The notes under the pieces: generated by a model | Database searches by the model: none | What the model saw: only the letters and a program-made list of their open reading frames with translations | What the model was told of the DNA's origin: nothing | Assembly (NCBI GenBank): GCA_038728585.1 | Contig: JAVYTR010000006.1 | Location: 1-64,000 of the forward strand | Direction of reading: 5' to 3' | Length of the DNA stretch: 64,000 nucleotides | DNA from: Conexivisphaerales archaeon | GTDB lineage: Archaea; Thermoproteota; Nitrososphaeria; Conexivisphaerales; DTJL01 | Part shown: one piece after another, positions 1 through 64,000 of the stretch | Layout of the letters: each line of letters begins with the position of its first letter | How positions within the stretch are numbered: position 1 is the first letter of the stretch | Translations under genes and position numbers: made by a program

Positions 1-680
1 GAAACAGAATAAATTCAGCCATCTCCTCACATGTGAAAGATGACATATCTGCTTCCTGCAGGGAAATAGATCGTCGAATCCTTCTAGCTATCTAATCTGT
101 CCTTCAGGTATTGGTTCACTCTTTCTATGAGGCTCTTTTCATAGGATGTATGGAAGTATCCTGTGCTCCAGCCCAAGAGATCTGCACGCATCAGGATACC
201 ATCCATACTCCTTCATCTGAATATACCGCATGTATACCATACATCCTGACAAGGGTTCTTAGAAAGAGCTCTGCAACCATGATGTCCATCTGCCTCGACA
301 GGTATGTACATACCAAGTATTTGCCTGTGTATTGCTTCTATTGCTATCCATCCATACCCATGCTTCATATTCACCAATCCTGATGTATGTTTCATCCACA
401 AGAAAGGCAATCACCCTTCTCCTGTGGAATATAGCATTCCTACTTACCGAACAGCTGTATGCATTTCCACACGGCAACGTGATTCCTTTTTTACAAACGG
501 GTCTTGGACGAGACAAGGCATTAGCGACATGCCTTCCTTAAACTCAACCCCATCCAGTACATACAGATAGAGGCCGTACAGTACGGCCTCTGGATGCGCT
601 CTTTTCTCGTATGAATCCAAGCATAAGAGATTGGGCACGCCCAATCCATGATTCTCATCGAGCGAAAATAGATAGACCAA
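1..680 (-). pseudogene. DDE transposase remnant, multiply frameshifted
   Basis: The minus strand encodes, in successive shifted frames, the order expected of a DDE transposase of the IS6/IS240 kind common in archaea. From 680 downward come an N-terminal stretch with HPEAVLYGLYLY, then a core beginning VDETYIRIGEYEAWVW and continuing GWIAIEAIHRQILGMYIP, then HTSYEKSLIERVNQYLKDR, and finally FDDLFPC...HVRRWLNLFCF near base 1. At least four frame changes and several stops separate these blocks, so the gene is dead. It runs off the left edge of the window, so its C-terminal end and one terminus are not seen. The family assignment rests on recalled motif order; the decay is seen directly. Confidence 0.75.
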
Positions 681-700
681 CGTATCAAGAAAGGCTTAAG

Positions 701-908
701 TTAACAGCGCCCTTAGATCAGATGTCAGTGTTCTGTCATAATAGCCCTTAACAAAGTGAATATTTCCTCTGTCCGAATCCACCCCATGGCTCTCTAGCAA
801 GTTCTTTATTTCATCAACTGTGTGAGAGAATACTCCTTCTCCCCAGTCAGGGTGGTCGTCTCTTTTGTCGAGTTTGGGCGGTAATCCTTCAAAGTTGTCG
901 ACAATCTT
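701..908 (-). pseudogene. Methyltransferase C-terminal fragment (TylF/MycF-like)
   Basis: Read on the minus strand from about 908, one open frame gives DNFEGLPPKLDKRDDHPDW, then a helix-like stretch (HTVDEIKNLLESHGV), then NIHFVKGYYDRTL, and stops at 701-703. The pattern (F-E-G-L-P, then a G-Y-x-D/E-x-T-L block) resembles macrocin-O-methyltransferase-type SAM enzymes. The SAM-binding N-terminus is absent or in other frames with stops, and the C-terminal third is missing where the adjacent transposase remnant begins at about 690, so this looks like a gene cut by the insertion. Sugar O-methylation would fit the glycan island further right, but that is inference. Confidence 0.45.
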
Positions 909-1079
909 CTGTTATTTTTATCTCTAAACCTTTTGTGTCGATAGTTTTCTTTGTTACAGCATGCCTCAGAAAGGGAATAAGGCGCTACTTTTTGTGCTAT
1001 TCTGAACATTTAATTGAAAGGTTTCAACCACCTAAACTGTTTTATCAAATGCTGTAGATAAAGGAGTGGTCATACTTTG

Positions 1080-1541
1080 CTAGGGTGAGTGGAGTGCTTG
1101 CCATAAATCAGGTAATTTTGAGGATAAGTGAACAATATCCATAGTAGTCACAGTATTAACTAATTCCTGACGGGTAAAGTCAGAGTCTTCGGTCCAAATG
1201 GGCAGTTTTAAGTTGAGTGCTAGAGCCAAAAATTCAGTATCGTTAGGGTCAATATTGCTCATAGTTTCGACTGCAATTTGGTATAGACCCGAGTTCTGAT
1301 CAACCATGATCACTTTAATGTAGTTCCCTAACAAATCGATGAAATTTTGCAATGAGAGAGCAGGCCTCCTCCTTAACCATTCATTCCTGTGTTTCCATAT
1401 TTCGTCTATTGCTCTGTAGGGAGTATAAAGGTCAAGAACGAAGCTTCTTATAATTCTCCCAGTTGAGCCATCAGGATTCAACATAAATCTCACAAGTTCC
1501 GTTGTGTCAACAACATAACGCAAAGGAATAGAAGCTACCAA
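1080..1541 (-). CDS. PIN-domain protein (VapC-like RNase)
   Basis: This 153-residue protein has the spacing of a PIN nuclease. An N-terminal YVVDTTELVRF supplies the first acidic residue, a central DEIWKHRNEW the conserved Glu, and DPNDTEFLALALNL followed by WTEDSDF the C-terminal acidic residues. PIN proteins of VapBC modules cleave RNA and are normally held inactive by an antitoxin. The TTG at 1541 is chosen because a TATA-like TTATAAAAAT at 1567-1576 lies about 30 bases upstream, giving a leaderless start, and no ATG or GTG precedes the domain in frame. The nearest antitoxin-like gene is about 285 bases upstream instead of overlapping, so pairing is uncertain. Toxin activity is inferred. 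Confidence 0.7.
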   Translation of the reverse strand: MVASIPLRYVVDTTELVRFMLNPDGSTGRIIRSFVLDLYTPYRAIDEIWKHRNEWLRRRPALSLQNFIDLLGNYIKVIMVDQNSGLYQIAVETMSNIDPNDTEFLALALNLKLPIWTEDSDFTRQELVNTVTTMDIVHLSSKLPDLWQALHSP

Positions 1542-1566
1542 ATCCAGCTTCTTTCGTAAAAGAATG

Positions 1567-1576
1567 TTATAAAAAT
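1567..1576 (-). promoter_or_regulatory. TATA box of PIN gene
   Basis: An A/T-rich TATA-like element (minus strand ATTTTTATAA) is centred about 30 bases from the TTG at 1541. This is the archaeal spacing for a leaderless transcript. It suggests that the PIN gene has its own promoter and is not simply read through from the RHH gene at 1827-2078. Confidence 0.45.
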
Positions 1577-1826
1577 TGTGCTTGGGCTTTTTTCTAGCCC
1601 TTCGGACGTTTTTCCTTTCCTTTCATAAGGAGTTATTTTCACAACGCCAGATTCAGATCGCTTATTCCATTGAGAGTATTAGGGTGCTTGTCTACCGACA
1701 CCTTCTGTCTAAATCTGTACAATGGCTCCTAGATGATTGGCCTATTGTACCAACATAAAGACTAGCCTGCTTAGGAGGAATTCCACCGAGTACCAGTAGG
1801 CAAAATACGGATAATGGCTTGTATAG

Positions 1827-2078
1827 TTAGTCTTCCTTTAAGACTTCCTTTGTCCTCATTTTTCTTCTTGTTTCTATAACTCTCTTCGCAGCTTCCTCAT
1901 CGGTAATCCCAGGTTCTTCTATATCTTTAAGCAGAGTCTCAGCCCAGATGTGCCTCTCGAATGCTCTGGCTGCTACCCTGCTCCAATTAACTTCAGGATG
2001 CTTTTTCATCTCTGAGAGTAATTCTTCTGGAATGGTGATGTTGAAATGAACCATTCTTTTCTTCTCTTCAGCCAGCAT
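1827..2078 (-). CDS. RHH-type antitoxin (VapB-like)
   Basis: This 83-residue protein begins with a short charged leader, followed by MVHFNITIPEELLSEMKKH and NWSRVAARAFERHI. That is a beta strand then two helices, as in ribbon-helix-helix DNA-binding antitoxins that pair with PIN toxins. The charged C-terminal tail would be the toxin-binding part. A 34-base dyad overlaps its promoter (2083-2116), as expected for autorepression. A PIN gene follows on the same strand, but only after 285 bases with no recognisable coding sequence, so the original partner may have been lost or displaced. An internal ATG at codon 9 is an alternative start. Confidence 0.65.
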   Translation of the reverse strand: MLAEEKKRMVHFNITIPEELLSEMKKHPEVNWSRVAARAFERHIWAETLLKDIEEPGITDEEAAKRVIETRRKMRTKEVLKED

Positions 2079-2082
2079 ATAG

Positions 2083-2121
2083 ATGTATCACCACGTACAC
2101 ATACGTATGGATACATATAAA
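2083..2121 (-). promoter_or_regulatory. Promoter and dyad operator of RHH antitoxin
   Basis: Outer arms ATGTATC (2083-2089) and GATACAT (2110-2116) are exact reverse complements. Between them lies a second dyad, ACGTA-CACA-TACGT. The minus-strand TATA element TTTATATG occupies 2114-2121, so the dyad starts at the TATA box and ends five bases before the ATG at 2078. This placement fits an operator where the RHH protein blocks TBP or polymerase. Confidence 0.55.
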
Positions 2122-2125
2122 CTCT

Positions 2126-2644
2126 TCGTCACCGAGACCTTCAAGGTGCTCTATTGCCATATATACTAAGGCTTTCTTTGTGTTATCCAGACAAACAATA
2201 TGCCTTTTTGATATAGGCCCTGAATTCACTATTCACAGATCAGAATTCTTGTTTCATTAAACAGCGTTCCTTGAGACGAAGGTGGTAATCGATTAACCTC
2301 AAACTGCACCTAGTGTAATGCATGCGGGATGTATAAGGGTAAAAAGTCGAAAGACTCGACTCATGGGTTTAGAAACGACCTACCGTTGCTTGTCAAGATA
2401 TTTGCGGCATGAAGCTTAAACTACAGGTAAAAGATTCAGTCTATTTTGTCAAGCAACAGAAAGCAAGACCATATTTCAATTGTCTTACGAGGACCCTTCC
2501 CTGCTTTGTGTTATGCTAGTTCACTAGAGAAGGTCTTTTCCTGCATTTGAGCCAAACAGAATCCGTGTAGAGTTGTTCCCCTATTTACTCCATCCTTGAA
2601 AGAAGTAGCATCATGAAAAATATCGAGTTCGTTCTAACGCCTTT
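2126..2644. other. Non-coding stretch with small hairpins
   Basis: No convincing gene is seen in either strand. A hairpin AGTCGA-AAGAC-TCGACT lies at about 2345-2361 and on the minus strand is followed by a run of T, so it could act as a terminator. A longer inverted repeat (GTTGCTTGTCAAGA at 2385-2398 against TTTTGTCAAGCAAC at 2444-2457, 12 of 14 positions complementary) encloses about 45 bases. These may be element ends or a structured RNA, and nothing distinguishes the two. Confidence 0.3.
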
Positions 2645-2890
2645 TCAAACGGAGTGTATCCATAAATCATTTTGACCTAGCAAACTTATTTCGTTTATGA
2701 CCTCATCTAGTGTACGCGATCTCTTGTTTGGTTCGAAGCATTTTCTTATTACTCCTAGAATCAGGAAGAATTGTTCTTGGAGCGGTTGAATCCCGTCCTT
2801 TATTGCTTTACCATAGTTTGTAAATTTCCTGGGTCAACTTTTATCTCTTCTGTAATTGAGTACTCAATCTCCTTTTCGAACCAAGTAAAT
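2645..2890 (-). pseudogene. OLD-family nuclease C-terminal remnant
   Basis: Read on the minus strand, the last part gives FFLILGVIRKCFEPNKRSRT, then LDEVINEISLLGQND and a stop a few codons later at 2645-2647. This lines up along its length with the extreme C-terminus of the intact OLD nuclease at 6085-7974 (YLISMVIKKCFESN then LESIIEKIVGLSNEND). In a neighbouring frame just upstream, FEKEIEYSITEEIKVDPG matches the MEQKIVEEMGREFENN region of the same protein. A frameshift near 2800 separates the two. The rest of the gene is absent, its place being taken by an IS481-like fragment. The homology is a direct comparison within this window. Confidence 0.55.
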
Positions 2891-2899
2891 CATCTTCAT

Positions 2900-3060
2900 C
2901 ATGCTCTGTATATTGTCGTGGTTGATGTTTATTCCCTGACCTCTTTCGACGATATGCCTGAGGTGTGCAGCAATTACGCTGTACCTCCTACAGCTATAGA
3001 GCATGATTCTGACCTCATCATCTGAGATTGGTTTAGACTTTCTACCAGCTTTCTTGCCCC
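2900..3060 (-). pseudogene. IS481-like transposase N-terminal fragment
   Basis: The minus strand encodes KPISDDEVRIMLYSCRRY, then SVIAAHLRHIVERGQGININ, then HDNIQSMMKMIYLV before frame is lost. The pattern (a helix ending in Y, A-x-x-L-R-x-I, G-I-x-I-x-H-x-x-I) is that of the helix-turn-helix part of IS481/IS3-type integrases, which continue into a DDE core that is missing here. It is squeezed between an AAA-ATPase fragment upstream and an OLD fragment downstream. Confidence 0.45.
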
Positions 3061-3064
3061 CACC

Positions 3065-3270
3065 CTTCTCAGTGTCGGCTCTTCCATCGATGCATAAATC
3101 GTCTGCTCTCCAGCTTTCAAAAGGGCCTCAAAATGCTTAAGCATCAAGTAGGTTTTGCCAGCCCTTCGCGGCCCGACCAGCGCCACAATATCGGATGTGG
3201 CACCGGGCAGAGTATTCTCCCTGCGAATTTCTTCTACGTATATCAGGCAGCCCGCATAGTCCTGCGTCAC
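3065..3270 (-). pseudogene. AAA ATPase N-terminal fragment (AAA_14-like)
   Basis: About 68 residues remain, containing SDIVALVGPRRAGKTYLML, a Walker A motif in the R-R-x-G-K-T context typical of the archaeal AAA_14/DUF4143 ATPases. This is followed by LLKAGEQTIYASMEEP. No Walker B, sensor or C-terminal nuclease-like domain follows; the frame passes straight into the transposase remnant at about 3060. The gene is therefore truncated to its first quarter and is almost certainly inactive. Confidence 0.55.
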
Positions 3271-3371
3271 CTCGGCTAGAAAGCCTATTGCTATGGGTTA
3301 CTATTCCACAAATACATGCATATCTATGGGTTTGGATTCCACAGCCAAGCGGCATTTGCCGGGAAGGCGTT

Positions 3372-4292
3372 TTACTTGATACCCAAAGTCGATTCCTTTG
3401 CTCTGTCACGCCACGTAATGCCATTTGCATAGGTGTATGATGAAATCAGAAAGAAGACAGAATAAAGCAGATAGCCTATCCAACCATGCACTTCCCAGAA
3501 TACAGCTACTCCCCAGATGTATCCAGCCCAGAGCATTATTATTATGCGAATTGCGTTTATTAAAAGAAGCAGAGGAATAGCTGCGAAAGTGAACCAGAGG
3601 GTAAACGTCAAATCTTTTTTCATATCTACATGCAGCATCATCAGCATAAGCAAGAAGATAGAGAAGGATGCTATTCCAGAGCATGCCTGCGTTATAGAAA
3701 GAGAAAGTTGTGCACCTGAAGCTGAAGTGAGCACAAAGAATTCAGACTTCCATTGCACAGGTAGGCCCAAAAGAGATGTCAGAGAGGAATCTATACCAGC
3801 TTCTATAGCTGAGAAGAAATAACCAAGGTATGGAGTGAGAAAACTGATGGAGGCAACTGATATGCAGAAGGCTGATATGTATGGCAAAAGTGGCTTGAAT
3901 AGGCATGGCCTAAAGAGTAAGCTGAGACCGAACCAGCATGATACGATTGCTAATGCATCAAATTCCATCGAGGCAGAATAGGAAGGAGAGAGGAACCTTG
4001 CTGAAAGAGCCGGGAGAATTATAAGAATGAACCCAAGAGGCTTTATTGCATAATTATGATAACTTTCGTTTCTGTTTATTATATTCAGAATCTCCTTGGC
4101 TCTTAACATAAGAAAGAAGGCAAGGAAGAAGAGTCCTACCTGAGGATAAGCAGGGATGGAGCTATCGAATACGCCGCTCAGGAGAGAAGTTACCTTGGAA
4201 AGCAAGTTAAGGAAATATTGCCAGTATAGCATGATCGTAAAGGCTGTGGCTAATACAGGGAGCCAGGCTCCCTGCCAAAGTGTTCTTATCAT
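3372..4292 (-). CDS. Archaeosortase/exosortase family transpeptidase
   Basis: This 306-residue polytopic protein has about eight hydrophobic segments and the three signature positions of exosortases. They are Cys204 in QACSGIASF, Arg249 in NAIRII and His269 in EVHGWIGY, all close to or in membrane segments. Archaeosortases cleave C-terminal sorting signals of secreted proteins and are thought to attach them to a lipid, replacing the transmembrane anchor. The start ATG at 4292 overlaps the stop of the previous gene (ATGA), and that gene overlaps the next in the same way. One of the two partners carries a VPEFP sorting signal, so enzyme and substrate are encoded together. The subfamily is not assigned. 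Catalytic residues are seen; activity is inferred. Confidence 0.85.
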   Translation of the reverse strand: MIRTLWQGAWLPVLATAFTIMLYWQYFLNLLSKVTSLLSGVFDSSIPAYPQVGLFFLAFFLMLRAKEILNIINRNESYHNYAIKPLGFILIILPALSARFLSPSYSASMEFDALAIVSCWFGLSLLFRPCLFKPLLPYISAFCISVASISFLTPYLGYFFSAIEAGIDSSLTSLLGLPVQWKSEFFVLTSASGAQLSLSITQACSGIASFSIFLLMLMMLHVDMKKDLTFTLWFTFAAIPLLLLINAIRIIIMLWAGYIWGVAVFWEVHGWIGYLLYSVFFLISSYTYANGITWRDRAKESTLGIK

Positions 4293-4717
4293 GATATCTC
4301 TACTGTCTTGCTGTAAATCAGCGAAGAAGAGCTGAGATTGCTGCCTTTGTAGACGCTTATGTTAACGGAGCTCACGTTTCCTGAAAGATAAAGGTAGCTG
4401 GTAAAGGCTGAGAGGTGAGAAACCCTTATGTTCTGGCTGAATGTATGAACTGTTCCTCCCTGTGAATAGGTCATTATGTAGGTGTAGTTTCCATAGCCAG
4501 CTCCTGTGTAGTTTATAATCAGCATCACTACATTTTCCAGCTGGCCAGTTGAAGGATTAATAGGCTTGGGCTGCAAAAGCATAGCACTGATTGATGGCTT
4601 ACCTATTACTGTGCCTGGTGCAAACAAGTAAACAGTTGCAACTGCAACAGCTATAACAGCTGCTATGCCTATGGCATTGATTTGCTTTTTCGAAAGATGT
4701 AATGGCCTTCCTTTCAT
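4289..4717 (-). CDS. Small secreted or membrane-anchored protein of archaeosortase operon
   Basis: The 142-residue product has one N-terminal hydrophobic helix (about residues 14-31, AIGIAAVIAVAVATVYLF) after a basic start, and then an extracellular domain rich in Ser, Thr, Tyr and Asn, with several N-x-S/T sequons (for example NYT, NVS, NIS, NLS). It has no C-terminal sorting signal. It overlaps by four bases the genes on both sides, so it is translated with the sortase and its substrate. I do not recognise the family. It could be an accessory protein that presents the substrate to the sortase, or a second surface protein. Its function is unknown. Confidence 0.7.
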   Translation of the reverse strand: MKGRPLHLSKKQINAIGIAAVIAVAVATVYLFAPGTVIGKPSISAMLLQPKPINPSTGQLENVVMLIINYTGAGYGNYTYIMTYSQGGTVHTFSQNIRVSHLSAFTSYLYLSGNVSSVNISVYKGSNLSSSSLIYSKTVEIS

Positions 4718-5574
4718 ATACTCATCCTACCTGGCCTTGGAACCTTTCCTAGCCTCCTCATCACAAAATAAATTGCAGGTATTATTATCAGAAATGGCAA
4801 AAGACCTACGGGGAATTCTGGCACGCCAGTAGGTGAAACAAGTGCATCCCCGAACATCACCCAGCTGACAGATAAGGTAGTGGTGAATTGCTGTGTCTGT
4901 GAGCCAGATTTAGTAGTATCCTCATACTCTGCAGCTGCAGTTTGAGTGGTTAATGAATTAGAAGCTATCATGGTGGAGCCTGTACCAGCTGAAAAGGTGG
5001 TTGATATAGGCGATCCAACAAGTCCAAGAAGCATGTCATCTGTTCCTGATGTGGAGAAAGTTATTGTCGGATTGGTTGAAGACCCTGTAGTAGGGGTAGG
5101 TGCGGTTGACAGGCTCGGGTCAAAGGGAGAACTGGTGTCAGCACCGCTGACTGCGAAAGCTATCATCACTGATACTGGCGAAATACCGCTTACGCTGTCA
5201 CTTATCGTTACAGTTCCGCTGGAGCTGGTTATGGCATAGAATTCGTATGCGTTTTCTGTTGAAGTAGTTAGGCTGTTCCTAGAAGAAAAAGGAGATGATA
5301 ACGATATGCCGCTAGCAGTTGGCGTGCCTGCTGTACCTGTAGTTGAAGAGACAAATACGATTATGACGTCGCTGGAAGATGTTGTTGTGAAATTGCAGGA
5401 TAGAGTTCCACTTACAGTAAGAGTTGCTGTACATTTTGCATTACCAGAATTGTCTATCGCTAGAGTGCCTTGAGCAAAAGCTGTGTTAACATAAAACAAG
5501 CCGGGAGCAGAGGCAGCTATAACGAAAATCGCCAAAAAGGAATATATTACGAGCTGCTTATTCTGTCTTTGCAT
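4714..5574 (-). CDS. Surface protein with VPEFP C-terminal sorting signal
   Basis: About 286 residues, taking the ATG at 5574 as start. That ATG has a purine-rich AGGGGG upstream and is followed directly by a signal peptide (MQRQNKQLVIYSFLAIF... to TAFAQG). Starting at the TTG at 5640 would put 22 extra residues before the signal. The mature part is Ser/Thr/Gly rich and beta-like. The C-terminus reads GVPEFPVGLLPFLIIIPAIY, a hydrophobic helix and then RRLGK, which is the tripartite layout (motif, transmembrane helix, basic tail) of archaeosortase substrates of the PEF type. It lies directly upstream of the small secreted gene and the archaeosortase, with four-base overlaps. It is the likely dedicated substrate. 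Confidence 0.8.
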   Translation of the reverse strand: MQRQNKQLVIYSFLAIFVIAASAPGLFYVNTAFAQGTLAIDNSGNAKCTATLTVSGTLSCNFTTTSSSDVIIVFVSSTTGTAGTPTASGISLSSPFSSRNSLTTSTENAYEFYAITSSSGTVTISDSVSGISPVSVMIAFAVSGADTSSPFDPSLSTAPTPTTGSSTNPTITFSTSGTDDMLLGLVGSPISTTFSAGTGSTMIASNSLTTQTAAAEYEDTTKSGSQTQQFTTTLSVSWVMFGDALVSPTGVPEFPVGLLPFLIIIPAIYFVMRRLGKVPRPGRMSI

Positions 5575-5651
5575 AATGAAAATAGACCCCCTGCCAAAAA
5601 AGTCAGATTTTACCCAACTCACAAAGGTTCCATATAGCAATTTTCCAATTA

Positions 5652-5668
5652 ATTTTATAAATTTTATG
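5652..5668 (-). promoter_or_regulatory. TATA box of archaeosortase operon
   Basis: The minus strand reads AAAATTTATAAAATTAA here, a strong A/T-rich TATA element. Transcription would begin near 5635, leaving a leader of about 60 bases before the ATG at 5574. This fits a Shine-Dalgarno-led start better than a leaderless one. Confidence 0.4.
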
Positions 5669-5908
5669 ACATTAACCCTCTAAAGGCATCTTGTCACTCT
5701 CTTATGATTGCAATCAGAAGTATCTTTTTGGACCTACTACATATGTTCGAGAGTACAGGGCTCTTTTCGCTATTCAATTTTGTTTATTATTCAATTCAGC
5801 GTGTGTATGAGGTATCTATTTATCTCTGGTGCTCTATGCAACAGTTATAGTCCTTTTGTAGTTTGAACTGTAAGCGGGGAACAGCAGTATATAGCAAAAG
5901 AGGCAGCA
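5669..5908. other. Intergenic region without recognised gene
   Basis: Roughly 240 A/T-rich bases between the archaeosortase operon promoter and the small ORF downstream of the OLD nuclease. I see no coding pattern, tRNA or repeat in it. Confidence 0.4.
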
Positions 5909-6085
5909 TCATATCTGGGCAAACTGCCTTTCGCCAAATATCAGCTTATGTCCTCTTGGCATTGAGCTATCGCTATTTAGAATTGTGGAGTAGCTTCCTA
6001 TGAGGCTGTCAGCAACCTCATGCCATTTTCTATCCTTGAGCCTCATTCCGAAGACCTTTACTTTAGGGCTTAATTTATTACTCAT
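5909..6085 (-). CDS. 58-residue ORF coupled to OLD nuclease
   Basis: The ATG at 6085 shares one base with the TAA of the OLD nuclease gene (TAATG), a classical translational-coupling junction. The frame is open for 58 codons to a TGA at 5909. The product begins MSNKLSPKVKVFGMRLKDRK and contains KWHEVADSLIGSY and GHKLIFGERQF. It is basic and soluble, with no signal or membrane segment. I recognise no family. The coupling suggests it is a real gene that works with the nuclease, perhaps as a small regulator, sensor or immunity factor, but nothing in the sequence identifies which. It could also be the degraded start of a longer partner. Confidence 0.5.
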   Translation of the reverse strand: MSNKLSPKVKVFGMRLKDRKWHEVADSLIGSYSTILNSDSSMPRGHKLIFGERQFAQI

Positions 6086-7974
6086 TAATCATTTTCATTT
6101 GACAGGCCTACAATTTTCTCTATGATGCTTTCCAGTGTGTTTGACTTTATGTTCGATTCGAAACATTTCTTTATTACCATTGAAATTAAATAGGAATTCT
6201 TCTTAACGCGATCTAAATCTGTGCCTTCTTCTGCTGCTGATTTTTGCAAATTGTTTTCGAATTCACGTCCCATTTCTTCCACAATTTTCTGCTCCATATT
6301 AGTGTTAAAGCAACTAAATGTGGCTTCTATTTTTGTGCTGTAATCTCCAGGCGAAGCACCACATAGTCTGAGGAGTGCATCATTTATATCATTTCTTCGA
6401 TCTTTTTTATCTTTCTTATTTTGATCTAAGTCCCATATTGCGTAAACCGGTATCTTAAACCTTTTAAGGATCACCAGAAGCCTGTCAATTTTTGACTTTC
6501 CATCGCATGCCACTACAGCTACGTCCATGGCATCAAGGTTGATACCCTTTGCTTCTGCATATCCCTGAATGTAAGCCTTATCTTCTTCGCCTTCAACCAA
6601 GATAACAACCTTTGCAAAGAATGCCTCCTTTATCGAATTGGTTGCAATTGGATAGAGTCGTTCTCTAAGAACGCTTCCTGAATACCTGTCTCTATTCCAT
6701 GCTTTTCCTAATTCACTCGCACACTCATCCAGCGTAGCTTGGACCGTCTTTACATATCGTGAACCATCGCTGTCTTTTTCTTTGTAAAATCTAACGATAT
6801 TGTCCAACTCAGTAATATCAACAAAGTAAGGAGAGTGAGTGACACATATGACCTGAAAAGGTATGTCCAAATTTTTGGACATTAGCCTGAAAGTCTCAGC
6901 TATGTGCCGTTGTCTAGCAGGATGCTGGTAAAGCTCAGGCTCCTCTATACATATAATGTTTGTGATATACCTGTTCCCCGATGTTGTTTTATGACGAAAT
7001 TGATTTATGTATTCCAAAAGTGCCATTATGAAAGCTCTCTGCGACCCGTGTCCTGCTAATGTTACATCTGCCTCATAATCATCTTCGATGAGTCTCGCTC
7101 CTACAATAAAGTTTGAGAGTATGTCAACCTGATCAGTCTCCGTTCGTAACCTGAGCACTACTCCCGGTGCGTATTTTTCTAGTTGCTTACAGATCCCGTT
7201 TTCGATCTCTTTTAATTGCCTACCTTCCATTATCTTCTTGTACTGTTTCCTTGTCTGTTTGTCAAGCTTCTTAAATTTTGGATCCTCTCGTAGCTTTTCC
7301 CTGACTGCTATCTGTATCAACCTACTAAGCTCAGAGCCACGAACCTCTTCTGATTCTCCAGATGCATCTTTTACAGCAGGAATAACTATTAGATTCACAT
7401 ATTGATCAATGCGGCCTGAGCCGACGTTTGAAAAGCCAAAAAATTGAGTTTCCTTAGGAACCAACTGACATTTGCTGGGGTTAGATTGCTCCCATCTGGC
7501 TAAGGCATCTTCTATATCTTTTCCAGTCCGTGCCATAGGGAGGTCTTGATACTTATTTCTTAGCTGTTCGTACCTTTTTCTCTTTTGGTCGGCATTAGGT
7601 GCTTCTCTAACTTCTTCAAATTCAGTATTTTGCCGGATGTAGCCATAATACTTCCGTGATGTCTTTTCTTTGGGCCACAGGAGCTTTTTCAAGATAACCA
7701 GTTTACCGTCATGGGTGTATGGTGCAAAGCTTTGTTCTTCTTCGCCAGATAGGTTAGCGAAGGTGATTTCTATCTCAATTGGATTGTTCGTATCTCTTCT
7801 GTGAAAGTCTTCTTCTGTATACTCGGCTGCATTGTCGAAGAATAGCTGCAAAGCCCTTAAGAAACTTGATTTACCACTTCCATTACTGCCTACGATTACG
7901 GAGAGTTTGTTTAGTCGGACATCCAAGTTACGCAGCGCACGAAAGTTCTTAATTCTAACTTCGCTAATGATCAT
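6085..7974 (-). CDS. OLD-family ATP-dependent nuclease
   Basis: The 629-residue protein opens with an SMC/RecF-like ATPase: Walker A GSNGSGKSS at about residues 29-37, an ABC-type signature-like LAGHGSQRAF, and Walker B IICIEEPELYQHP followed by a D-loop-like stretch and VICVTHSP. From about residue 465 a TOPRIM domain follows, with VVILVEGEEDKAYI (the catalytic Glu), VVACDGKSK and AIWDLDQNKKDKK (D-x-D metal site). This is the full OLD architecture, as in bacterial OLD and GajA nucleases, which degrade DNA and act in phage defence. No UvrD-like GajB helicase is next to it, so it is not a standard Gabija pair. The partner candidate is the coupled 58-residue ORF. The nuclease call is solid; the defence role is inferred. 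Confidence 0.88.
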   Translation of the reverse strand: MIISEVRIKNFRALRNLDVRLNKLSVIVGSNGSGKSSFLRALQLFFDNAAEYTEEDFHRRDTNNPIEIEITFANLSGEEEQSFAPYTHDGKLVILKKLLWPKEKTSRKYYGYIRQNTEFEEVREAPNADQKRKRYEQLRNKYQDLPMARTGKDIEDALARWEQSNPSKCQLVPKETQFFGFSNVGSGRIDQYVNLIVIPAVKDASGESEEVRGSELSRLIQIAVREKLREDPKFKKLDKQTRKQYKKIMEGRQLKEIENGICKQLEKYAPGVVLRLRTETDQVDILSNFIVGARLIEDDYEADVTLAGHGSQRAFIMALLEYINQFRHKTTSGNRYITNIICIEEPELYQHPARQRHIAETFRLMSKNLDIPFQVICVTHSPYFVDITELDNIVRFYKEKDSDGSRYVKTVQATLDECASELGKAWNRDRYSGSVLRERLYPIATNSIKEAFFAKVVILVEGEEDKAYIQGYAEAKGINLDAMDVAVVACDGKSKIDRLLVILKRFKIPVYAIWDLDQNKKDKKDRRNDINDALLRLCGASPGDYSTKIEATFSCFNTNMEQKIVEEMGREFENNLQKSAAEEGTDLDRVKKNSYLISMVIKKCFESNIKSNTLESIIEKIVGLSNEND

Positions 7975-8104
7975 TGCTTGTCACTAGGCTTACTCCGCCG
8001 AGCTTGTCCAGTATTCACTTGAGTTTTTTAACAATTTTCACATACGTTGTGGATAAAATAAAGGAGAATCCGACGAAGCAAAAATAGAATAATTGGTTCA
8101 TGCG

Positions 8105-8463
8105 TCCTTACCCACTTAATGCTTAGGAGCATCCATTTCTTTACTTCACCCTCCTTTACCAACACAGCTACTCTTACGCCTTCTCCTGGGGTTTGCGTCC
8201 AAACGCTTCTTCTGTTCTAACTCCCCAGAGGGATCATTGGATAGAGATGCCAAATCAAAAATAGTATCTATATCGTTTAGTAACGAGCCATCAAACGATC
8301 TGATGTCATCTCTTATTATTTTGATTTCATCGTCAATTTCTGCAAGTGGCTCTTTGCCAAAGAAGAATCTTTCCATGCATGTGACATCATAGCAATTTTC
8401 AACAAGAAGTTTAGCAAGCCGAGAGCCCACGTAGCCTGTCGCGCCAGTTACCAGAATTTTACG
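8105..8463 (-). pseudogene. NAD-dependent epimerase/dehydratase, frameshifted and truncated
   Basis: The minus strand encodes RKILVTGATGYVGSRLAKLL (Rossmann glycine motif), then DDIRSFDGSLLNDIDTIFDL, ASLSNDPSGELEQKK and, after a frameshift near 8190, VRVAVLVKEGEVKKW, matching the usual G-T-x-R-V-A-x-L-A-K-x-x-G-V-K of the family. Homology ends near 8110, before the catalytic Tyr-x-x-x-Lys, and no good start codon precedes the Rossmann motif. It is thus the first third of a sugar-nucleotide epimerase, broken at both ends. Confidence 0.65.
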
Positions 8464-8540
8464 CGAGCACAGACCCCTCCTGACTACATGTTATCGCGTT
8501 CACCAAAGCCGAGAGAAGCTGCGAGTGGCCAGAAGCCCAG

Positions 8541-8798
8541 CTACGACCATGCCCGGTCATAGATTCGTGCAACGCAGCAATCCTTAGCAGTTCTTAATGT
8601 GTCCTTAGTATCGATGGGCACGGATCTAAAAACATCGGAATTTGGGTCACGTGTACCAATAATCTTTAGGTTAGAGTCTGGTGAAATATGCCTGAAACAC
8701 CAGAAAGGTTCCCCGTTCGAAACACAATCTGATCCCACTAGTGCAAGTATGTAGAGTCTAAACCTACTTGCTACCACTGTAGATGTAGACATGGCCAA
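8541..8798 (-). pseudogene. Possible sugar-enzyme remnant
   Basis: An open frame of 85 codons with RLYILALVGSD, a middle reading NSDVFRSVPIDT and an end reading CCVARIYDRAWS lies between the epimerase remnant and a GT4 gene. The spacing loosely recalls the N-terminal half of a glycosyltransferase (a Rossmann strand, then a charged linker), and the translated sequence continues past the stop with LGFWPLAASLGF. I do not recognise it confidently; it may be chance. Confidence 0.2.
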
Positions 8799-8824
8799 AA
8801 GGGTATGTATGGACTAGATGCTTG

Positions 8825-10045
8825 CTATGGCCAGGTTGTCAGTGCCTTCTGAATCACCATTGAGGCTCTTTGTATTGAACAGTTAACACTAACGTAATTC
8901 CGACTTATTTGCCCAAACGCCACACGGGTCTCTGGTCTCTCAACAAGTGCTAGGATGGCAGAAGCCATAGCAGATATATCAGTGGGTTTAACCAGGTACC
9001 CATTCCACTCATTCCTGATTAATTTACCAACACCTCCGACGTCAGTTGACACGACCGGCTTTCCCATGGACATAGCTTGTCTAACCGTATGCGGAATCAC
9101 ATCCATCTGCGAAGGATGAATGAAGATATCACAAGCTTCGTAGAAGGTTCTGACTATTTCTGAGGGTTGCCAACCTGCAACTATCTTGACGCGACCATCC
9201 ATCCTTGCTCTTTCGATTTTGTTCCGCAATAGGTCTAGATAGTCAAGATCACGCCTGCTTGGAGATATTCCCTCCACTGTCGGGCCTACAATAAATAACA
9301 TCACATGGTCGTTCTTTTGTAAAACAAGTTGAAAAGCATCTAGAAGATAATGCAGACCCTTATGCGGAAGTATACGGCCATGGTAAAGGACCATAACTTG
9401 GTTTGGAGCGAGGCCAAGAGTTCGCCTGAAATCTTCAATGTACCTCTTATCATCGACTTGCGACCAAAAGCGGTCATCTACCGTGACAGGTATCTCCCAG
9501 ACACGTCTAGGCAACTTTACCATCTTCATCAGCAGGTCGTCTTGCGAATCAATGTAATCTACCATTATTCTGTCAGTATGTCTGAATACGAAGTCCTCAG
9601 CAACTTTTAAGAAAGCTACGCGCCAAGAATTGATGAAATTGTAACCCTTCCCACGGTGAGCACTCATTGATTGGTACACCATTTTGTATCTCCTTGGCCG
9701 TGCCAAGACCAAGAAAAGACTTACAGTAACTGAATTGCAGAGAATGACAGAAGGCCGCAGTCTGATGGCCTCAACCAATACTTTGAAGGAATATATGAGC
9801 CGTTCAATGAGCACCGCCATAACTCCTACTCCCGGCGCGCGCAGAACACCCCGACTAAGCAGGGAATCTGCATACGAATTCAACCTATATACCCTGACAC
9901 CCTTTACAAGTTCAGAACTTGGATACCCTTCGTGATTCCTGTCCAGCACGATGACTTGGTGCGTTCTTGCAATGTCAATCATTGCGTGGTTCATGTAGTT
10001 TTCTACGTCTAAAAAGAAAGGTGTTCCTCCAGAGTTAACATACAA
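8825..10045 (-). CDS. GT4-family glycosyltransferase
   Basis: This 406-residue GT-B fold enzyme has an N-terminal acceptor domain (residues 1-190) and a C-terminal nucleotide-sugar domain with VLYHGRILPHKGLHYLLDAF, then DIFIHPSQMDVIPHTVRQAM and GKPVVSTDVGG. The usual E-x7-E pair is altered: the first Glu is replaced in the MDVIP region and the second by Gln in RQAM. The donor site is therefore unusual and activity may be reduced. The start is a TTG at 10045. The expected MKILYVNSGG N-terminus reads VKILYVNSGG in frame, with no standard start upstream before a stop, so the native start may have mutated. It is the leftmost gene of the glycan island to look intact. Confidence 0.8.
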   Translation of the reverse strand: MYVNSGGTPFFLDVENYMNHAMIDIARTHQVIVLDRNHEGYPSSELVKGVRVYRLNSYADSLLSRGVLRAPGVGVMAVLIERLIYSFKVLVEAIRLRPSVILCNSVTVSLFLVLARPRRYKMVYQSMSAHRGKGYNFINSWRVAFLKVAEDFVFRHTDRIMVDYIDSQDDLLMKMVKLPRRVWEIPVTVDDRFWSQVDDKRYIEDFRRTLGLAPNQVMVLYHGRILPHKGLHYLLDAFQLVLQKNDHVMLFIVGPTVEGISPSRRDLDYLDLLRNKIERARMDGRVKIVAGWQPSEIVRTFYEACDIFIHPSQMDVIPHTVRQAMSMGKPVVSTDVGGVGKLIRNEWNGYLVKPTDISAMASAILALVERPETRVAFGQISRNYVSVNCSIQRASMVIQKALTTWP

Positions 10046-10249
10046 TATCTTAACGATTGGACACCCCCTTGCGAAAAAGGTTATTGTTTAAACCGACCCT
10101 AGGTGAGCCGATGCCCACTCGTTTCTCCAGCGTCTCAATGGCGAGAGGTTCATTCTCGCGCGACGGGCTGATACTGTTACTAGAAAAACAAAGATGAGGT
10201 GTCATCCCCCCACTCAGATACACCTTGTCTGTAATCGGGATTAATAGTC
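10046..10249. other. Spacer between GT4 gene and IS remnant
   Basis: About 200 bases with no recognised gene. An imperfect inverted repeat (GGTGT...ACACC around 10199-10225) sits near the likely left edge of the transposase remnant and might be one of its ends. Confidence 0.25.
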
Positions 10250-10960
10250 TTTACGAGCCTTCTCCCGCAGGCGACGGCCTTTGAGTCCTGTGTGCATCTC
10301 CTCGGTGTTACAGTCGATGGTCCTGACCTTCAGCCTGCTGTCGAGCCAATCTATGTAGATCCAGACGCATTTATCAATCGAGCCATCGTCCGCGTTCTTA
10401 TCTGACCTATGGATTAAGAAACCATTAACCTCCTTAAGGAAGACTGAGCAATTCCTCAGTGTTTGAAAAGGATGGACAGTCGACTAGATATGCCTGCCCG
10501 TGATGCGTGCCACGAAGTACATCTTTATCAATTCAGCTACACAGGTCTTTCTCGAGTGGTCGTCGTCCATGGTGAGGACTTGATGGTCGTTAAACTCCGT
10601 GAGGTCTGGCTGGACGAGTTTGGTCGGGTGCATCTCATTCCAGTGCCTTGTACAGCTTTCTCGCTCTCCCCTCGGCATCCCGCAGATCGTTCTTCTATAG
10701 GACATTGTAGCCTATAGTGTCTGCGATATGCCCCCTTTCGACCCGCGGGCGGGAGTTTCCTTCACTACTGCGACCTGCACCTAGCCGAACACGGTAGCCC
10801 TCCTGACATCGATGACTCTCGATGTTTGGTGACCTCTTGTTCCTTGGAGTGATATGATGTCTCTAACTTGCACCTTGGACCGGAAACTCCTTCCTTTCAT
10901 GAACTCTTCGGTGTGCTTGAAATGCCGCCCTGAGTTGTGCATTATCTCCTCTGCCTCCCC
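10250..10960 (-). pseudogene. DDE integrase-type transposase remnant (IS481-like)
   Basis: Starting near 10950 the minus strand encodes FKHTEEFMKGRSFRSKVQVR, then DIISLQGTRGHQTSRVIDVR with an early stop. In a later frame come HWNEMHPTKLVQPDLTEFND, then QVLTMDDDHSRKTCVAELI and RITGRHI, and further shifted pieces follow to about 10260. DLTEF and LTMDDDHSRK match the first and second parts of an integrase catalytic core. Several stops and frameshifts make it a pseudogene. The segment is visibly G/C richer than the genes around it, consistent with outside origin. Assignment to IS481 rather than another rve-type family is uncertain. Confidence 0.6.
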
Positions 10961-10965
10961 CGTGA

Positions 10966-13029
10966 CTAGGTAAGACTGATAAGATAGATTTGGAGTCCCC
11001 CATCAGAATAGACAAGGGCTACACTGGGGTCATTGAGGAGATGCGAATAATCACTGGGGCTCCACTCCCAATGAGCGGGGCTAGTTGGATAGACGACCGG
11101 TTCCCACTCCTCCGAGAGGGTATTTGAGATGAAATAATGACTCTGGCTTATGCATTTACCGAATTCGGTCAAGTTGTAGCAGAAGTGAGTTGGGGGATCA
11201 CCAATCCCAGGCACGTTATTCAGGCTTGAGAAGTTCCCTGTCTGCGCCACTATCATGTCTTGAAGGCTCATGTAAGTGTAAAAGACTGGCAGGCTCTGTT
11301 CTTCGTATACGGAGAACCACGACAACCCCACAACATCGCTTTTCGTCACCTGCATGTTCATCCAAAGACTGTGGGGTGAACCAAAGATGCTGTAAGACCC
11401 CAGAGCCGAATTCGCGGTTAACCCTACTATCAACGCAGCAACAATTAAGAGGCGCCTTTTAGTCCAGCCGGAATTTCGACTTGGCTTGTTATTGAACAAG
11501 CTAACAACGGATAATCCGGCGAAAAACACAAGATAGCTTTCCACACGAGTTTCGCCACCACCAGAGAGCCAACTAAGCGGCGTCAGGACCGAGACTGCAG
11601 CTATTCCAAAGAAAATTATGAAGGTAATCGCCGCAAGAAAACCATACACTGGTATCGGCCGCTTCTGCGCCGCATGACGCCTGAGTAGACGGGAAAAGAA
11701 CACAAAAGATACGACAGCCCCCATGGTAAAGTAAGGCCACTCAGAGCCGGTTCGAAAGAAGACGGTTGCTACCTCGCTTTGTAGAGAAAAGCCAAGTGCA
11801 CTAAATCTGCTTGCTGCATAAGACAACCCGGAACTTGCTTGCAATAAAGTAGTCAGACCGGAGACATAACTTTGGAACCATACAGTCCGATCGAACCACA
11901 CAAGCAGAGTCATCACCAATACCAGCAACGGAAGGGTGAAACGCACATAAGACACGGGGAAGTGCGCATCTGGTCGTCTGAATAGAGCCGCCAGCCCCCT
12001 AGAGCGTCGTAAATCGAACGCATGTCCGAGCACCAGAACAGGAAAAGATGCAAGGGCTAGTAGAAATGCGTCGAAAGAGTGGTAGAGAGGTAGCACGGCA
12101 AACGTAATTATAATGAGAACTGTGTTCGTTAGCGATACTCTATTTAGCGATTTGTAAACTAATAGTATCGCTATTGGGAACATGGTGGCGAAGTAAAAAT
12201 TACGAGGAATGTAGTATGCGATGCTTGGGACGTCGAAGACTGTACTGTAGACAGGGATGCCAATTAGCGCCATGAGGATTGCAGCGGCCCTTCTGGAGAA
12301 TAGGGTCTTGCCAATGACCCAAAGCATAACAGTGTAGAAGCAGAAATACATTGCGGGTGCAATAAGCGAGATCGTAAACAGAGGGAGTCCAGTGAGTAGA
12401 CTCGTTAAAGCAAGTACAATATGTGAAGCCGGAAATGGGTCGCCAGCGCTTCCAGGAAGGATGTGCCCAGAATGCAAGATTGCCGCCGTAAGTCCCAAGT
12501 TAGGAGAACCGTACGTCATGAGGTAGGAGTAACCCCGAAAGAAAGGAAGCAGGAACAGTAACCCATTGCAGAACACTAGTCCGGAAATACCCAATTTCAA
12601 GTCGAAAGTGCTCTCATCAGAGAACGTAAATCGAATCAAATGAAATATGGCGAAGAAGTAGTCAAACACAAGCAATGCCCAGAAGGCTAGGGGATACGCT
12701 CGGTAAATTGATGCTTCGTAGCCGGTTGCTTGGCCCGTAAAGATCACCAAGTATCCAGTAGCAGAAAACGCCACCAAGAATAACGTCAGTCGGAAGAGCT
12801 TTGACCTTTCCACGTTCAATTCGGAGATGCCTGAATTATTTTGATGAGTATTCGTGACAGCTTCTTTGCTTTTTCTCCGGTTCTGTATGACTTCCACTTC
12901 GGTCTCGCGGCATCTCCCATTATCAACCGGAGATTGTGGTCTTGTATCAGTTGTTGAAGCCGCTTCGCAGTCGTCATAGGCGATCTGCTTGAGCATAAAC
13001 GTATACGAGCTTTCGTTTGATGTCTGCAA
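10966..13029 (-). CDS. Polytopic membrane protein of glycan island
   Basis: The 687-residue product has a polar, probably cytoplasmic N-terminus of about 90 residues, then roughly eleven transmembrane helices to about residue 560, and a soluble C-terminal domain. An extracytoplasmic loop after the second or third helix (FRGYSYLMTYGSPNLGLTAA, then HSGHILPGSAGDPFPASH) has the look of the first loop of GT-C type transferases, which use lipid-linked sugars, but the expected acidic catalytic pair is not evident. Its first 56 bases overlap the end of the FkbM methyltransferase gene upstream. It could be a lipid-linked sugar transferase or a polymerase. The family is not recognised. Confidence 0.65.
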   Translation of the reverse strand: MQTSNESSYTFMLKQIAYDDCEAASTTDTRPQSPVDNGRCRETEVEVIQNRRKSKEAVTNTHQNNSGISELNVERSKLFRLTLFLVAFSATGYLVIFTGQATGYEASIYRAYPLAFWALLVFDYFFAIFHLIRFTFSDESTFDLKLGISGLVFCNGLLFLLPFFRGYSYLMTYGSPNLGLTAAILHSGHILPGSAGDPFPASHIVLALTSLLTGLPLFTISLIAPAMYFCFYTVMLWVIGKTLFSRRAAAILMALIGIPVYSTVFDVPSIAYYIPRNFYFATMFPIAILLVYKSLNRVSLTNTVLIIITFAVLPLYHSFDAFLLALASFPVLVLGHAFDLRRSRGLAALFRRPDAHFPVSYVRFTLPLLVLVMTLLVWFDRTVWFQSYVSGLTTLLQASSGLSYAASRFSALGFSLQSEVATVFFRTGSEWPYFTMGAVVSFVFFSRLLRRHAAQKRPIPVYGFLAAITFIIFFGIAAVSVLTPLSWLSGGGETRVESYLVFFAGLSVVSLFNNKPSRNSGWTKRRLLIVAALIVGLTANSALGSYSIFGSPHSLWMNMQVTKSDVVGLSWFSVYEEQSLPVFYTYMSLQDMIVAQTGNFSSLNNVPGIGDPPTHFCYNLTEFGKCISQSHYFISNTLSEEWEPVVYPTSPAHWEWSPSDYSHLLNDPSVALVYSDGGLQIYLISLT

Positions 13030-13777
13030 CCCTGCTTGTGGCTTGATAACCTTGGGTTCTCAGGAGCTTTAGAAGCTCGGTCACATGATTAGACCTCATT
13101 TCTATCGAAATCCTTGTGATCCTCCTAAAAGTAGATTCGTCTGTGGATTCAAATATTTCTAGCTCGGCATCTTCACAGTCAATTTTTAACAAATCTACTC
13201 TTTCAAGCTTATTGGTCTCAAGGATTTTGTCGAGAGTTGTAGTGTGGCGAAGAACGGCTGGAAACTTGGATTCAGGATAAGGGTAAAGAGTGTTTCCAAC
13301 AGTGTCTGGATGCAAGAAAAGTAATCTATCCTGCTCTTCACCTGCTACCGCCATCGAAAAAGTATGCACCCGCTTCTCCAGACCGTTCAATTTAACGTTC
13401 TCCACAAGAAATTGGTAATTGTAGGGAGAAGGCTCATAGGCATAGACCTTAGAGTCGGGTATTCTCCGCGCAGCCAGAACCGTAAAGATACCTATATGTG
13501 CGCCAACATCGACAATTGTAAGAGGCTTTTCGTGTTCTACGATTGAACCAAGATCGTAACAATCTCCAAAATATACTTCGTTAAACAGTCCGATCACGTT
13601 CCGATTCGTGGGTATAGAAAACTTCGCCCCATCCCTAAGCTTATAGTAGACCTTTTTTTCGTGACTGAGTTTTGTACTATCGAGAAGAACTGTGAACCAA
13701 TTGTCGAAGTATCTGACTATCCTTATTGCGGTTATTGGTGTAGACAACGAAGCTGGAATCGTCAAAGTGAGTGGCAC
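12974..13777 (-). CDS. FkbM-family methyltransferase
   Basis: The 267-residue enzyme has a SAM-binding motif VDVGAHIGIFTVLAA at about residues 90-104, a second strand KVYAYEPSPYNYQFL with the acidic SAM-ribose ligand, and the FkbM hallmark VDLLKIDCEDAELEIFES. The family methylates hydroxyl groups of sugars or polyketides. Here a role in O-methylating surface glycans is likely from context. The GTG at 13777 is the start. It is one of three FkbM genes in the island, together with those at 13843-14742 and 24104-24958, and they are clearly different sequences. Confidence 0.82.
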   Translation of the reverse strand: MPLTLTIPASLSTPITAIRIVRYFDNWFTVLLDSTKLSHEKKVYYKLRDGAKFSIPTNRNVIGLFNEVYFGDCYDLGSIVEHEKPLTIVDVGAHIGIFTVLAARRIPDSKVYAYEPSPYNYQFLVENVKLNGLEKRVHTFSMAVAGEEQDRLLFLHPDTVGNTLYPYPESKFPAVLRHTTTLDKILETNKLERVDLLKIDCEDAELEIFESTDESTFRRITRISIEMRSNHVTELLKLLRTQGYQATSRVADIKRKLVYVYAQADRL

Positions 13778-13842
13778 AAAAGTCCTGATACTACGCTTGC
13801 CATTAGAGACTAAGACCTATATCGGAGGAAAGAGCCAGAGCT

Positions 13843-14742
13843 CTATATTGGTCCTAGACGTCTGGTTACTATCATATTGCCAATGACTCCTGGTATGTCC
13901 CCCGAACCCTTAAACTCGAGCAGCTCGTCGCCAATCCAAAAGAACCTAAATCCCAACGTTTTTAAAAAGTTGAAAATTTCGTGAGGGTATATTTTGTTCA
14001 ACCTCTGGAGTCCCATGGAAAACTCCATAATGCAAACTATTTGATGGTTTCTTTTCAATATGTTAGTTGCTCCCTTTAACACATTAAGCTCGAAACCTTC
14101 CACATCGATCTTTATTACGTCGACTTTTGCGTCTGGAAGAACATCGTCCAGTCTCTTAACTTGCACAATCTCATGTGCACGCGCATTTGGAATTTTTACC
14201 AATGAGTTTTGGCCATCTGATAAAGGATAAGAATACATTACCCTTGATTCCTCCCTGTCTCCTAGCGCCGTTCTATAAGTAAAGATGTTTCTGAAGCCGT
14301 TCAGGCGAACATTATTCAGTAACCGAGCATACGAGTTAGGCCAAGGTTCGAAAGAATAGATTTTAGCGGCTTCACCCATGATTTTTGATGCAAGGAGACT
14401 GTAGAAGCCACTATTGGCGCCAACATCAACAAAAACAGACCTTCCCTTGGCAATGTCACTTAGAATTCTAACGGTTTCTTTCTCATATGTTAAGCCATTT
14501 AACCATAGATAGTAAAACAGTAAGTCATGGTTCGAACTAGGATCTATTTCTAATTTTATCCCTTCCATCTCGATTATCCTACTATCTGTTTCTAGCAAGT
14601 GATTTTTGGCTATCCTATATTTCCTGGCCCAGTCAGCTTCCACTCTTTTTTCCGCAAGTACGCTCGCTAGGCTTCTGACATACAAGTCATACAAAAAGGG
14701 GTGATTGGCAAGCAGCCTTCTCAATGAAATTTTAAACGTCAT
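13843..14742 (-). CDS. FkbM-family methyltransferase
   Basis: The 299-residue enzyme has motif I VFVDVGANSGFYSLLASKI, then KIYSFEPWPNSYARLL and VDVIKIDVEGFELNVLKGA, all classic FkbM positions. The N-terminal 100 residues are variable, as usual in this family, and probably recognise the acceptor sugar. It follows the GT4 gene at 14754-15998 with a gap of 11 bases, so the two are probably co-transcribed. The substrate is not known from sequence. Confidence 0.85.
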   Translation of the reverse strand: MTFKISLRRLLANHPFLYDLYVRSLASVLAEKRVEADWARKYRIAKNHLLETDSRIIEMEGIKLEIDPSSNHDLLFYYLWLNGLTYEKETVRILSDIAKGRSVFVDVGANSGFYSLLASKIMGEAAKIYSFEPWPNSYARLLNNVRLNGFRNIFTYRTALGDREESRVMYSYPLSDGQNSLVKIPNARAHEIVQVKRLDDVLPDAKVDVIKIDVEGFELNVLKGATNILKRNHQIVCIMEFSMGLQRLNKIYPHEIFNFLKTLGFRFFWIGDELLEFKGSGDIPGVIGNMIVTRRLGPI

Positions 14743-14753
14743 GAGGACTAACT

Positions 14754-15998
14754 CTATGTAGCTTGTCCTGTAGAAATAAAATCTGCTGGTTTATGTCTCT
14801 TTTTACTAAGGTGAGCATATAAGCGTTCAACTGATTCCTCATAACGAGCAGTGCTCACTAAATGTATACAGTATTCCCTGATGGAGTTAGCGCCTCTACT
14901 CAAATCACTGCCAAGCATTTGATTTAATGCGCTTGCCAGCGCCTTTGCGTCACCAGGAGGCACTACGGAGATACCTTTTGGTAAATCTTCAAGTTCGAAA
15001 AATATACCTGTCTTGGTGACTATAACGGGCCTACCAACGCTCATCGCCTCGAGAGCGGGCCATCCAAACGTCTCATGTAAGGAAGGCTGAACGAAAACGT
15101 CGCAAGCTTGATAGAAATACGCAAGCCTCTCTCTTGAGACATAACCTTTAATTAAAACATTAATCTGATTTCGAATGCAATACTCCTTTATAATCTCAGA
15201 GAAGAGTTTCCCTCTTGACGACACCCATGTATCTTCCCCTACCACCACCAGCAAACAATTGTTAATCATATTAGCAATTATCTTCATTGCTTCAAGGAGG
15301 GTCATTACTCCCTTTCTGGGCGTGAGTCTATTCACGAAAAGTACTATTTTCATATTCTGTGGCAAGCCTAATTTTGTCCTAGCCTCAACTTTAGACCCGG
15401 GAATAAATAGCGAGGTGTCGAGACGATTCTCCATCACTTCAACAATCCTAGTTGTTAATAGACGCATTACGAACGATTGTTGTAATTCTCTTCTGCTGAA
15501 GTTTGAATTGGCAATAATCACATCGGCAAAAAAACTACAAAATGTTTCAAGCATGTGTGACAGACTTAGCTTAGCTAGCTCCAACAGTGAGAAAAAGGAA
15601 TAAGCTTTAATGTGTTGAATACTGCTTGCAATGTAATGTAACACAATTGGCCTGCTCTTAAACAGCACGTATGGAAAAGATTCTGCAAAAAAATACTGAG
15701 AATCAATTACATCTATATTGTACTTCTTTATAAGTCGGTGAAGATACAATGTCGCCAATATTTGGAATCTTATTCTTCCTAAAATCGAACCCCTTTGAAA
15801 TTCTTTAGATACAGGTGCAATCCTGTGCACCAATATATTGCCGTCTCTCCATAAATAACTTCTTTTATACGCCTGTGTAACAACATGAACCTCATGATCT
15901 CTATCAGAGAGGTATTTTGCTAATCTATAATATAATCTAGCCATCCCGTAATTTTCCCCTTCGGGGGGAAACTCTCTAGTTAAGATAACAATGCGCAG
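14754..15998 (-). CDS. GT4-family glycosyltransferase
   Basis: The GT-B enzyme has a conserved N-terminus LRIVILTREFPPEGENYGMA, then a C-terminal donor domain with VLFVNRLTPRKGVMTLLEAM and an intact E-x7-E pair in HETFGWPALEAMSVGRPVI. The canonical N-terminus lies before the first ATG (15944). It begins at a CTG at 15996-15998, just after an in-frame stop, so I extend the gene to 415 residues with an apparent CTG start. Either CTG is used or the original ATG has mutated and translation now begins inside the first helix. Role: retaining sugar transfer in surface glycan assembly. Confidence 0.82.
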   Translation of the reverse strand: MRIVILTREFPPEGENYGMARLYYRLAKYLSDRDHEVHVVTQAYKRSYLWRDGNILVHRIAPVSKEFQRGSILGRIRFQILATLYLHRLIKKYNIDVIDSQYFFAESFPYVLFKSRPIVLHYIASSIQHIKAYSFFSLLELAKLSLSHMLETFCSFFADVIIANSNFSRRELQQSFVMRLLTTRIVEVMENRLDTSLFIPGSKVEARTKLGLPQNMKIVLFVNRLTPRKGVMTLLEAMKIIANMINNCLLVVVGEDTWVSSRGKLFSEIIKEYCIRNQINVLIKGYVSRERLAYFYQACDVFVQPSLHETFGWPALEAMSVGRPVIVTKTGIFFELEDLPKGISVVPPGDAKALASALNQMLGSDLSRGANSIREYCIHLVSTARYEESVERLYAHLSKKRHKPADFISTGQAT

Positions 15999-16140
15999 TG
16001 TTTAGCACCACAGTGTTCTAACGATATTCTCGATAGGCTTCGACCACCAACTAAATGTCACCGCGAAAGACCCGCAACAGGCGAACTTAGCGCTTTGTCA
16101 CTCTTAAAATAGAAGCATAAAGAATTGAGAACACTTGGTC

Positions 16141-17238
16141 TCAAGCATCCATTGGGTACAGTTTAGTTTTTCCAATTAACTCCACCAATCTAACAACTTC
16201 CCTACCCTTGGAAATATCGACCGGGTAGCTTCCATGATTGAGCAGGTCCTGTATAGCTAAATCCATAAGATATCTATGCCCCTCGGTTCTCATAGCGTAT
16301 TTGTTTGACAACACGGAATAGCTGACCCTGATAAAATTAACACATCTTTGCCAGATGTCAGAAATGGCCCACTTTCCTCTGGTGTATTTGTCAAGAGTCA
16401 ACTCATCTGTTTGCCCGAACCTTGGTAAACGATGAAATACGGTTGCTTGTGTGAAAAAGTCCAAGAATGCGGCTCCTTTAGAGCCCGTAACCGTCATCGA
16501 ATGCACGGGTACTGTTGAATTGAAGGATAACCCTACACGCGCAACCGTCCCAGTGGACGAAGTAAGAATGATATTTAGCTCGTCTGCTTTGATATAGCTG
16601 GCCTTGGACGCCTTAGCAACAGAAATCTGGGCCTCCGTAACATCGTCCATGTATTCAAGTACCAACATTAGCAGGTGGGGGAGTATTTCGCTGTTAAGTA
16701 TTCCACCAGGTAATGAATGGATCCAGTGTTTGGGATCTGCGTATCTTTCTGCTGAAAGGGGGGCGAAATAGTGTGTTTCAAGTAGGGTGATGTCGCCGAG
16801 TTTTCCCTGATTCACTATGTTCCTTAGCCAGCGTGCGGCCGGCACAAATGAGTGGTTGTGTATTACAAAGAGCTTCAGTCCCTTTTTTTCGGCTAGCTCC
16901 ATTACCTTATCAGCTTCATCCACGGTTGCTGTGAACGGCTTCTCCACCATACAGTTAATGCCAGCATTCAGAGCTTGCATCATCACTGAAGCGTGCGCCT
17001 GCGGCGGAACACATATGTCCAAGAGATCGAGTCTTTCGCTACTAAGCATCTCTTGGAGGTCACTATAGCTTTTGAGAATTCCAAATTGTTCCGCGGTCTT
17101 CGAGGCCAAGGCTTTGTCTACGTCGCATACGGCGACCAGCTTCGCATCTTTTGCTCTTTTCCAGAGAGGAATATGGACTTGTCTCGCGATGTATCCGCAA
17201 CCAACCAGACCCACCTTCAAGTTTTTATTGGTTTGCAT
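16141..17238 (-). CDS. Gfo/Idh/MocA-family sugar oxidoreductase
   Basis: The 365-residue protein has an N-terminal Rossmann fold (VGLVGCGYIARQVHIPLWKR, then LVAVCDVDKALASKTAEQFG) and the family motif VEKPFTATVDEADKVMELAE at about residue 95, whose Lys is the catalytic residue. A C-terminal beta-sheet domain follows. Such enzymes oxidise or reduce hydroxyls on sugars or nucleotide sugars with NAD(P). In this island it probably modifies a glycan precursor, perhaps a heptose or an amino-sugar donor. The substrate cannot be read from the sequence. Confidence 0.85.
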   Translation of the reverse strand: MQTNKNLKVGLVGCGYIARQVHIPLWKRAKDAKLVAVCDVDKALASKTAEQFGILKSYSDLQEMLSSERLDLLDICVPPQAHASVMMQALNAGINCMVEKPFTATVDEADKVMELAEKKGLKLFVIHNHSFVPAARWLRNIVNQGKLGDITLLETHYFAPLSAERYADPKHWIHSLPGGILNSEILPHLLMLVLEYMDDVTEAQISVAKASKASYIKADELNIILTSSTGTVARVGLSFNSTVPVHSMTVTGSKGAAFLDFFTQATVFHRLPRFGQTDELTLDKYTRGKWAISDIWQRCVNFIRVSYSVLSNKYAMRTEGHRYLMDLAIQDLLNHGSYPVDISKGREVVRLVELIGKTKLYPMDA

Positions 17239-17284
17239 TAATGTCTTCAGCTCCCATATATTATTTACATTTGGTATAAGGTAT

Positions 17285-17860
17285 TCAAAACTTCCTTATG
17301 TCAAAGAGGTAGCCGAGTGCAACTGTTGGTATTGAAAGTGCTAATATTCGGCTTAATTTCAACAGAGTGTTGAAAGACTCGATCCCTTTGAAATAGCTTG
17401 CAGTTAGCAAACCTGTTAAAAGCCCCCTTAATAAGGTGTTTTCCTGAACCAATCCTTTATGAACCTCATTTTTCAGGTATCTCCTGCTGTGACCTATCCA
17501 TACTGATCGCTCGAGGATATATTTGTTTGTTAACCTATAAGGATACACTTTATTCAAAACAAGCATGTCTGGTATGTAAAGAATCCTACCACCACTAATT
17601 TCCTTAAGCCTCAGACTAACTTCCACATCCTCGGCCACTTTTCCCCTATGGTAACCCGTGTTCTCTGAAACCCCCCTATCCTCATTAGAGCATCACGTAG
17701 CACGGCCATATTCATTCCCCAACAATTAGGCACTTCCAAAGCGACTTCCGACGAAAGCCACCTAGTACATCCAATCAGACAGTCAAGCTCTACCGAAACA
17801 CACCCGCCCTCTTCTCCTATCTCTAGACGATAAGCTGGATTTTTGATATGGTAGTTCGGA
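17285..17860 (-). pseudogene. GT2 glycosyltransferase, N-terminally deleted and frameshifted
   Basis: A frame from about 17860 gives NPAYRLEIGEEGGCVSVELD, CLIGCTRWLSSEVALEVPNC and WGMNMAVLRDALMRIGGF. It then shifts near 17645 into VAEDVEVSLRLKEISGGRI and LYIPDMLVLNKVYPYRL down to 17285. This follows the intact GT2 gene at 19230-20195 nearly residue for residue (for example DWLIGCTRWFSSKTACEVPN, LYIPEMLVWNKVYPYRL). The first 110 residues with the donor site are gone, and a short deletion removes the segment after IGGF. It is a decayed tandem paralogue. Confidence 0.8.
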
Positions 17861-18093
17861 TAAATGCCTTATTCCCCTTATCAATTGAATTTTTCTGAAT
17901 TTTCGCCAAATATAGATAGTTTGCCAAGTTATACTTGGCAGCTCAGTGTTCTTATGCAATGGCTCTTCGACGAAGCTGTATAAAATACATCAAATCAAAG
18001 ATCGCTTGGCTACTGCAAGAATAGATGGAAACGAATAACCGAAGTAACCAATCACTATCATACTCAGAGATTCATAAATCGCTTTAATCACCT
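17861..18093. other. Spacer between two GT2 pseudogenes
   Basis: A/T-rich sequence in which I see no gene. It may contain heavily decayed remains of the missing N-terminal half of the GT2 pseudogene at 17285-17860. Confidence 0.3.
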
Positions 18094-18930
18094 TTAATGT
18101 ATTCTTGTTATCAGACGAAAAACATCAGAAAGCAAATTAAGCAACGTCAGGAGTTCGAGTGACCTTCTATTCCCCTTAACATATTTTCTCCGAAATTCTG
18201 CTTCAGCTAGTCCTTGCATCAATGAATATCTTCGGATGTAGTCAGAGGAGATTTTATATGGAAATACTTTATGAAAGACCTTTACAGTCGGAACAAACAG
18301 GACCTTACTTCTTGTTGTTGTCGTGATTCTCATGACGAACTCGTTTTCATCTCCAGCCTTATTAAGGTCCCCCATGGCTTTATGCCTCCTCGACTCTCAT
18401 CAAAGAGAAAGTGGTCAAATGTTTCTCTGCGGAAGGCCATATTTGTGCCTGACGCCCAAGTAACAAGACTCTTGTGGCCCGGCGCTCTCCTATCGGTGCA
18501 TCGGATGAGCCAGTACAAAGAACGCGAAAGCCAGGAGCTATTGTCATCCACCCATAATGGAATCGTCAGTCCCGTAACACCACCAACATCCTTTCCGCAG
18601 GTATCTAATGCGTTGATTATTTCATTAGTCCAGGCAGAATCAACAATAGCATCATCAACGAATCCAACATAAGTAGCAAAAGAGCGAAGTGCACCTAGGT
18701 TTCTTGCACCGGACAGCACAAGCTTTGCATCGCTGTAGATAACTTCAAAACTCAAATCCGTCCTAGAAAGTATATTCTCAACTTTATTCTTCAGAAACAA
18801 TTCCCGTTCGACAACTACTATCACTTCTGGTTTCATGGTCTGATGTTCCAATGAAATAAACAATTCTTCCAAGTCTTTCAGTCTTTCCCGACTATAGGTA
18901 GTTGTAACAACAGAAAGTTGGCAACCAAGA
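18094..18930 (-). pseudogene. GT2 glycosyltransferase with frameshift
   Basis: From about 18930 the frame reads LSVVTTTYSRERLKDLEELF, with GARNLGALRSFATYVGFVDD giving the acidic donor site, and reaches FDESRGGIKPWGT. There a one-base shift (about 18350-18375) moves the family sequence into another frame, which continues NKAGDENEFVMRITTTTRSK, then FVPTVKVFHKVFPYKISSDY, to 18094. It is related to the GT2 genes on either side but more divergent. No clear start codon precedes the first strand. If the shift is a sequencing error the gene would be intact; otherwise it is dead. Confidence 0.75.
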
Positions 18931-19229
18931 TATCATATCTCACCACTCAGTGTGCTTGGGAGGCATTCCACATTTTTATCATAAGACTTCCGATTTCTCA
19001 TAATCACTGTAATCTGGCAGGACCGATAAAACTGGCAAAGGGAAGGGTCGCGTAGAGACAAAATCTTGCTCGACCTTCAACTGAAGGGCTTACTGACTAA
19101 CAACCAACGCGAAGAGGATTAAGCCGGGCGTGACAGTCACTAAGGGCCCACGCTCGTATATATCTCAGGGAATCCAGGCAACACTCATGAATAAGTGAAC
19201 TTCACCCAACAGCCGCAAACTTGATAATC
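18931..19229. other. Intergenic region without recognised gene
   Basis: About 300 bases between a frameshifted GT2 gene and the intact GT2 gene. I find no coding pattern, repeat or RNA here. Confidence 0.4.
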
Positions 19230-20195
19230 TCACTGCGATATTGGTCCTATTAAATAACCTACTACGAGTGAGAACAAAGAGAGCAGACTGATTCTAAATC
19301 TCTTTTTAAGATCACCAAGTGAGAAACCTTCAGAGTTGACTGGCAAGATTAACTTCACAAGAAGGCGTTGGAGTAGATTTTCTTCCAAGTTAAGTCCTAC
19401 GCTCTTGCCAGACGGCAACATCTTCCTTAAGTTTCTTCTAGAATAACCAATCCAACTAGAACGTGCAATTATGTACCGATTAGTAAGACGATATGGATAA
19501 ACCTTGTTCCAAACAAGCATTTCAGGAATGTAGAGTATCCGTAATCTTGTTTTCTCTCTGAGCCTAAGACTAAGTTCTAGATCCTCAGCCATTTTACCAT
19601 GTTTGAAATCATCCAGTGTAGCTGAAATATTGCTACCCAAATACCTTGACCTTTCGGTAGCTTGTTCCGAAAATCCTCCCACTGAGAGAAGGGCCGATTT
19701 GAGAAATGCCATATTCATTCCCCAACAATTCGGCACCTCGCAAGCGGTTTTCGAAGAAAACCATCTTGTACATCCGATTAACCAGTCAAGTTCAATTGGG
19801 AGCCATTCAGCCTTTTCTCCCATCCAGAGTGGATAGGCTGGCCCAGTGATTCCAACTGCTTGAGGAAACGATTCAAATGCCCGCTTTATTGACTCTACCC
19901 AACCTTCACTTAGCACCACGTCGTCATCTACAAACGCTACTATTTCTCCCGAAGACTCGGATACACCGAGATTCCTAGCCTCAGCCAGTCCATACTTTGC
20001 TTCATTATGAACTACGGTAATTTTAAAATTATACTTGGATGCTTCATCCCTCACTGCGTCCAACAGACGACGATCACGTTCAGTCACATAAACTACCTCG
20101 AAGTTCTTTGCGGTTTGCCTGTCTATACTTCTCAGAATATCCTTTGCATCCTGCAATCGTTGCAAAGAATATGATGTTATGATGATGGAAATCAA
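19230..20195 (-). CDS. GT2-family glycosyltransferase
   Basis: This 321-residue GT-A enzyme starts MISIIITSYSLQRLQDAKDI. It has the nucleotide-binding LAEARNLGVSESSGEIVAF followed by VDDDVVL (D-x-D metal site, about residues 90-96), then an acceptor part with ELDWLIGCTRW and NCWGMNMAFLK, and a C-terminal hydrophobic helix (LLSLFSLVVGYLI) that would tether it to the membrane. Inverting transfer of a sugar onto a lipid-linked or protein-linked glycan is the family role. Two broken paralogues follow it downstream, so a tandem array has shrunk to one working copy. Confidence 0.85.
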   Translation of the reverse strand: MISIIITSYSLQRLQDAKDILRSIDRQTAKNFEVVYVTERDRRLLDAVRDEASKYNFKITVVHNEAKYGLAEARNLGVSESSGEIVAFVDDDVVLSEGWVESIKRAFESFPQAVGITGPAYPLWMGEKAEWLPIELDWLIGCTRWFSSKTACEVPNCWGMNMAFLKSALLSVGGFSEQATERSRYLGSNISATLDDFKHGKMAEDLELSLRLREKTRLRILYIPEMLVWNKVYPYRLTNRYIIARSSWIGYSRRNLRKMLPSGKSVGLNLEENLLQRLLVKLILPVNSEGFSLGDLKKRFRISLLSLFSLVVGYLIGPISQ

Positions 20196-20473
20196 AAATC
20201 CTGATTCATAGGTTCAGATCAAGCCGAGGCTTACCTATGGTCTTTGATGATTTATTGTGTACCCATTTGTTACGTTATCTCAAAGGAAGGAACATGAAAC
20301 ATATCTGCTAAGGAATACGTGAATTGCCTAGAAGGAAACATTACCATAACAAACCAGCATTTTTGCACAATCCAGCCTGGAATACCCTCTAATGTTTGGA
20401 CTCCACATGTGGTCCTGGAACAAAAACAGGATATCATCTTTGTGCTCCTTTGAAAGTACAGGTCTTAGTTGGC
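20196..20473. other. Intergenic region without recognised gene
   Basis: About 280 bases separate two glycosyltransferase genes. No gene, RNA or repeat was seen. Confidence 0.4.
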
Positions 20474-21412
20474 CTAGCTCTTCGAATTTAATCTCCTCTC
20501 AAGCCTCTTCAGCATCATTCCTATCGTAGCTACCGTCAAGCCTTGTCCTCCAATCACAAAAAGCATCAAGCTTCCTAAAACATAACCCCCATGATAGATT
20601 CCACGAAAGATGTATTCGTATGCAGAATAACCGAGTAGGATTATGGCAGGAACTACAGCTATTGAAGCAAAAAGAGAGAACAGCAAAACTGGACTGTATT
20701 TGGTAGCTAGTTTGAATATAGTATAAAGCGCCCTGAACCCCTGTCTCCAAGTTGGTGCCTTCGCTATTCCCTTTCGCTTTCGATAATTTATTGGTACATA
20801 AGTGACTCTGCCATCCGCCAACATCTGCACAGCTAGCTCTTGATCAACAACAAAACCAAATTCATCAAGGGTCAATTCTTTCACCTTTTCCGTTCTAAGC
20901 AAGTACATTCCACACGCAACATCCGGTACATTACTAGCCATCAATATGTTGAATGTCTTTGTGAGGATCCAGTTACCGAGCCTGTGAGTCTTACTAATGT
21001 TGGGACATCCCTTTGGACGGAAACCGATTATATGGTCATAACCATTTGCATGGACGACAAACCTGTCTATGTCCTTAGGGTCATAGGTGCCATCACCATC
21101 CATGAGCAGGAAATATGGAGTATCCACAACATCCCTTGCCACCAGAACGGCTCCTGTCTTTCCCTTTCCATGTTGCACCATCACTCTTACTCCTTTGCTC
21201 TGGGCTATTTCTCTTGTTTTATCGTTTGAGTAACCGTCGACAACGAGAATTTTCCTGTACCCTGCTGCCTTAATTTCGTCTATCAGCTCCCCTATGGCTT
21301 CTTCCTCATTAAGGGTAGGAAGAACAACCGTTACAGAGTCTTTATCTATTTCTGGCTCCTCTATACTTTCCCTTAGCATCCCATTATCATCAGTTTGCCT
21401 TAACTGCTCCAT
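20474..21412 (-). CDS. Dolichyl-phosphate-mannose-synthase-like GT2 enzyme
   Basis: The 312-residue protein has a GT-A catalytic domain with VTVVLPTLNEEEAIGELIDE, KILVVDGYSNDKTREIA and LLMDGDGTYDPKDIDR (D-x-D), and a DPM1-like HRLGNWILTKTFN region. Two C-terminal membrane helices follow (about residues 225-300). Such enzymes move a sugar from a nucleotide donor to a polyprenyl phosphate, feeding membrane-bound glycan assembly. The start overlaps the end of the epimerase gene upstream by 23 bases, so the two are co-transcribed. The sugar is unknown; the family covers glucose, mannose and others. Confidence 0.85.
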   Translation of the reverse strand: MEQLRQTDDNGMLRESIEEPEIDKDSVTVVLPTLNEEEAIGELIDEIKAAGYRKILVVDGYSNDKTREIAQSKGVRVMVQHGKGKTGAVLVARDVVDTPYFLLMDGDGTYDPKDIDRFVVHANGYDHIIGFRPKGCPNISKTHRLGNWILTKTFNILMASNVPDVACGMYLLRTEKVKELTLDEFGFVVDQELAVQMLADGRVTYVPINYRKRKGIAKAPTWRQGFRALYTIFKLATKYSPVLLFSLFASIAVVPAIILLGYSAYEYIFRGIYHGGYVLGSLMLFVIGGQGLTVATIGMMLKRLERRLNSKS

Positions 21413-22388
21413 ATTGTAACCTCCTTTCCGCCCAGAGAAAAGTCCTTTTGAGCCCGTCCTTCAGACTCGTCTTTGGTTTCCATCCAAGAACCCTGCTTAC
21501 CAAGGAGAGGTCGGGCTTCCTGCTTCTAGCTCCTTTTGGCTTCGAAGTATCATAGCTAACTCTAATCCCTTTTTGGCTTATTCCCACAATCATTTCGGCA
21601 AGCCTGCCTATCGTTACTTCTTCCTCTGACCCCACATTGAACGCACAAGTCCCATTCTTGTCTGCATATTGCCTGATAAGCTCAATAGCTTCTATGGTAT
21701 CATCTATGAACACGAAACATCTTTTTTGCTTTCCATCCCCCCAGACAACAAAATCCTCCTTTGGATACATTACAGCCTTTCTGATGAGAGAGGCTATCAC
21801 CTGACTTCTATCTGGAGCCAAGTAGATGTTTTCTCCATAAGCATGAAAGATCCTTGCTATCCCTGCATGCATATCCTTCATTCCAAACAACTGCCTCTCA
21901 GCAATATACTTCGCCCATCCATAGCCTCCCTCAGGGTCCGCATGGAAGCTGAAATCCTCTTCTTTGAACACAGCATCATCTGCAAGCTGCCTAGAATAGG
22001 GATAGACTGAGACGCTTGATGCATACAGAATGCGGTTGATTCCGTTTTCAACGCAGCTCCTCAGCACATTGGCATCTATTGTTACGTTAGCCTGCAGGGC
22101 TGCAAGCTCTTTTGCTATTGAACCATGCAGATACTCTACTGACCCAACTTCTGCAGCGAAGTGGTACACAATGTCAGCACCTTTCAGAGCCTCCTTTGCA
22201 AAGTTGTAATCCCTAAGGTCTCCAATCATGCAATCCTGTTCAATCCCCAAATCCTTAAGGTTCTGAATTGAGCCGGATGAAAGATTATCTATTATCAATA
22301 CTTCATGACCCTTTTGAATGAGCCTCTTTGCAGCATGGCTCCCTACGAACCCAGCCCCTCCAGTCACAGCTATTCTGAGAGTTTCCAT
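21390..22388 (-). CDS. NAD-dependent sugar-nucleotide epimerase/dehydratase
   Basis: The 332-residue extended SDR has RIAVTGGAGFVGSHAAKRLI at its N-terminus (G-x-x-G-x-x-G), IIDNLSSG for NAD binding, the catalytic Ser in ILYASSVSVYPY and Tyr-x-x-x-Lys in GYGWAKYIAERQLF at about residues 155-165. This is the architecture of UDP-glucose 4-epimerases and of GDP-sugar epimerases. In this island the substrate may be a UDP-hexose or the GDP-heptose made by neighbouring genes. The frame has no anomalies. Confidence 0.88.
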   Translation of the reverse strand: METLRIAVTGGAGFVGSHAAKRLIQKGHEVLIIDNLSSGSIQNLKDLGIEQDCMIGDLRDYNFAKEALKGADIVYHFAAEVGSVEYLHGSIAKELAALQANVTIDANVLRSCVENGINRILYASSVSVYPYSRQLADDAVFKEEDFSFHADPEGGYGWAKYIAERQLFGMKDMHAGIARIFHAYGENIYLAPDRSQVIASLIRKAVMYPKEDFVVWGDGKQKRCFVFIDDTIEAIELIRQYADKNGTCAFNVGSEEEVTIGRLAEMIVGISQKGIRVSYDTSKPKGARSRKPDLSLVSRVLGWKPKTSLKDGLKRTFLWAERRLQYGAVKAN

Positions 22389-22550
22389 ACGAAATCGAGC
22401 TCATCTAATGCATGATTTTGACCAATCTAATGACGGAAGACTGATCGTAATCGTGCTCCTTTCGCGGATCTCTTGATAATTCTGTGCAAAGAAGAACAAT
22501 TGCAAGATTAACTCATAAGTATGTTTGGCGCAAAGTTTATATCGTTAGCA

Positions 22551-22579
22551 GCACTTTCTCTACTTGGTGTAGAAAGTGC
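22551..22579 (+). promoter_or_regulatory. Inverted repeat over antitoxin start
   Basis: GCACTTTCT (22551-22559) and AGAAAGTGC (22571-22579) are exact reverse complements with an 11-base loop, and the right arm covers the GTG start of the antitoxin. A TATA element (GTTTATATC, about 22535-22543) lies upstream, so the repeat spans the transcription start. It is well placed as an operator for autoregulation by the antitoxin or the toxin-antitoxin complex. Confidence 0.5.
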
Positions 22580-22836
22580 CAGAAACAATAAAGATCTCCA
22601 AGGAGGCGAAGGAGGAGCTTCTGAGAGTCGCTGCAGAATTGCAAGCAAAAGAGGGAAGAAGGGTAGACCTAGACGAAGCAATAAAGTATCTCCTTACGAA
22701 GGGCGGAAGGGCAAAACGTCCCGAGCTGCTTGATGCTGCCTGCAAGAAGACTGAAGGCTTTGAGACAGCGTATCAGGAAATGATGACGGAGAGACGCAGA
22801 TATGAAGAGAGAACTCACAGGAAGTATGGTGTTTGA
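22576..22836 (+). CDS. VapB-like antitoxin
   Basis: The 86-residue protein has an N-terminal ETIKISKEAKEELLRVAAEL, then RRVDLDEAIKYLLTK, a strand and two helices as in DNA-binding antitoxins paired with PIN toxins. A charged C-terminal half (YQEMMTERRRYEERTHR) is the likely toxin-binding arm. The start is the GTG at 22576, inside the inverted repeat. Its end overlaps the PIN gene by 35 bases. It lies on the plus strand, against the surrounding glycan genes, as an inserted module would. Confidence 0.75.
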   Translation: MPETIKISKEAKEELLRVAAELQAKEGRRVDLDEAIKYLLTKGGRAKRPELLDAACKKTEGFETAYQEMMTERRRYEERTHRKYGV

Positions 22837-23233
22837 TACTAGTGCTCTCCTCGAAATGATCTTCTCCACTCCTTATGGGGTAAAGGCAAGAGAAGCGCTC
22901 AAGTCCCATTCTCTGAGCTTGAGAGTCTGCGACATCACAATGGCCGAAGCAGAATATGTACTCTGCAGAAGGCTCGGGGGAGATGATGCACATGACAGAA
23001 TCACGAATCTGCTTAAATCTGGCTATGTTGATGTATATCCAGATTCTGAACTTATAGAAGATGCAGCTGAATACAAGTGCAAAACGAGTCTTTCTCTACC
23101 AGACTGCTTTTCCCTTGCTCTTGCAAAGAGGAAAGGGACGCCTGTAGTCTTTGCGAGAAGAGAGAAAGAGTTCGAGAATGAAATGTCGAAAAGACCATTC
23201 GACGTTGATATACTCTTCTTGGAAGAGTTTTGA
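22802..23233 (+). CDS. PIN-domain toxin (VapC-like)
   Basis: The 143-residue protein has the PIN order: MVFDTSALLEMIF with the first Asp, CDITMAEAEYVL with the Glu, and SLSLPDCFSLALAKRKGTPV with the third acidic residue. The fourth position, usually T-x-D, reads FARREKEF, so it carries Glu instead of Asp. The gene starts inside the antitoxin gene, typical of vapBC operons. The expected function is site-specific RNA cleavage. Start choice between the ATG at 22802 and the one at 22826 is open. Confidence 0.82.
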   Translation: MKRELTGSMVFDTSALLEMIFSTPYGVKAREALKSHSLSLRVCDITMAEAEYVLCRRLGGDDAHDRITNLLKSGYVDVYPDSELIEDAAEYKCKTSLSLPDCFSLALAKRKGTPVVFARREKEFENEMSKRPFDVDILFLEEF

Positions 23234-23365
23234 TATAATGTCTGTTCAGCTGTTGGAATTTTCATACTCTGTAGGCTTCTATAAAGTTTGAAGCTTCGTG
23301 AAGTGCTCATCTCAGCTTAAGGCTTTCATGTGTCATCACAACAACTCAAGCTTTATCGGCATGAT

Positions 23366-24076
23366 CTAAGCTTCCAAGCCATGTGCAAGAAACATTTCCT
23401 GAAATTCCTTTAACCCCTCAGGCGTGCCGATTTCATAAAACCTCTCCTTGACTTCATACGCTAGAATTTCTTTCCTTGCTATCAGCTCAGCAAAGAATCC
23501 CTCTTCAGAATCATCTGCAGCAAATTCAAGCGCCTCCTTTCTTAATGCGATAGCTCCGTAGTTTATCCATTCTAAACCCTCTTCCTTGCCTGTATGCTTG
23601 CTGTAATATACCACTTGATTGTCTTTTACCTTTACATCACTTTTTCCGTACCTGTTATAATTATGATATACAGCCATAACAGCAAGCTTCTCTGATTCAA
23701 GCAACTTGCTCATCAATTCAGCATAATTCAATCTCAGGTAATTATCTGCATAGGTCATTATGAACTCATCATTCAGAAGCTTGCTCGCATTTCTGAGCGC
23801 CCCTATAACCCCTTTCAGCCTTTCTCCATCATAGCTGTAACTTATCTTTACCCCGTATCTTGAACCATCGCCAAAGTGATTGACAATTTTATCAGCCAAG
23901 TATCCAACACACAGCACTATCTCATCTACTCCTCCTTTCCTCAGCTCCTGTATTTTGTACTCCAGAAATGGCTTACCGTTTATAGGGATCATAGGCTTCG
24001 GCAAGTTCTTTGTTAAATTGCCTAATCTAGTACCAAGCCCACCAGCTAGAACAGCAGCCTGCATAGATAAGTCCAT
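23366..24076 (-). CDS. hddC: Sugar-phosphate nucleotidyltransferase, HddC-like
   Basis: The 236-residue enzyme has the nucleotidyltransferase signature AAVLAGGLGTRLGNLTKNLP with KPMIPINGKPFLEY, the acidic metal site in FIMTYADNYL and no C-terminal hexapeptide-repeat domain. This short form is that of heptose-1-phosphate guanylyltransferase (HddC) and RmlA-like relatives. Because HddA, GmhA and GmhB homologues sit within 8 kb on the same strand, the likely reaction is D-glycero-alpha-D-manno-heptose 1-phosphate plus GTP to GDP-heptose. From sequence alone the nucleotide and sugar are not certain; a glucose- or mannose-1-phosphate enzyme remains possible. Confidence 0.7.
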   Translation of the reverse strand: MDLSMQAAVLAGGLGTRLGNLTKNLPKPMIPINGKPFLEYKIQELRKGGVDEIVLCVGYLADKIVNHFGDGSRYGVKISYSYDGERLKGVIGALRNASKLLNDEFIMTYADNYLRLNYAELMSKLLESEKLAVMAVYHNYNRYGKSDVKVKDNQVVYYSKHTGKEEGLEWINYGAIALRKEALEFAADDSEEGFFAELIARKEILAYEVKERFYEIGTPEGLKEFQEMFLAHGLEA

Positions 24077-24103
24077 ATATGATCACTATGCAGGTTTGCT
24101 CTT

Positions 24104-24958
24104 TTATGCTGCATGTTGTCTTTCGCAGAAGAAGTTGACGAAACCACGGTTTTGCAATATGTCTTTACTGAAAGGAACGCGTTGCATTTGCTCCTCCAGA
24201 ATAGCAGAGTATGTAAAACCTTCTCGTTCAAGACGATCAATCAAGTCATCTGCTGTGAATCCCATCTTTGCGAGGAGCTCTGGGTTGCACTCGATAAACA
24301 TCTTCATATTGGGACTTCGTCTGATTATACCTCTCATCCCATCAAGTATCATTACTTCACTCCCTTCAGCATCTATCTTGGCTACGTCGAGCTTGGTTTG
24401 CTTCAAAATGTCATCGAGCCTAACGGTTTTTACAGTCTCCCTAGGCCACCATGAATGCATTTTTACAAAGCTGTGACCCCCCAAGTTTTTCAATCGGAGA
24501 TTTAATGTAAATACACCCTCTCTATCTAAACATGCAAGATTAAAAGTTACAACATTTTTAACCATGTTTATTTTGCAGTTTTGGTTAAGAAGTTTGAAAG
24601 TAAATGGGTCTGGCTCAAACGAGTAAACGGTCCCATTTATTGCCTTCTTCGCAGCAAGAACCGTGAAATGTCCGAGGTTAGCCCCGACATCCAGAACTAT
24701 CGAGTCAGGAGCAATATAAGAGCTGAACAAACTGGTGGTATACCGTTCGTATAAGTCACCTATAGTGGTAATCTGTGATTCAGGCCCATATAAGATACTT
24801 CCATTGTCTTCCTTTCTAGTAATTTGGCTTCTGATTCGCCATAGGTAAAGTCTTGAACTAGGGTATCCTGTAATAGGGAAGGATAAAATTGCCCTAACCG
24901 CATAATAGATCACAGGCGCAATTACCTTTCTATCGCTTCGTCTGCTTGGGCCGTTCAA
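24104..24958 (-). CDS. FkbM-family methyltransferase
   Basis: The 284-residue enzyme has motif I IVLDVGANLGHFTVLAAKKA, YSFEPDPFTFKLLNQNC and the hallmark LDVAKIDAEGSEVMILDGM. The N-terminus carries a basic, partly hydrophobic stretch. It ends 28 bases before the HddC-like gene starts, so the two are probably one transcript. This suggests O-methylation of the heptose or of a glycan containing it, which is inference from position. Confidence 0.83.
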   Translation of the reverse strand: MNGPSRRSDRKVIAPVIYYAVRAILSFPITGYPSSRLYLWRIRSQITRKEDNGSILYGPESQITTIGDLYERYTTSLFSSYIAPDSIVLDVGANLGHFTVLAAKKAINGTVYSFEPDPFTFKLLNQNCKINMVKNVVTFNLACLDREGVFTLNLRLKNLGGHSFVKMHSWWPRETVKTVRLDDILKQTKLDVAKIDAEGSEVMILDGMRGIIRRSPNMKMFIECNPELLAKMGFTADDLIDRLEREGFTYSAILEEQMQRVPFSKDILQNRGFVNFFCERQHAA

Positions 24959-24971
24959 GGATGGATACTGC

Positions 24972-25146
24972 CTACATTCCTAGGATGTTCAGGTCGACCA
25001 ACCCTAACACTATAACAGTCATCGCGTCATAGTGTTTGAGTCGGTTCCTGTACCCCTGAGCAAATATGTTGAACTTCCGCAGCCTAAATACTGTATGCTT
25101 TATTACTACTCTAGACTTGGAGAGCTCATGGTTGTGCCTCTCCTAC
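24972..25146 (-). pseudogene. IS5-family transposase C-terminal remnant
   Basis: One minus-strand frame gives ERHNHELSKSRVVIKHTVFR, then LRKFNIFAQGYRNRLKHYDA and MTVIVLGLVDLNI, stopping at 24972. This is the end of a DDE transposase of the IS5/DDE_4 type: S-R-V-V-x-x-H-x-x-x-R-L-x-x-F with the Glu of the DDE triad replaced by Lys in IKHTV, then Y-R-N-R-L. The rest of the element is missing, and the remnant abuts a deleted copy of the heptose kinase gene at about 25147. Confidence 0.6.
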
Positions 25147-25334
25147 TCGTCAGCTAGCTCCATTTCTTCTTGCAATCTCGCACCGTCTATCTATTCTGTC
25201 ATTGCTCATCTTTGAGCTGACACCTCTCTTGGCTATCCAGTGCTCATGAAGCAATTCGCCAAATCTTGAATGGTAGGATGGTAATCGGTGCCTCCTCCTA
25301 AGGGAAGTCTGAAAAGTGTTCTAAATATTATCAT
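25147..25334 (-). pseudogene. Internally deleted second copy of HddA-like kinase
   Basis: From the ATG at 25334 the frame reads MIIFRTLFRLPLGGGTD, matching the N-terminus of the kinase at 25368-26369. Within about 15 codons it jumps to RFGELLHEHWIAKRGVSSK, then MSNDRIDRRCEIARRNGA, which corresponds to residues around 250-285 of the intact gene, in a shifted frame. The middle of the gene and its C-terminus are lost. This proves an earlier tandem duplication of the kinase followed by deletion and IS invasion. Confidence 0.75.
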
Positions 25335-25367
25335 ATTTTTACACTGTGCAAGCCATACAATGGAGAA

Positions 25368-26369
25368 CTACACATCATAAATTATCTTGCTGCCAGTGAA
25401 ATCGAACCTGAATCTATGCTCCTGCAACCCCTCTGCAGCTAATGCCTTCCTCAGCTCATGTTTTCCATTCTCACAGTAGAACATGAGAAATCCTCCTCCC
25501 CCAGCCCCCACAAGCTTTTCGCCTATCGCTCCATTTCTTCTTGCGATCTCGCACCATCTGTCAATTCTGTCATTGCTCATCTTTGAGCTGACACCTCTCT
25601 TGGCTATCCAGTGCTCATGAAGCAGCTCCCCAAACCTTGTAAGCTCTCCATTCTGCAACGCTTTACCTATCTCTACCCCTATGCTCTTTATTCTGTGCAT
25701 CCTTTCAACCGCATCTTCATCGTTCTTTTCATCCTTAGAGCTGTTTGCTATCCTGCTCTGCTGTTCTCTCAGCACTTCAGACGCATCCCTCTTTATCCCT
25801 GTGTAGAACATAAGCACATTGTGCTCCAGCTCTGATATTACCTCTTGGTCAAGCTTCAGCTCCTTCACATCGACATGACCATCCTTCGCAATCTCAAGAA
25901 CCTTTATCCCTCCATGCGCTGCAATGTACTCATCCTGCTTACCTGATGGCTCTTTCAGTTTATTCATCGCTATATCGCATGCCTCTTCAGCCAGCTCTCT
26001 TGCAGTCTTGTGAATCCCTTTATAAGCATACAAAGCATTCAGCAATCCAACTGCAAAGCTGCCAGATGAGCCAAGCCCGGTTGAAGCTGGGGCATCAGCT
26101 ATTGAGACTATCTCTATATGCCTGTCTATTCCAGTATTTTTTAGAGCTTCCCTGACAACAGGATGCTTAATCCTTTCAGGCGAATCAACAATCTCAGTTA
26201 CAGAATAGCTCACTCTTATCTTATCCTCAAACATTCTGTTGACAGCTATATGCATGTATTTGTCTATGGCTGCAGTTATGACATAGCCTCCGTATCGAGA
26301 ATAGTAGGATGGTAAATCTGTCCCCCCTCCTCCAAGAGGCAATCTGAAAGGTGTTCTGGATATTATCAT
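25368..26369 (-). CDS. hddA: GHMP-family heptose-7-phosphate kinase, HddA-like
   Basis: The 333-residue kinase has an N-terminal MIISRTPFRLPLGGGGTDLP, the GHMP ATP-binding loop in PASTGLGSSGSFAVGLLNAL at about residue 95 and the C-terminal VGAGGGGFLMFYC. This is the D-glycero-alpha-D-manno-heptose-7-phosphate kinase type, with the GGGGTDLP opening typical of HddA and of fucose kinases. With GmhA, GmhB and HddC homologues nearby, phosphorylation of heptose 7-phosphate at C1 is the best-supported role. A deleted second copy lies just downstream. Confidence 0.8.
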   Translation of the reverse strand: MIISRTPFRLPLGGGGTDLPSYYSRYGGYVITAAIDKYMHIAVNRMFEDKIRVSYSVTEIVDSPERIKHPVVREALKNTGIDRHIEIVSIADAPASTGLGSSGSFAVGLLNALYAYKGIHKTARELAEEACDIAMNKLKEPSGKQDEYIAAHGGIKVLEIAKDGHVDVKELKLDQEVISELEHNVLMFYTGIKRDASEVLREQQSRIANSSKDEKNDEDAVERMHRIKSIGVEIGKALQNGELTRFGELLHEHWIAKRGVSSKMSNDRIDRWCEIARRNGAIGEKLVGAGGGGFLMFYCENGKHELRKALAAEGLQEHRFRFDFTGSKIIYDV

Positions 26370-26638
26370 CGTTTTATCCTGCTACGTTGCCAAGTTATGA
26401 AACACCTTGAGTAGCATCTTTGATTCAAGCTTAGCCAGTCAACAAATGTCTTCAGTTTCATCAACCCAACTCGGGAGGCATTATTCATAAAATCGAATTA
26501 CCGAAAGGTATGGCTTTCCTCTAAGCAGCTTTAGTATACCTCTGCTATAGCTCTGTGAAGTCTATCCATCAGGAAATTTTTGACGCATTTAAAACTAGAT
26601 ATCGAAGAGGTTGTTTCCATGCTTCAGTCAATTAAGAT
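26370..26638. other. Divergent intergenic region
   Basis: About 270 bases lie between the minus-strand kinase and the plus-strand HEPN-MNT module. I see no gene in it; its right end carries the HEPN-MNT promoter. Confidence 0.35.
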
Positions 26639-26664
26639 ATTCTTATAAGTAAGAATTTTCTTAC
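26639..26664 (+). promoter_or_regulatory. Promoter and palindrome of HEPN-MNT module
   Basis: A TATA-like TTCTTATAAG (about 26640-26649) is followed directly by GTAAGAATTTTCTTAC (26649-26664), an exact 16-base palindrome that ends 15 bases before the ATG at 26680. It covers the region between TATA box and transcription start, a typical archaeal repressor position. Confidence 0.5.
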
Positions 26665-26679
26665 GAGTAATGACTGAGT

Positions 26680-27051
26680 ATGGATGATTCCGAAGTGCAT
26701 ATAAGGCTAGCAAAGGAGAAAAGACTTGCAGCTATTGAAGAATTTAGGAAGCAAAGATACACTGTTGTAGCAGACCTAGCAATCAAAGCTGTAGAGCAGG
26801 CTATCGAAGCTGCCGCTGCAAAGAAATATGACATGCATTTTCACCTGAGGCCGAGAGAGGCTCATAGTAAAAGAAGGGAATGGGTAAGAGAAAATTTTCC
26901 TGACGTGGCTAGATACATGGATGAACTATGGGGAGCATATGGCGCTTTGGGGTATGAGGGCGTGGATGGTGAAAGGGCCAAGAAGGCTGTTGAAGCTATG
27001 GAGCGTGTTCTTGATGAAATTGGAGCAAGAGCAGGGATCGATTTTAGCTGA
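26680..27051 (+). CDS. HEPN-domain protein of HEPN-MNT module
   Basis: The 123-residue all-helical protein has RLAKEKRLAAIEEFRKQR, then YTVVADLAIKAVEQAIEAAA, the HEPN core, and FHLRPREAHSKRREW, which supplies an R-x4-H motif like the RNase site of HEPN toxins. HEPN proteins of this type are usually controlled by a partner nucleotidyltransferase that adds nucleotides to a tyrosine near the active site. The partner gene overlaps its end by 38 bases. RNase toxicity is inferred from family and arrangement. Confidence 0.75.
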   Translation: MDDSEVHIRLAKEKRLAAIEEFRKQRYTVVADLAIKAVEQAIEAAAAKKYDMHFHLRPREAHSKRREWVRENFPDVARYMDELWGAYGALGYEGVDGERAKKAVEAMERVLDEIGARAGIDFS

Positions 27052-27589
27052 AATTGTGAACACAATTTCAAGCTTCAAAGAGGTGATAGGTATAATCCTT
27101 TTCGGAAGCAGGGCAAGGGGCGATTATGACGAATATTCTGATTATGATGTAATAGTTCTATTCGCCAGCAAGGATGACATGTGGAAAGAATGGGACAGCC
27201 TGTTTGAAGCAACTAGCAGAATGAAGATCAATTTGCATGTGATTCCACAAACCATAGAAGAATTGAAAAGTGCCAATCCTGCTTTCCTTGAAGAGTTGAA
27301 TATGCATGGAAGGCTTCTCTATGCAAAGTATCCCTTCGAAGCTTTTTTCAAGCAACCTCAATTAAAGGAGCACTGCATTCTTTCGTATGATATGTCCCAT
27401 CTGAGCTACAGGAAGAAGATGAAGATTGAGTATGAACTGTATGGTAAGGGTATGCTGAAGAAGCTAGGAGGTAAGAGGCTTGGAAAGGGGGTTCTGATTC
27501 TTCCTTCTTCATCTGCCAAGCATGTAGCGAAGATGCTGGAAGAAGAAGGGGCAAGCGTGCAGCTGCTATCGATATTCATCCCAGATTGA
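27014..27589 (+). CDS. MNT-type nucleotidyltransferase with extra C-terminal domain
   Basis: Starting at the ATG at 27014 (overlapping the HEPN gene) the protein has 191 residues. Near the N-terminus VIGIILFGSRARGDYDEYSD followed by YDVIV is the minimal nucleotidyltransferase motif G-S-x-x-R-G-x(n)-D-x-D. MNT antitoxins AMPylate their HEPN partners. The C-terminal 70 residues after HGRLLYAKYPF (with SYRKKMKIEYELYGKGMLKK) are not part of a minimal MNT protein and are lysine rich, so they may bind nucleic acid. An upstream ATG at 26921 lies within the HEPN gene and is unlikely. Confidence 0.75.
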   Translation: MKLEQEQGSILAEIVNTISSFKEVIGIILFGSRARGDYDEYSDYDVIVLFASKDDMWKEWDSLFEATSRMKINLHVIPQTIEELKSANPAFLEELNMHGRLLYAKYPFEAFFKQPQLKEHCILSYDMSHLSYRKKMKIEYELYGKGMLKKLGGKRLGKGVLILPSSSAKHVAKMLEEEGASVQLLSIFIPD

Positions 27590-27746
27590 AGTTTTTATTA
27601 AGCATTGCTCTGCGCCTTGAAGCAAGAAATATTTGCCGATCGGATTCAATGCGAATTGCTGCTCATGTTGTTTTAACAAGCTAATTTTATACGTAGTCAA
27701 ATTCCTCTGTCTTCTGAAAATATGATTTTCTTGCTGTTCAATTCTT

Positions 27747-28916
27747 TTAACCCAGCCTCTCCGATAGCAGTGCAGCACCCTCAGCCAAGCCAATCAGCTT
27801 CCTAAGGCCAACTTGATATGTAACATTCCCCATAGATGCAAAGGTTTCGAAGCCGCAATCAGTTCCTCCAAGCAATCTTTCTGGCCCTATCTTATCCAGC
27901 CTTGCCAGCCTCTCAAGCCTTGCAGCAACAGTTTCAGGTGATTCAACTATTGGGCTCTTAACATCTATCGCCCCTGCAGCAAGTTTCATCCTCTTAGGCC
28001 AGTCATGATCCTTAAGATAGTCAGAAAGTATCAAAGCATCACCTTCATGCCTTGGATTCGCCATCTCCCCAACTATTGTTCCTACTTTCAGCCTGAGAAC
28101 ATTCTCTATAACTTTAGTGAAGTCAGCATCAAACCTATGAGAACCATTCCAGTTGCCATAGCAATAATGAACCCTTATTCTATCAGCAGGTAAGCCAGAA
28201 ATTGCTTCATTTATTGCATCAATATGATGAGGTAAAGCTTCATAGAAGTCAACACCCCAGCTACCAGTCTGCTTCCCCATGGCTAAATCAGGGGCATCTA
28301 TCTGGATATCAACCCCATCCACACCAAGTATCGCCTGATACTCCTTCCTCATCTCCTTCGCAAGGCTGAACAGATAATCATAATGGTCATGATAGACCTC
28401 GCTCCTTGGGAAGAAGATGGTTATGACTCCTGGCGAAGTTGTATTGAGAAAGATACTTTTTGCCTTCTCTTCCTTTGCTATCTTCTTAAAGTCCTCAGCC
28501 TCCTTCCTTGCCAGTTTCTCTCCATGATACTGCAGCTTATCCTCTATCTTTGGAACCTGAAATGCTACCTGCCTGACTTGCAGAATTGATGGATTTGATT
28601 CTCTCCACTCTTCCTGCAAAGATTCAGGGAAGCTCATCACAACTTTTTCACTTGCAGAGAAGCCGTAGAATCTGTTAGGAATGTAAAAGGTGTAGCCAGC
28701 CTTCCTCTGCTCTCCATTGCTTATCCAGTCCAGTCCCTTTTTGCTACCCAAAGGATGGAGCTGGTCCCTGATCGCCCTTCTTTCAGCATCTTCTACAACT
28801 GAAGCATACTGCTCAGCAATCTCTCCAGTAGGGCTCTTCTCAGGGTTAAGAAGCTCCAGTATCTCCGGAGGCCTGAACCAGCTGCCTGTCATCGTTGTCT
28901 CTATCTTTGCTGGCAT
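27747..28916 (-). CDS. MetE C-terminal-like, cobalamin-independent methyltransferase
   Basis: The 389-residue TIM-barrel protein carries the zinc ligands of the MetE family: His and Cys in RVHYCYGNWNG, Glu in IVGEMANPRHEG and Cys in GGTDCGFETFA. It begins TTMTGSWFRPPEILELL, the usual start of stand-alone C-terminal MetE homologues, and lacks the N-terminal MetE domain. Family members transfer methyl groups to homocysteine, or act on coenzyme M thioethers and epoxides in other bacteria. In archaea the short form is thought to use a corrinoid protein as methyl donor. Why it sits in a glycan island is unclear. The substrate is uncertain. Confidence 0.8.
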   Translation of the reverse strand: MPAKIETTMTGSWFRPPEILELLNPEKSPTGEIAEQYASVVEDAERRAIRDQLHPLGSKKGLDWISNGEQRKAGYTFYIPNRFYGFSASEKVVMSFPESLQEEWRESNPSILQVRQVAFQVPKIEDKLQYHGEKLARKEAEDFKKIAKEEKAKSIFLNTTSPGVITIFFPRSEVYHDHYDYLFSLAKEMRKEYQAILGVDGVDIQIDAPDLAMGKQTGSWGVDFYEALPHHIDAINEAISGLPADRIRVHYCYGNWNGSHRFDADFTKVIENVLRLKVGTIVGEMANPRHEGDALILSDYLKDHDWPKRMKLAAGAIDVKSPIVESPETVAARLERLARLDKIGPERLLGGTDCGFETFASMGNVTYQVGLRKLIGLAEGAALLSERLG

Positions 28917-29074
28917 CGCTGTTCACTCCTAGTTTTATTGCGTCACTTTTGTTCCTATCATGCTAAGATTGCCCAATATTCTTGCCAGCATCCCAGAACT
29001 TAAAATGTTCTCTTCTCACCAATTATAAAATCTGAATAACCTTCTCTTTCGAATAATGTAGAAAACTTGGACTC
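28917..29074. other. Spacer upstream of MetE-like gene
   Basis: About 160 bases with the promoter region of the MetE-like gene. No other gene was recognised in it. Confidence 0.3.
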
Positions 29075-29200
29075 TTATAGGAAGCAGCATACGTTGAACC
29101 GACCCTCTTCAAGGGCTCTTTTCGCTCCGTGCAGAAACTCATCTTCCCTGCCCTCAAGCTTTTTCACTTCCTCCTTTCCTACACCTAATAAAGGAATCAC
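29075..29200 (-). pseudogene. HEPN-domain fragment
   Basis: A short minus-strand frame reads VVIPLLGVGKEEVKKLEGRE, then DEFLHGAKRALEEGRFNVCCF and stops at 29075-29077. The pattern (charged helix, then A-x-x-x-L-E-x-G-R-F-N-x-x-C-F) is that of the first two helices of HEPN proteins. No continuation was found after the stop. It is probably the stub of a second HEPN-MNT module, but it is short enough to be chance. Confidence 0.3.
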
Positions 29201-29249
29201 GACCAGAAATAAGAATGATTTGAGGATGTAATGATGCTTAGTCTAATGG

Positions 29250-29960
29250 TTATTTCCGCTCAACTGCAGCGCTCTTTGCCCTTGGCAGAGATGATACCTG
29301 ATTCTTTGCTACAAATTCATTCCATGCATCATCGAATTCTTTTATGGTATCCTCCGTCTTCTGGTGGAAGGGCATCTGTGCAAGAACCTTTGGAGTTATC
29401 GTTATTATGTGAGCATCAGCGGAAACAACTTCTTCCACATCTTCAGGCTTCCTTATGCTACCAACTATCAACCTGCTCTCTGTTTCTCTTTCAAGTACAG
29501 GCATTATCTCATGAATCGTCTTGACAGGGTCAAGCCCTGCGTCTCTAGCTCTGTTGAAGAATAAGCTTACATAAGTTGCCCCAGCCTTCGCTGCTAGGTA
29601 AAGCTGGTTGAATGTCACCATGCATGTCATATTTGTCTTTATCCCTTCATCATGAAGCTTCTTAACAACCCTCAAGCCTAAACCGTCTTTGTGCATAGCC
29701 ACCTTGACAACAACATTTTTGTGCCATGATGAATATTCTCTGGCCTCTTCAACCAGCTCTTCGAAGGTATGGGTTGTTGTCTCTACGCTTACTGGCCATT
29801 CCTTCTTCATGTTGCATATTTCTAACACTCTCTGTTTGAAGTCAACGTTTCCTTCGCTGAGAAATATCTTCTGGTTAGTAGTTACCCCATCACCAATACC
29901 CCAGCTGAGAAACTGCCTTATCTCAGCTGCACTTGCAGTGTCGAGGAATATCTGAGTCAA
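29250..29960 (-). CDS. Transaldolase/fructose-6-phosphate aldolase-like enzyme
   Basis: The 236-residue protein is of the short TalC type: MTQIFLDTASAAEIRQFLSW at the start, GVTTNQKIFL replacing the usual T-T-N-P-x-L, the Schiff-base Lys in NVVVKVAMHKDG and TYVSLFFNRARDAG. Transaldolases make or consume sedoheptulose 7-phosphate, the first substrate of GmhA, whose homologue lies about 1 kb upstream. A dedicated supply of heptulose phosphate to the heptose pathway is therefore plausible. The substitution of Pro by Gln in the TNP motif is unusual and could change the substrate. Confidence 0.78.
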   Translation of the reverse strand: MTQIFLDTASAAEIRQFLSWGIGDGVTTNQKIFLSEGNVDFKQRVLEICNMKKEWPVSVETTTHTFEELVEEAREYSSWHKNVVVKVAMHKDGLGLRVVKKLHDEGIKTNMTCMVTFNQLYLAAKAGATYVSLFFNRARDAGLDPVKTIHEIMPVLERETESRLIVGSIRKPEDVEEVVSADAHIITITPKVLAQMPFHQKTEDTIKEFDDAWNEFVAKNQVSSLPRAKSAAVERK

Positions 29961-30000
29961 TTAAATTTTAAAAAAGCTCAACGAGGATTAATAAACTTTC

Positions 30001-30225
30001 TTATGCGTTCGGAGGATTAACCTCGCCGTATGATGAAGCACTCTTTTGCATCTTGTCAAAGAGTTCTACATTTCCATAACAGTAGTTATGTTTAATTGAT
30101 ATAGCGTTAACCTGAACAAGATCTGCTAGAATAGAAGGAAAACTAACCGATGAAATTTCCTTGACTGGCATCTCTTGTATCTTCTCTTTTAAAATCCGTG
30201 CATTAAGATAATCGATAACCATCAT
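30001..30225 (-). CDS. Hypothetical 74-residue protein
   Basis: An open frame lies between the transaldolase-like gene and GmhB. It contains DYLNARILKEKIQEMPVKEI and LADLVQVNAISIKHNYCYGN. I do not recognise a family and see no signal or membrane segment. Just upstream (30230-30330), a frame with EEKYNHEVPIILQDELHGVF runs towards it and is closed by a stop, so the two might be pieces of one broken gene. Confidence that it is translated is low. Confidence 0.3.
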   Translation of the reverse strand: MMVIDYLNARILKEKIQEMPVKEISSVSFPSILADLVQVNAISIKHNYCYGNVELFDKMQKSASSYGEVNPPNA

Positions 30226-30329
30226 GATGCAGGTTGGAAAACACCATGAAGCTCATCTTGAAGTATAATTGGAACTTCATGGTTATATTTCTCTTCATCG
30301 CTCACAGTTTCTTACTATTTGATATTTTG

Positions 30330-30932
30330 TCATGTGTGATCAGCTTCGCTGATAATCTTTTTTGAAGCCTCACTTAGATCCCTGAAAATGCCATCTGGCT
30401 TTATTGCCTGCTCTTCAAGGATCTGCATCAGCAATGATGTGACATGAGATATAAGCAAAGTTCTACAACCAGCCGCCCTTCCTGCCTTGATATCTAGTAT
30501 ATCGTCGCCTATCATGTAAGATTCATGAATATCGACATCGTTCTCTTTAGCTGCCTTTAATATCAAGCCTGGCTTTGGTTTTCTGCAGTCGCATTCCTTC
30601 CTGTACTTTTTCAAGACAGCCTGAGGGTGGTGCAGGCAGAAGTATTCTCCGTCAAAAGTAACTCCTGCTCTGCTCTTTATCTCCTCATCAATTGCCCTTT
30701 GAGTCTTCCAGAACGTATCTTCGTCAACCCTTCCCTTCGCTACAGCAGGCTGATTTGAAACAATTATCAGTTTATATCCTGCACTCTTCAATTGTTTCAA
30801 AGCGTCGGCAACTCCGGGTAAAATCTTTACCTGATCAGGCCTTGTTATACTATCTATGTAGCCCGTCTCCTTATCATACACAAGGCTGACTATCGTTCCA
30901 TCCCTATCAAGAAAGACTGCTTTATTCCCCAT
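30330..30932 (-). CDS. gmhB: Heptose-1,7-bisphosphate phosphatase, GmhB-like
   Basis: The 200-residue HAD phosphatase has the nucleophile motif VFLDRDGTIV at residues 5-14. It also has the zinc-binding insert of the histidinol-phosphatase/GmhB subfamily (FCLHHP then CDCRKPKPG) and the motif IV acidic pair in YMIGDDILDIKAG. GmhB removes the C7 phosphate from heptose 1,7-bisphosphate. It lies five bases after the GmhA-like gene, so they form one operon. A histidinol-phosphate role is possible by sequence alone, but the neighbours favour heptose. Confidence 0.85.
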   Translation of the reverse strand: MGNKAVFLDRDGTIVSLVYDKETGYIDSITRPDQVKILPGVADALKQLKSAGYKLIIVSNQPAVAKGRVDEDTFWKTQRAIDEEIKSRAGVTFDGEYFCLHHPQAVLKKYRKECDCRKPKPGLILKAAKENDVDIHESYMIGDDILDIKAGRAAGCRTLLISHVTSLLMQILEEQAIKPDGIFRDLSEASKKIISEADHT

Positions 30933-30937
30933 CTGCT

Positions 30938-31540
30938 CTACTGACCTTTAAGCAGTTTCCTCAATTCATCGCATATAAGATGAGTAAGAACAAGATGCAA
31001 TCCTTCTACCTGAGGAGTAGAATTTACTGGCACCAATATGCATGAGTCAACCATACCTTTCAGCACTCCACCATCAAAACCTACGAGAGCTATGGTCTTT
31101 CCTCCATGCTCTTTTGCAAACGCAGTAGCTTTAACAAGATTCTGGCTCCAAAGATCTGCTTTATCCTTTCCTGAGCCTCCATGGACGCTTATGGCAATAA
31201 ACACATCTCCAGGCTTGAAGAAGTTTTCAAGCTGTTCAGAATAGATGTTATTGAAGCCGTTATCGTTTGTCAAAGCGCTTACAAGAGGAATATTGTCAAC
31301 AAGTGCAAATGCCTTCATCCTTCTCTTGGCATCCTGAGAAGCCCATTTGTTCAGGTCGCATGCAAAATGAGTTGCTGTAGATGCTGAACCACCATTCCCA
31401 GCTATGAAGATGCTCGCATCTCTCTTCCATGCATCATACAGTAATTTGATCGTCTTATCTATCTGTGCTCTGTCTATCTTATCTATAACCTGCTTTGATT
31501 GCTCCAGATAATCCGAAATGCTTCCAGCAGACTGACCCAT
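30938..31540 (-). CDS. gmhA: Sedoheptulose-7-phosphate isomerase, GmhA-like
   Basis: The 200-residue SIS-domain protein has FIAGNGGSASTATHFACDLN (phosphosugar binding, residues 45-64), VFIAISVHGGSGKDKADLW and the C-terminal VEGLHLVLTHLICDELRKL, in which Glu and His correspond to the isomerase active site of GmhA. It converts sedoheptulose 7-phosphate to D-glycero-D-manno-heptose 7-phosphate. It is immediately followed by GmhB and preceded by a coiled-coil gene with a one-base gap, all on the minus strand. Confidence 0.87.
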   Translation of the reverse strand: MGQSAGSISDYLEQSKQVIDKIDRAQIDKTIKLLYDAWKRDASIFIAGNGGSASTATHFACDLNKWASQDAKRRMKAFALVDNIPLVSALTNDNGFNNIYSEQLENFFKPGDVFIAISVHGGSGKDKADLWSQNLVKATAFAKEHGGKTIALVGFDGGVLKGMVDSCILVPVNSTPQVEGLHLVLTHLICDELRKLLKGQ

Positions 31541-31541
31541 C

Positions 31542-32033
31542 TTACGACATCTTCGGGAGCCTTTCTACTCCTTCCCTAAGCAATCTGAGCCATTCATCCA
31601 ACGTTTCTTCAGTTTTCCTAGATTCAGCTCTAATCTCAAGCAGCATATTCTGACTCCTTCTTAATTGTTCTGTCAAATTGCCAAGTATATCTGATGCCTT
31701 TGCAGATATGTCACCATATCTTTTGTTAAGCTCTTTGAAGTTTTCATCAGTCGCTTTCGTAAAGACGGCGATTTTGTCGTTAAATGACTTGAAGTTGTTA
31801 TCAGTCCTTTGAGCAAAGTCTCTAAACTCATTTCTGTAATCTCTAGATTCATTCCTGTAATCCCTGAATTCTGCCTTCATGGCACCGAATCCTTCATGCA
31901 ATTCATCAACCAGTTTACCTGAGATTATTGAGAACCATTTCACCTTGGGCCTGAATGAGGCTTCAGTAACTTCAAAGGCTGAAACAATAGCCGGTTCTGG
32001 TGGCTTCTTTATCGGCTGAAGAAAAAGGTTCAG
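31542..32033 (-). CDS. Coiled-coil protein upstream of gmhA
   Basis: From the GTG at 31943 the product has 133 residues, largely a coiled coil with near-repeats of EFRDYRNES and RDYRNEFRDFAQRT, then KAVFTKATDENFKEL-like stretches. In-frame coding sequence continues upstream (LNLFLQPIKKPPEPAIVSAF, then EVTEASFRPKVKWF) to a CTG at 32031-32033, eight bases after an AGGAG-like sequence and an in-frame stop; I include this extension. It belongs to no family I know. It might tether or scaffold the heptose enzymes. Start and function are uncertain. Confidence 0.5.
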   Translation of the reverse strand: MNLFLQPIKKPPEPAIVSAFEVTEASFRPKVKWFSIISGKLVDELHEGFGAMKAEFRDYRNESRDYRNEFRDFAQRTDNNFKSFNDKIAVFTKATDENFKELNKRYGDISAKASDILGNLTEQLRRSQNMLLEIRAESRKTEETLDEWLRLLREGVERLPKMS

Positions 32034-32219
32034 CCTACCCTCTTCTCCTTAAAGGAATATGGAAACGCTTCAATCTGACAAATTTTTGACATATCCAGAT
32101 AGACCAATCTCCTGAGCCAGGCCCAAAACAAATCTTCTGTAGCCTACTCTCTGCAATCTTCCCCTCGCAATAATTTCAAATGCTTTATTCATACTTCCAC
32201 AACTTCCATGCGCCTCGAC

Positions 32220-32624
32220 TTATTTAAAGCCTCTCCAATTTGATGCTATTGCGTTCAGGCCAAGCAGAAGTATATAGCATTTATCCTCAAGCCAGCTCAT
32301 CGCATCAAGCCCCCAGTGGAGAGCTATGTTGACGTTCACCTCGGCCAGCCTCTGACCTACCGCTATTGCCCTCTGGTAAAGCGACGGCCTCAGCCAGGCC
32401 TGGGCCTTCTCTATTATGCCCATCACTGCAGATATTATGCCTTTTCCTGCTAGCTTTACATCAAGCTTCAGTACAAGGTGAACGATGCCTCTCTCCACGT
32501 TGTTTAAGGCTCTGTAGTAGAGCCTCTTCCTGAAGAGCTTGTGCCTAATATAAAATAACTTGTCCTTCAAACTTCCGTTGCCGGGTTTGTTTTCAGACCC
32601 TGCTACAGTTGTTCGAAGTTGCAC
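32220..32624 (-). CDS. Small helical protein, paralogue of 41490-41924
   Basis: The 134-residue, basic and helical protein has LYYRALNNVERGIVHLVLKL, then DVKLAGKGIISAVMGIIEKA and IALHWGLDAMSWLEDKCYI. It aligns with the product of 41490-41924 over about 90 residues (VWFRLSRLERSVYTLALNLK, VKLQSLELVRAIVGIIKKMK, ALSWGYEFAASWRNDISYIK). The shared core is R-x-x-x-x-x-E-R, V-K-L, G-I-I-x-K, A-L-x-W-G and S-W-x-x-D-x-x-Y-I. The start is a GTG at 32624. I do not recognise a family, and there is no signal peptide. The other copy heads the MoxR-DUF58 cluster, so this one may act with that system. Confidence 0.6.
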   Translation of the reverse strand: MQLRTTVAGSENKPGNGSLKDKLFYIRHKLFRKRLYYRALNNVERGIVHLVLKLDVKLAGKGIISAVMGIIEKAQAWLRPSLYQRAIAVGQRLAEVNVNIALHWGLDAMSWLEDKCYILLLGLNAIASNWRGFK

Positions 32625-32952
32625 AGTCGAAGCCCTTCCTTACTTGACAATATTTAAACGTTCTTTACACGGATTGCAAATTGAAAAATGTTTGTCTATG
32701 TTCTTCTTAACATGCAGAAACTGGACTCAGACAATTTATACTCTGCACAAAGAAGTTTCGTTGTGGCGAAGTAATAACTGGTCGTTCATCCAAAACAAGC
32801 CCAGCAATGCTTCTTCTGGTTTACAGTAAGCGATGCTGTCTTTCTTTTACGTTTGTCACCTTTTTCCTGATAGTGATAGATAGGTAGGTCGAAATATTCA
32901 AGATGCAAAGCTCGACTTCAAATATTTATATATTGTAAAAAGAATTAATACT
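32625..32952. other. Divergent intergenic region
   Basis: About 330 bases between two divergent genes. At the right end ATTTATATATTG (about 32922-32933) forms a clear plus-strand TATA box, about 25 bases before the GTG at 32953, giving a leaderless transcript. I see no other gene. Confidence 0.4.
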
Positions 32953-33424
32953 GTGTTAGAAATGCAGGACAAATATCCGAACGAGGCGTACATATTGTCG
33001 CTTATCGGCGGAATATTCGTTCTAATCGGCGCAATCGTCGTTACACTTGCCGGCGCAGCTCTGACTTTCTTCCTACTTGGAATAGGGGCGATCATCGGGG
33101 TATTCGGGCTCATCTGGGGCATAGTTCTCATATATTTCGCAGGAAAGCTGAAATCGGATCCAGCTGGGCATACTACTTATGGTGCTTTGATAGTGGTCTT
33201 TTCTCTGCTCAGCTGGTTCGGAAGTTACGGGGGTCTTGTTATAGGATTCCTTCTGTGTCTTATTGGAGGGATAATGGCTATTGCCCTGGAATCCAGCGCA
33301 GATTTTACCTTCTCAAGCATCTGCAACTTTAACAGCCAGTAAAGTAAACTTCTGTCCTAACTGCGGTAAGCAGGTTTCTCCTGACACAAAATTCTGCCCT
33401 AATTGTGGTAAGCAGTTGGTATAG
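32953..33424 (+). pseudogene. Membrane protein with double zinc ribbon, one-base frameshift
   Basis: From the GTG at 32953 comes a four-helix membrane protein (ILSLIGGIFVLIGAIVVTLA, then further helices to GGIMAIA). At about 33285 the sequence GCCCTGG carries one extra base. The frame then reads LESSADF and ends at 33342, while the next frame continues WNPAQILPSQASATLTASK, VNFCPNCGKQVSPDTKFC and PNCGKQLV to a stop at 33422-33424. The natural product would be four helices plus a C-terminal pair of C-x2-C ribbons, like many archaeal membrane proteins. The shift could be a true mutation, a programmed event or a sequence error. Confidence 0.7.
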
Positions 33425-33618
33425 CTTGGCATCTTATTCTTTTCCTCATAATGGTTACACACCAAGCCAGAGCCTCGTTGCAAATTGGTAGAATCTGAGC
33501 AAAGTTTATGCATGGATGAAGAAAGCAACTGTTCGAAAGTTATGGACATGTAACCTCTCTGTCTCTGCTCTGGTAAAATCCAGCCTGAATCAATCTGCCA
33601 TCTGAACTTACAAAAGTA

Positions 33619-34884
33619 TCAACCGAGCTGGTATAATAACTCGTGGCGAGGTGCAAGGTTGGAAGGACTTATCACCCTTATCCCATACCTCTCGAGGTTC
33701 GACTGAATCTTCTCAATCTGTCTCTTTATGAGATAAGCATCCTCTATACTTTCGACTGTCAGCCAGGGGGAGGTTGGCTGTATAACAGTATCCAGAGCAA
33801 GGTTTCGGTTAGGTGATTGAAGTGATAAAGTTTTCACATCATCAAGAACCAAAAGCCTGTCGATGAGGTCGCTCAGTAGTTGAGTGATAGCTATAACCTT
33901 GCCTGGGCTGTAATCTGGCTCTGATGCATCTTGACTGGCTCTGAGCGAATTTCTGTTTGGTAATGGCAGGTCAAGTATTCTTCCTATGTCGGGACTGAAT
34001 CTGCCCAGCATTTGTAGAGAGGCTTCAGTCAATTCCTCTATGACCTGCCTGGGCTTTAGGTTGATAAAATGCTGGCCATCATATAGGGAGGCTGATATGG
34101 CTACATCAGTGTTCGCAAAGCTGAGAAGTGTGCTGAAGAATTCTGAAGCCAGAATATCAGCTGAGATGATGTCTGATGCAGTTACATCGAATATCAGATT
34201 AGCTCTGTAAGAGTATGGGGAAACAAATTCCTTTACCTTATATGTTTGAAGCCTGGCTGTTGCCTTCCAGTCGATATTCTTCAGCTCATCTCCAGGCTGG
34301 TAATCTCTTGTTGAAGCGTATTCGCCTGTGTTGGAAATTCTAAAGAGATTTGATTCTCCTTCAGCCATCTCTATTATTTCGTAACCTGCAAATCTGCTGA
34401 GTGGGACTACGAACCTTGGATACACTGTAATATTGATTCTTCCGACAGGAATAGCTGATTCTACAACGAAAAGATGCAACAAGCCCGGATATTCCAGCAT
34501 GACATAGGAAACTTCTATCAGCCCGGGATGCTGAAAGTATCCTTCAAAACCTATTCTACTTCCCTCTGAAGTGGTAAATTCAAGCTTAGGAGCCTCTGGC
34601 AAGGTAAACTTGACTCTGCTCAGTTCTCTTTCTCCGTTCGATTCTATATCAAAATCGAGTCTGAACTTTTCGCCTGCTATTGTTCTGTACGTATCTCTCC
34701 CTGCTCTAAGACTGAGAGAACGATACTTCTTTCTGCGAGAATCGATGTAAGCCACTAATAATAGAACCAGCAGAAATGAGGCTGCAAATCCAATTGCAAT
34801 ATCAAGAAAGGTAACTGCTAGCAGGGCAAGTGCTAAGATGGCTGTTGCGAGCCTCTTGCCTCTGGCTGTCAGCTCAGGGTTCAA
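33619..34884 (-). CDS. DUF58 protein
   Basis: The 421-residue protein has two N-terminal membrane helices (about residues 15-45), a beta-rich middle and the DUF58 signature STRDYQPGDELKNIDWKATA at about residue 210. A C-terminal part resembling a von Willebrand A fold follows (RANLIFDVTASDII). DUF58 proteins are encoded with MoxR ATPases and probably act at the membrane in assembly or quality control of secreted proteins. Here it follows the MoxR gene by three bases and closes a ten-gene run. Confidence 0.85.
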   Translation of the reverse strand: MNPELTARGKRLATAILALALLAVTFLDIAIGFAASFLLVLLLVAYIDSRRKKYRSLSLRAGRDTYRTIAGEKFRLDFDIESNGERELSRVKFTLPEAPKLEFTTSEGSRIGFEGYFQHPGLIEVSYVMLEYPGLLHLFVVESAIPVGRINITVYPRFVVPLSRFAGYEIIEMAEGESNLFRISNTGEYASTRDYQPGDELKNIDWKATARLQTYKVKEFVSPYSYRANLIFDVTASDIISADILASEFFSTLLSFANTDVAISASLYDGQHFINLKPRQVIEELTEASLQMLGRFSPDIGRILDLPLPNRNSLRASQDASEPDYSPGKVIAITQLLSDLIDRLLVLDDVKTLSLQSPNRNLALDTVIQPTSPWLTVESIEDAYLIKRQIEKIQSNLERYGIRVISPSNLAPRHELLYQLG

Positions 34885-34887
34885 ACT

Positions 34888-35841
34888 CTAAAGTTTCGGT
34901 ACAGGAGTTTCCTTCAGTAGCTGTTCAATCTTGCTCTTTATCTCATCAGGATTTGAAAAAGGCCTCCCTCCGGTTGAAAGACCGAGCCTGTGAGAAAGAA
35001 CTGGATAGGCTATTGACTTGACATCATCAGGTAAAACATAGCCTCTGCCATTCAGCATGGCTATAGCCTTCGAAACCTTGTACAGCCAGATGGTAGCCCT
35101 GGGAGAAGGATAATCCCTAACTTCAGATACCTTTCTGGCGTTGTTCACCAGGTCGATTAGGTATTCCTTTACTGGCTCTGAAACCTTGATTTGGTTGCAG
35201 GTTTGAATTAGACTGTTGATCTCCTGAAGCGATGTTATGGGAGAAACGTGGTCTATCGTATCCATTCTCTCGATAATCATCCCTTCTTCAGCCCTGCTTG
35301 GAAGACCGATATCTATCTTGACAGCGAACCTGTCAAGCTGTGTTCTTGTCAACGGATAGATTCCACCTGTATCTTCTGGTACCTGAGTAGCTATCACCAC
35401 AAAAGGTGAAGGAAGCTGATATGTCTGAACATCGATTGTAACCTGCTTCTCTTGCATCGCTTCAAGAAATGCTGACTGGGTTCTGGGGCTGGCTCTGTTC
35501 AGCTCATCAGCCATGACGACGTTTGCGAAAATTGGCCCTTTTCTTGGCACAAATTCTTTTTTGGAATTGTCGTAGATTGCTGTTCCTATAACATCTGCAG
35601 GGAGCAGGTCCGGGGTCAGCTGGACCCTTTTGAAAGTACCACCTATCGCCATGGCGAACGACTTTGCAAGTGTGGTTTTCCCCGTGCCAGTAGGTCCTTC
35701 AACTAGTATATGGCCACCAGCGAATAAAGTTGCGAGCATCAAATCAATTGTTTCATCCCTTCCAACTATCACGCTTTGAATCTGCTTCCGAAGCAAGAGA
35801 GCAGTCGAAGCAGGGCCTTTGGCATTGTGGGAAGTGCTCAA
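34888..35841 (-). CDS. MoxR-family AAA+ ATPase
   Basis: The 317-residue ATPase has Walker A in VEGPTGTGKTTLAKSFAMA, Walker B and sensor in VVMADELNRASPRTQSAFLE and the MoxR-type second half with an arginine-finger region (YPLTRTQLDRFAVKIDIGLP). MoxR proteins are chaperone-like ATPases that work with DUF58 or VWA proteins in maturing membrane or secreted complexes. Its position between the DUF4350 and DUF58 genes is the usual one. Confidence 0.9.
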   Translation of the reverse strand: MSTSHNAKGPASTALLLRKQIQSVIVGRDETIDLMLATLFAGGHILVEGPTGTGKTTLAKSFAMAIGGTFKRVQLTPDLLPADVIGTAIYDNSKKEFVPRKGPIFANVVMADELNRASPRTQSAFLEAMQEKQVTIDVQTYQLPSPFVVIATQVPEDTGGIYPLTRTQLDRFAVKIDIGLPSRAEEGMIIERMDTIDHVSPITSLQEINSLIQTCNQIKVSEPVKEYLIDLVNNARKVSEVRDYPSPRATIWLYKVSKAIAMLNGRGYVLPDDVKSIAYPVLSHRLGLSTGGRPFSNPDEIKSKIEQLLKETPVPKL

Positions 35842-35912
35842 CCTAAGGATTCACCACTTGACACTTCAGCTACTCCTTCATACAGGAGGCGGCTCAAAAC
35901 AAAATATAAACA

Positions 35913-36911
35913 TTAGTGGGCTCGCCTGAGTTTCTGTCTCTCCTGCTGGAGCCTGAGAAACATTTCGCTATCCCAGTCCGGATGTTTTCTTAAGATCGAA
36001 ATCTCTTCCCTTCCGTTTGCTGATGCTGCTTTAAACTTGATTCTTGCTATAAGAAAGACTACTACGGCTGCTATCGCGTAGTTCGAACCAGTATTCCGTA
36101 TGAAGTTATAGACAGAATGAACAAGTATAGTCGCCTCTGATTGATAAGAGTATATCCAGTGAGAAGTATCAATCAAAGGTGTCTTCCCGGAGATTAGTGC
36201 ATTCAACAAAGCAAGATTATCTGCTTGATTCAGCATGCTGTTCAGGAAGAGACTTGAATCGGAGATTACTATTATCCTGCCTGCACCGTAATTGACCATA
36301 GCAATGACGGGCAGAGGACCGCTGATGTCCCCTGCTGCATAGCTACCAGTCTGCCTTAGGTCTGCAAAGCTGAAGGATGAGCTGTACGCAAGGATGTTGG
36401 CAGAATAGTTCAAAGCGCCTGGCGCTGAGAAGTTCAGATATGTTGCGTAGTTGAATGCGATGCTCCGGATTCCTTTTATATTTATACTCGTTATCAGAGG
36501 CAGTTCCTCTGCCTTTACGTTGAATAAAGGGTCAAGAAGAAGTATCCCTGCAAACCTTATGTTCAAGTTCAAACCCTGAAGGAGCTGGTTTCCGCTACCA
36601 AAGTCATCTGCAATTACTAGAGAGCCTCCCTGACTGACGAATGACGATATTGCCTTAATATCCTGCTGAGAATAGGGTAAAGTAGGTCCTAATTCAAGCA
36701 GGATGAAGTTGCCTGGTGGCTGAGCTGCGTATAGCAACGAAAGGTTGGCATCGTTTGCAACCATAATAGGATGAATCAAGTTTCTCAAATCAGACATGCC
36801 ATTCCAGTATGGATTCTGAAGACTGTAGTCGTTGTTCGAGGGGTAAAATGAAATGATAACAAGAGAAAAAACTAGGCCTATCGCTATGCCAAGTGATAGC
36901 CATCTCATCAT
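35913..36911 (-). CDS. DUF4350 membrane-anchored protein
   Basis: The 332-residue protein has an N-terminal transmembrane segment (LSLGIAIGLVFSLVIISFY), an extracytoplasmic domain with FILLELGPTLPYSQQDIKAI and SQGGSLVIADDFGSGNQLLQ (the DUF4350 core), a second membrane helix near residue 280 and a cytoplasmic tail rich in Arg. The core resembles a glutamine amidotransferase fold, without an obvious catalytic Cys. It is a regular member of MoxR-DUF58 loci. Confidence 0.8.
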   Translation of the reverse strand: MMRWLSLGIAIGLVFSLVIISFYPSNNDYSLQNPYWNGMSDLRNLIHPIMVANDANLSLLYAAQPPGNFILLELGPTLPYSQQDIKAISSFVSQGGSLVIADDFGSGNQLLQGLNLNIRFAGILLLDPLFNVKAEELPLITSINIKGIRSIAFNYATYLNFSAPGALNYSANILAYSSSFSFADLRQTGSYAAGDISGPLPVIAMVNYGAGRIIVISDSSLFLNSMLNQADNLALLNALISGKTPLIDTSHWIYSYQSEATILVHSVYNFIRNTGSNYAIAAVVVFLIARIKFKAASANGREEISILRKHPDWDSEMFLRLQQERQKLRRAH

Positions 36912-36921
36912 GAAAAATCAC

Positions 36922-38784
36922 TCATTGATTGAAAGTAGAAAGCAGCTTTTGTGCAGTCAGTTTTGCAGCATGCTTATCTTCTTCAGTTGCCCCAAAACCA
37001 TAGATTTCTTCTTCCACCACCCTTGTTAAGAATGCGAAGTCATCAGCCAAGTCAGGAAAGTTTCCTGCTATCCTCCTCAGGTATTCCCTCAACGTCTCAT
37101 TGGCTTTGATAGCCAAGCCTCTGGTAGAGAGTTTCTGCAGCAGAAGGTTGTAGGCATTTACAACATCCGATGCCACGATATGAACCCTAGGTTCTTCTCT
37201 TGCAGCTGCTCTCTTCTGGATTGTCTCAATGACAGCTTGAACAACATTTCTCTGTCTTGCGAACAGTAATATGCCTATTAGAACGATCAACAAAGGAACT
37301 ATTACAGCTACTGGACTGATTGCTATAATATTCTTTTGAATGCTTGCTGCTTCAACCCATGACTGACCAGGCTGAAGGTCTAAGCTGATCTTTGAATTTC
37401 CAGTTGTAACAAGAAGAGGTACGAATAACGTCATAACAAACGTGCCATCTTTCTGTACAGAGGTGCTTGAAACAGTATTGGCTAGGACAGAGGTTACTGA
37501 AGAACCTGATAGAGCTGTACCATTAGCTGCAACCGCTCTTCCAGCTATTGTTATTGTTTCACCCCCGAACACAAAAGCCGGAAGGTTTGCACTCAGGTTA
37601 GCTTCTATTCTCCTAACAAGTATCTGAGACGAATAATCCGCAGGAGCAACCAGCTTTTCAGGTTGTGAGGAAGCTATTATGGCATAGTAGCCATCAGCCG
37701 TCTGAACAGGCACAGATATTGATGCAGAGAAAGTTCCGTTCACTGCATTAAGCCTCTGCGCAGAGCCAAATGCGCTTATGGTTATTTCAGCACTGGATGT
37801 TTGATTGCTTATGAAAGTACCGTTGACCATTATGGTTGAACCGGGTAATGCCTGACCTGGCGAATTGAGAAGAATCGTTGGCTGATAGAAAAGCAGCTTT
37901 AGAGTTACTGCAGCTGAAGAGCCTAGATAGATAGCTGAGTCATTTCCCTGAGGAATGAACCTCGCGTAGAATGTTGCCTGAGCAACATAGACATATGGCA
38001 GTTGCAGAGATACGGAGAACTTTCCCTGAGCATCTGTAATCGCGTATAATGGAGAACTCATTGTCGACGAAGAGATCTGAACTGTTCTGTTGGCAAGAGG
38101 GAAGTTCCTGCTAGTTACCAGTTGACCATAAAGGGTTATGTTGCTTCCTAGATATGCTTGTTGTGCAGATGAGCTTACTGTCAGGACAGTCGAAAACGCT
38201 CTGTCAGTCTCAATACCTGTTATGAGATTGTTTAGTCTGCTTCTCAGTGAATCTAGGTTCTTTTTGTAATTCCCTTCGACCAAAACCAGCTGATTTACCT
38301 GATTTTGAAGCTGGCCTGAAGGTAGACCAAAATTACTCTCCATCTGGATTGCTGCAGATCCCAACTCAGAGAGTGTTACGTTTGCAAGGGATAACTCATA
38401 GTACCCCTCCGACAAAGTAGAATTTGCTGATGTCAAGTTACCATTGATAAGTTCTTGAGTAGCCAAACTGATCGATGAGTTAACCTGTTCGAGCTCAGAT
38501 GTGGCCTGACTGAGCAAAGAATTGAACCTGGAATAGATGAATTGAAGCTGCGATGGCACATGAATAAGGCCTGATGAATTGAGCTGGGCTATTGCGCTGG
38601 AAAAGTTCCCAGATCCAACAAGCTTAGTAATTCCTTCATAAAATTGTAAAAGCGAAACAGGATAAGGACTCTGCTCCTGGATGGTTGATGGATCAACCTG
38701 CCTTGGTATGCCGCCTGCTGCTAAGGCTAGAGACTGACCAAGAAAGAGCAGCAGCAGGCAAAAGACAGAAAGTATCTTTTTCAT
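36922..38784 (-). CDS. Large secreted Ig-like protein with DUF4129 C-terminus
   Basis: The 620-residue protein begins with a signal peptide (MKKILSVFCLLLLFLGQSLA). It continues with a helical region (residues 30-200), then three or four Ig-like beta repeats, a transmembrane helix (AVIVPLLIVLIGILLFA) near residue 500 and a cytoplasmic domain. That domain has VVNAYNLLLQKLSTRGLAIK and NETLREYLRRIAG, the DUF4129 pattern. No transglutaminase core was seen. It may be the outward-facing structural part of the cluster, with the tail contacting the MoxR ATPase. The Ig repeats suggest binding or spacing. Confidence 0.75.
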   Translation of the reverse strand: MKKILSVFCLLLLFLGQSLALAAGGIPRQVDPSTIQEQSPYPVSLLQFYEGITKLVGSGNFSSAIAQLNSSGLIHVPSQLQFIYSRFNSLLSQATSELEQVNSSISLATQELINGNLTSANSTLSEGYYELSLANVTLSELGSAAIQMESNFGLPSGQLQNQVNQLVLVEGNYKKNLDSLRSRLNNLITGIETDRAFSTVLTVSSSAQQAYLGSNITLYGQLVTSRNFPLANRTVQISSSTMSSPLYAITDAQGKFSVSLQLPYVYVAQATFYARFIPQGNDSAIYLGSSAAVTLKLLFYQPTILLNSPGQALPGSTIMVNGTFISNQTSSAEITISAFGSAQRLNAVNGTFSASISVPVQTADGYYAIIASSQPEKLVAPADYSSQILVRRIEANLSANLPAFVFGGETITIAGRAVAANGTALSGSSVTSVLANTVSSTSVQKDGTFVMTLFVPLLVTTGNSKISLDLQPGQSWVEAASIQKNIIAISPVAVIVPLLIVLIGILLFARQRNVVQAVIETIQKRAAAREEPRVHIVASDVVNAYNLLLQKLSTRGLAIKANETLREYLRRIAGNFPDLADDFAFLTRVVEEEIYGFGATEEDKHAAKLTAQKLLSTFNQ

Positions 38785-38800
38785 ATAATATGGTTTTTAC

Positions 38801-39049
38801 CTAGAGCGATAGGCCCAGTATTGCTAGCACCCTGAGAGCAACTATAACTGCAAATATTATGAACAAAGCCAGACCCAGAAAATCAAAGGTGACCCTTCTT
38901 GGGGAAAAGATGGCTGAGGTTGCAAAGTATGAAATTACAAACAGGCTTACATAAACATCGAGCGAGTTCTGGCCCAAGGAGGCCATGCTGACAACGCTTG
39001 CTACAATAAGAAAAGAAAGAGTCAGAAGATAGAGGTTTGCCTTTTCCAT
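38801..39049 (-). CDS. Small two- or three-helix membrane protein
   Basis: The 82-residue hydrophobic protein (LYLLTLSFLIVASVVSM, then YVSLFVISYFATSAIF and LGLALFIIFAVIVALRVLA) lies between two cluster genes with gaps of 6 and 16 bases. It looks like a small helical subunit. The family is not recognised. Confidence 0.65.
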   Translation of the reverse strand: MEKANLYLLTLSFLIVASVVSMASLGQNSLDVYVSLFVISYFATSAIFSPRRVTFDFLGLALFIIFAVIVALRVLAILGLSL

Positions 39050-39055
39050 GCTTCT

Positions 39056-39832
39056 CTATTCACTTGCTATAAAGTCTTTCTTTGTCTTAGCTATTTCATC
39101 TTGGTCAGTCACTTTATCGTTGCTAATTGCAAAAAGTCTTAATGAGAGAAGGATTTTGTCATCATTCACCCTTTCCTCTTCTATCGCTACTCTCTTTCCA
39201 CTGCTGAACGCAAGGCATGTTGCCGCTATACATGACGGCAAAGTGCCAAGAGACCTGTTGAATCTGGGAAGTTTCGGGAGAACCTTTGGTCTGTTTATTT
39301 CGACTACAACCTGCTCATTCTTGCTGACAACCTTTACAGACTGAGCCAACTCACTCTGGTCAACGATGATGAGGCTGAGCAGCTGCTCATAATTCTGCTC
39401 TTCATACGCTTCTGCAGATCTTGCAAGTTCACTTCCAGGTGGGAATATCCTCAATCCCCTTCTCCCTGATGCGATGCTCAAGACCCTGAGGGGAATTTCG
39501 GGAGATTCAGCCACCTCTGCCAAAGGAACATCCTCAATGGTAAGGAAAGCGGTAACGTAACCTTCCCTTGGAGGCAGGAATAGAGCCTTTCCAGATACCT
39601 GAAATTCTTCCAGCAAGGCCTCTATATTGGTAGCTGAATTCCTGAGCATTTCGCTAACCAGGCTCTTGGGGACTGGAGAAGGAGGTAGCATCATTGAAGC
39701 TACTCCTATTATCAGAGCCCCTATCCCCAGAGCAGTAAACGGAATGCTGCTTAAAATAAAGTAAGAAATAGAGGAAACGACAAGTCCAAAACCAACCATG
39801 AAGGCTCCAAAGACCTGGTAGCTGTTTCTCAA
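39056..39832 (-). CDS. Membrane protein of MoxR-DUF58 cluster
   Basis: The 258-residue protein has two N-terminal helices (VFGAFMVGFGLVVSSISYFI, then ALGIGALIIGVASMML) joined to a cytoplasmic-looking domain with LEEFQVSGKALFLPPREGYV and GRRGLRIFPPGSELA. I recognise no named domain; proteins of this layout are often found in archaeal MoxR loci. A late CIAATCLAF segment could bind a cofactor or be buried. Function is unknown. Confidence 0.65.
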   Translation of the reverse strand: MRNSYQVFGAFMVGFGLVVSSISYFILSSIPFTALGIGALIIGVASMMLPPSPVPKSLVSEMLRNSATNIEALLEEFQVSGKALFLPPREGYVTAFLTIEDVPLAEVAESPEIPLRVLSIASGRRGLRIFPPGSELARSAEAYEEQNYEQLLSLIIVDQSELAQSVKVVSKNEQVVVEINRPKVLPKLPRFNRSLGTLPSCIAATCLAFSSGKRVAIEEERVNDDKILLSLRLFAISNDKVTDQDEIAKTKKDFIASE

Positions 39833-39887
39833 TCAGTTTCTTCTCCGCTTCTTTTTTGTTCTTCCTTAAACGGTTTGAAACACTCCA

Positions 39888-40466
39888 TCAGGTTGCAGAA
39901 TAGGCTAGCTTGATGTATCCGAGCTTTCTTTTTGCAGCTATTATGGCCATAGCTATGGTAAATATCATCAAAGACAGAATTATCGGTATCAGCCTGATTC
40001 CCCATGGCGTGTAGTTAAGGACAAGTCCGATGAGAGGCACTACAGCTAGGCTTAGGCCTATAGAAAGAGCCAATCTCTCCAGGTCGTCAAGCTCGCCAGC
40101 CTTCGAATAAAGCGCCTCTATCAGGGAATAGCCCGGAAGATAGAGCACATATGAAGCTCCTGCAATATATCTTACGTAGATGAAAGGGGGCTGCTGGGGA
40201 ATGACAAAGATGGATAGCAGGGTAATTGCAGAAACAACTAGTAGAGCCCAGAACCATGAAGCATAGGCACTTCTGAAATAATCAAAAAGGTTCTTTGGAG
40301 GAGAATTATCAATCAGCTCTATCTGGTTGCTTTCTTTCAGCCTGCATATCGCTCTTGCAGCTTCCTCTCTTGTCATCGAGTACTCATTCACCATCCTAGA
40401 AACCAGTTCATCCAGCCTCAGCCTTTCGCCATTCTGCAGAACCTTTAGGCCCTTTACTTCTTCCAC
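39888..40466 (-). CDS. Winged-helix/DUF1616 membrane protein
   Basis: The 192-residue protein starts with a short winged-helix-like region (RLDELVSRMVNEYSMTREEA, then AICRLKESNQIELID) followed by four or five membrane helices, with YIAGASYVLYLPGYSLIEAL, the DUF1616 hallmark. DUF1616 proteins are archaeal membrane proteins of unknown role, often with the extracellular domain that the next gene encodes separately here. Confidence 0.75.
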   Translation of the reverse strand: MEEVKGLKVLQNGERLRLDELVSRMVNEYSMTREEAARAICRLKESNQIELIDNSPPKNLFDYFRSAYASWFWALLVVSAITLLSIFVIPQQPPFIYVRYIAGASYVLYLPGYSLIEALYSKAGELDDLERLALSIGLSLAVVPLIGLVLNYTPWGIRLIPIILSLMIFTIAMAIIAAKRKLGYIKLAYSAT

Positions 40467-40489
40467 AGCCTACTCGCCTTATATTTCTC

Positions 40490-40975
40490 TCAGGTCAGTG
40501 GAGCAGTAACGTTCATCCACAGCTGGTTGCTTATGCCTGTATAGGTGAAGGCATTCACGGTTGTGTTAAACTGCCAGAGCTCGAGTACAAGCCTCACATT
40601 TATGCCTGGATGTGGTATGCTGATTGTAATCGGCTGCAGATAGGTCTGGTTATTGACAAGTACCATTCCGAAGGTGTAGAGAGGGGGGACTGGCAGAGAT
40701 TCGTTTATGTTGACATTGCTCGCGTTTCCCAGCTTCACCAGCACCTCATAGTATTCTACATGCCCCTCGTGATTGCCTACGTATAGGTAGAGGGTAAAGT
40801 TTTGGCCAGCTACAACCTGAGTAGGATAATCACCTATCTTGATGCTCGGTCCAAGTGTCCCCAGCTCTGAGAAGGGCTCTTGAATCAGATGAGAGTAGTA
40901 ATACTGACCAGCCCCGACCAAGCCCAGTAGCAGTATCACTGCTAACAGCACACCCTTTATCTGGTCATCTATCAT
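40490..40975 (-). CDS. Secreted beta-domain protein (DUF1616 C-terminal-like)
   Basis: The 161-residue protein has one N-terminal helix (IKGVLLAVILLLGLVGAGQY), then an Ig-like or CARDB-like domain with IKIGDYPTQVVAGQNFTLYL and YVGNHEGHVEYYEVLVKLGN. In full-length DUF1616 proteins such a domain follows the membrane part; here it is a separate gene just before the DUF1616 membrane gene. It overlaps the preceding gene by four bases. The role is probably outside the cell. Confidence 0.7.
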   Translation of the reverse strand: MIDDQIKGVLLAVILLLGLVGAGQYYYSHLIQEPFSELGTLGPSIKIGDYPTQVVAGQNFTLYLYVGNHEGHVEYYEVLVKLGNASNVNINESLPVPPLYTFGMVLVNNQTYLQPITISIPHPGINVRLVLELWQFNTTVNAFTYTGISNQLWMNVTAPLT

Positions 40976-41493
40976 CTTTTCTTATCATCTCTCCTCTTCA
41001 CAGCTATCCATGAAGAATGGTATCTCAGCCAGAGCCTCCAGAATATCTTGCCCGAATAGAAGTATACAAAAAGTCCAAGAGCTGCAAGAATCCCTAGGTA
41101 GATGGATAGGTTTGTAATTTCAGCCTGAGCCTCAGCTTGTCCAGTTTTTATTGCCTGGTCTATCTGCCCGTTAACAGACTGAACTATCTGCTCAGCCTGC
41201 TGGTAGTATGAGATTGCCAGAGACGGCGAAGTCTGATTGATTTCTTGACCCTCTTGAACAAGCTGTATAGCTTGTGTCAGCTCGTTTGCTAGTAAAGTCA
41301 CGTTCGCACCTTGATGTTCAGCTGTGCTTAGTTTGACGAATGTGTTCTGGATATCAGAAAGCACTTGCGAAGAAGTAATCGTTTGAGCCGCCAGATAGGA
41401 AGGATGAAAGCTTACAGCTGTAATGATCAGCATCAGAATCAACGATAGGGAAGACAGAAAAGTAAGCTTTGACATGTGTCTTCTTGCAGTCAT
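40972..41493 (-). CDS. Secreted helical protein with C-terminal anchor
   Basis: The 173-residue protein has a signal peptide (LSLILMLIITAVSFHPSYLA), a helical region (SDIQNTFVKLSTAEHQGAN, then LANELTQAIQLVQEGQEINQ) and a C-terminal membrane helix (IYLGILAALGLFVYFYSGKI) with a basic tail. The helices resemble the helical part of the 620-residue cluster protein. Overlaps of four bases join it to the genes on both sides. Confidence 0.7.
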   Translation of the reverse strand: MTARRHMSKLTFLSSLSLILMLIITAVSFHPSYLAAQTITSSQVLSDIQNTFVKLSTAEHQGANVTLLANELTQAIQLVQEGQEINQTSPSLAISYYQQAEQIVQSVNGQIDQAIKTGQAEAQAEITNLSIYLGILAALGLFVYFYSGKIFWRLWLRYHSSWIAVKRRDDKKR

Positions 41494-41924
41494 GGAAAGC
41501 TGATTCCTAGGTATTTGATATAGGAAATATCGTTCCTCCAGGATGCCGCAAATTCGTATCCCCAGCTGAGAGCAGCTTCTGAAAACATCCAGGCAAGTCT
41601 TGCCCCCCTTGCGAATATTGTGAAGAGATTCTGACCCATCAACTTCATCTTCTTTATTATCCCTACTATAGCTCTGACAAGCTCTAGGCTCTGTAGCTTT
41701 ACCTTAAGATTCAATGCAAGGGTATAGACAGACCTTTCCAGTCTGCTAAGCCTGAACCAAACACCCTGCCTCTTTGCCTTGAGCATCTGCCTGAACATTA
41801 AACTTCTCAATCTTTCGTTTGAACTATATTCATTTTTGATAGCAGGATAATCAGGTTCAGCATTCAGCATGATAGGAAGGAGCCTGAACCTAGCAGGCTT
41901 ATATGTTTTTGATTCACGCGTCAA
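41490..41924 (-). CDS. Small helical protein, first gene of MoxR-DUF58 cluster
   Basis: This 144-residue basic protein is the paralogue of the product of 32220-32624 (see that entry for the shared core). Differences are an N-terminal extension (YKPARFRLLPIMLNAEPDYP) and loss of the LxxEDK segment. No signal peptide or clear membrane helix is present, although one helix (NLFTIFARGARLAWMFSEAA) is amphipathic. Being first in the operon and overlapping the next gene by four bases, it may be the cytoplasmic or peripheral starter subunit of the system. No known family was recognised. Confidence 0.65.
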   Translation of the reverse strand: MTRESKTYKPARFRLLPIMLNAEPDYPAIKNEYSSNERLRSLMFRQMLKAKRQGVWFRLSRLERSVYTLALNLKVKLQSLELVRAIVGIIKKMKLMGQNLFTIFARGARLAWMFSEAALSWGYEFAASWRNDISYIKYLGISFP

Positions 41925-42176
41925 ACCTGCCTACTTCACGTTGCGCTTTCTGCCAAAACATGCTGCTATCTTTGCTTCACTAAAGAACTATTCGCTACGA
42001 ACCAAAGTCAGGACCATGATTCTTTTGCATATCGCGTCATCCATAAAACATTTTGAAGTCTTTCCACTCATTTCCGGCGAAAGGAAAATCTTCCTATGGA
42101 TATTGGTTTATAATCAACCACGTCAAGCGCTACTCATCACTTTGCTCATTCAGAATTTGAAGACTCACTGCAGAAG
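41925..42176. other. Divergent intergenic region
   Basis: About 250 bases upstream of both the MoxR cluster and the small ORF at 42177. I see no gene or RNA in it. Confidence 0.3.
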
Positions 42177-42347
42177 GTGAGGCCAAACTGGGAAAGAGAA
42201 TTGCGTTCAACAGTTCTGGGAGAGCTTTTACCGTTTGAAGAGGTAAGCAGCCAAGCTGCTTTGAATCTGAGGAACCTTCTGAAACAGCAAGCAAGGAAGA
42301 AGCTAAAAGGCGAGGTTGGAAAAATTTTATATACTAATCCAAATTAG
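42177..42347 (+). CDS. Small 56-residue ORF upstream of DUF234 ATPase
   Basis: From a GTG at 42177 an open frame runs to a TAG at 42345-42347, with RPNWERELRSTVLGELLPFE and EVSSQAALNLRNLLKQQARK. Charged helices ending in K-K-L-K-G-E recall small antitoxin-like proteins. Codons and composition look coding, and the frame is open for further codons upstream without a good start. Its end runs through the TATA box of the ATPase gene. It may be a decayed gene or a small partner of the ATPase. Confidence 0.3.
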   Translation: MRPNWERELRSTVLGELLPFEEVSSQAALNLRNLLKQQARKKLKGEVGKILYTNPN

Positions 42348-42363
42348 TACTAATCATGATTAG
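42321..42363 (+). promoter_or_regulatory. TATA box and tandem palindromic operators of ATPase gene
   Basis: The TATA element AATTTTATATA is at about 42323-42333. CTAATCCAAATTAG (42334-42347, imperfect) and CTAATCATGATTAG (42350-42363, exact palindrome) follow, 16 bases apart from start to start. The second one contains the ATG start codon at its centre. Two copies of the same half-sites (CTAAT...ATTAG) covering the transcription start and start codon are strong evidence of a repressor site, perhaps bound by the product itself or by an unlinked regulator. Confidence 0.65.
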
Positions 42364-43720
42364 TCAATTTATAGACAGAGAAGACGAGCTCTCGATACTC
42401 AGAGAAGAATACAGTCATCTCCCTTCGCTCGTTATTCTTTATGGTAAAAGAAGGGTTGGAAAGACAAGATTAATAGAAGAGTTCCTGAAAGGCAAGAAGG
42501 CATTCATATACACCTTTCCTGACTCTGTCAAAGAGGTTCAGCTTAGAGAATTCAAAGAGGGAGCATCCAGATTTTTCAACGACGAATACATATCGAAGCT
42601 GGAAACAGACTCATGGTATGACATATTTGCTTACCTGCATAGAATCGTTGGGAATGGCATTGCGATCGTTTTAGACGAATTTACCTATGCAATAAAGGCT
42701 GACCTGAAGATAACCAGTGATCTGCAGAGGGCCTGGGATGCCTTGTTTTCCAGAAAAAGAATACTTCTCGTCCTCTGCGGTTCTATGCTTGGAATGATGA
42801 ATGAAGCTGTCTTGTCTTCAACCTCTCCTCTGTTTGGAAGAAGAAGCAGAGACATACTCCTACAGCCACTTAAGCCTTGGCACTCTCTTCAATTCTTCAA
42901 TGATAAACTGTACGGGATTGAAGGATACATGCTCGTGGGAGGGATTCCTCCATATCTGACCATTGCTTCAAGGTACAGAAGTGCACTGAATCTGGTAGAA
43001 AGAGAGTTTCTGGACCAGAATGGATACTTTTACAGAGAGCCATACTTCCTGCTGTCACAGGAGCTGAGGGAAACAAAGACATACTTCTCTATAATCATGG
43101 CAATATCTTCAGGCAACTCTACCGCGAACGGGATAGCGAACTATGTCGGAATGGAGACCAGAAAGATATTTCCGTATCTGCAGCAGTTAATGTCACTACA
43201 ACTAATCGAAAGAACGGTACCTTTTATGGGGCCAGAAAGGGCTGGCAGATACTTCGTAAAGGACAACATGCTATACTCTTGGTTCAGGTTGACATATAGA
43301 AGAATGGGAGGGTTCATCAGCAGCCCCAGAACTGGTATTGATGAATTGAGCAGTATACTTGGAGATAGATTCGAGGAAGTTGTAAAGGAATACATCATCA
43401 ACTTCAACCTGCTTCCATTTCGTGTTGAAAAGGCAGGCAAGTGGTGGAAAGATAAAGACGAAATAGACCTAATTGCTGTTAACACAAACGAAAAGAAGGT
43501 CTGCTTTATAGAAGTAAGATGGAGTAGCTTATCACACAGCGAGGCTTTGGAGCTGGGGAAAAGACTACAAGGCAAGGCAACGCAGTTTGAGTGGAACAAA
43601 GACAAGAGAAAGGAAAGTTATTGTATTGTGGCAAGAGAGATAGAAGATAAAGAAGAACTTACAGATGCAGGCTACACCTGTATCGAACTAAAAGATATCT
43701 TGAAAGTTTCTTCCTCCTGA
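42356..43720 (+). CDS. Archaeal AAA ATPase with DUF234/nuclease-like C-terminus
   Basis: The 454-residue protein has Walker A in LYGKRRVGKTRLIEEFLKG at about residue 30, Walker B in GIAIVLDEFTYA, sensor I in LLVLCGSMLGMM and a winged-helix part (GNSTANGIANYVGMETRKIF). The C-terminal DUF234 domain shows KDEIDLIAVNTNEKKVCFIE followed by VRW, a D-x(n)-E-V-R pattern like PD-(D/E)XK nucleases. Such ATPases are numerous in archaea and are suspected in DNA handling or mobile-element competition. The tandem palindrome on its start supports tight regulation. Confidence 0.85.
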   Translation: MISQFIDREDELSILREEYSHLPSLVILYGKRRVGKTRLIEEFLKGKKAFIYTFPDSVKEVQLREFKEGASRFFNDEYISKLETDSWYDIFAYLHRIVGNGIAIVLDEFTYAIKADLKITSDLQRAWDALFSRKRILLVLCGSMLGMMNEAVLSSTSPLFGRRSRDILLQPLKPWHSLQFFNDKLYGIEGYMLVGGIPPYLTIASRYRSALNLVEREFLDQNGYFYREPYFLLSQELRETKTYFSIIMAISSGNSTANGIANYVGMETRKIFPYLQQLMSLQLIERTVPFMGPERAGRYFVKDNMLYSWFRLTYRRMGGFISSPRTGIDELSSILGDRFEEVVKEYIINFNLLPFRVEKAGKWWKDKDEIDLIAVNTNEKKVCFIEVRWSSLSHSEALELGKRLQGKATQFEWNKDKRKESYCIVAREIEDKEELTDAGYTCIELKDILKVSSS

Positions 43721-43774
43721 ACTTCATCGCAAGGAATCAAACCTAGGATTCGAGGATAATTTTAGGGTTTCACT

Positions 43775-45082
43775 CTACGTAGGCATAGGTAGGTATGCAT
43801 CAGCATACCTATCATATGCATAGTAAAGCTTGGGCTTCACAGCATCATGCAGCTCCCTCACGAGTTCATCGGGAGCCTTCCGCTCCGCCCCTGTCAGGAG
43901 GTACCCACCCATCAAAGATGGCAGGATGTTATCATCCCACCATTCCCTCCGATGGGGAACCCCCTCCATCTTCAGGTATAGATTGATAGCTGCATTGAGC
44001 TGCCTGTCTATCTTGAGCCCACAGCTCTTACATTCAAGGATGCTTCCGTTCAGGTCTCTGCTGATCAACCCACATCTGGAGCATTCCTTAGATGTGTTCT
44101 TTGGCTGCAGCTCAACTATTGCTTTATCACCATCATTACCATTCCATTCCTTCACTTTCTTCATGATGCCTCTCCAGTCTGTCCTCGCTATTCCTCTATT
44201 CCACATCTTTGACCTTGTGTACATGCCTTCTTTTCTCAGCTCTTCGAAGCCATTCACTCTAGCTAAAGACCTGATTACTCTAGCCACCTCTATCTGATGT
44301 TTTCTAGCTCTGTTCCTTTCTCTCCTTGAATATTTAGCTAGTATTCTCTTCACCTTCTTTGACTTCGAAGCTTTTCTCTGAACACTTCTCCTCTTCTCGA
44401 ACGATGATATGTGCACTGCCGCTAATGCCCTTGTATCTATCTTCACCCATCCAGTCTCAGGCGAGTAAGCATCCATGCTCATCATATTTGAGTCCCAGGC
44501 AATCTTCTCTGCAATCGGTTCAATCCTCTCATCCTGTACATTAATTGGTAAATGAATCTGCTCAGGTGTTATTATCGGCTCTCCAATACCATTACTGGAA
44601 ACGTTGTCTGGAAGCTTGAAGTACCTCTTGGATAAGTCGAAGTAGACAAATCGATGGGGGGCAATAGTTACCCTTAACCCCTCTCCTTCAAGCTTGCATA
44701 ATGTCTGCTTCGCTCTTACAAAGAGCCTCTTGGCTTTAGGGCATAATGCTTTCCTCCTTCCTTTCACGTAGTTTTTCCTCCATGATTTCATTATAGAGAA
44801 CGCTGTCTTCAATGCAGAATCTACCCAGTGGGCTGCGTAATCCCATCCAACCAAGTATTTATTCCTCAGCTCTGCTCTGAACTGCTTATCCTTTCTGTAG
44901 TTAGGTATTAACCTGTACTGCTGCTGCTTCTTCTTCCCCTCCTGCATTTTCTTCTTCCACACAATTGAACCCCATATATCTGCTATGATGCTGTTGAGCA
45001 CATCCCTGTATGACGAAAGAAGGGGGAGAAGCTCTTCCCCTTTATTATGCTTGAGCGAATAGCTTCTTAGCGTTTTTAACAG
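43775..45082 (-). CDS. tnpB: TnpB RNA-guided nuclease (IS605-family OrfB)
   Basis: The RuvC-like core has all three catalytic positions: AWDSNMMSMDAYSPETGW (Asp), GFEELRKEGMYTRSK (Glu) and KIDRQLNAAINLYLKM (Asp). A zinc ribbon (ECSRCGLISRD, then ILECKSCGL) stands between the last two. From the GTG at 45001 there are 408 residues, but in-frame family sequence (LLKTLRSYSLKHNKGEELLP) continues back to a CTG at 45080-45082, where transcription should begin given a TATA at about 45110; I include this extension. No tnpA is near, so it is a solitary TnpB, probably active as an RNA-guided DNA nuclease. Confidence 0.82.
   Translation of the reverse strand: MLKTLRSYSLKHNKGEELLPLLSSYRDVLNSIIADIWGSIVWKKKMQEGKKKQQQYRLIPNYRKDKQFRAELRNKYLVGWDYAAHWVDSALKTAFSIMKSWRKNYVKGRRKALCPKAKRLFVRAKQTLCKLEGEGLRVTIAPHRFVYFDLSKRYFKLPDNVSSNGIGEPIITPEQIHLPINVQDERIEPIAEKIAWDSNMMSMDAYSPETGWVKIDTRALAAVHISSFEKRRSVQRKASKSKKVKRILAKYSRRERNRARKHQIEVARVIRSLARVNGFEELRKEGMYTRSKMWNRGIARTDWRGIMKKVKEWNGNDGDKAIVELQPKNTSKECSRCGLISRDLNGSILECKSCGLKIDRQLNAAINLYLKMEGVPHRREWWDDNILPSLMGGYLLTGAERKAPDELVRELHDAVKPKLYYAYDRYADAYLPMPT
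43790..43812 (-). ncRNA. Terminal hairpin of likely tnpB omega RNA
   Basis: TAGGTATGC and GCATACCTA are exact complements with loop ATCA, lying within the last codons of tnpB. In IS605-family elements the guide RNA comes from the 3' end of tnpB and the right end of the element, with stable hairpins here. The true RNA boundaries and guide cannot be set from sequence. Confidence 0.35.
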
Positions 45083-45119
45083 CTCCTTTAACTATAGTTC
45101 CTTGTCATATAAAAGGAAC
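45023..45119 (-). promoter_or_regulatory. tnpB promoter with flanking inverted repeats
   Basis: GTTCCTT (45097-45103) and AAGGAAC (45113-45119) flank the minus-strand TATA element (TTTTATATG). Closer to the gene, GGGGAGAAGCTCTTCCCC (about 45024-45041) is a near-palindrome. They may belong to the left end of the IS605-type element or regulate tnpB. Confidence 0.35.
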
Positions 45120-45464
45120 CTTCTTGCCATAATATGACTTATGCCTATCTATTTTGAAACTGTTGTCTACGGCATTTACGAAATTCGATAAACTTGGCCG
45201 AACCGAGTGCAATAATCGAACCCGATAACGAACTGATTAAATTGCAATGATTATGACATGCTGACATTATGTTATCCTCGGATTTGCAAAAACCAGTCAA
45301 GCTGGAAGATTTGTTAGCTGTAAGCAAACAGATGGAATTTAAAATGCGCTTTTCGGAAACTTGTACCTGAAACTTAAACTGACTGCATGTAAGGAGTTGT
45401 TCTAAGCGTTCGACAAAATTTCAGTTATTCCAGAATAGCCTCCCAGGATAATGAATCGAAAATA
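45120..45464. other. Intergenic region between tnpB and HxlR-type gene
   Basis: Some 340 bases with no recognisable gene. One hydrophilic 60-codon frame on the minus strand (45145-45327) has no family resemblance and is treated as chance. Confidence 0.4.
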
Positions 45465-45950
45465 CTATGTTCTGGTATCTTTGCTTTGACCTTTATTACT
45501 GCCTTCTCTCCGGTAGAAGCCCTTTACAATCCCAAAGAAGAGGAAGACTGGCTCACCCAACTTTGCGATTACTCTGCCATCTTCGGTTAGACGATACCTT
45601 ACTGAAGGAGGTCTTCCTGATTCAACTTCTCTTTCTATCATACCGAAATCCTCCAGCAACTTCAACCTGTTTGAGATTACCTTAGAACTTGCCCCCTTGA
45701 GGATGTTCTTTATTTCTCCAAACCTAGGAGAACCCATATTATAGATGACTGTCAGGATTTCTATCGTCCATTTGCCAAAAAGTAACCTTGCAATCTTCAG
45801 GTTTATCTCAGCCTTCTCAGCCGGAGTCAGGGCAGCATAGCCATCTAGATACTCTGATAGTGTGGTAGAGAAATCAGATGCCTTCCTGGCAAACTCTATG
45901 AAAGCAGACATGGTGTCCTTTTGCATTGCAGGTACTGATCGAACGGACAC
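45465..45950 (-). CDS. HxlR-family winged-helix regulator
   Basis: The 161-residue protein contains LLFGKWTIEILTVIYNMGSP, then RFGEIKNILKGASSKVISNR and LKLLEDFGMIEREVESGRPP, with VRYRLTEDGRVIAKL. This is the standard HxlR helix-turn-helix plus wing. No ligand-binding domain is attached. It starts at a GTG (45950) and is transcribed away from the secreted protein at 46048, sharing a 97-base regulatory region, so it probably controls that gene or itself. Confidence 0.85.
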   Translation of the reverse strand: MSVRSVPAMQKDTMSAFIEFARKASDFSTTLSEYLDGYAALTPAEKAEINLKIARLLFGKWTIEILTVIYNMGSPRFGEIKNILKGASSKVISNRLKLLEDFGMIEREVESGRPPSVRYRLTEDGRVIAKLGEPVFLFFGIVKGFYRREGSNKGQSKDTRT

Positions 45951-45975
45951 CTAATTAACATTTGGTTACCTGGTT

Positions 45976-46025
45976 GCAAATTTGCTATTATATTTAGCAT
46001 TAGAAACTGAATAATTTATATAATG
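45976..46025. promoter_or_regulatory. Divergent promoters with palindrome GCAAATTTGC
   Basis: The minus-strand TATA element (TAAATATAA, about 45987-45997) serves the HxlR gene. The plus-strand TATA element (AATTTATATAA, about 46011-46021) serves the secreted protein, whose TTG at 46048 would be leaderless. The exact palindrome GCAAATTTGC at 45976-45985 lies beside the HxlR gene TATA and is a candidate binding site. Confidence 0.45.
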
Positions 46026-46047
46026 TGTACCAAAAGAGTAGATAGAA

Positions 46048-47898
46048 TTGAAGAAATCAAAGCTTCTGTTAACAACGTCCGCTTTGCTCACCCTGCTTTT
46101 CTTGACAGCTGCGCTTTCTCCTTTTGCTGCATCAGAACAAAGTATAGGGTTTGTAACAGGCGTTCTGCCTCCACCACCTCCTGGTTCAACTTCGAATTAC
46201 AACCAAGCTGCTGAACCTCAGGTTGCATCTGATGGCTTTGGAAACTTCTACATCACATCAGAAAATGGACTTGGTTCAGGAACTGACGCTTGGAAATCGA
46301 CGAATGGAGGCACTTCTTACTTTTCTCTTCCGCAACCCAATGCTGTATCTTCTGCTAGCGTAAGTCAGACAACAGGACTTGCGCCTGGAGGAGGGGATGT
46401 AGCAATAGCAATTGCATCCAAGCTTAATGGGCAGTTCTCAAACAGTCAGTATAACATATATGTGGCCAGCCTCACTTTGGGCAGCGTTACGGTAAGTGCT
46501 TCACAGGACGGAGGCTTCACCTGGCAATCAAATGTGCTTTCAGCAAACGTGCCAGCAGACGACAGAGAATGGATAGCAGCATACGGCTCAACCACCTATT
46601 ATCTTTCATATCATAACATAGCCACAGGATTCCAGATAATAATCAACGAGGGTTCTTTAGTTAATGGAATCCCAACAACTGTGCAAACATATCAAGCTAT
46701 AAACCCAGCTCAGCAGAACATCTATCTGGGGACCATAGCTGATAACGAAATCGGCAATCTGGTGGTGGACCAGAATACTGGTATCGTTTACCAGATATTC
46801 GTCGGCTGTCCTCCGGGTACTACTCAGGTGGTCACGTGCTCGAGCTTCAGCACTGTTTACGTAGCTGTAGGACTGCCTGTAGGTCTTACGGTGGCGGGAG
46901 AGCCAATTCTGAATTTCACTGACTATGTTATATATCAGAGCCAGAATTCAAGCTCCAGCTTCAACAACAACTTCCCAGTCATAGCTCTGGACAAGGCAGG
47001 AAACGTTTACGCATCATGGTCAGACGGTCAGAACGTTTACCTTTCATATTCCAGAGATTTTGGAAAAGCATGGAGCACACCTGTCAAGGTGAACTCGGGA
47101 AACGCTGTTACTGCAATCTATCCATGGCTGGCTGCAGGTAATGCAGGTCAGGTTGATGTTGTATATTACGGTACGCCAGCTCCTTCGAACTTCCAGACAT
47201 GTTCAAACGGCACTCCTGGCCAATATGACTGTCAAAATGAGCCATGGTATGTGTTCTTCGCTCAGAATCTGCATGTATTCAGTCAGCCTACATCATGGAC
47301 TCAGGTGCAAGTGACAGGTGTGGTTCATTATGGAGGAGTCTGTCAAGGAGGAGTTACATGCAGCTCGGTCGGTAATGACAACAGAGACCTTTATGACGAC
47401 TTCGGCATAGCAGTCAGCCCTATTACTGGCCTTGCTTCAATAGCCTATTCCGATGATCAATACAGCGACATATATGGTACGTCAGATTCTGGACTCTGCT
47501 CAGCTTCCCAGTCAAATTCTGCCAGCTGTGACCACACAGACTTCGCAACACAAATATCGGGTACAGGGGTACTGCAGAAGCACCCTGGTTTTGAGATAAA
47601 CAAAAAGACCCTTGACCAAGAGTCTGGAGAGGCTGAGTTCGATCTTGCTTTAACAAACAATGCGAATACTTCGATACAATCGATATCTGTCACACTGAAC
47701 GGGATACCTCTTAACCTCGCATGGAATGCCAGCTTTCCCGTAGGACCAGGAAACACTATTTCAGCCACTTATCTGCTACTATCGCTTTCCCCGCTACAGC
47801 TGACATTAGGCTCAGTTTATCAGATACAGGTAACAGCATACTTTTCTGATGGCAGCAACGTAACAGACACTGAGAACATTATTTACTCTGGAATCTGA
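46048..47898 (+). CDS. Secreted sialidase-like beta-propeller protein
   Basis: This 616-residue protein has a signal peptide (LLLTTSALLTLLFLTAALSP, to residue 28 or so), then a repetitive beta-propeller with Asp-box motifs (SASQDGGFTWQSN, SRDFGKAWSTPV) of the sialidase or BNR type. A C-terminal Ig-like domain (LDQESGEAEFDLALTNNANT) follows. Cysteines at paired spacings suggest disulphides. The catalytic residues of true sialidases were not identified, so it may be a binding or structural surface protein rather than an enzyme. No anchor or sorting signal is present at the C-terminus. Confidence 0.7.
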   Translation: MKKSKLLLTTSALLTLLFLTAALSPFAASEQSIGFVTGVLPPPPPGSTSNYNQAAEPQVASDGFGNFYITSENGLGSGTDAWKSTNGGTSYFSLPQPNAVSSASVSQTTGLAPGGGDVAIAIASKLNGQFSNSQYNIYVASLTLGSVTVSASQDGGFTWQSNVLSANVPADDREWIAAYGSTTYYLSYHNIATGFQIIINEGSLVNGIPTTVQTYQAINPAQQNIYLGTIADNEIGNLVVDQNTGIVYQIFVGCPPGTTQVVTCSSFSTVYVAVGLPVGLTVAGEPILNFTDYVIYQSQNSSSSFNNNFPVIALDKAGNVYASWSDGQNVYLSYSRDFGKAWSTPVKVNSGNAVTAIYPWLAAGNAGQVDVVYYGTPAPSNFQTCSNGTPGQYDCQNEPWYVFFAQNLHVFSQPTSWTQVQVTGVVHYGGVCQGGVTCSSVGNDNRDLYDDFGIAVSPITGLASIAYSDDQYSDIYGTSDSGLCSASQSNSASCDHTDFATQISGTGVLQKHPGFEINKKTLDQESGEAEFDLALTNNANTSIQSISVTLNGIPLNLAWNASFPVGPGNTISATYLLLSLSPLQLTLGSVYQIQVTAYFSDGSNVTDTENIIYSGI

Positions 47899-47904
47899 AT
47901 CTTT

Positions 47905-47936
47905 TCCTTAAATTTTTTAATTGATTTTATTGTTGT
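47905..47936 (+). terminator. T-rich terminator after propeller gene
   Basis: Runs of T (TTAAATTTTTTAATTG and TTTTATTG) directly follow the stop codon at 47898. Archaeal terminators are commonly such oligo-T stretches without a hairpin. Confidence 0.4.
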
Positions 47937-48065
47937 TATTATTTGGAAGAGCAGGCCAATATCTTTCCCTGCAAAAAATATCATGAAGTAAACCATGCGT
48001 GCGTCTGCAGAGTTTCATGTAGAGGAGTATATTGATAAACTGGTTGACAATGCTCTTCAGAGAAG

Positions 48066-48761
48066 ATGAGTATAGGCGAGATACCAGCAGAGAGGATCAG
48101 GGATGCAGATATGGGCCTGAAGAAGTTCGCCACCTTCGATGATTCTACATCCATTGAATATCCTAAGTTCCTGAGCAGGTCCGAAGAGAAGCTGAAGCAC
48201 ATACAACATCACTTCAGCAGAAAGGTGAAGGGCTCAAAGAGATGGAGAGAATTAGGTAGAAGGTAAGCAGGGTTTCATTTGCACATAAAGAGGCAGAGAG
48301 AAGACTTCCAGAACAAAATCGTCCACCAAATCTTCAAAGAGAACGACGTCCTCATCCTTGAGAAGCTGAACGTATCTTCGATGCTCTATAACCACTCGAT
48401 AGCCAAATCTATCTCTGAGGCCTCTTGGAGCAACTTTACAAGGAAGGTCATCTTCAAAGCAGAGTCGCTTGGTAAACATGCTATCTTCGTAGACCCATGG
48501 GGCACTACTCAATTCTGCAATAACTGCCTTCACCGGGTTCCAAAAGACTTGCCGGAAAGAGAGCATAAATGCTCTAACCGTGGCGAAGTGATACCAGGAG
48601 ACCTGAACTCCGCTCTTCTCATCAAGAGGCTTGGCATCCTCAAGCTAAGCAGCCCGCCCTCGGACGGAGGGTCGTCACCCACTGAGCAAGGGCCTCTGCC
48701 CTCCCTAAGGGAGATGGTAAGTCCAAGCAATGAAGCGGGAAGCCTACGAGTAAACTCGTAG
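48066..48761 (+). pseudogene. Decayed TnpB (IS605/IS1341-type)
   Basis: The N-terminal domain is missing. The RuvC start is seen as ADMGLKKFATFDDSTSIEYP, then LSRSEEKLKHIQHHFSRKVK. A frameshift near 48260 moves into HIKRQREDFQNKIVHQIFKE, NDVLILEKLNVSSMLYNHSI and AKSISEASWSNFTRKVIFKA. The zinc ribbon has lost a Cys (CNNCLHR, then CSNRGEVIPGDLNSALLIKR), and the first Asp of the usual D-R-D motif is replaced. The nuclease is dead. It is a different TnpB type from the one at 43775-45082. The 3' RNA segment remains well preserved. Confidence 0.8.
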
Positions 48762-48775
48762 GAGGACGTCACGTC
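48640..48775 (+). ncRNA. omega-RNA-like right end with intact hairpin
   Basis: After the last TnpB codons, CCTACGAG (48743-48750) and CTCGTAGG (48755-48762) form an exact 8-bp stem with loop TAAA, followed by AGGACGTCACGTC. In archaeal IS605 elements the right end has just this form (a hairpin next to the A-G-G-A-x-G-T-C-A-C terminus), and it forms the scaffold of the omega RNA. Further G/C-rich stems lie upstream (about 48660-48720). The guide would begin beyond the element end, at about 48775. Confidence 0.5.
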
Positions 48776-48877
48776 AGAGGTCCAAAAGTGCTTTTGTAGG
48801 ATGCGAACAGCTGTAATCTGTAGAAAATAATATCTTATGCGGGTTTCGATGCTCTCGCTTTAGACAGGCGGATAACG

Positions 48878-49975
48878 ATGGGCATACCTGAGAAGATCAA
48901 AAGGATTGAAGAAGACCTTAAGCGAACTCAGGTGAACAAGAAGACTGAGCATCATATTGGCCTTCTCAGGGCGAGACTTGCAAAACTGAAGCAGGAACTT
49001 GAAGAGCAGCAATCCAAGGGAGGAGGCTCAAGCCTAGGGTTTGACGTCAAAAAGTCAGGCGATGCGAGCGTGGTACTAATAGGATTACCGAGCGTAGGCA
49101 AGTCTACTTTGCTAAACAGGCTGACAAATGCCAAGTCAAAGGTTGGAGCCTATCAGTTCACTACGCTCGATGTGGTTCCTGGGATGATGGAATACAGAGG
49201 TGCGAATATCCAGATACTTGATTTACCAGGCATAATAGAGGGAGCATCATCGGGAAGGGGTCTCGGCAAAAGAGTTCTTTCAGTAGCCAGGTCCGCAGAC
49301 CTGATCCTCTTTGTGGTTGATGTGTTTCAACCAGAAGCAAGGAGGCTGCTTGAGAGAGAGTTGAGGAGCATAGGGATAAGGGTCGACGAAGAGCCTCCTA
49401 ACATTCAGGTCGAGAAGACAGATGCTGGAGGAATATCAGTAATACAGGCTGTAAAGATGACAAAGATGACAGAAAGGCTAGTCAAAGATATTGCCAGGAT
49501 GTACGGGGTAAACAATGCAAGAATCGTCATCAGAGAGGATATTACTGATGAGCAGCTCACAGATGTACTGCTGGGGAACAGAGTTTATCTGCCATCGCTC
49601 ACTGTTATGAATAAAGTGGACCTGGTGAACGCAGGTTTCATCAATGAGCTCCAGAGCAAGCTAGAATACAAATTCATCCCAGTCTCGGCAGAAGCAGATA
49701 TCAATCTGCAGGCATTGAAGGAAGAGATATTCAGACGCCTTGGTTTCATAAGAATCTACATGAAGCCAAGGGGTAGAGAGGCTGATTTCGAAGAGCCCAT
49801 GATAGTAAGGAGCGGGTCAACTGTGCTAGAAATATGCAACAAGCTTCACAGGAACATGAAGGATGATTTCAGGTATGCAATGGTCTGGGGTAAGAGTGCA
49901 AAGTTTGACGGCCAAAAGGTCGGCCTTGACCATGTATTGATGGATGAAGATATCCTCACACTTGTTACGAAGTAA
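48878..49975 (+). CDS. Drg/Rbg-family GTPase
   Basis: The 365-residue GTPase has an N-terminal helical region (MGIPEKIKRIEEDLKRTQV), the G1 motif IGLPSVGKSTLLNRLTNAKS at about residue 67, G3 in LDLPGIIEGASSGRGLGK, G4 in LTVMNKVDLVNAG and a C-terminal TGS domain (EICNKLHRNMKDDFRYAMVW). This is the developmentally regulated GTP-binding (DRG) type found in all archaea and eukaryotes, associated with translation. Its start codon is the first in-frame ATG after a short non-coding region. Confidence 0.93.
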   Translation: MGIPEKIKRIEEDLKRTQVNKKTEHHIGLLRARLAKLKQELEEQQSKGGGSSLGFDVKKSGDASVVLIGLPSVGKSTLLNRLTNAKSKVGAYQFTTLDVVPGMMEYRGANIQILDLPGIIEGASSGRGLGKRVLSVARSADLILFVVDVFQPEARRLLERELRSIGIRVDEEPPNIQVEKTDAGGISVIQAVKMTKMTERLVKDIARMYGVNNARIVIREDITDEQLTDVLLGNRVYLPSLTVMNKVDLVNAGFINELQSKLEYKFIPVSAEADINLQALKEEIFRRLGFIRIYMKPRGREADFEEPMIVRSGSTVLEICNKLHRNMKDDFRYAMVWGKSAKFDGQKVGLDHVLMDEDILTLVTK

Positions 49976-49979
49976 GTCG

Positions 49980-51461
49980 TTAAGTGATAAATTTCTCTCT
50001 CAAGTATTCAAGAAGCGGCTCTGCGTCATACTGCTTGCCGAAGACCTTCTGCTGAAGCTCCTTGGGCGAATATGTTGAACCATGCTGATGTATGTTCTTC
50101 CTTAACCATTCTTTTATCTCATTGATATTGCCGTCTTCAACCTGCTTCTTCAGGTCTATCTCCTTCTTCATGCGCTGGTAGCACATCCCAGCTATTACGT
50201 TGCCCACAGTGTAGTTCGGGAATGAAGCGAAGCCTCCGTGGCTCCAGTGTATATCCTGCAGGCAGCCCTCTGCATCGTTCCTTGGCTTTATTCCTAGGTA
50301 TTCCTGCAGGGTATCGTTCCACAGCTCAGGTACATCAGATACCGATGCCTCGCCTTTGAACAGTTTCTTCTCTACATTATATCTTAAAGCAATATGGAAG
50401 TTATAAGTCAACTCGTCAGCGTCAACTCTAATCTTGCTAGGCTTGACTGTGTTGAAGTACTTGAAGAGGGACTCTTTATCATACTTAGATGTGAAGGAGA
50501 GATGCTTCTTCACGTAAGGCTCGACTAACTTCACAAATTCCCTGCTTCTCCCTACCACATTCTCCCAGAATCGAGACTGTGATTCGTGGAAGCCGGATGA
50601 AGCGCCCCTCGCCAGAGGAGTGAATGCTAGCTCACTTGAAACCTGCAGCTCGTATATTGCATGGCCCGATTCATGAATGGTTGAGTACATGCTTGATTTG
50701 AAGTCCTTCCCTTCATACCTTGTTGTTATCCTCACATCGTTCACATCGAAGTTTATCGTAAACGGGTGGGTCGATATATCCATCCTGAACCTGCTGCTGG
50801 GCATCTGAAGTAAGGATAGCAGGTCTGAGTTGAGTTGGGCCATCGCTGAAACATCGTACTTTACCTCCTCAAGTTCGTGTCTGCTTGGGAAATAAGATGC
50901 TGAGGTAACTTTTGAAAGAAGTTGCTTCAGGGATGGTATAAGCTTTGAAAAGATGCTGTCCATTATGCTGCTGCTCAGCCCTTCTTCTGACTGGTCCAAC
51001 AATGCATCATATGGATCCTCGCCCTCAGCAAGTTTTTCGCCTTCTTCCTTCTTCAGCTCGAGTAGCCTTTCGAGGTGAGGCTTGAACAGAGCGAAGTCTG
51101 ATTTTGCTCTGGCTTCTCTCCAGACAACCCTTGCTTCTGTGGTTGCCTTCTGAATCTTTGAGACAAGCTCCGGCGGAACTTTGGTATAGTAGTCTATTCT
51201 CCTTCTGAGAAGCCTGAGGAACCCTCTTTCATGGTCAGTAAGTTCCTTCATCCTTTCAGCCTTCTCGACATCCGGAGCAAGCTCAAGCGTAAATCTCTGC
51301 ATTAGAAGAGAGACTTCTGATAGTGATGCACCCCTAGCCGCAGTCCCTTCTGGAGGCATGTATGTTTCTAAGTCCCATCTCATTACTTGTGATGCATGGT
51401 TGAGTGCCCACACAGTTCTGTACCTCTCAACAAGCTGCTGAATCTCCTTTCTTGCCTTCAT
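49980..51461 (-). CDS. M32 metallocarboxypeptidase (Taq-type)
   Basis: The enzyme has the zinc motif H-E-x-x-H in YSTIHESGHAIYELQVS and the M32-typical HESQSRFWENVVGRSREF and HWSHGGFASFPNYTVGNVIA. About 493 residues is normal for the family; I therefore start at MKARKEIQQLVERYRTVWAL (51461), not at the in-frame ATG at 51554, which would add 31 atypical residues and overlap the promoter of the divergent operon. The family removes C-terminal amino acids from peptides, except Pro. It converges with the Drg gene, with four bases between the two stops. Confidence 0.92.
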   Translation of the reverse strand: MKARKEIQQLVERYRTVWALNHASQVMRWDLETYMPPEGTAARGASLSEVSLLMQRFTLELAPDVEKAERMKELTDHERGFLRLLRRRIDYYTKVPPELVSKIQKATTEARVVWREARAKSDFALFKPHLERLLELKKEEGEKLAEGEDPYDALLDQSEEGLSSSIMDSIFSKLIPSLKQLLSKVTSASYFPSRHELEEVKYDVSAMAQLNSDLLSLLQMPSSRFRMDISTHPFTINFDVNDVRITTRYEGKDFKSSMYSTIHESGHAIYELQVSSELAFTPLARGASSGFHESQSRFWENVVGRSREFVKLVEPYVKKHLSFTSKYDKESLFKYFNTVKPSKIRVDADELTYNFHIALRYNVEKKLFKGEASVSDVPELWNDTLQEYLGIKPRNDAEGCLQDIHWSHGGFASFPNYTVGNVIAGMCYQRMKKEIDLKKQVEDGNINEIKEWLRKNIHQHGSTYSPKELQQKVFGKQYDAEPLLEYLREKFIT

Positions 51462-51603
51462 GAGCAGTGCTGAGAAGCCATATCTTTTTGAAAATTGCGC
51501 TTTAAAGACTAAAACTTCAGCTACTTTTATCGAAGATAACCCAATACTCAACACAACATATTTATTAAAGGACCTTCTCGCTAACTGCCAACGGTGTTAT
51601 CTA

Positions 51604-52143
51604 TTGTCTTCCGATAATCCCGATATAAGGCAGCAGGTAAAAGAGCAGAGCGGCAGTCTGAAGAGGCTTCAAACTCTTATCCCAGGCCTGAGAGGATACA
51701 GAAAGTCTGAGGATGTCAGGATCTCTGATGAGCTTTTGAGAAATCAGGTAGCTGACAGACTGCTTCAGGCAAAGGGAAACCTTGAGCAGCTCAGGAGGCA
51801 GATGGCTGCAGCTGGAGATTATACGAATCTGACACTTGTAGGTTCAGCAATATCTCAGGTTCAGCAGTTTGCAGGAGAGCTCAGGCACTCAGAGCAAGGC
51901 TACTCTGGATTGGCGCCTAGCATAAGCATTACTGAGGAGACTCTGAACAGACTGTATGATTATGATTATGCCTTTGTGCAATCAGCTTATGACCTGCTGA
52001 ATTCGACATCATCTTTCAACTATGACCCTACAGCACCAAATGCAGTTGCATCGTTTCTGAACGGAGTGATAAAGCAGGTTCAGGGGCTTAAGCAGAAATG
52101 GGAGCTGAGGATCGAAGCTGTGGAGGGGATTCTGCAGAAATGA
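51604..52143 (+). CDS. Helical protein of SPFH/zinc-ribbon operon
   Basis: The TTG at 51604 is chosen because a TATA element (ACATATTTATTAAAG, about 51555-51569) predicts a transcript start near 51592. An ATG further upstream (51460) would lie within the divergent peptidase gene. The 179-residue product is helical and coil-rich, with VKEQSGSLKRLQTLIPGLRG, YRKSEDVRISDELLRNQVAD and FAGELRHSEQGYSG. It resembles helical proteins of unknown function encoded with SPFH proteins. No membrane segment was seen. Confidence 0.7.
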   Translation: MSSDNPDIRQQVKEQSGSLKRLQTLIPGLRGYRKSEDVRISDELLRNQVADRLLQAKGNLEQLRRQMAAAGDYTNLTLVGSAISQVQQFAGELRHSEQGYSGLAPSISITEETLNRLYDYDYAFVQSAYDLLNSTSSFNYDPTAPNAVASFLNGVIKQVQGLKQKWELRIEAVEGILQK

Positions 52144-52172
52144 ATTATACATGTGAGGAGGAGAGCTGAGAT

Positions 52173-53339
52173 ATGGTGTTTGGAAAGAAACAGTCCTCGC
52201 CTGGAGTCCCGAGCTCAGGAGGAAGCGTGGTAGGAGCTACCACTATTGAGTGGGACCCTCAATTCAAACAGGGGAATGTGATGTGGAAGGTGCCAAGGCT
52301 GATAAGGTTCGGAGATAACATAGTAGTCAGGGAGGATGAAATAGCAGTCTTCTACAGGGATGGGAAAGTGCTTACATATTTTGACCAGCCGAACAGGTAT
52401 GCCCTTACAGACTTCAATGCACCGATAGTAGGGGGTCTGCTAAAATTCTTCACAGGAGTCCAGCAGCAGGCAGAGGTATACTATCTGCAGAAGAGGTTTC
52501 TCGACGGCAAGTTCGGAAGTACACAGCCTTACCAGTTCGTTGACCCTGTATTTGGAATCGTAAATCTGAGGGTGTTTGGAGAATACAGGTACAGGGTATC
52601 TCAGCCCGAGAACTTCATCAATCAATTCGTAGGTACCTTTGCTGCTGAAACCGCAGCAGACGTCGAAGCAAGGCTGAAGGAGCAGATGGTCATACTTGTC
52701 TACAATGCTCTTGGCAAGATGAAGAGCCAGGGCCTGAAGGTAACTGACCTGGCAGCAAACCTTACCAATATAGAGCAGCTTGTACTTGCCACTTCTCCAG
52801 ACCACTTCGGTCAGTATGGGGTTGAGATAAACAAGGTTTCAGGCCTGACTATAAGCCTGCCTGATGAGGTTCAGAAGGCGATAGACACAAGGTCTGAGAT
52901 GTCTGTGCTCGGAGTCAATTACCTGCAGTATCAGGCAGGACAGGCGATGGTGGATGCAGCTAAGAACCCATCTGGAGGTGCTGGAGCAGCAGCTGGAGTT
53001 GGAGTTGGACTTGGAGCTGGAGTTGGATTGGGCTATGCAGTTGGAGGACAGTTTGCTCAGGGCTTCGCACAGCCTCCGATGAAGGCATGCCCGAGCTGTG
53101 GAGCGATGATACCTGCAAATTCAGCTTTTTGCCCAAGCTGTGGAGCTAATCTGAGCACTGCAAAACAGCAGGCTTCTGTAGTCTGTCCAAAATGTGGTAC
53201 AGCTGTTCAGGCTGGTACAAAGTTCTGCCCCAACTGTGGAACACAGCTGAGTCAGGAGAAGAAGTGCCCCAACTGCGGAGAAAGTGTAAGCCCCACAGCG
53301 AAGTTCTGTCCCAACTGCGGAAAGGCGCTTACTCAGTAG
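52173..53339 (+). CDS. SPFH-domain protein with double zinc ribbon
   Basis: The 388-residue protein is of the virion-core/YdjI type. It has EWDPQFKQGNVMWKVPRLIR and IVVREDEIAVFYRDGKV, then an SPFH/band-7 core to about residue 250, then a Gly-rich linker (GGAGAAAGVGVGLGAGVGLG) and two or three C-terminal zinc ribbons (KACPSCGAMIPANSAFCPSC, VCPKCGTAVQAGTKFCPNCG, KCPNCGESVSPTAKFCPNCG). SPFH proteins form membrane-bound scaffolds; in this form the ribbons may bind partners. It is preceded by the helical protein gene and followed after 16 bases by another zinc-ribbon gene. Confidence 0.87.
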   Translation: MVFGKKQSSPGVPSSGGSVVGATTIEWDPQFKQGNVMWKVPRLIRFGDNIVVREDEIAVFYRDGKVLTYFDQPNRYALTDFNAPIVGGLLKFFTGVQQQAEVYYLQKRFLDGKFGSTQPYQFVDPVFGIVNLRVFGEYRYRVSQPENFINQFVGTFAAETAADVEARLKEQMVILVYNALGKMKSQGLKVTDLAANLTNIEQLVLATSPDHFGQYGVEINKVSGLTISLPDEVQKAIDTRSEMSVLGVNYLQYQAGQAMVDAAKNPSGGAGAAAGVGVGLGAGVGLGYAVGGQFAQGFAQPPMKACPSCGAMIPANSAFCPSCGANLSTAKQQASVVCPKCGTAVQAGTKFCPNCGTQLSQEKKCPNCGESVSPTAKFCPNCGKALTQ

Positions 53340-53355
53340 AAGGTGAAGAGGATAG

Positions 53356-54381
53356 ATGTTCTGCCTGAAGTGCGGCACCCAGCTTCCAGACGATGCGGTC
53401 TTCTGCTACAAATGCGGTTCAAAGGTAGCGATACAGCCTGATTCTGCACAGCAGAGCAAATCAGCAGTGGCAGAGGCAGGGGCAGAGGCAAAGAGTGATG
53501 ATATACTAGCCCCTTCAGGTGTAACTTCGCTCAAGTGCCCAAGCTGCGGTGCACCAATAGCTCCCAAATTTGGAGAGATGGTTATTACATGTGAATACTG
53601 CGGAAGCAGCATTTCTTTGGGTTCGGCTGGATGGAAGAGCATACAGAAGCATACCATGCTCCCTATCAAATTCGCTGATAAGGATTCTATACTGGCAAAG
53701 GTGCATGACATGATGGACAGAGGGCTATTGCACAGGCATCTGCAGGAGAGCTCAGTCCTTGAAGAGGCAACGCTGAGCATAGTGCCTTACTGGATAATAC
53801 CAGTATCAGCAAGGACGTCTATAGTTGCAGCGGATGTAGCAGCGGAGGCTGGTACAATAGCCACGACAGCTGCACTGATGGGAGTGCTCGGAGGGTTTGG
53901 CGGAGGGAGAAGGGGTTATGGCTTTGGGGGAGGATTGCTTGAGGGCGCTGTGATAGGCTCTGTTGTGGGAGGAGGCGGAGGAGGAATGAGAAAGGCGATG
54001 CAGATGAACGCGAACTACAATTACCCAGTAGTTGCACTTAAGGCTCTCACAGAATATCAGCCTAAAGACTACCAGTTCAACTTGGATGAAAGAGTGCTTT
54101 TTGACATGTCAAAGGTTCCAAAGGGGATAAAGGTCCTGAACGGAGATATTGGCGAGGATGCTGCAAAATATCAGGCAAAGACACTGGTTGACCAGCTTCA
54201 GAGCCAGAAGGCTCATGAGAAGTATCATATGATACAGCAGCTTCAGACAGAGATAGATGTGGCTGATGGTGAACTTTTACATGCACCTATATGGTTTGTG
54301 AGGTATGACCACAAGGGAAACAAGATCAGCCTGGTGGTAGATGCTAACTCAGGACAAGCGATAAACAGCATAGGACTGTAG
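53356..54381 (+). CDS. Zinc-ribbon protein of SPFH operon
   Basis: The 341-residue protein has two ribbons at the N-terminus (MFCLKCGTQLPDDAVFCYKC, then LKCPSCGAPIAPKFGEMVIT and CEYCGSS). A mixed alpha-beta domain follows (MLPIKFADKDSILAKVHDMM), then a glycine-rich, partly hydrophobic segment (GGFGGGRRGYGFGGGLLEGA) and a C-terminal domain with GELLHAPIWFVRYDHKGNKI. The two-ribbon arrangement with an uncertain core is common near SPFH/YdjI proteins. It may assemble with the SPFH protein through the ribbons. The function is not known. Confidence 0.75.
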   Translation: MFCLKCGTQLPDDAVFCYKCGSKVAIQPDSAQQSKSAVAEAGAEAKSDDILAPSGVTSLKCPSCGAPIAPKFGEMVITCEYCGSSISLGSAGWKSIQKHTMLPIKFADKDSILAKVHDMMDRGLLHRHLQESSVLEEATLSIVPYWIIPVSARTSIVAADVAAEAGTIATTAALMGVLGGFGGGRRGYGFGGGLLEGAVIGSVVGGGGGGMRKAMQMNANYNYPVVALKALTEYQPKDYQFNLDERVLFDMSKVPKGIKVLNGDIGEDAAKYQAKTLVDQLQSQKAHEKYHMIQQLQTEIDVADGELLHAPIWFVRYDHKGNKISLVVDANSGQAINSIGL

Positions 54382-54391
54382 GGAATTAGCT

Positions 54392-54420
54392 AAATAAAGA
54401 ATAAAGAATAAAGAATAGAA
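54392..54420. repeat. Short tandem repeat (AATAAAG)n
   Basis: Three to four copies of a seven-base AATAAAG unit lie in the gap between the convergent zinc-ribbon gene and a secreted-protein gene. It may act as a terminator (A-rich, so T-rich on the minus strand) or be slippage-prone sequence. Confidence 0.45.
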
Positions 54421-54434
54421 AAGAAGAATAAAAA

Positions 54435-55580
54435 TCACTTGGTTCTTTTCATCATTAATGCAATTCCTACCGCTGCTACTGCCAGAACTGCTACAAGCAA
54501 AGCAACCCAGTACTGGTTCTGCTGCATGAATTGCTGCTGCTGGGGCTGCTGCCCTGTTGGAAGGGTTTCGAGAGATGGTAATGATGAAGGAGGCTGACTG
54601 CTCTGAACGCTCTGGTAAAGACTAGAAGGAATTCCTTGCTGTTGCATTATCGATGACTGGGTTATGCCAGGAATGGCTATTGATGACTGGGCGTTTGAGC
54701 CAGCATAGACCCAGTACTGCTGAGGCTGGTAGTGAAGTACTATGCTCGTGCTGCTGACAGGAGGGATTATCAGCGAATTGCCGGTGAAACCTACGGATTG
54801 AGGCTGGTAGTAGACCGAGACGTTTATCAGCTCTCCAGCAATTTTCACTGTTACTGTGCTTACATTCTCAGGCAGCTTGATAGGCACCCAGAGCCATGCT
54901 GTTATCAGAGTAGGCAGCTCAGGAATTACCAGAGTTACGTGGCCAGAGTCATCAGTCTGCCCCCACATCTTCACCTCTGACTGATTCACCGCATACCACC
55001 AGGCCCCAGCTGCAACTGGACTTGCGTAGACATCAGCATTTACTGCAGGGGAGCCATCGGGCATGCTGACAGAAACATCAACCTTGTATACAGGAATCGA
55101 GGTTGGTGTAGCTGTTTTGATTACTATGGAGGTTGATGAATTCAGGTTGATGAGAGCATAACCATACTCCTCGTAAGCCCTGTAGACTATCATGGCTGGA
55201 GAGTTGATTGAAGTAGCTGAAGAAGAATTGGCAGCAAATGATGGCATGTTAGCTGCACTGCCTGAATATAGCAGGGGTGTTGGCCAGAGCGTTTTGCCTG
55301 CTGATGCTGTGATCAGATACTTCCCTGCTGGTAGGCCGAATGAATAGATTGAATAGCTGCCTGAAGACTGAGCTACCAGATGGCCCGTTGAATTGTAGAT
55401 GTACAATGAAAACTGGTCGACTGTGGAGTTTGTCGGTTGAATCTGAACCTGCAGCATGTTGAGAGAAGAAGGGTCTGTGTAAGCTTTGGTAAAGGCAATA
55501 GTTGATGCAAGAACTGGCAGTAGCAGAGCAATGATAAGAATTGCTCCCGTGACATTCTTACTTGATTTTCCTTTCTGCAT
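54435..55580 (-). CDS. Secreted surface protein with C-terminal anchor
   Basis: The 381-residue protein has a signal peptide (GAILIIALLLPVLASTIAF), several beta domains with carboxypeptidase-regulatory-like features (VDVSVSMPDGSPAVNADVYA), a Pro/Gln/Ser-rich linker near the end and a C-terminal transmembrane helix (YWVALLVAVLAVAAVGIALM) with a short basic tail. This is a typical archaeal surface protein layout. No sorting motif of the PEF type precedes the helix. Function unknown. Confidence 0.72.
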   Translation of the reverse strand: MQKGKSSKNVTGAILIIALLLPVLASTIAFTKAYTDPSSLNMLQVQIQPTNSTVDQFSLYIYNSTGHLVAQSSGSYSIYSFGLPAGKYLITASAGKTLWPTPLLYSGSAANMPSFAANSSSATSINSPAMIVYRAYEEYGYALINLNSSTSIVIKTATPTSIPVYKVDVSVSMPDGSPAVNADVYASPVAAGAWWYAVNQSEVKMWGQTDDSGHVTLVIPELPTLITAWLWVPIKLPENVSTVTVKIAGELINVSVYYQPQSVGFTGNSLIIPPVSSTSIVLHYQPQQYWVYAGSNAQSSIAIPGITQSSIMQQQGIPSSLYQSVQSSQPPSSLPSLETLPTGQQPQQQQFMQQNQYWVALLVAVLAVAAVGIALMMKRTK

Positions 55581-55697
55581 CGAACTCGCCTGAAGAGTAT
55601 AGCAGGCGACGTGATATAATAGAGCCCATTTGAACGTCCGTTCTGGTCTTAAGAACAGGTGTTTTCTGATGCTTGAACGTTTTAAAAGGAAGGAAAG

Positions 55698-56846
55698 CTA
55701 GAGGTCAGCTTCCCACATTTTAGAAGCAAGCTTGCCATTTCTCTTGTAAAGTTCAATTTCATCCTTCGCTTTCTCTCTTCTCTTTCTGTGCTGGTCGAGG
55801 AATGAATTGACCTTTTCGATTAGAATCTGCTTTAGCTCTCCGCTCAGCATCTTTCCTGATATGTATTCTTCTCTTATCTGTCTGATTCTCTTATCATCAG
55901 GCTCGAAGAACATGTAGAGCCACTGATAGGAAACATCTACATCCGGGTTTCCTCCGAATCTTCTGTGCTCTTCGATGCTGGTTCTGCCTCCGCTGAAGGC
56001 ATTCTTCCATATCTTGTCCCTGACTTTCTTCTCGTCATCGCTGAGATAGATTGCAGTTTCAGGCATAGATGCGCTCATTTTACCAGCCGGGCCAGTAAGG
56101 CTTGGTAAGAATTTGCTGTGTATTGCTGAAGTCTTCTTGTAGCCCAGTGATTCTGCAATATCCCTCTGTATTCTCCAGAACGGGTCTTGGTCTATTGCAC
56201 TTGGGATTAAGCATCTTCTCCTTTCGAAAAGGCTTGGCGCTATCTGCACAGCAGGATAGAACACAAAGCCGATGTTTGTTTCGCTCGTAAAACCGAATAC
56301 TGCCCTTACAACCGAGAAGTTCACCTTCTGAGCTATCTTAAGGGTTAGCCTGTACATTCTGCCCATGAACTCTGTGTTCTGAAAGATGAAGGTTTTATCA
56401 GGGTCGAAGCCTGCAGCTATTATATCAAGAATGTTTTCGTATGAGAATCTCGCAGTATCTTCAAGAGATAGACCTTTCTCCTGCAGAAACCTCTCATCAT
56501 CAGTCACCTGAATGTAGACATTAGCATTGAATCTTTTTTGCAGCCAGCTGGTGAAGTAGAATTGCACTATATGGCCTATATGCATTGGACCAGAGGGGCC
56601 CCTGCCAGTGTAGAGGAAGAAACGTTCTCCTTTCTCATATTCATCAAGCAGGATGTCAAGGTCCCTGTGTGAGTAGTATATGCCTCTCTCAACTATGTAA
56701 TTTCTTTCTCCTGCATCTTTCAGAAGCCTCTCTCTCAGCTCCTGGGTAAGGTGCTGAGTGCCAAACTGCTTGATCAGCTTATCATAATCTACCTGGCCAC
56801 TGACCTGCCAGGGTGTCACTTCAAAGCTTTTATCATGTTGAGACAA
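55698..56846 (-). CDS. trpS: Tryptophanyl-tRNA synthetase
   Basis: The 382-residue class I synthetase has the HIGH motif in GPSGPMHIGHIVQFYF at about residue 89, the archaeal/eukaryal-type ALPS region (FYPAVQIAPSLFERRRCLIP, then DQDPFWRIQRDIAE) and the KMSKS equivalent in GPAGKMSASMPETAIYL. It charges tRNA-Trp. The sequence is intact and has no unusual features. Xaa-Pro peptidase lies upstream on the same strand, with about 40 bases between. Confidence 0.95.
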   Translation of the reverse strand: MSQHDKSFEVTPWQVSGQVDYDKLIKQFGTQHLTQELRERLLKDAGERNYIVERGIYYSHRDLDILLDEYEKGERFFLYTGRGPSGPMHIGHIVQFYFTSWLQKRFNANVYIQVTDDERFLQEKGLSLEDTARFSYENILDIIAAGFDPDKTFIFQNTEFMGRMYRLTLKIAQKVNFSVVRAVFGFTSETNIGFVFYPAVQIAPSLFERRRCLIPSAIDQDPFWRIQRDIAESLGYKKTSAIHSKFLPSLTGPAGKMSASMPETAIYLSDDEKKVRDKIWKNAFSGGRTSIEEHRRFGGNPDVDVSYQWLYMFFEPDDKRIRQIREEYISGKMLSGELKQILIEKVNSFLDQHRKRREKAKDEIELYKRNGKLASKMWEADL

Positions 56847-56889
56847 GGCTGATACGGCCCCTTTATCATGCTATAATAGGTTTCTTATA

Positions 56890-57990
56890 TCACTTGACTA
56901 TGGTCAATTCCTTACCAGCAGTTGTCAAAAGCTTTGCTCCTTTTTCAGTAACAACAACATCGTCTTCAATCCTCACCCCTCCTTTGCCAGGCAGGTAGAC
57001 CCCAGGCTCAACTGTTAGAACCATACCTTTTTGAAGAGCATCTTCTCCGTTTCTAGAGAGAGCTCTTCCGAAGCCATCGTGCACCTCTATCCCTAGATGA
57101 TGGCCAAGCCCATGAATGAATCTGCCAGCAAACTTGGTTGAATCAATAGTCTTCAAGGCAATCTCATATACATCCTTTCCCTTGACACCCTGCTTTATTG
57201 CATCTATCGACCTTTTCTGTGCATTGCTGACTACTTCATACATCTCCTTCTGCTGTCTGCTGGCTTCTTTGTAGAAGAAGGTTCTCGTTATGTCAGAGCA
57301 GTATAGTTTATACTTGGCACCTATATCGACTAAAACTGTATCTCCACTCTTGAGTTTCCTGTTAGAGGGAGAATAATGAGGAATTGCCGAGTTTTCGCCA
57401 AAGGCGACTATGCTGGGGAAGGAAGGTGATGCTCCCCTCTTCATCGTCTCATATTCGATTTCGGCTCTCAGGTCTGATTCTGTCATCCCAGTTTTTAACA
57501 TCTCAGGAACCCTGTCAGCCACCTCTGAGATTATACTGCATGCTTTGCTTATTGCTTCAAGCTCATCTGAATCCTTTATTCTTCTAGCTATATCCAGAGC
57601 CTCTGAGGCATCAACTATGGTTCTCTGTTTGATTATATTTGCGAATACGAGGTAATCCTTGTGGGTAATACCTCTGAAATTGACACCGACCTTCTTTATT
57701 CCGTTAAGAATCTCATTTGTTGTCTTTGCAAGGCTGTCTGGGTCAGAAGAATTGATTATATGTACTTCATAGTCCTTCTGTCTTGCTGCCTGTTCTTCAA
57801 GTGGAGATGTAACTACCTCTACATGGCCATCCCTGAAGAGGAAGCAGTAGCTGTTTTCGAAGATGCCTGAAGTGTAGCCTGTAATGTAGAAGAAATTTGT
57901 ATCTACCTTCATCCCGTTTACTATTGCTATAACATCAACACCATCATCTAGCCTCTCGAATATCCTGGCAAATCTGCTCTTCGATGCCAA
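56890..57990 (-). CDS. M24 aminopeptidase (Xaa-Pro dipeptidase-like)
   Basis: The 366-residue protein has an N-terminal creatinase-like domain (residues 1-130) and a pita-bread catalytic domain. The five metal ligands are seen in VLVDIGAKYKLYCSDITRTF (two Asp), GLGHHLGIEVHDG (His), LTVEPGVYLPGKGGVRIEDD (two Glu). It cleaves Xaa-Pro bonds in peptides. The frame is normal and the length is typical of archaeal PepQ-type enzymes. Confidence 0.93.
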   Translation of the reverse strand: MASKSRFARIFERLDDGVDVIAIVNGMKVDTNFFYITGYTSGIFENSYCFLFRDGHVEVVTSPLEEQAARQKDYEVHIINSSDPDSLAKTTNEILNGIKKVGVNFRGITHKDYLVFANIIKQRTIVDASEALDIARRIKDSDELEAISKACSIISEVADRVPEMLKTGMTESDLRAEIEYETMKRGASPSFPSIVAFGENSAIPHYSPSNRKLKSGDTVLVDIGAKYKLYCSDITRTFFYKEASRQQKEMYEVVSNAQKRSIDAIKQGVKGKDVYEIALKTIDSTKFAGRFIHGLGHHLGIEVHDGFGRALSRNGEDALQKGMVLTVEPGVYLPGKGGVRIEDDVVVTEKGAKLLTTAGKELTIVK

Positions 57991-58037
57991 AATCTCTCAG
58001 CGCAGTGCTAGTAATTTCTACTTCATAATCTTTGATG

Positions 58038-58568
58038 TCAGTTTGTAACTATTTCGCTTTCAAAGGCTGAACGCAGATTTCTGTTCCAGACCTTTGATGC
58101 CAAGTAGCCAGCAGCTGCGCCACTTGCTATACCGAAGATAAGTATGGTTAGAGCTATTGAAAAGTCAGTGTTAAGCAGGCCTGTGACCTTGACCGTAATA
58201 TAGTAGGCGGCAACCCCAGTTATTGCGGTGCTAACCATTGTAGCAAGACTAAGCATGCTTGTTCTTGCTTCCGAACCTTTTCTGGCTCTGAAAGCTGATC
58301 CAAAGACATCTACGAGAATACCAAGAAAAAGCGCAAAGATGAGGCTGAAAGGAGCAAACGATAGCTTGAAGGGAGTTGTCAAAAGCCCATCAACAAAAGC
58401 AACATATGTAGCCCCTCCCCTGCCAAGAACTATGAAGCCCAGAGCCACGAAGAATGAAGGAATGATTATTAAGAAATCGGACAGAGGCGAAGGAAGAAAG
58501 GCGGTAGCAACAAAAGCTATGCCTCCGAAAATCGTAGCAGTAGCTATCTTCCTGTTTCTGGATGCCAT
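58038..58568 (-). CDS. Membrane protein resembling an ECF transporter S component
   Basis: The 176-residue polytopic protein has about six hydrophobic segments (IFGGIAFVATAFLPSPL, FLIIIPSFFVALGFIVLG, APFSLIFALFLGILVDVF, AITGVAAYYITVKVTG, IALTILIFGIASGAAAGYLA). The order recalls ECF-type substrate-binding S components but without a confident substrate motif. It follows the peptidase gene on the same strand. The assignment is tentative. Confidence 0.55.
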   Translation of the reverse strand: MASRNRKIATATIFGGIAFVATAFLPSPLSDFLIIIPSFFVALGFIVLGRGGATYVAFVDGLLTTPFKLSFAPFSLIFALFLGILVDVFGSAFRARKGSEARTSMLSLATMVSTAITGVAAYYITVKVTGLLNTDFSIALTILIFGIASGAAAGYLASKVWNRNLRSAFESEIVTN

Positions 58569-58729
58569 TATTTTCAGCTGGGTGGTTACTATTTAACGGT
58601 AGATAAGCATTATCCCTTTACTCTATGGCTGATCTGTATCCATGTGAATTATCCTACTCTTGTCTCAAACTGCCGATAATTAGAACTAAGGATAATGCAA
58701 GATAAAAATAAAAATAAAGGTTTAACTCT

Positions 58730-59230
58730 TTAAGGCAGTACTATTGAAGCAGGGTAGTTGTTTCCTGCAGCGGTTATAATAGTGACTTGGATTGTTTGTC
58801 CAGAAGCAAAGGTCTTACTCGCGACTGTACAAGTACTACTGCCACCAAGGTTGAAAGCTATGCTGAATGTCTGGCCTGAAGGAACAGAAATTGGCAGACC
58901 GTTAAAGTGTCCATTTGTGGTGGAGGCCGCAGTAAAGTTAAAGTCATTATTAGTACATCCTGTCAGCGGCACGCCATTTACTTGAATCTGCGTTATACTG
59001 GCGTCGGAACTTCCTGTGTTTTGGCCTCCGAGATTGATAGTCCATCCGCTTCCTCTGCTTGTCGCATACTGTGTATTGACTCCCAGCTTTTCGTACTTGG
59101 AGAATGAAGAAGTTAGTCCAGATGCCCAGAATGCTACTGCTATGCCTAGAGCTACTGCTACTGCTATGAGTATCACTGTAGCTATGACAGGACTGACTGC
59201 TTTTCTTCTTGTCCTTATGATTGTATTCAT
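58730..59230 (-). CDS. Archaeal type IV pilin precursor
   Basis: The 166-residue protein begins MNTIIRTRRKAVSPVIATVI, with the class III signal (basic stretch, then K-A before the hydrophobic helix, cleaved by an archaeal prepilin peptidase) followed by LIAVAVALGIAVAFWA. Its body is beta-like and Ser/Thr/Gly rich. It ends GQTIQVTIITAAGNNYPASI and VLP, shared with the neighbour at 59317. This is the DUF1628/archaeal pilin family rather than archaellin, since no archaellum genes are near. Likely role in adhesion. Confidence 0.85.
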   Translation of the reverse strand: MNTIIRTRRKAVSPVIATVILIAVAVALGIAVAFWASGLTSSFSKYEKLGVNTQYATSRGSGWTINLGGQNTGSSDASITQIQVNGVPLTGCTNNDFNFTAASTTNGHFNGLPISVPSGQTFSIAFNLGGSSTCTVASKTFASGQTIQVTIITAAGNNYPASIVLP

Positions 59231-59316
59231 TATGCATTAGCATTAACAATAGTTTCTTAAACTCATTGACATAGCTGTCAATCTCCTTATAAAATTACGA
59301 ATAACGATAGGAGTTA
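59231..59316. promoter_or_regulatory. Divergent pilin promoters
   Basis: Eighty-six bases separate the two pilin genes. CCTTATAAAATT (59290-59301) is a plus-strand TATA element, and an AGGAG lies just before the ATG at 59317. On the minus strand a weaker GAGTTTAAGA (about 59255-59264) lies upstream of the start at 59230. Confidence 0.4.
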
Positions 59317-59844
59317 ATGACGACATACATAACAAGAAAAAGAAAGGCAGTATCACCAGTCATAGCAACGGTCATCCTCATTGCTGTGGCTGTGGCGCTC
59401 GGGATTGCAGTAGCGTTCTGGGCGTCAGGCCTCACATCCTCTTTCTCGAAGTATGAGAAACTTGGAGTCAATACGCAGTATGCGACAATAGGTCCACTTA
59501 CTGGCAGCTCCTGTCTGCATTCCGCCTCAACCTGTTGGACCGTAAATCTAGGTGGGCAAAATACTGGCAGTTCAGATGCAACGATAACCCAGATACAGGT
59601 TAATGGTGTTCCACTCACTATAAATGCTACGCAGGTCTACTGGTGCAATGCATCGGGTTGTACACCGACAGGTGCAACTTCAAGTACTTTATCAGTACCT
59701 TCGGGAGCTTCGTTCACTATTAAATTTGAATTAGATAACATTAATCTTCTGCCGTCCAAGACCTTCACCTCAGGCCAGACTATTCAGGTTACCATAATTA
59801 CCGCCGCTGGCAACAACTACCCCGCTTCTATAGTACTGCCTTAA
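59317..59844 (+). CDS. Archaeal type IV pilin precursor
   Basis: The 175-residue protein carries the same N-terminus as its divergent neighbour from RRKAVSPVIA to KLGVNTQYAT and the same C-terminus. The middle (GPLTGSSCLHSASTCWTVNL, then NATQVYWCNASGCTPTGATS) is different and has several Cys that may form disulphides. At the DNA level the shared stretches differ at many synonymous positions, so the identity is protein-level constraint rather than recent duplication. It is presumably the second subunit, or an alternative subunit, of the same pilus. Confidence 0.85.
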   Translation: MTTYITRKRKAVSPVIATVILIAVAVALGIAVAFWASGLTSSFSKYEKLGVNTQYATIGPLTGSSCLHSASTCWTVNLGGQNTGSSDATITQIQVNGVPLTINATQVYWCNASGCTPTGATSSTLSVPSGASFTIKFELDNINLLPSKTFTSGQTIQVTIITAAGNNYPASIVLP

Positions 59845-60146
59845 ACGCCGCCATCTTTATTTTTTAATATACATGTTGAGTTATCCAATAGTATAAGTGA
59901 CTACCAAAGCATTTTATTTGAAGATTTCAATTTGTACTCCCTTTATTCAACTGCAAAGTGCTAAAAATGACAAAAAAGCACATTAAGCTTTAAGAACAGC
60001 CAGGTTCTATATAATAAAAGACAGCATTTAGATCTAATCATGATAATAGAATGCTAATTCTTGATAATGTTGTCATGTGTACCTACCATGCGTGTCCGAT
60101 CATTTATTGCATAATTTCAGTTCGAATGATTTATCTCAGCTTATCT
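59845..60146. other. Intergenic region without recognised gene
   Basis: About 300 A/T-rich bases between the pilin and tetR genes. A T-rich run follows the pilin stop codon and may end transcription. No further gene or RNA was seen. Confidence 0.4.
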
Positions 60147-60178
60147 ATTTAACGTTAAATTCCGCATTCTTATATACG
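60147..60178 (+). promoter_or_regulatory. TetR-gene promoter with palindrome
   Basis: ATTTAACGTTAAAT (60147-60160) is an exact 14-base palindrome. It lies about ten bases before the TATA element TTCTTATATAC (60167-60177), over the expected TFB-recognition (BRE) side. It is a natural candidate for TetR self-regulation. Confidence 0.45.
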
Positions 60179-60201
60179 GCACTAACAGGTAGAGTCTTAG
60201 G

Positions 60202-60792
60202 TTGACCTACGACCAACAGCAACTTCAGGATAGCAGGCAAAAAATTCTCGAGGTTGCTACTAAGATGTTTGCAGAAAAAGGCTACTCAAACGTATCGGTT
60301 AGAGACATCTGCAAGGCTGCAAACGTAACCCCTCCAATGATCTATTACTACTTCAGGAACAAGAAAGGTCTGTTCAATGCAGTAACAAGACATAAGATAA
60401 CAATGAAAGAGTTCATCGAAAGACTCAGACACGCAACTGCAAAAGGCGATGTGGCAGCTAAAATCAGGTCTTTTAATCAGGTCTATCTTGCTTCATTTCC
60501 TGAAGATGCATTCAGGGTAGGATTCTATATCAAGGAAGATGCTTCTCTGGATAAGGAAAGTGCAAGAAAGGTGGCCGAAAGCTTTGATGAGATAATGAAG
60601 ATTCTAGAGCTTGTAATTCAAGAAGGTATTGAAAAGGGTCAGTTCAAAAGGTATGACGCTAAAGTTTCTGCTGATATGCTACTTGGTCTTTTGAACCATG
60701 TCCTCTTCCAGAAGATCCATTTTGAAAGACAATTCCAGCTTGATAGGTCGGTTGAACAGGTAACAGAGTTCTTCCTTAGAGCTATGAGATAA
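60202..60792 (+). CDS. TetR-family regulator
   Basis: The 196-residue protein has ILEVATKMFAEKGYSNVSVR, then DICKAANVTPPMIYYYFRNK and KGLFNAVTRHKI at its N-terminus, the TetR helix-turn-helix. The C-terminal helical domain (AAKIRSFNQVYLASFPEDAF) would bind an unknown ligand. It starts at a TTG at 60202 about 30 bases after the TATA box, close to leaderless. The neighbours give no clue to its ligand. Confidence 0.88.
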   Translation: MTYDQQQLQDSRQKILEVATKMFAEKGYSNVSVRDICKAANVTPPMIYYYFRNKKGLFNAVTRHKITMKEFIERLRHATAKGDVAAKIRSFNQVYLASFPEDAFRVGFYIKEDASLDKESARKVAESFDEIMKILELVIQEGIEKGQFKRYDAKVSADMLLGLLNHVLFQKIHFERQFQLDRSVEQVTEFFLRAMR

Positions 60793-60802
60793 CCTAGCTA
60801 AT

Positions 60803-61852
60803 CTAATCATGCACAAGAGCTTTTTGGGTAGCTGTCAGCTTCTCGTTGTACCTCTTTTCTTCCCTAAGCTTCCACGCGCCAGAATGGTATGCATAGGCTG
60901 CAAGGAGAGGAAAGGTTATAGTTGCTTCTCCAAAGACCATCTGCTCCCTTCCGACGTCGACCTTACCCCAAGAGTGTGCTTCTTTTAGGGTAGAACCTGA
61001 TAGAGCCCCATCCCTTTCATCAGCCACTGTCAGCTGAATAGCATATTTATGCATCTTCGCGTTTGAAGTAAGTATATCGGCAGCAACGACAACATCCTGC
61101 GCAAAGTTCTTGGGCACCCCTCCCCCAATCATTACCAGGCCCGTTTCCTTTGCCATGAGCTTCAGCCTTGTAAGCTCTAGGAAGTCTTTTGCAGAATCTA
61201 TGGAAACATGCTCTTGCTTTCTGCTTTGATGTTGAATGAGGCCAAAACCAGCGCTGCAATCTGAGAACGCCGGGACAAATATTGGTACTCCTTTCTTATA
61301 GGCTGATAGAATGACTGACCTTGATTTGCTACCGTTTCTTTCGAGATATTTACCCATTTCAATTATGAACTCTCTTGAAGAATAAGGCCTAGGAGTTAGA
61401 GAATCAGCTATCCTGGCAACTGTTTCGTCGCATATTCTCAGCTCATCTTCGTCGATGAAGGTATCATATATTCTGTCAATATGCAACCTTTGAAGCTCAT
61501 CATCATCCACCTGAGGCGAACCGATGTAATGCTTGAAGCCCAAAGCTTCAAAGAAATCCTGGTCAACTATAAGAGCGCCGGTAGAGACTATTGCATCGAC
61601 CATGTTGTTTTCAATCATATCGATTACTACATCTTTCAACCCAGCGCTGAAGATCGACCCTGCTAGTGTTAGTATTATGCTACAGTCTCTATCCTTAAGC
61701 ATCTGTTCATAAATCTTGCAGGCTCTGTTCAGATTTCTTGCTTGAAAGGCCATGTGAGCAAAATCATCTATTAGCTTAACAACGTCATGCTTCTTTATGT
61801 CGATATGCTGAATTGGAGTTTTGAGGTAAAAGGATTTGTCCTTCATATTCAT
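60803..61852 (-). CDS. dhs: Deoxyhypusine synthase
   Basis: The enzyme (about 349 residues from the ATG at 61852, which has GGAGTGG upstream) has IILTLAGSIFSAGLKDVVID for NAD and spermidine binding, FIDEDELRICDETVARIADS and the catalytic Lys in LKEAHSWGKVDVGREQMV. It modifies a lysine of translation factor aIF5A to deoxyhypusine. The in-frame ATG at 61903 would add 17 hydrophobic residues (MIIILIILRLLGVGVAE) that are atypical, so the downstream start is preferred. Confidence 0.9.
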   Translation of the reverse strand: MNMKDKSFYLKTPIQHIDIKKHDVVKLIDDFAHMAFQARNLNRACKIYEQMLKDRDCSIILTLAGSIFSAGLKDVVIDMIENNMVDAIVSTGALIVDQDFFEALGFKHYIGSPQVDDDELQRLHIDRIYDTFIDEDELRICDETVARIADSLTPRPYSSREFIIEMGKYLERNGSKSRSVILSAYKKGVPIFVPAFSDCSAGFGLIQHQSRKQEHVSIDSAKDFLELTRLKLMAKETGLVMIGGGVPKNFAQDVVVAADILTSNAKMHKYAIQLTVADERDGALSGSTLKEAHSWGKVDVGREQMVFGEATITFPLLAAYAYHSGAWKLREEKRYNEKLTATQKALVHD

Positions 61853-61917
61853 CTCAGCCACTCCTACACCCAGGAGACGCAGTATAATAAGAATTATAAT
61901 CATCTTTTATTGAGAAA

Positions 61918-63855
61918 TCATTCTAAACCAGCTTCTTGTCTCAGCCTTTTCCACCTATCCTCATCCCAATTCTCCTTAAAGAGTAGTTTTGTAGGATACA
62001 CCATGCATAAGGGGTCAATACTGTGTTTTCTCACTCCCTTTCTCCACCATTCGAACGATTCTTCTATTTCGCCAAGCCCAGCATATACATCAGCAACGTG
62101 GTCTTCAGAAGCAAATCCCCTTTCGCACAAGGACTTTAATTCTTCAAGTATCTTGATTGCTTCCTCCCTGTTTCCCTTTTTGCCCTGAATATATCCCCAT
62201 ATCAACTTCAACAACGGCTCTTTAGCAATACTCGAAGACATCTTTGAAATTTCTGCTAGTGTGTCATCAATTCTGCCATCGTTCAGAAGGAAAGTCAGCT
62301 TGAAAAAGCTTCTTAAAGGACTTGGGTCGAGTTGTATTGCTGCATCTAATGTTTTCATAGCTGTATCTTTACTGCCCATTATCCATAAGATTACACCCTT
62401 CCACGTTAGCACACCTGGATTAAGAGGGTCATGAGCTTCTGCAATCCTGAGTTGTTCCAATGCTCCTTCTAAATCATGGTAGAGTGCAAGGATTTTGGAA
62501 TATCCAATCCTAGGGGAAGAATCGCTCTGATTGTAACGGAGCGCATTTTGATATTCTTTCCTCGCCTCTAAAAATTCGAAATCATGTTGGAATAATAGGA
62601 TACCAAGAACGGAGTGAGCTCCCGAGTTATTGGGATCCAGTGCCAAGGCTTTTTCAGCTATCTTCTTGGCAAGGGAGTAAGCCTCATCCCAAGGAATGTG
62701 ACTATGATGGCCAAGCAACTCGTAAGCTCCTGCCAATCCAGCATAAGCATCAGCAAATTCCGGATCATATGTTATAGAATCTTTGAAGTGTTCTATCGCC
62801 TTTCTTATTTGACTCTCAGTCCTTCCGCTGGAGACTAACTGCATTCCAGCTAGATATGACTGATATGCATAGGGATTAGCTGTCTTGACTTTTGATGTTG
62901 CTTCTTTCTCTTCCATGGTTAATCTGACCTCAAGAACCTTTGCTATTTCAGCTGCAACAGACCCTTGAACTTCAAAGATATCGGTCAGCTCTCTGTCGTA
63001 GGTAGCTGCCCATATATGCTCGTCTGACTTGGCATCGATCAGTTGCACTGTGATTCTGATTCTGTTTGCTGTCTTCCTGACGCTACCTTCCAGAACTGTT
63101 CCAACCTTAAGCTCGTCTGCAATTTCACTTAGCTTCTTTGAAGTATTCTTATATGCCAGTACCGACGTTCTTGAAATGACCTTTAAGCCAGAAATTGATG
63201 ACAGGGTTGTTATCAGCTCTTCTGTCATGCCATCTGCGAAATAAGCGTCTGCCTGGTTAGGGCTGATGTTTGTTAAAGGCAATACAGCTATTCTCCTAGG
63301 GTCAATCGAAGAATGTAAATCCTTAGCCTCTTCCCAAGGCATCAGTATCTTGAACAACTCTACTTGCTCTTTAACGTTCTTGAGTGGTTTAAGACCTATG
63401 GATTTAAAACTGAATCGAACCTTGTTTTTGACCTGCTCGTAAACCTGCTTACTCAGGCATATTCCACTAATATCAGCTAGAGGCTCTATTCTGGATGCTA
63501 TGTTTACAGCATCTCCGTAGATGTCACCTTGCAATTGTATTACGTCACCGACATGAAGGCCTATTCTCAGGTTGATTCTCTTCTCTTCAGGTTCGGAGTT
63601 GTTGGCTTCTCTGAGTGTCATCTGAATCTCATATGCACAATCAACCGCATCAAGCGCGCTTGAAAATTGAACCAAAAATGCATCACCTATGGTTTTGATT
63701 TCCTTTCCCTTATGGCTAGATATGATGGGTCTCAGAATGTTTCTCTGTCTATGGAGCAATGTTATGGAGAGTGCCTCGTTTGTCTGGCCTATTGATGTGT
63801 AGCCTACCATATCTGTGAACATAATTGCGGCTAGTCTTCTTTCTTCGTTTTCCAA
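61918..63855 (-). CDS. Class III nucleotidyl cyclase with TolB-like and TPR domains
   Basis: The 645-residue protein begins with a cyclase domain: AAIMFTDMVGYTSIGQTNEA (first metal Asp), KEIKTIGDAFLVQFSSALDA (second Asp), RIGLHVGDVIQLQGDIYGDA followed by VNIASRIEPLADIS, with the Asn and Arg of the transition-state pair. A TolB/FlgO-like N-terminal-type domain follows (RRIAVLPLTNISPNQADAYF, then GMTEELITTLSSISGLKVIS), and then about seven TPR units from residue 330 (HFKDSITYDPEFADAYAGLA). The start is a TTG at 63855. It is probably an adenylate cyclase. Soluble, with no membrane segment. Confidence 0.85.
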   Translation of the reverse strand: MENEERRLAAIMFTDMVGYTSIGQTNEALSITLLHRQRNILRPIISSHKGKEIKTIGDAFLVQFSSALDAVDCAYEIQMTLREANNSEPEEKRINLRIGLHVGDVIQLQGDIYGDAVNIASRIEPLADISGICLSKQVYEQVKNKVRFSFKSIGLKPLKNVKEQVELFKILMPWEEAKDLHSSIDPRRIAVLPLTNISPNQADAYFADGMTEELITTLSSISGLKVISRTSVLAYKNTSKKLSEIADELKVGTVLEGSVRKTANRIRITVQLIDAKSDEHIWAATYDRELTDIFEVQGSVAAEIAKVLEVRLTMEEKEATSKVKTANPYAYQSYLAGMQLVSSGRTESQIRKAIEHFKDSITYDPEFADAYAGLAGAYELLGHHSHIPWDEAYSLAKKIAEKALALDPNNSGAHSVLGILLFQHDFEFLEARKEYQNALRYNQSDSSPRIGYSKILALYHDLEGALEQLRIAEAHDPLNPGVLTWKGVILWIMGSKDTAMKTLDAAIQLDPSPLRSFFKLTFLLNDGRIDDTLAEISKMSSSIAKEPLLKLIWGYIQGKKGNREEAIKILEELKSLCERGFASEDHVADVYAGLGEIEESFEWWRKGVRKHSIDPLCMVYPTKLLFKENWDEDRWKRLRQEAGLE

Positions 63856-63918
63856 CGAGATGTATTACTTTTGGTTAAGGAGAAAGATAAAAACTTTTGT
63901 TTATTAGAATGTACACCT

Positions 63919-64000
63919 GTGGCTGTTCCTGCAGAGCTAAAAGGTCATTTAGACTTCTTGTCAGTCTTGATGGGAGAAACCTCTGGAACACATTTGGTTA
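63919..64000 (+). CDS. Partial gene at right edge
   Basis: From a GTG at 63919 the frame is open to the end of the window (AVPAELKGHLDFLSVLMGET, then SGTHLV). A T-rich, TATA-like stretch lies about 20-30 bases upstream (GTTTATTAG). It is divergent from the cyclase. It is too short to identify. Confidence 0.35.
   Translation, partial: MAVPAELKGHLDFLSVLMGETSGTHLV

Follow-up and report, generated by a model that had tools for sequence, protein, structure and literature searches.

The stretch of DNA that was analysed, here called the window (64,000 nucleotides of contig C6 in the Conexivisphaerales assembly G000), carries on its minus strand a set of three genes in which each gene is joined to the next by an ATGA overlap. 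In order of transcription, these encode a substrate with a C-terminal sorting tail, a membrane-anchored middle protein of 142 amino acids, and an archaeosortase (Table 1). The original prediction had described the three genes, the ATGA joins, the VPEFP tail with its basic end, and the residues Cys204, Arg249 and His269 of the last product, and all of these were found as described when the sequence was read again. The pattern goes beyond chance, because the identical three-part set recurs in other genomes.

Table 1. Features of the three-gene set (window coordinates)
Feature	Position	Strand	Evidence or remark
TATA-box-like TTTATAAAA, candidate operon promoter	5653..5661	-	Lies some 80 nt upstream of the ATG at 5574; consensus only
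Substrate gene, 286 aa; secreted, S/T-rich beta protein with GVPEFPVG-helix-basic tail	4714..5574	-	Tail profile E 5.5e-12; structure model
VPEFP sorting motif codons, first 14 bases	4811..4824	-	DNA pattern
ATGA overlap, substrate/middle; overlap type conserved in relatives	4714..4717	-	Sequence (..GTATATGAAAGG..)
Middle gene, 142 aa; N-terminal signal anchor and seven-strand sandwich, invariant NYT sequon at N69	4289..4717	-	
ATGA overlap, middle/archaeosortase; seen only at the window's locus	4289..4292	-	Sequence (..ATCATGATAAG..)
Archaeosortase gene, 306 aa; clade A, nearest ArtC, under all named subfamily cut-offs	3372..4292	-	
Predicted catalytic Cys204 codon	3681..3683	-	
Predicted catalytic Arg249 codon	3546..3548	-	
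Predicted catalytic His269 codon	3486..3488	-	

The ATG at 5574 is the preferred start of the substrate, since no more than about 15 nt separate the TTG at 5640 from the TATA-like box. The N-terminus of the substrate resembles a signal peptide, and the C-terminus reads GVPEFPVG-LLPFLIIIPAIYFV-MRRLGKVPRPGR, so that the motif, helix and basic end of an archaeosortase-type sorting tail are all present, as had been proposed for the first gene. The structure model (mean pLDDT 81.5) consists of an N-terminal helix, a beta-rich body and a C-terminal helix at residues 258-274, and a structure search with the body returned no match at E ≤ 0.001. Neither the window tail nor two unlinked VPEFPLG tails from the same genome matched any NCBIfam tail model, PEF-CTERM and PEFG-CTERM included, at E ≤ 1.

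The operon is directly preceded on the same strand by a gene for an OLD-family ATPase/TOPRIM nuclease (6085-7974, minus strand; PF13175, PF20469), a type of protein with frequent links to phage defence. On its downstream side, the operon is followed closely by a fragment of an AAA_14-type ATPase (2974-3270, minus strand), apparently a decayed gene, and further on a PIN_2-domain protein and a small upstream gene (1080-1541 and 1827-2078, minus strand) form a likely toxin-antitoxin pair. A mobile element or genomic island was considered and set aside, as the window contains no tRNA, no convincing flanking repeats and no sharp change in GC content.

Identification of the last gene as an archaeosortase is borne out by two profiles, PF09721 (55.6 bits, cut-off 25.7) and TIGR04178 (44.1 bits, cut-off 23), and by the retention in relatives of C204, R249 and H269, which are invariant among the eight clade A members aligned. 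Assignment to a subfamily is another matter: the enzyme falls under the cut-off of every named subfamily, the best being ArtC (TIGR03762), with 37.9 bits where 100 are required. The ArtA, ArtB and ArtD models are absent from its NCBIfam matches at E ≤ 1, and the thaumarchaeosortase model TIGR04297 is not matched, the window enzyme having ACSG where that family has PSAG. The general archaeosortase signature and the weak ArtC match are common to all eight clade A members.

A search of the genome contigs with the window enzyme as a single sequence gave no match, and an alignment-based search gave ten loci. Relatives were found in 34 of 400 genomes in a class-wide search, nearly all of them in family f11. 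In the tree, two groups can be distinguished. Clade A comprises the window enzyme, loci L047-L054, L127 and L129, and, in a basal position with moderate support, the enzyme of genome G003; the window enzyme sits on a long branch whose join to this clade is supported at 90/78, and its relatives in the clade are from other Nitrososphaerota. Clade B contains 22 members (support 98/99). Several f11 genomes possess one enzyme of each clade. The tails found with clade A are of a P-x-[FLI]-P-x-G type (VPEFPVG, PIPLFPEG, AVPLFPSG, AVPDIPFG), and those found with clade B are mostly IPEFPF. Clade A loci in f11 adjoin two DUF1616 genes and conserved membrane genes of unknown function, and several of them, as well as the G003 locus, lie near what appears to be a putative MoxR/DUF58-type cluster; these neighbourhoods were seen among L050-L053, L112, L127 and L013.

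The middle protein has no counterpart among described families, in keeping with the original prediction: Pfam and NCBIfam searches were empty, and none of 12 family members had a meaningful NCBIfam match, exosortase system-associated families included. Judged by sequence, the middle gene is nevertheless no orphan and represents a small new family that recurs in distant relatives. Homologues adjoin clade A enzymes (single-sequence search, E 4e-11 to 3.5e-3) and are also found at L127 and L129, and their identity to the window protein is only 19-34%. A model built from five sequences consists of one helix (residues 10-31) followed by seven strands (41-140), with most of the sandwich at pLDDT > 90. 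Structure searches with this model returned only generic, weak sandwich matches with low TM-scores. The architecture is presumably similar to that of the S-layer binders ArlF and ArlG; no such entry was among the best 50 structure matches, and an identification of this kind was set aside as a lead only. Five N-x-S/T sequons occur in the window protein and one of them is conserved: the sequon at N69, within an INYTG motif, is kept in 12 of 12 copies, with Ser for Thr in two. Its predicted position at a turn between strands fits a genuine glycosylation site, although this is not proof of one.

Whether the middle gene follows the enzyme or the substrate can be judged from its distribution. Among the assessable neighbourhoods of clade A relatives it is present in seven of eight, in one of them as a remnant (G003 and L048 were left out of this verdict on account of the contig or an N-gap), and it adjoins none of the 22 clade B enzymes. 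When mapped on the tree, presence of the middle gene is limited to clade A and requires two changes of state. One of these falls at L047, where the gene for a tailed protein of 992 amino acids overlaps directly with that of the enzyme and no middle gene intervenes. At L052 (5935-6300) an in-frame stop and a frameshift interrupt the middle gene, next to which lies an intact clade A archaeosortase, and no intact substrate was seen, so that the substrate and middle genes may decay as a pair. In relatives, the enzyme gene is usually convergent, on the opposite strand, and the order of the tailed and middle genes is unchanged. A 4-nt overlap joins these two in nine of ten distinct loci (the window, L049, L050, which is the same as L051, L053, L054, L109, L110, L111 and L127), and in the tenth, L129, they are close-packed. 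The partner in the overlap is the gene with the P-x-[FLI]-P-x-G tail.

The tailed and middle genes also occur apart from the enzyme. At L109, the pair has no adjacent archaeosortase, and in G019 (L110), a genome of the window's own order, the pair is present and no archaeosortase was found in the genome; the latter may be missing from the assembly, because this is only 82% complete. In G217, a fragment of the middle gene is located at the usual flanking genes, and no clade A enzyme was found in the genome. G198, at a distance of 30 kb, and G395 each possess a further copy of the pair. Moreover, similarity between middle proteins tracks similarity between substrate bodies (r = 0.53, p = 0.005, nine pairs), most clearly for L054 and L110, which come from different families of organism and have matching bodies and matching middle proteins. 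Across the seven three-gene loci, similarity of the middle protein correlates with that of the enzyme at 0.62 and with that of the substrate at 0.63, and the two cannot be told apart by this test on its own.

These observations bear on the main rival explanation, in which the middle protein is an accessory of the archaeosortase, acting in recognition, gating or transfer, and is linked to the substrate gene only through a convenient arrangement of the operon. Such a role would account for the restriction of the middle gene to one enzyme clade, for its position next to the enzyme in most cases, with an overlap into the enzyme gene in the window, and for its retention beside quite different substrate bodies (L054, L129). 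There is also a precedent in XrtF and the adjacent exosortase F system-associated gene (PMC10936215). An enzyme accessory would not, however, be expected to persist with the tailed gene where no enzyme adjoins it (L109) or where no archaeosortase is found (G019), to remain at its usual flank in a genome with no clade A enzyme found (G217), or to form a second pair with a tailed gene in genomes with a single clade A enzyme (G198, G395). The opposite orientation of the enzyme gene in relatives further implies that middle protein and enzyme are not translationally coupled there. An accessory of the enzyme is thus considered rather unlikely, and the middle gene appears, from the conserved overlap, to be tied to the substrate rather than to the sorting enzyme. 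The suggestion that the middle gene might be an accessory factor for sorting was right in marking it for attention, but that it serves the enzyme is probably wrong.

With regard to the number of substrates, the assembly G000 (1.93 Mb, 27 contigs, 99.6% complete) encodes three archaeosortases, each with a tailed neighbour: TTPEFAAG on contig C2, GVPEFPVG on C6 (the window) and PVPEFPGG on C11. Three further proteins with SVPEFPLG tails are encoded on C1, C2 and C4, and none adjoins an archaeosortase. A tail profile recovered exactly five VPEFP proteins, the same set as that given by a DNA pattern, a count that covers tails found by these two means and may miss those with weaker motifs. One of the six matches to the DNA pattern (C4:72852) was rejected as a tail, having no frame of more than 60 amino acids that contains VPEF. 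Among 20 genomes of the order, VPEFP tails number five in G000 and two in G001, with one borderline case in G016 and none in the 17 others. G000 and G001 are the two genomes of the order with intact archaeosortases; tails, apart from the borderline case, are therefore confined to archaeosortase-bearing genomes, and the presence of one goes with that of the other. The three unlinked VPEFPLG proteins are not accompanied by a middle gene, and because of this the middle protein is not needed for tail processing in general.

The C2 enzyme of G000 (C2:252517-253504, L008) adjoins a protein with a TTPEF[AG]xG tail and is flanked by UDP-sugar dehydrogenase-like and glycosyltransferase-like genes, an arrangement common to contig C2 of G001 (L017), where a GVPEFPLP protein is also present. 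The C11 enzyme (C11:52745-53575, L010) resembles the thaumarchaeosortases, scoring 118.9 bits with TIGR04297 (cut-off 250), and carries Ser at the position of the catalytic Cys. Serine is the rule in the thaumarchaeosortase family, with WPSAG in 15 of 15 members read (L140-L154).

The original prediction had proposed a dedicated system with a single substrate, and this did not survive the genome-wide survey: a one-to-one system calls for one motif-bearing target per genome, and G000 has five, three of them unlinked, together with three archaeosortases. The prediction had itself named unlinked VPEFP proteins and homologous loci without the middle gene as grounds for refutation, and both were found, the middle gene being absent from L047 and from all clade B loci. 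G198 has two tail-and-middle pairs for one clade A enzyme. A narrower version would have the window enzyme act only on the substrate of its operon, the unlinked VPEFPLG proteins being left to the thaumarchaeosortase-like enzyme of C11 or to the C2 enzyme. That each archaeosortase of G000 has its own tailed neighbour is compatible with such a division, as is the situation in G001, where a C2-type enzyme alone accompanies a GVPEFPLP tail; the f11 genomes that have two enzymes, in which clade A goes with P-x-FP-x-G tails and clade B for the most part with IPEFPF, suggest specificity as well. Yet the five tails of G000 have a common VPEFP core, the unlinked VPEFPLG tails are closer to those of clade A (DVPEFPLG, L109) than to the TTPEFAAG of the C2 neighbour, and the two pairs of G198 are again difficult to reconcile with one substrate per enzyme. 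Restriction of the enzyme to its operon's substrate is accordingly judged improbable. Marginally less probable again is a reading in which the middle protein is just one more exported surface protein that shares the transcript as a matter of convenience and plays no part in sorting or in assembly of the substrate: a tail and any known domain are lacking, and the sandwich fold is generic, with weak matches only, but the same overlap is conserved between loci whose middle proteins have diverged to the identities given above, and a phylum-wide survey of 398 genomes revealed no further clear member of the family outside such loci.

The evidence leans, with modest confidence, towards a reading in which the archaeosortase would trim and anchor the substrate, and the middle protein would be a co-translated, membrane-anchored companion of that substrate. 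The substrate would be exported by Sec, as its signal peptide suggests. The clade A enzyme, if it behaves as its family does, would cut the exported substrate near VPEFP by means of Cys204, Arg249 and His269. By analogy with ArtA of Haloferax, the new C-terminus would then be transferred to a membrane lipid or an acceptor of that kind. Likeness of the tails indicates that some of the three unlinked VPEFPLG proteins are probably clients of this enzyme as well. The middle protein would be translated from the shared message by stop-start coupling, at a level roughly matching that of the substrate. Membrane-anchored, probably N-glycosylated and Ig-like, it may bind or hold the substrate body before or after sorting. 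The companion role is proposed because the translational overlap is conserved, because the middle gene is present without a nearby enzyme, and because it covaries in part with the cargo. More tentatively, and with some doubt, the whole family of about 140 amino acids, with its signal anchor, Ig-like sandwich and invariant [IV]NY[TS] sequon, could be a set of substrate-specific membrane escorts or holders, so that every tailed cargo would come with a partner of its own to an archaeosortase used in common.

In the usual description, an archaeosortase system comprises one enzyme and a set of scattered tails, and to our knowledge little is known of what sorting requires beyond these. A small family that is tied to its cargo by gene overlap, and is maintained in several Nitrososphaerota genera, offers a specific candidate for a partner of the cargo. 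If the proposed role is correct, this would be a sorting system of the superfamily in which it is the cargo, rather than the enzyme, that has the accessory factor. Tail specificity, too, becomes open to experiment, since clades A and B are found together in single genomes and each has a distinct type of tail.

Several known systems resemble the one described here. ArtC and PEF-CTERM have the same fold and triad and a PEF-like tail motif; the window enzyme differs in its score (37.9 bits against 100), in a tail that the NCBIfam tail models do not recognise and in the presence of a partner gene. ArtA of Haloferax volcanii is a membrane peptidase with an active-site Cys and is coupled to lipid attachment of proteins with tripartite tails (PMC7157517, PMC4343526). 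Unlike the window enzyme, which has no ArtA model match, ArtA acts on PGF tails and on many substrates across the genome. We know of no substrate-coupled partner of the middle-protein kind for ArtA. The thaumarchaeosortase/PEFG-CTERM system belongs to the same phylum and has a relative on contig C11 of G000, but its members have the Ser noted above and the window enzyme has Cys. A dedicated sorting system, as defined for rhombosortase and GlyGly-CTERM, has enzyme and target adjacent and a single target in the genome (PMC3237569); the window shares the adjacent genes, and differs in that five G000 proteins have the motif. Finally, in a colonisation screen, XrtF has a score like that of the exosortase F system-associated gene next to it (PMC10936215), and such exosortase system-associated proteins resemble the middle protein in being small proteins of unknown role encoded with a sorting enzyme. 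There is no sequence match between them, and the partner at the window follows the substrate gene rather than the enzyme.
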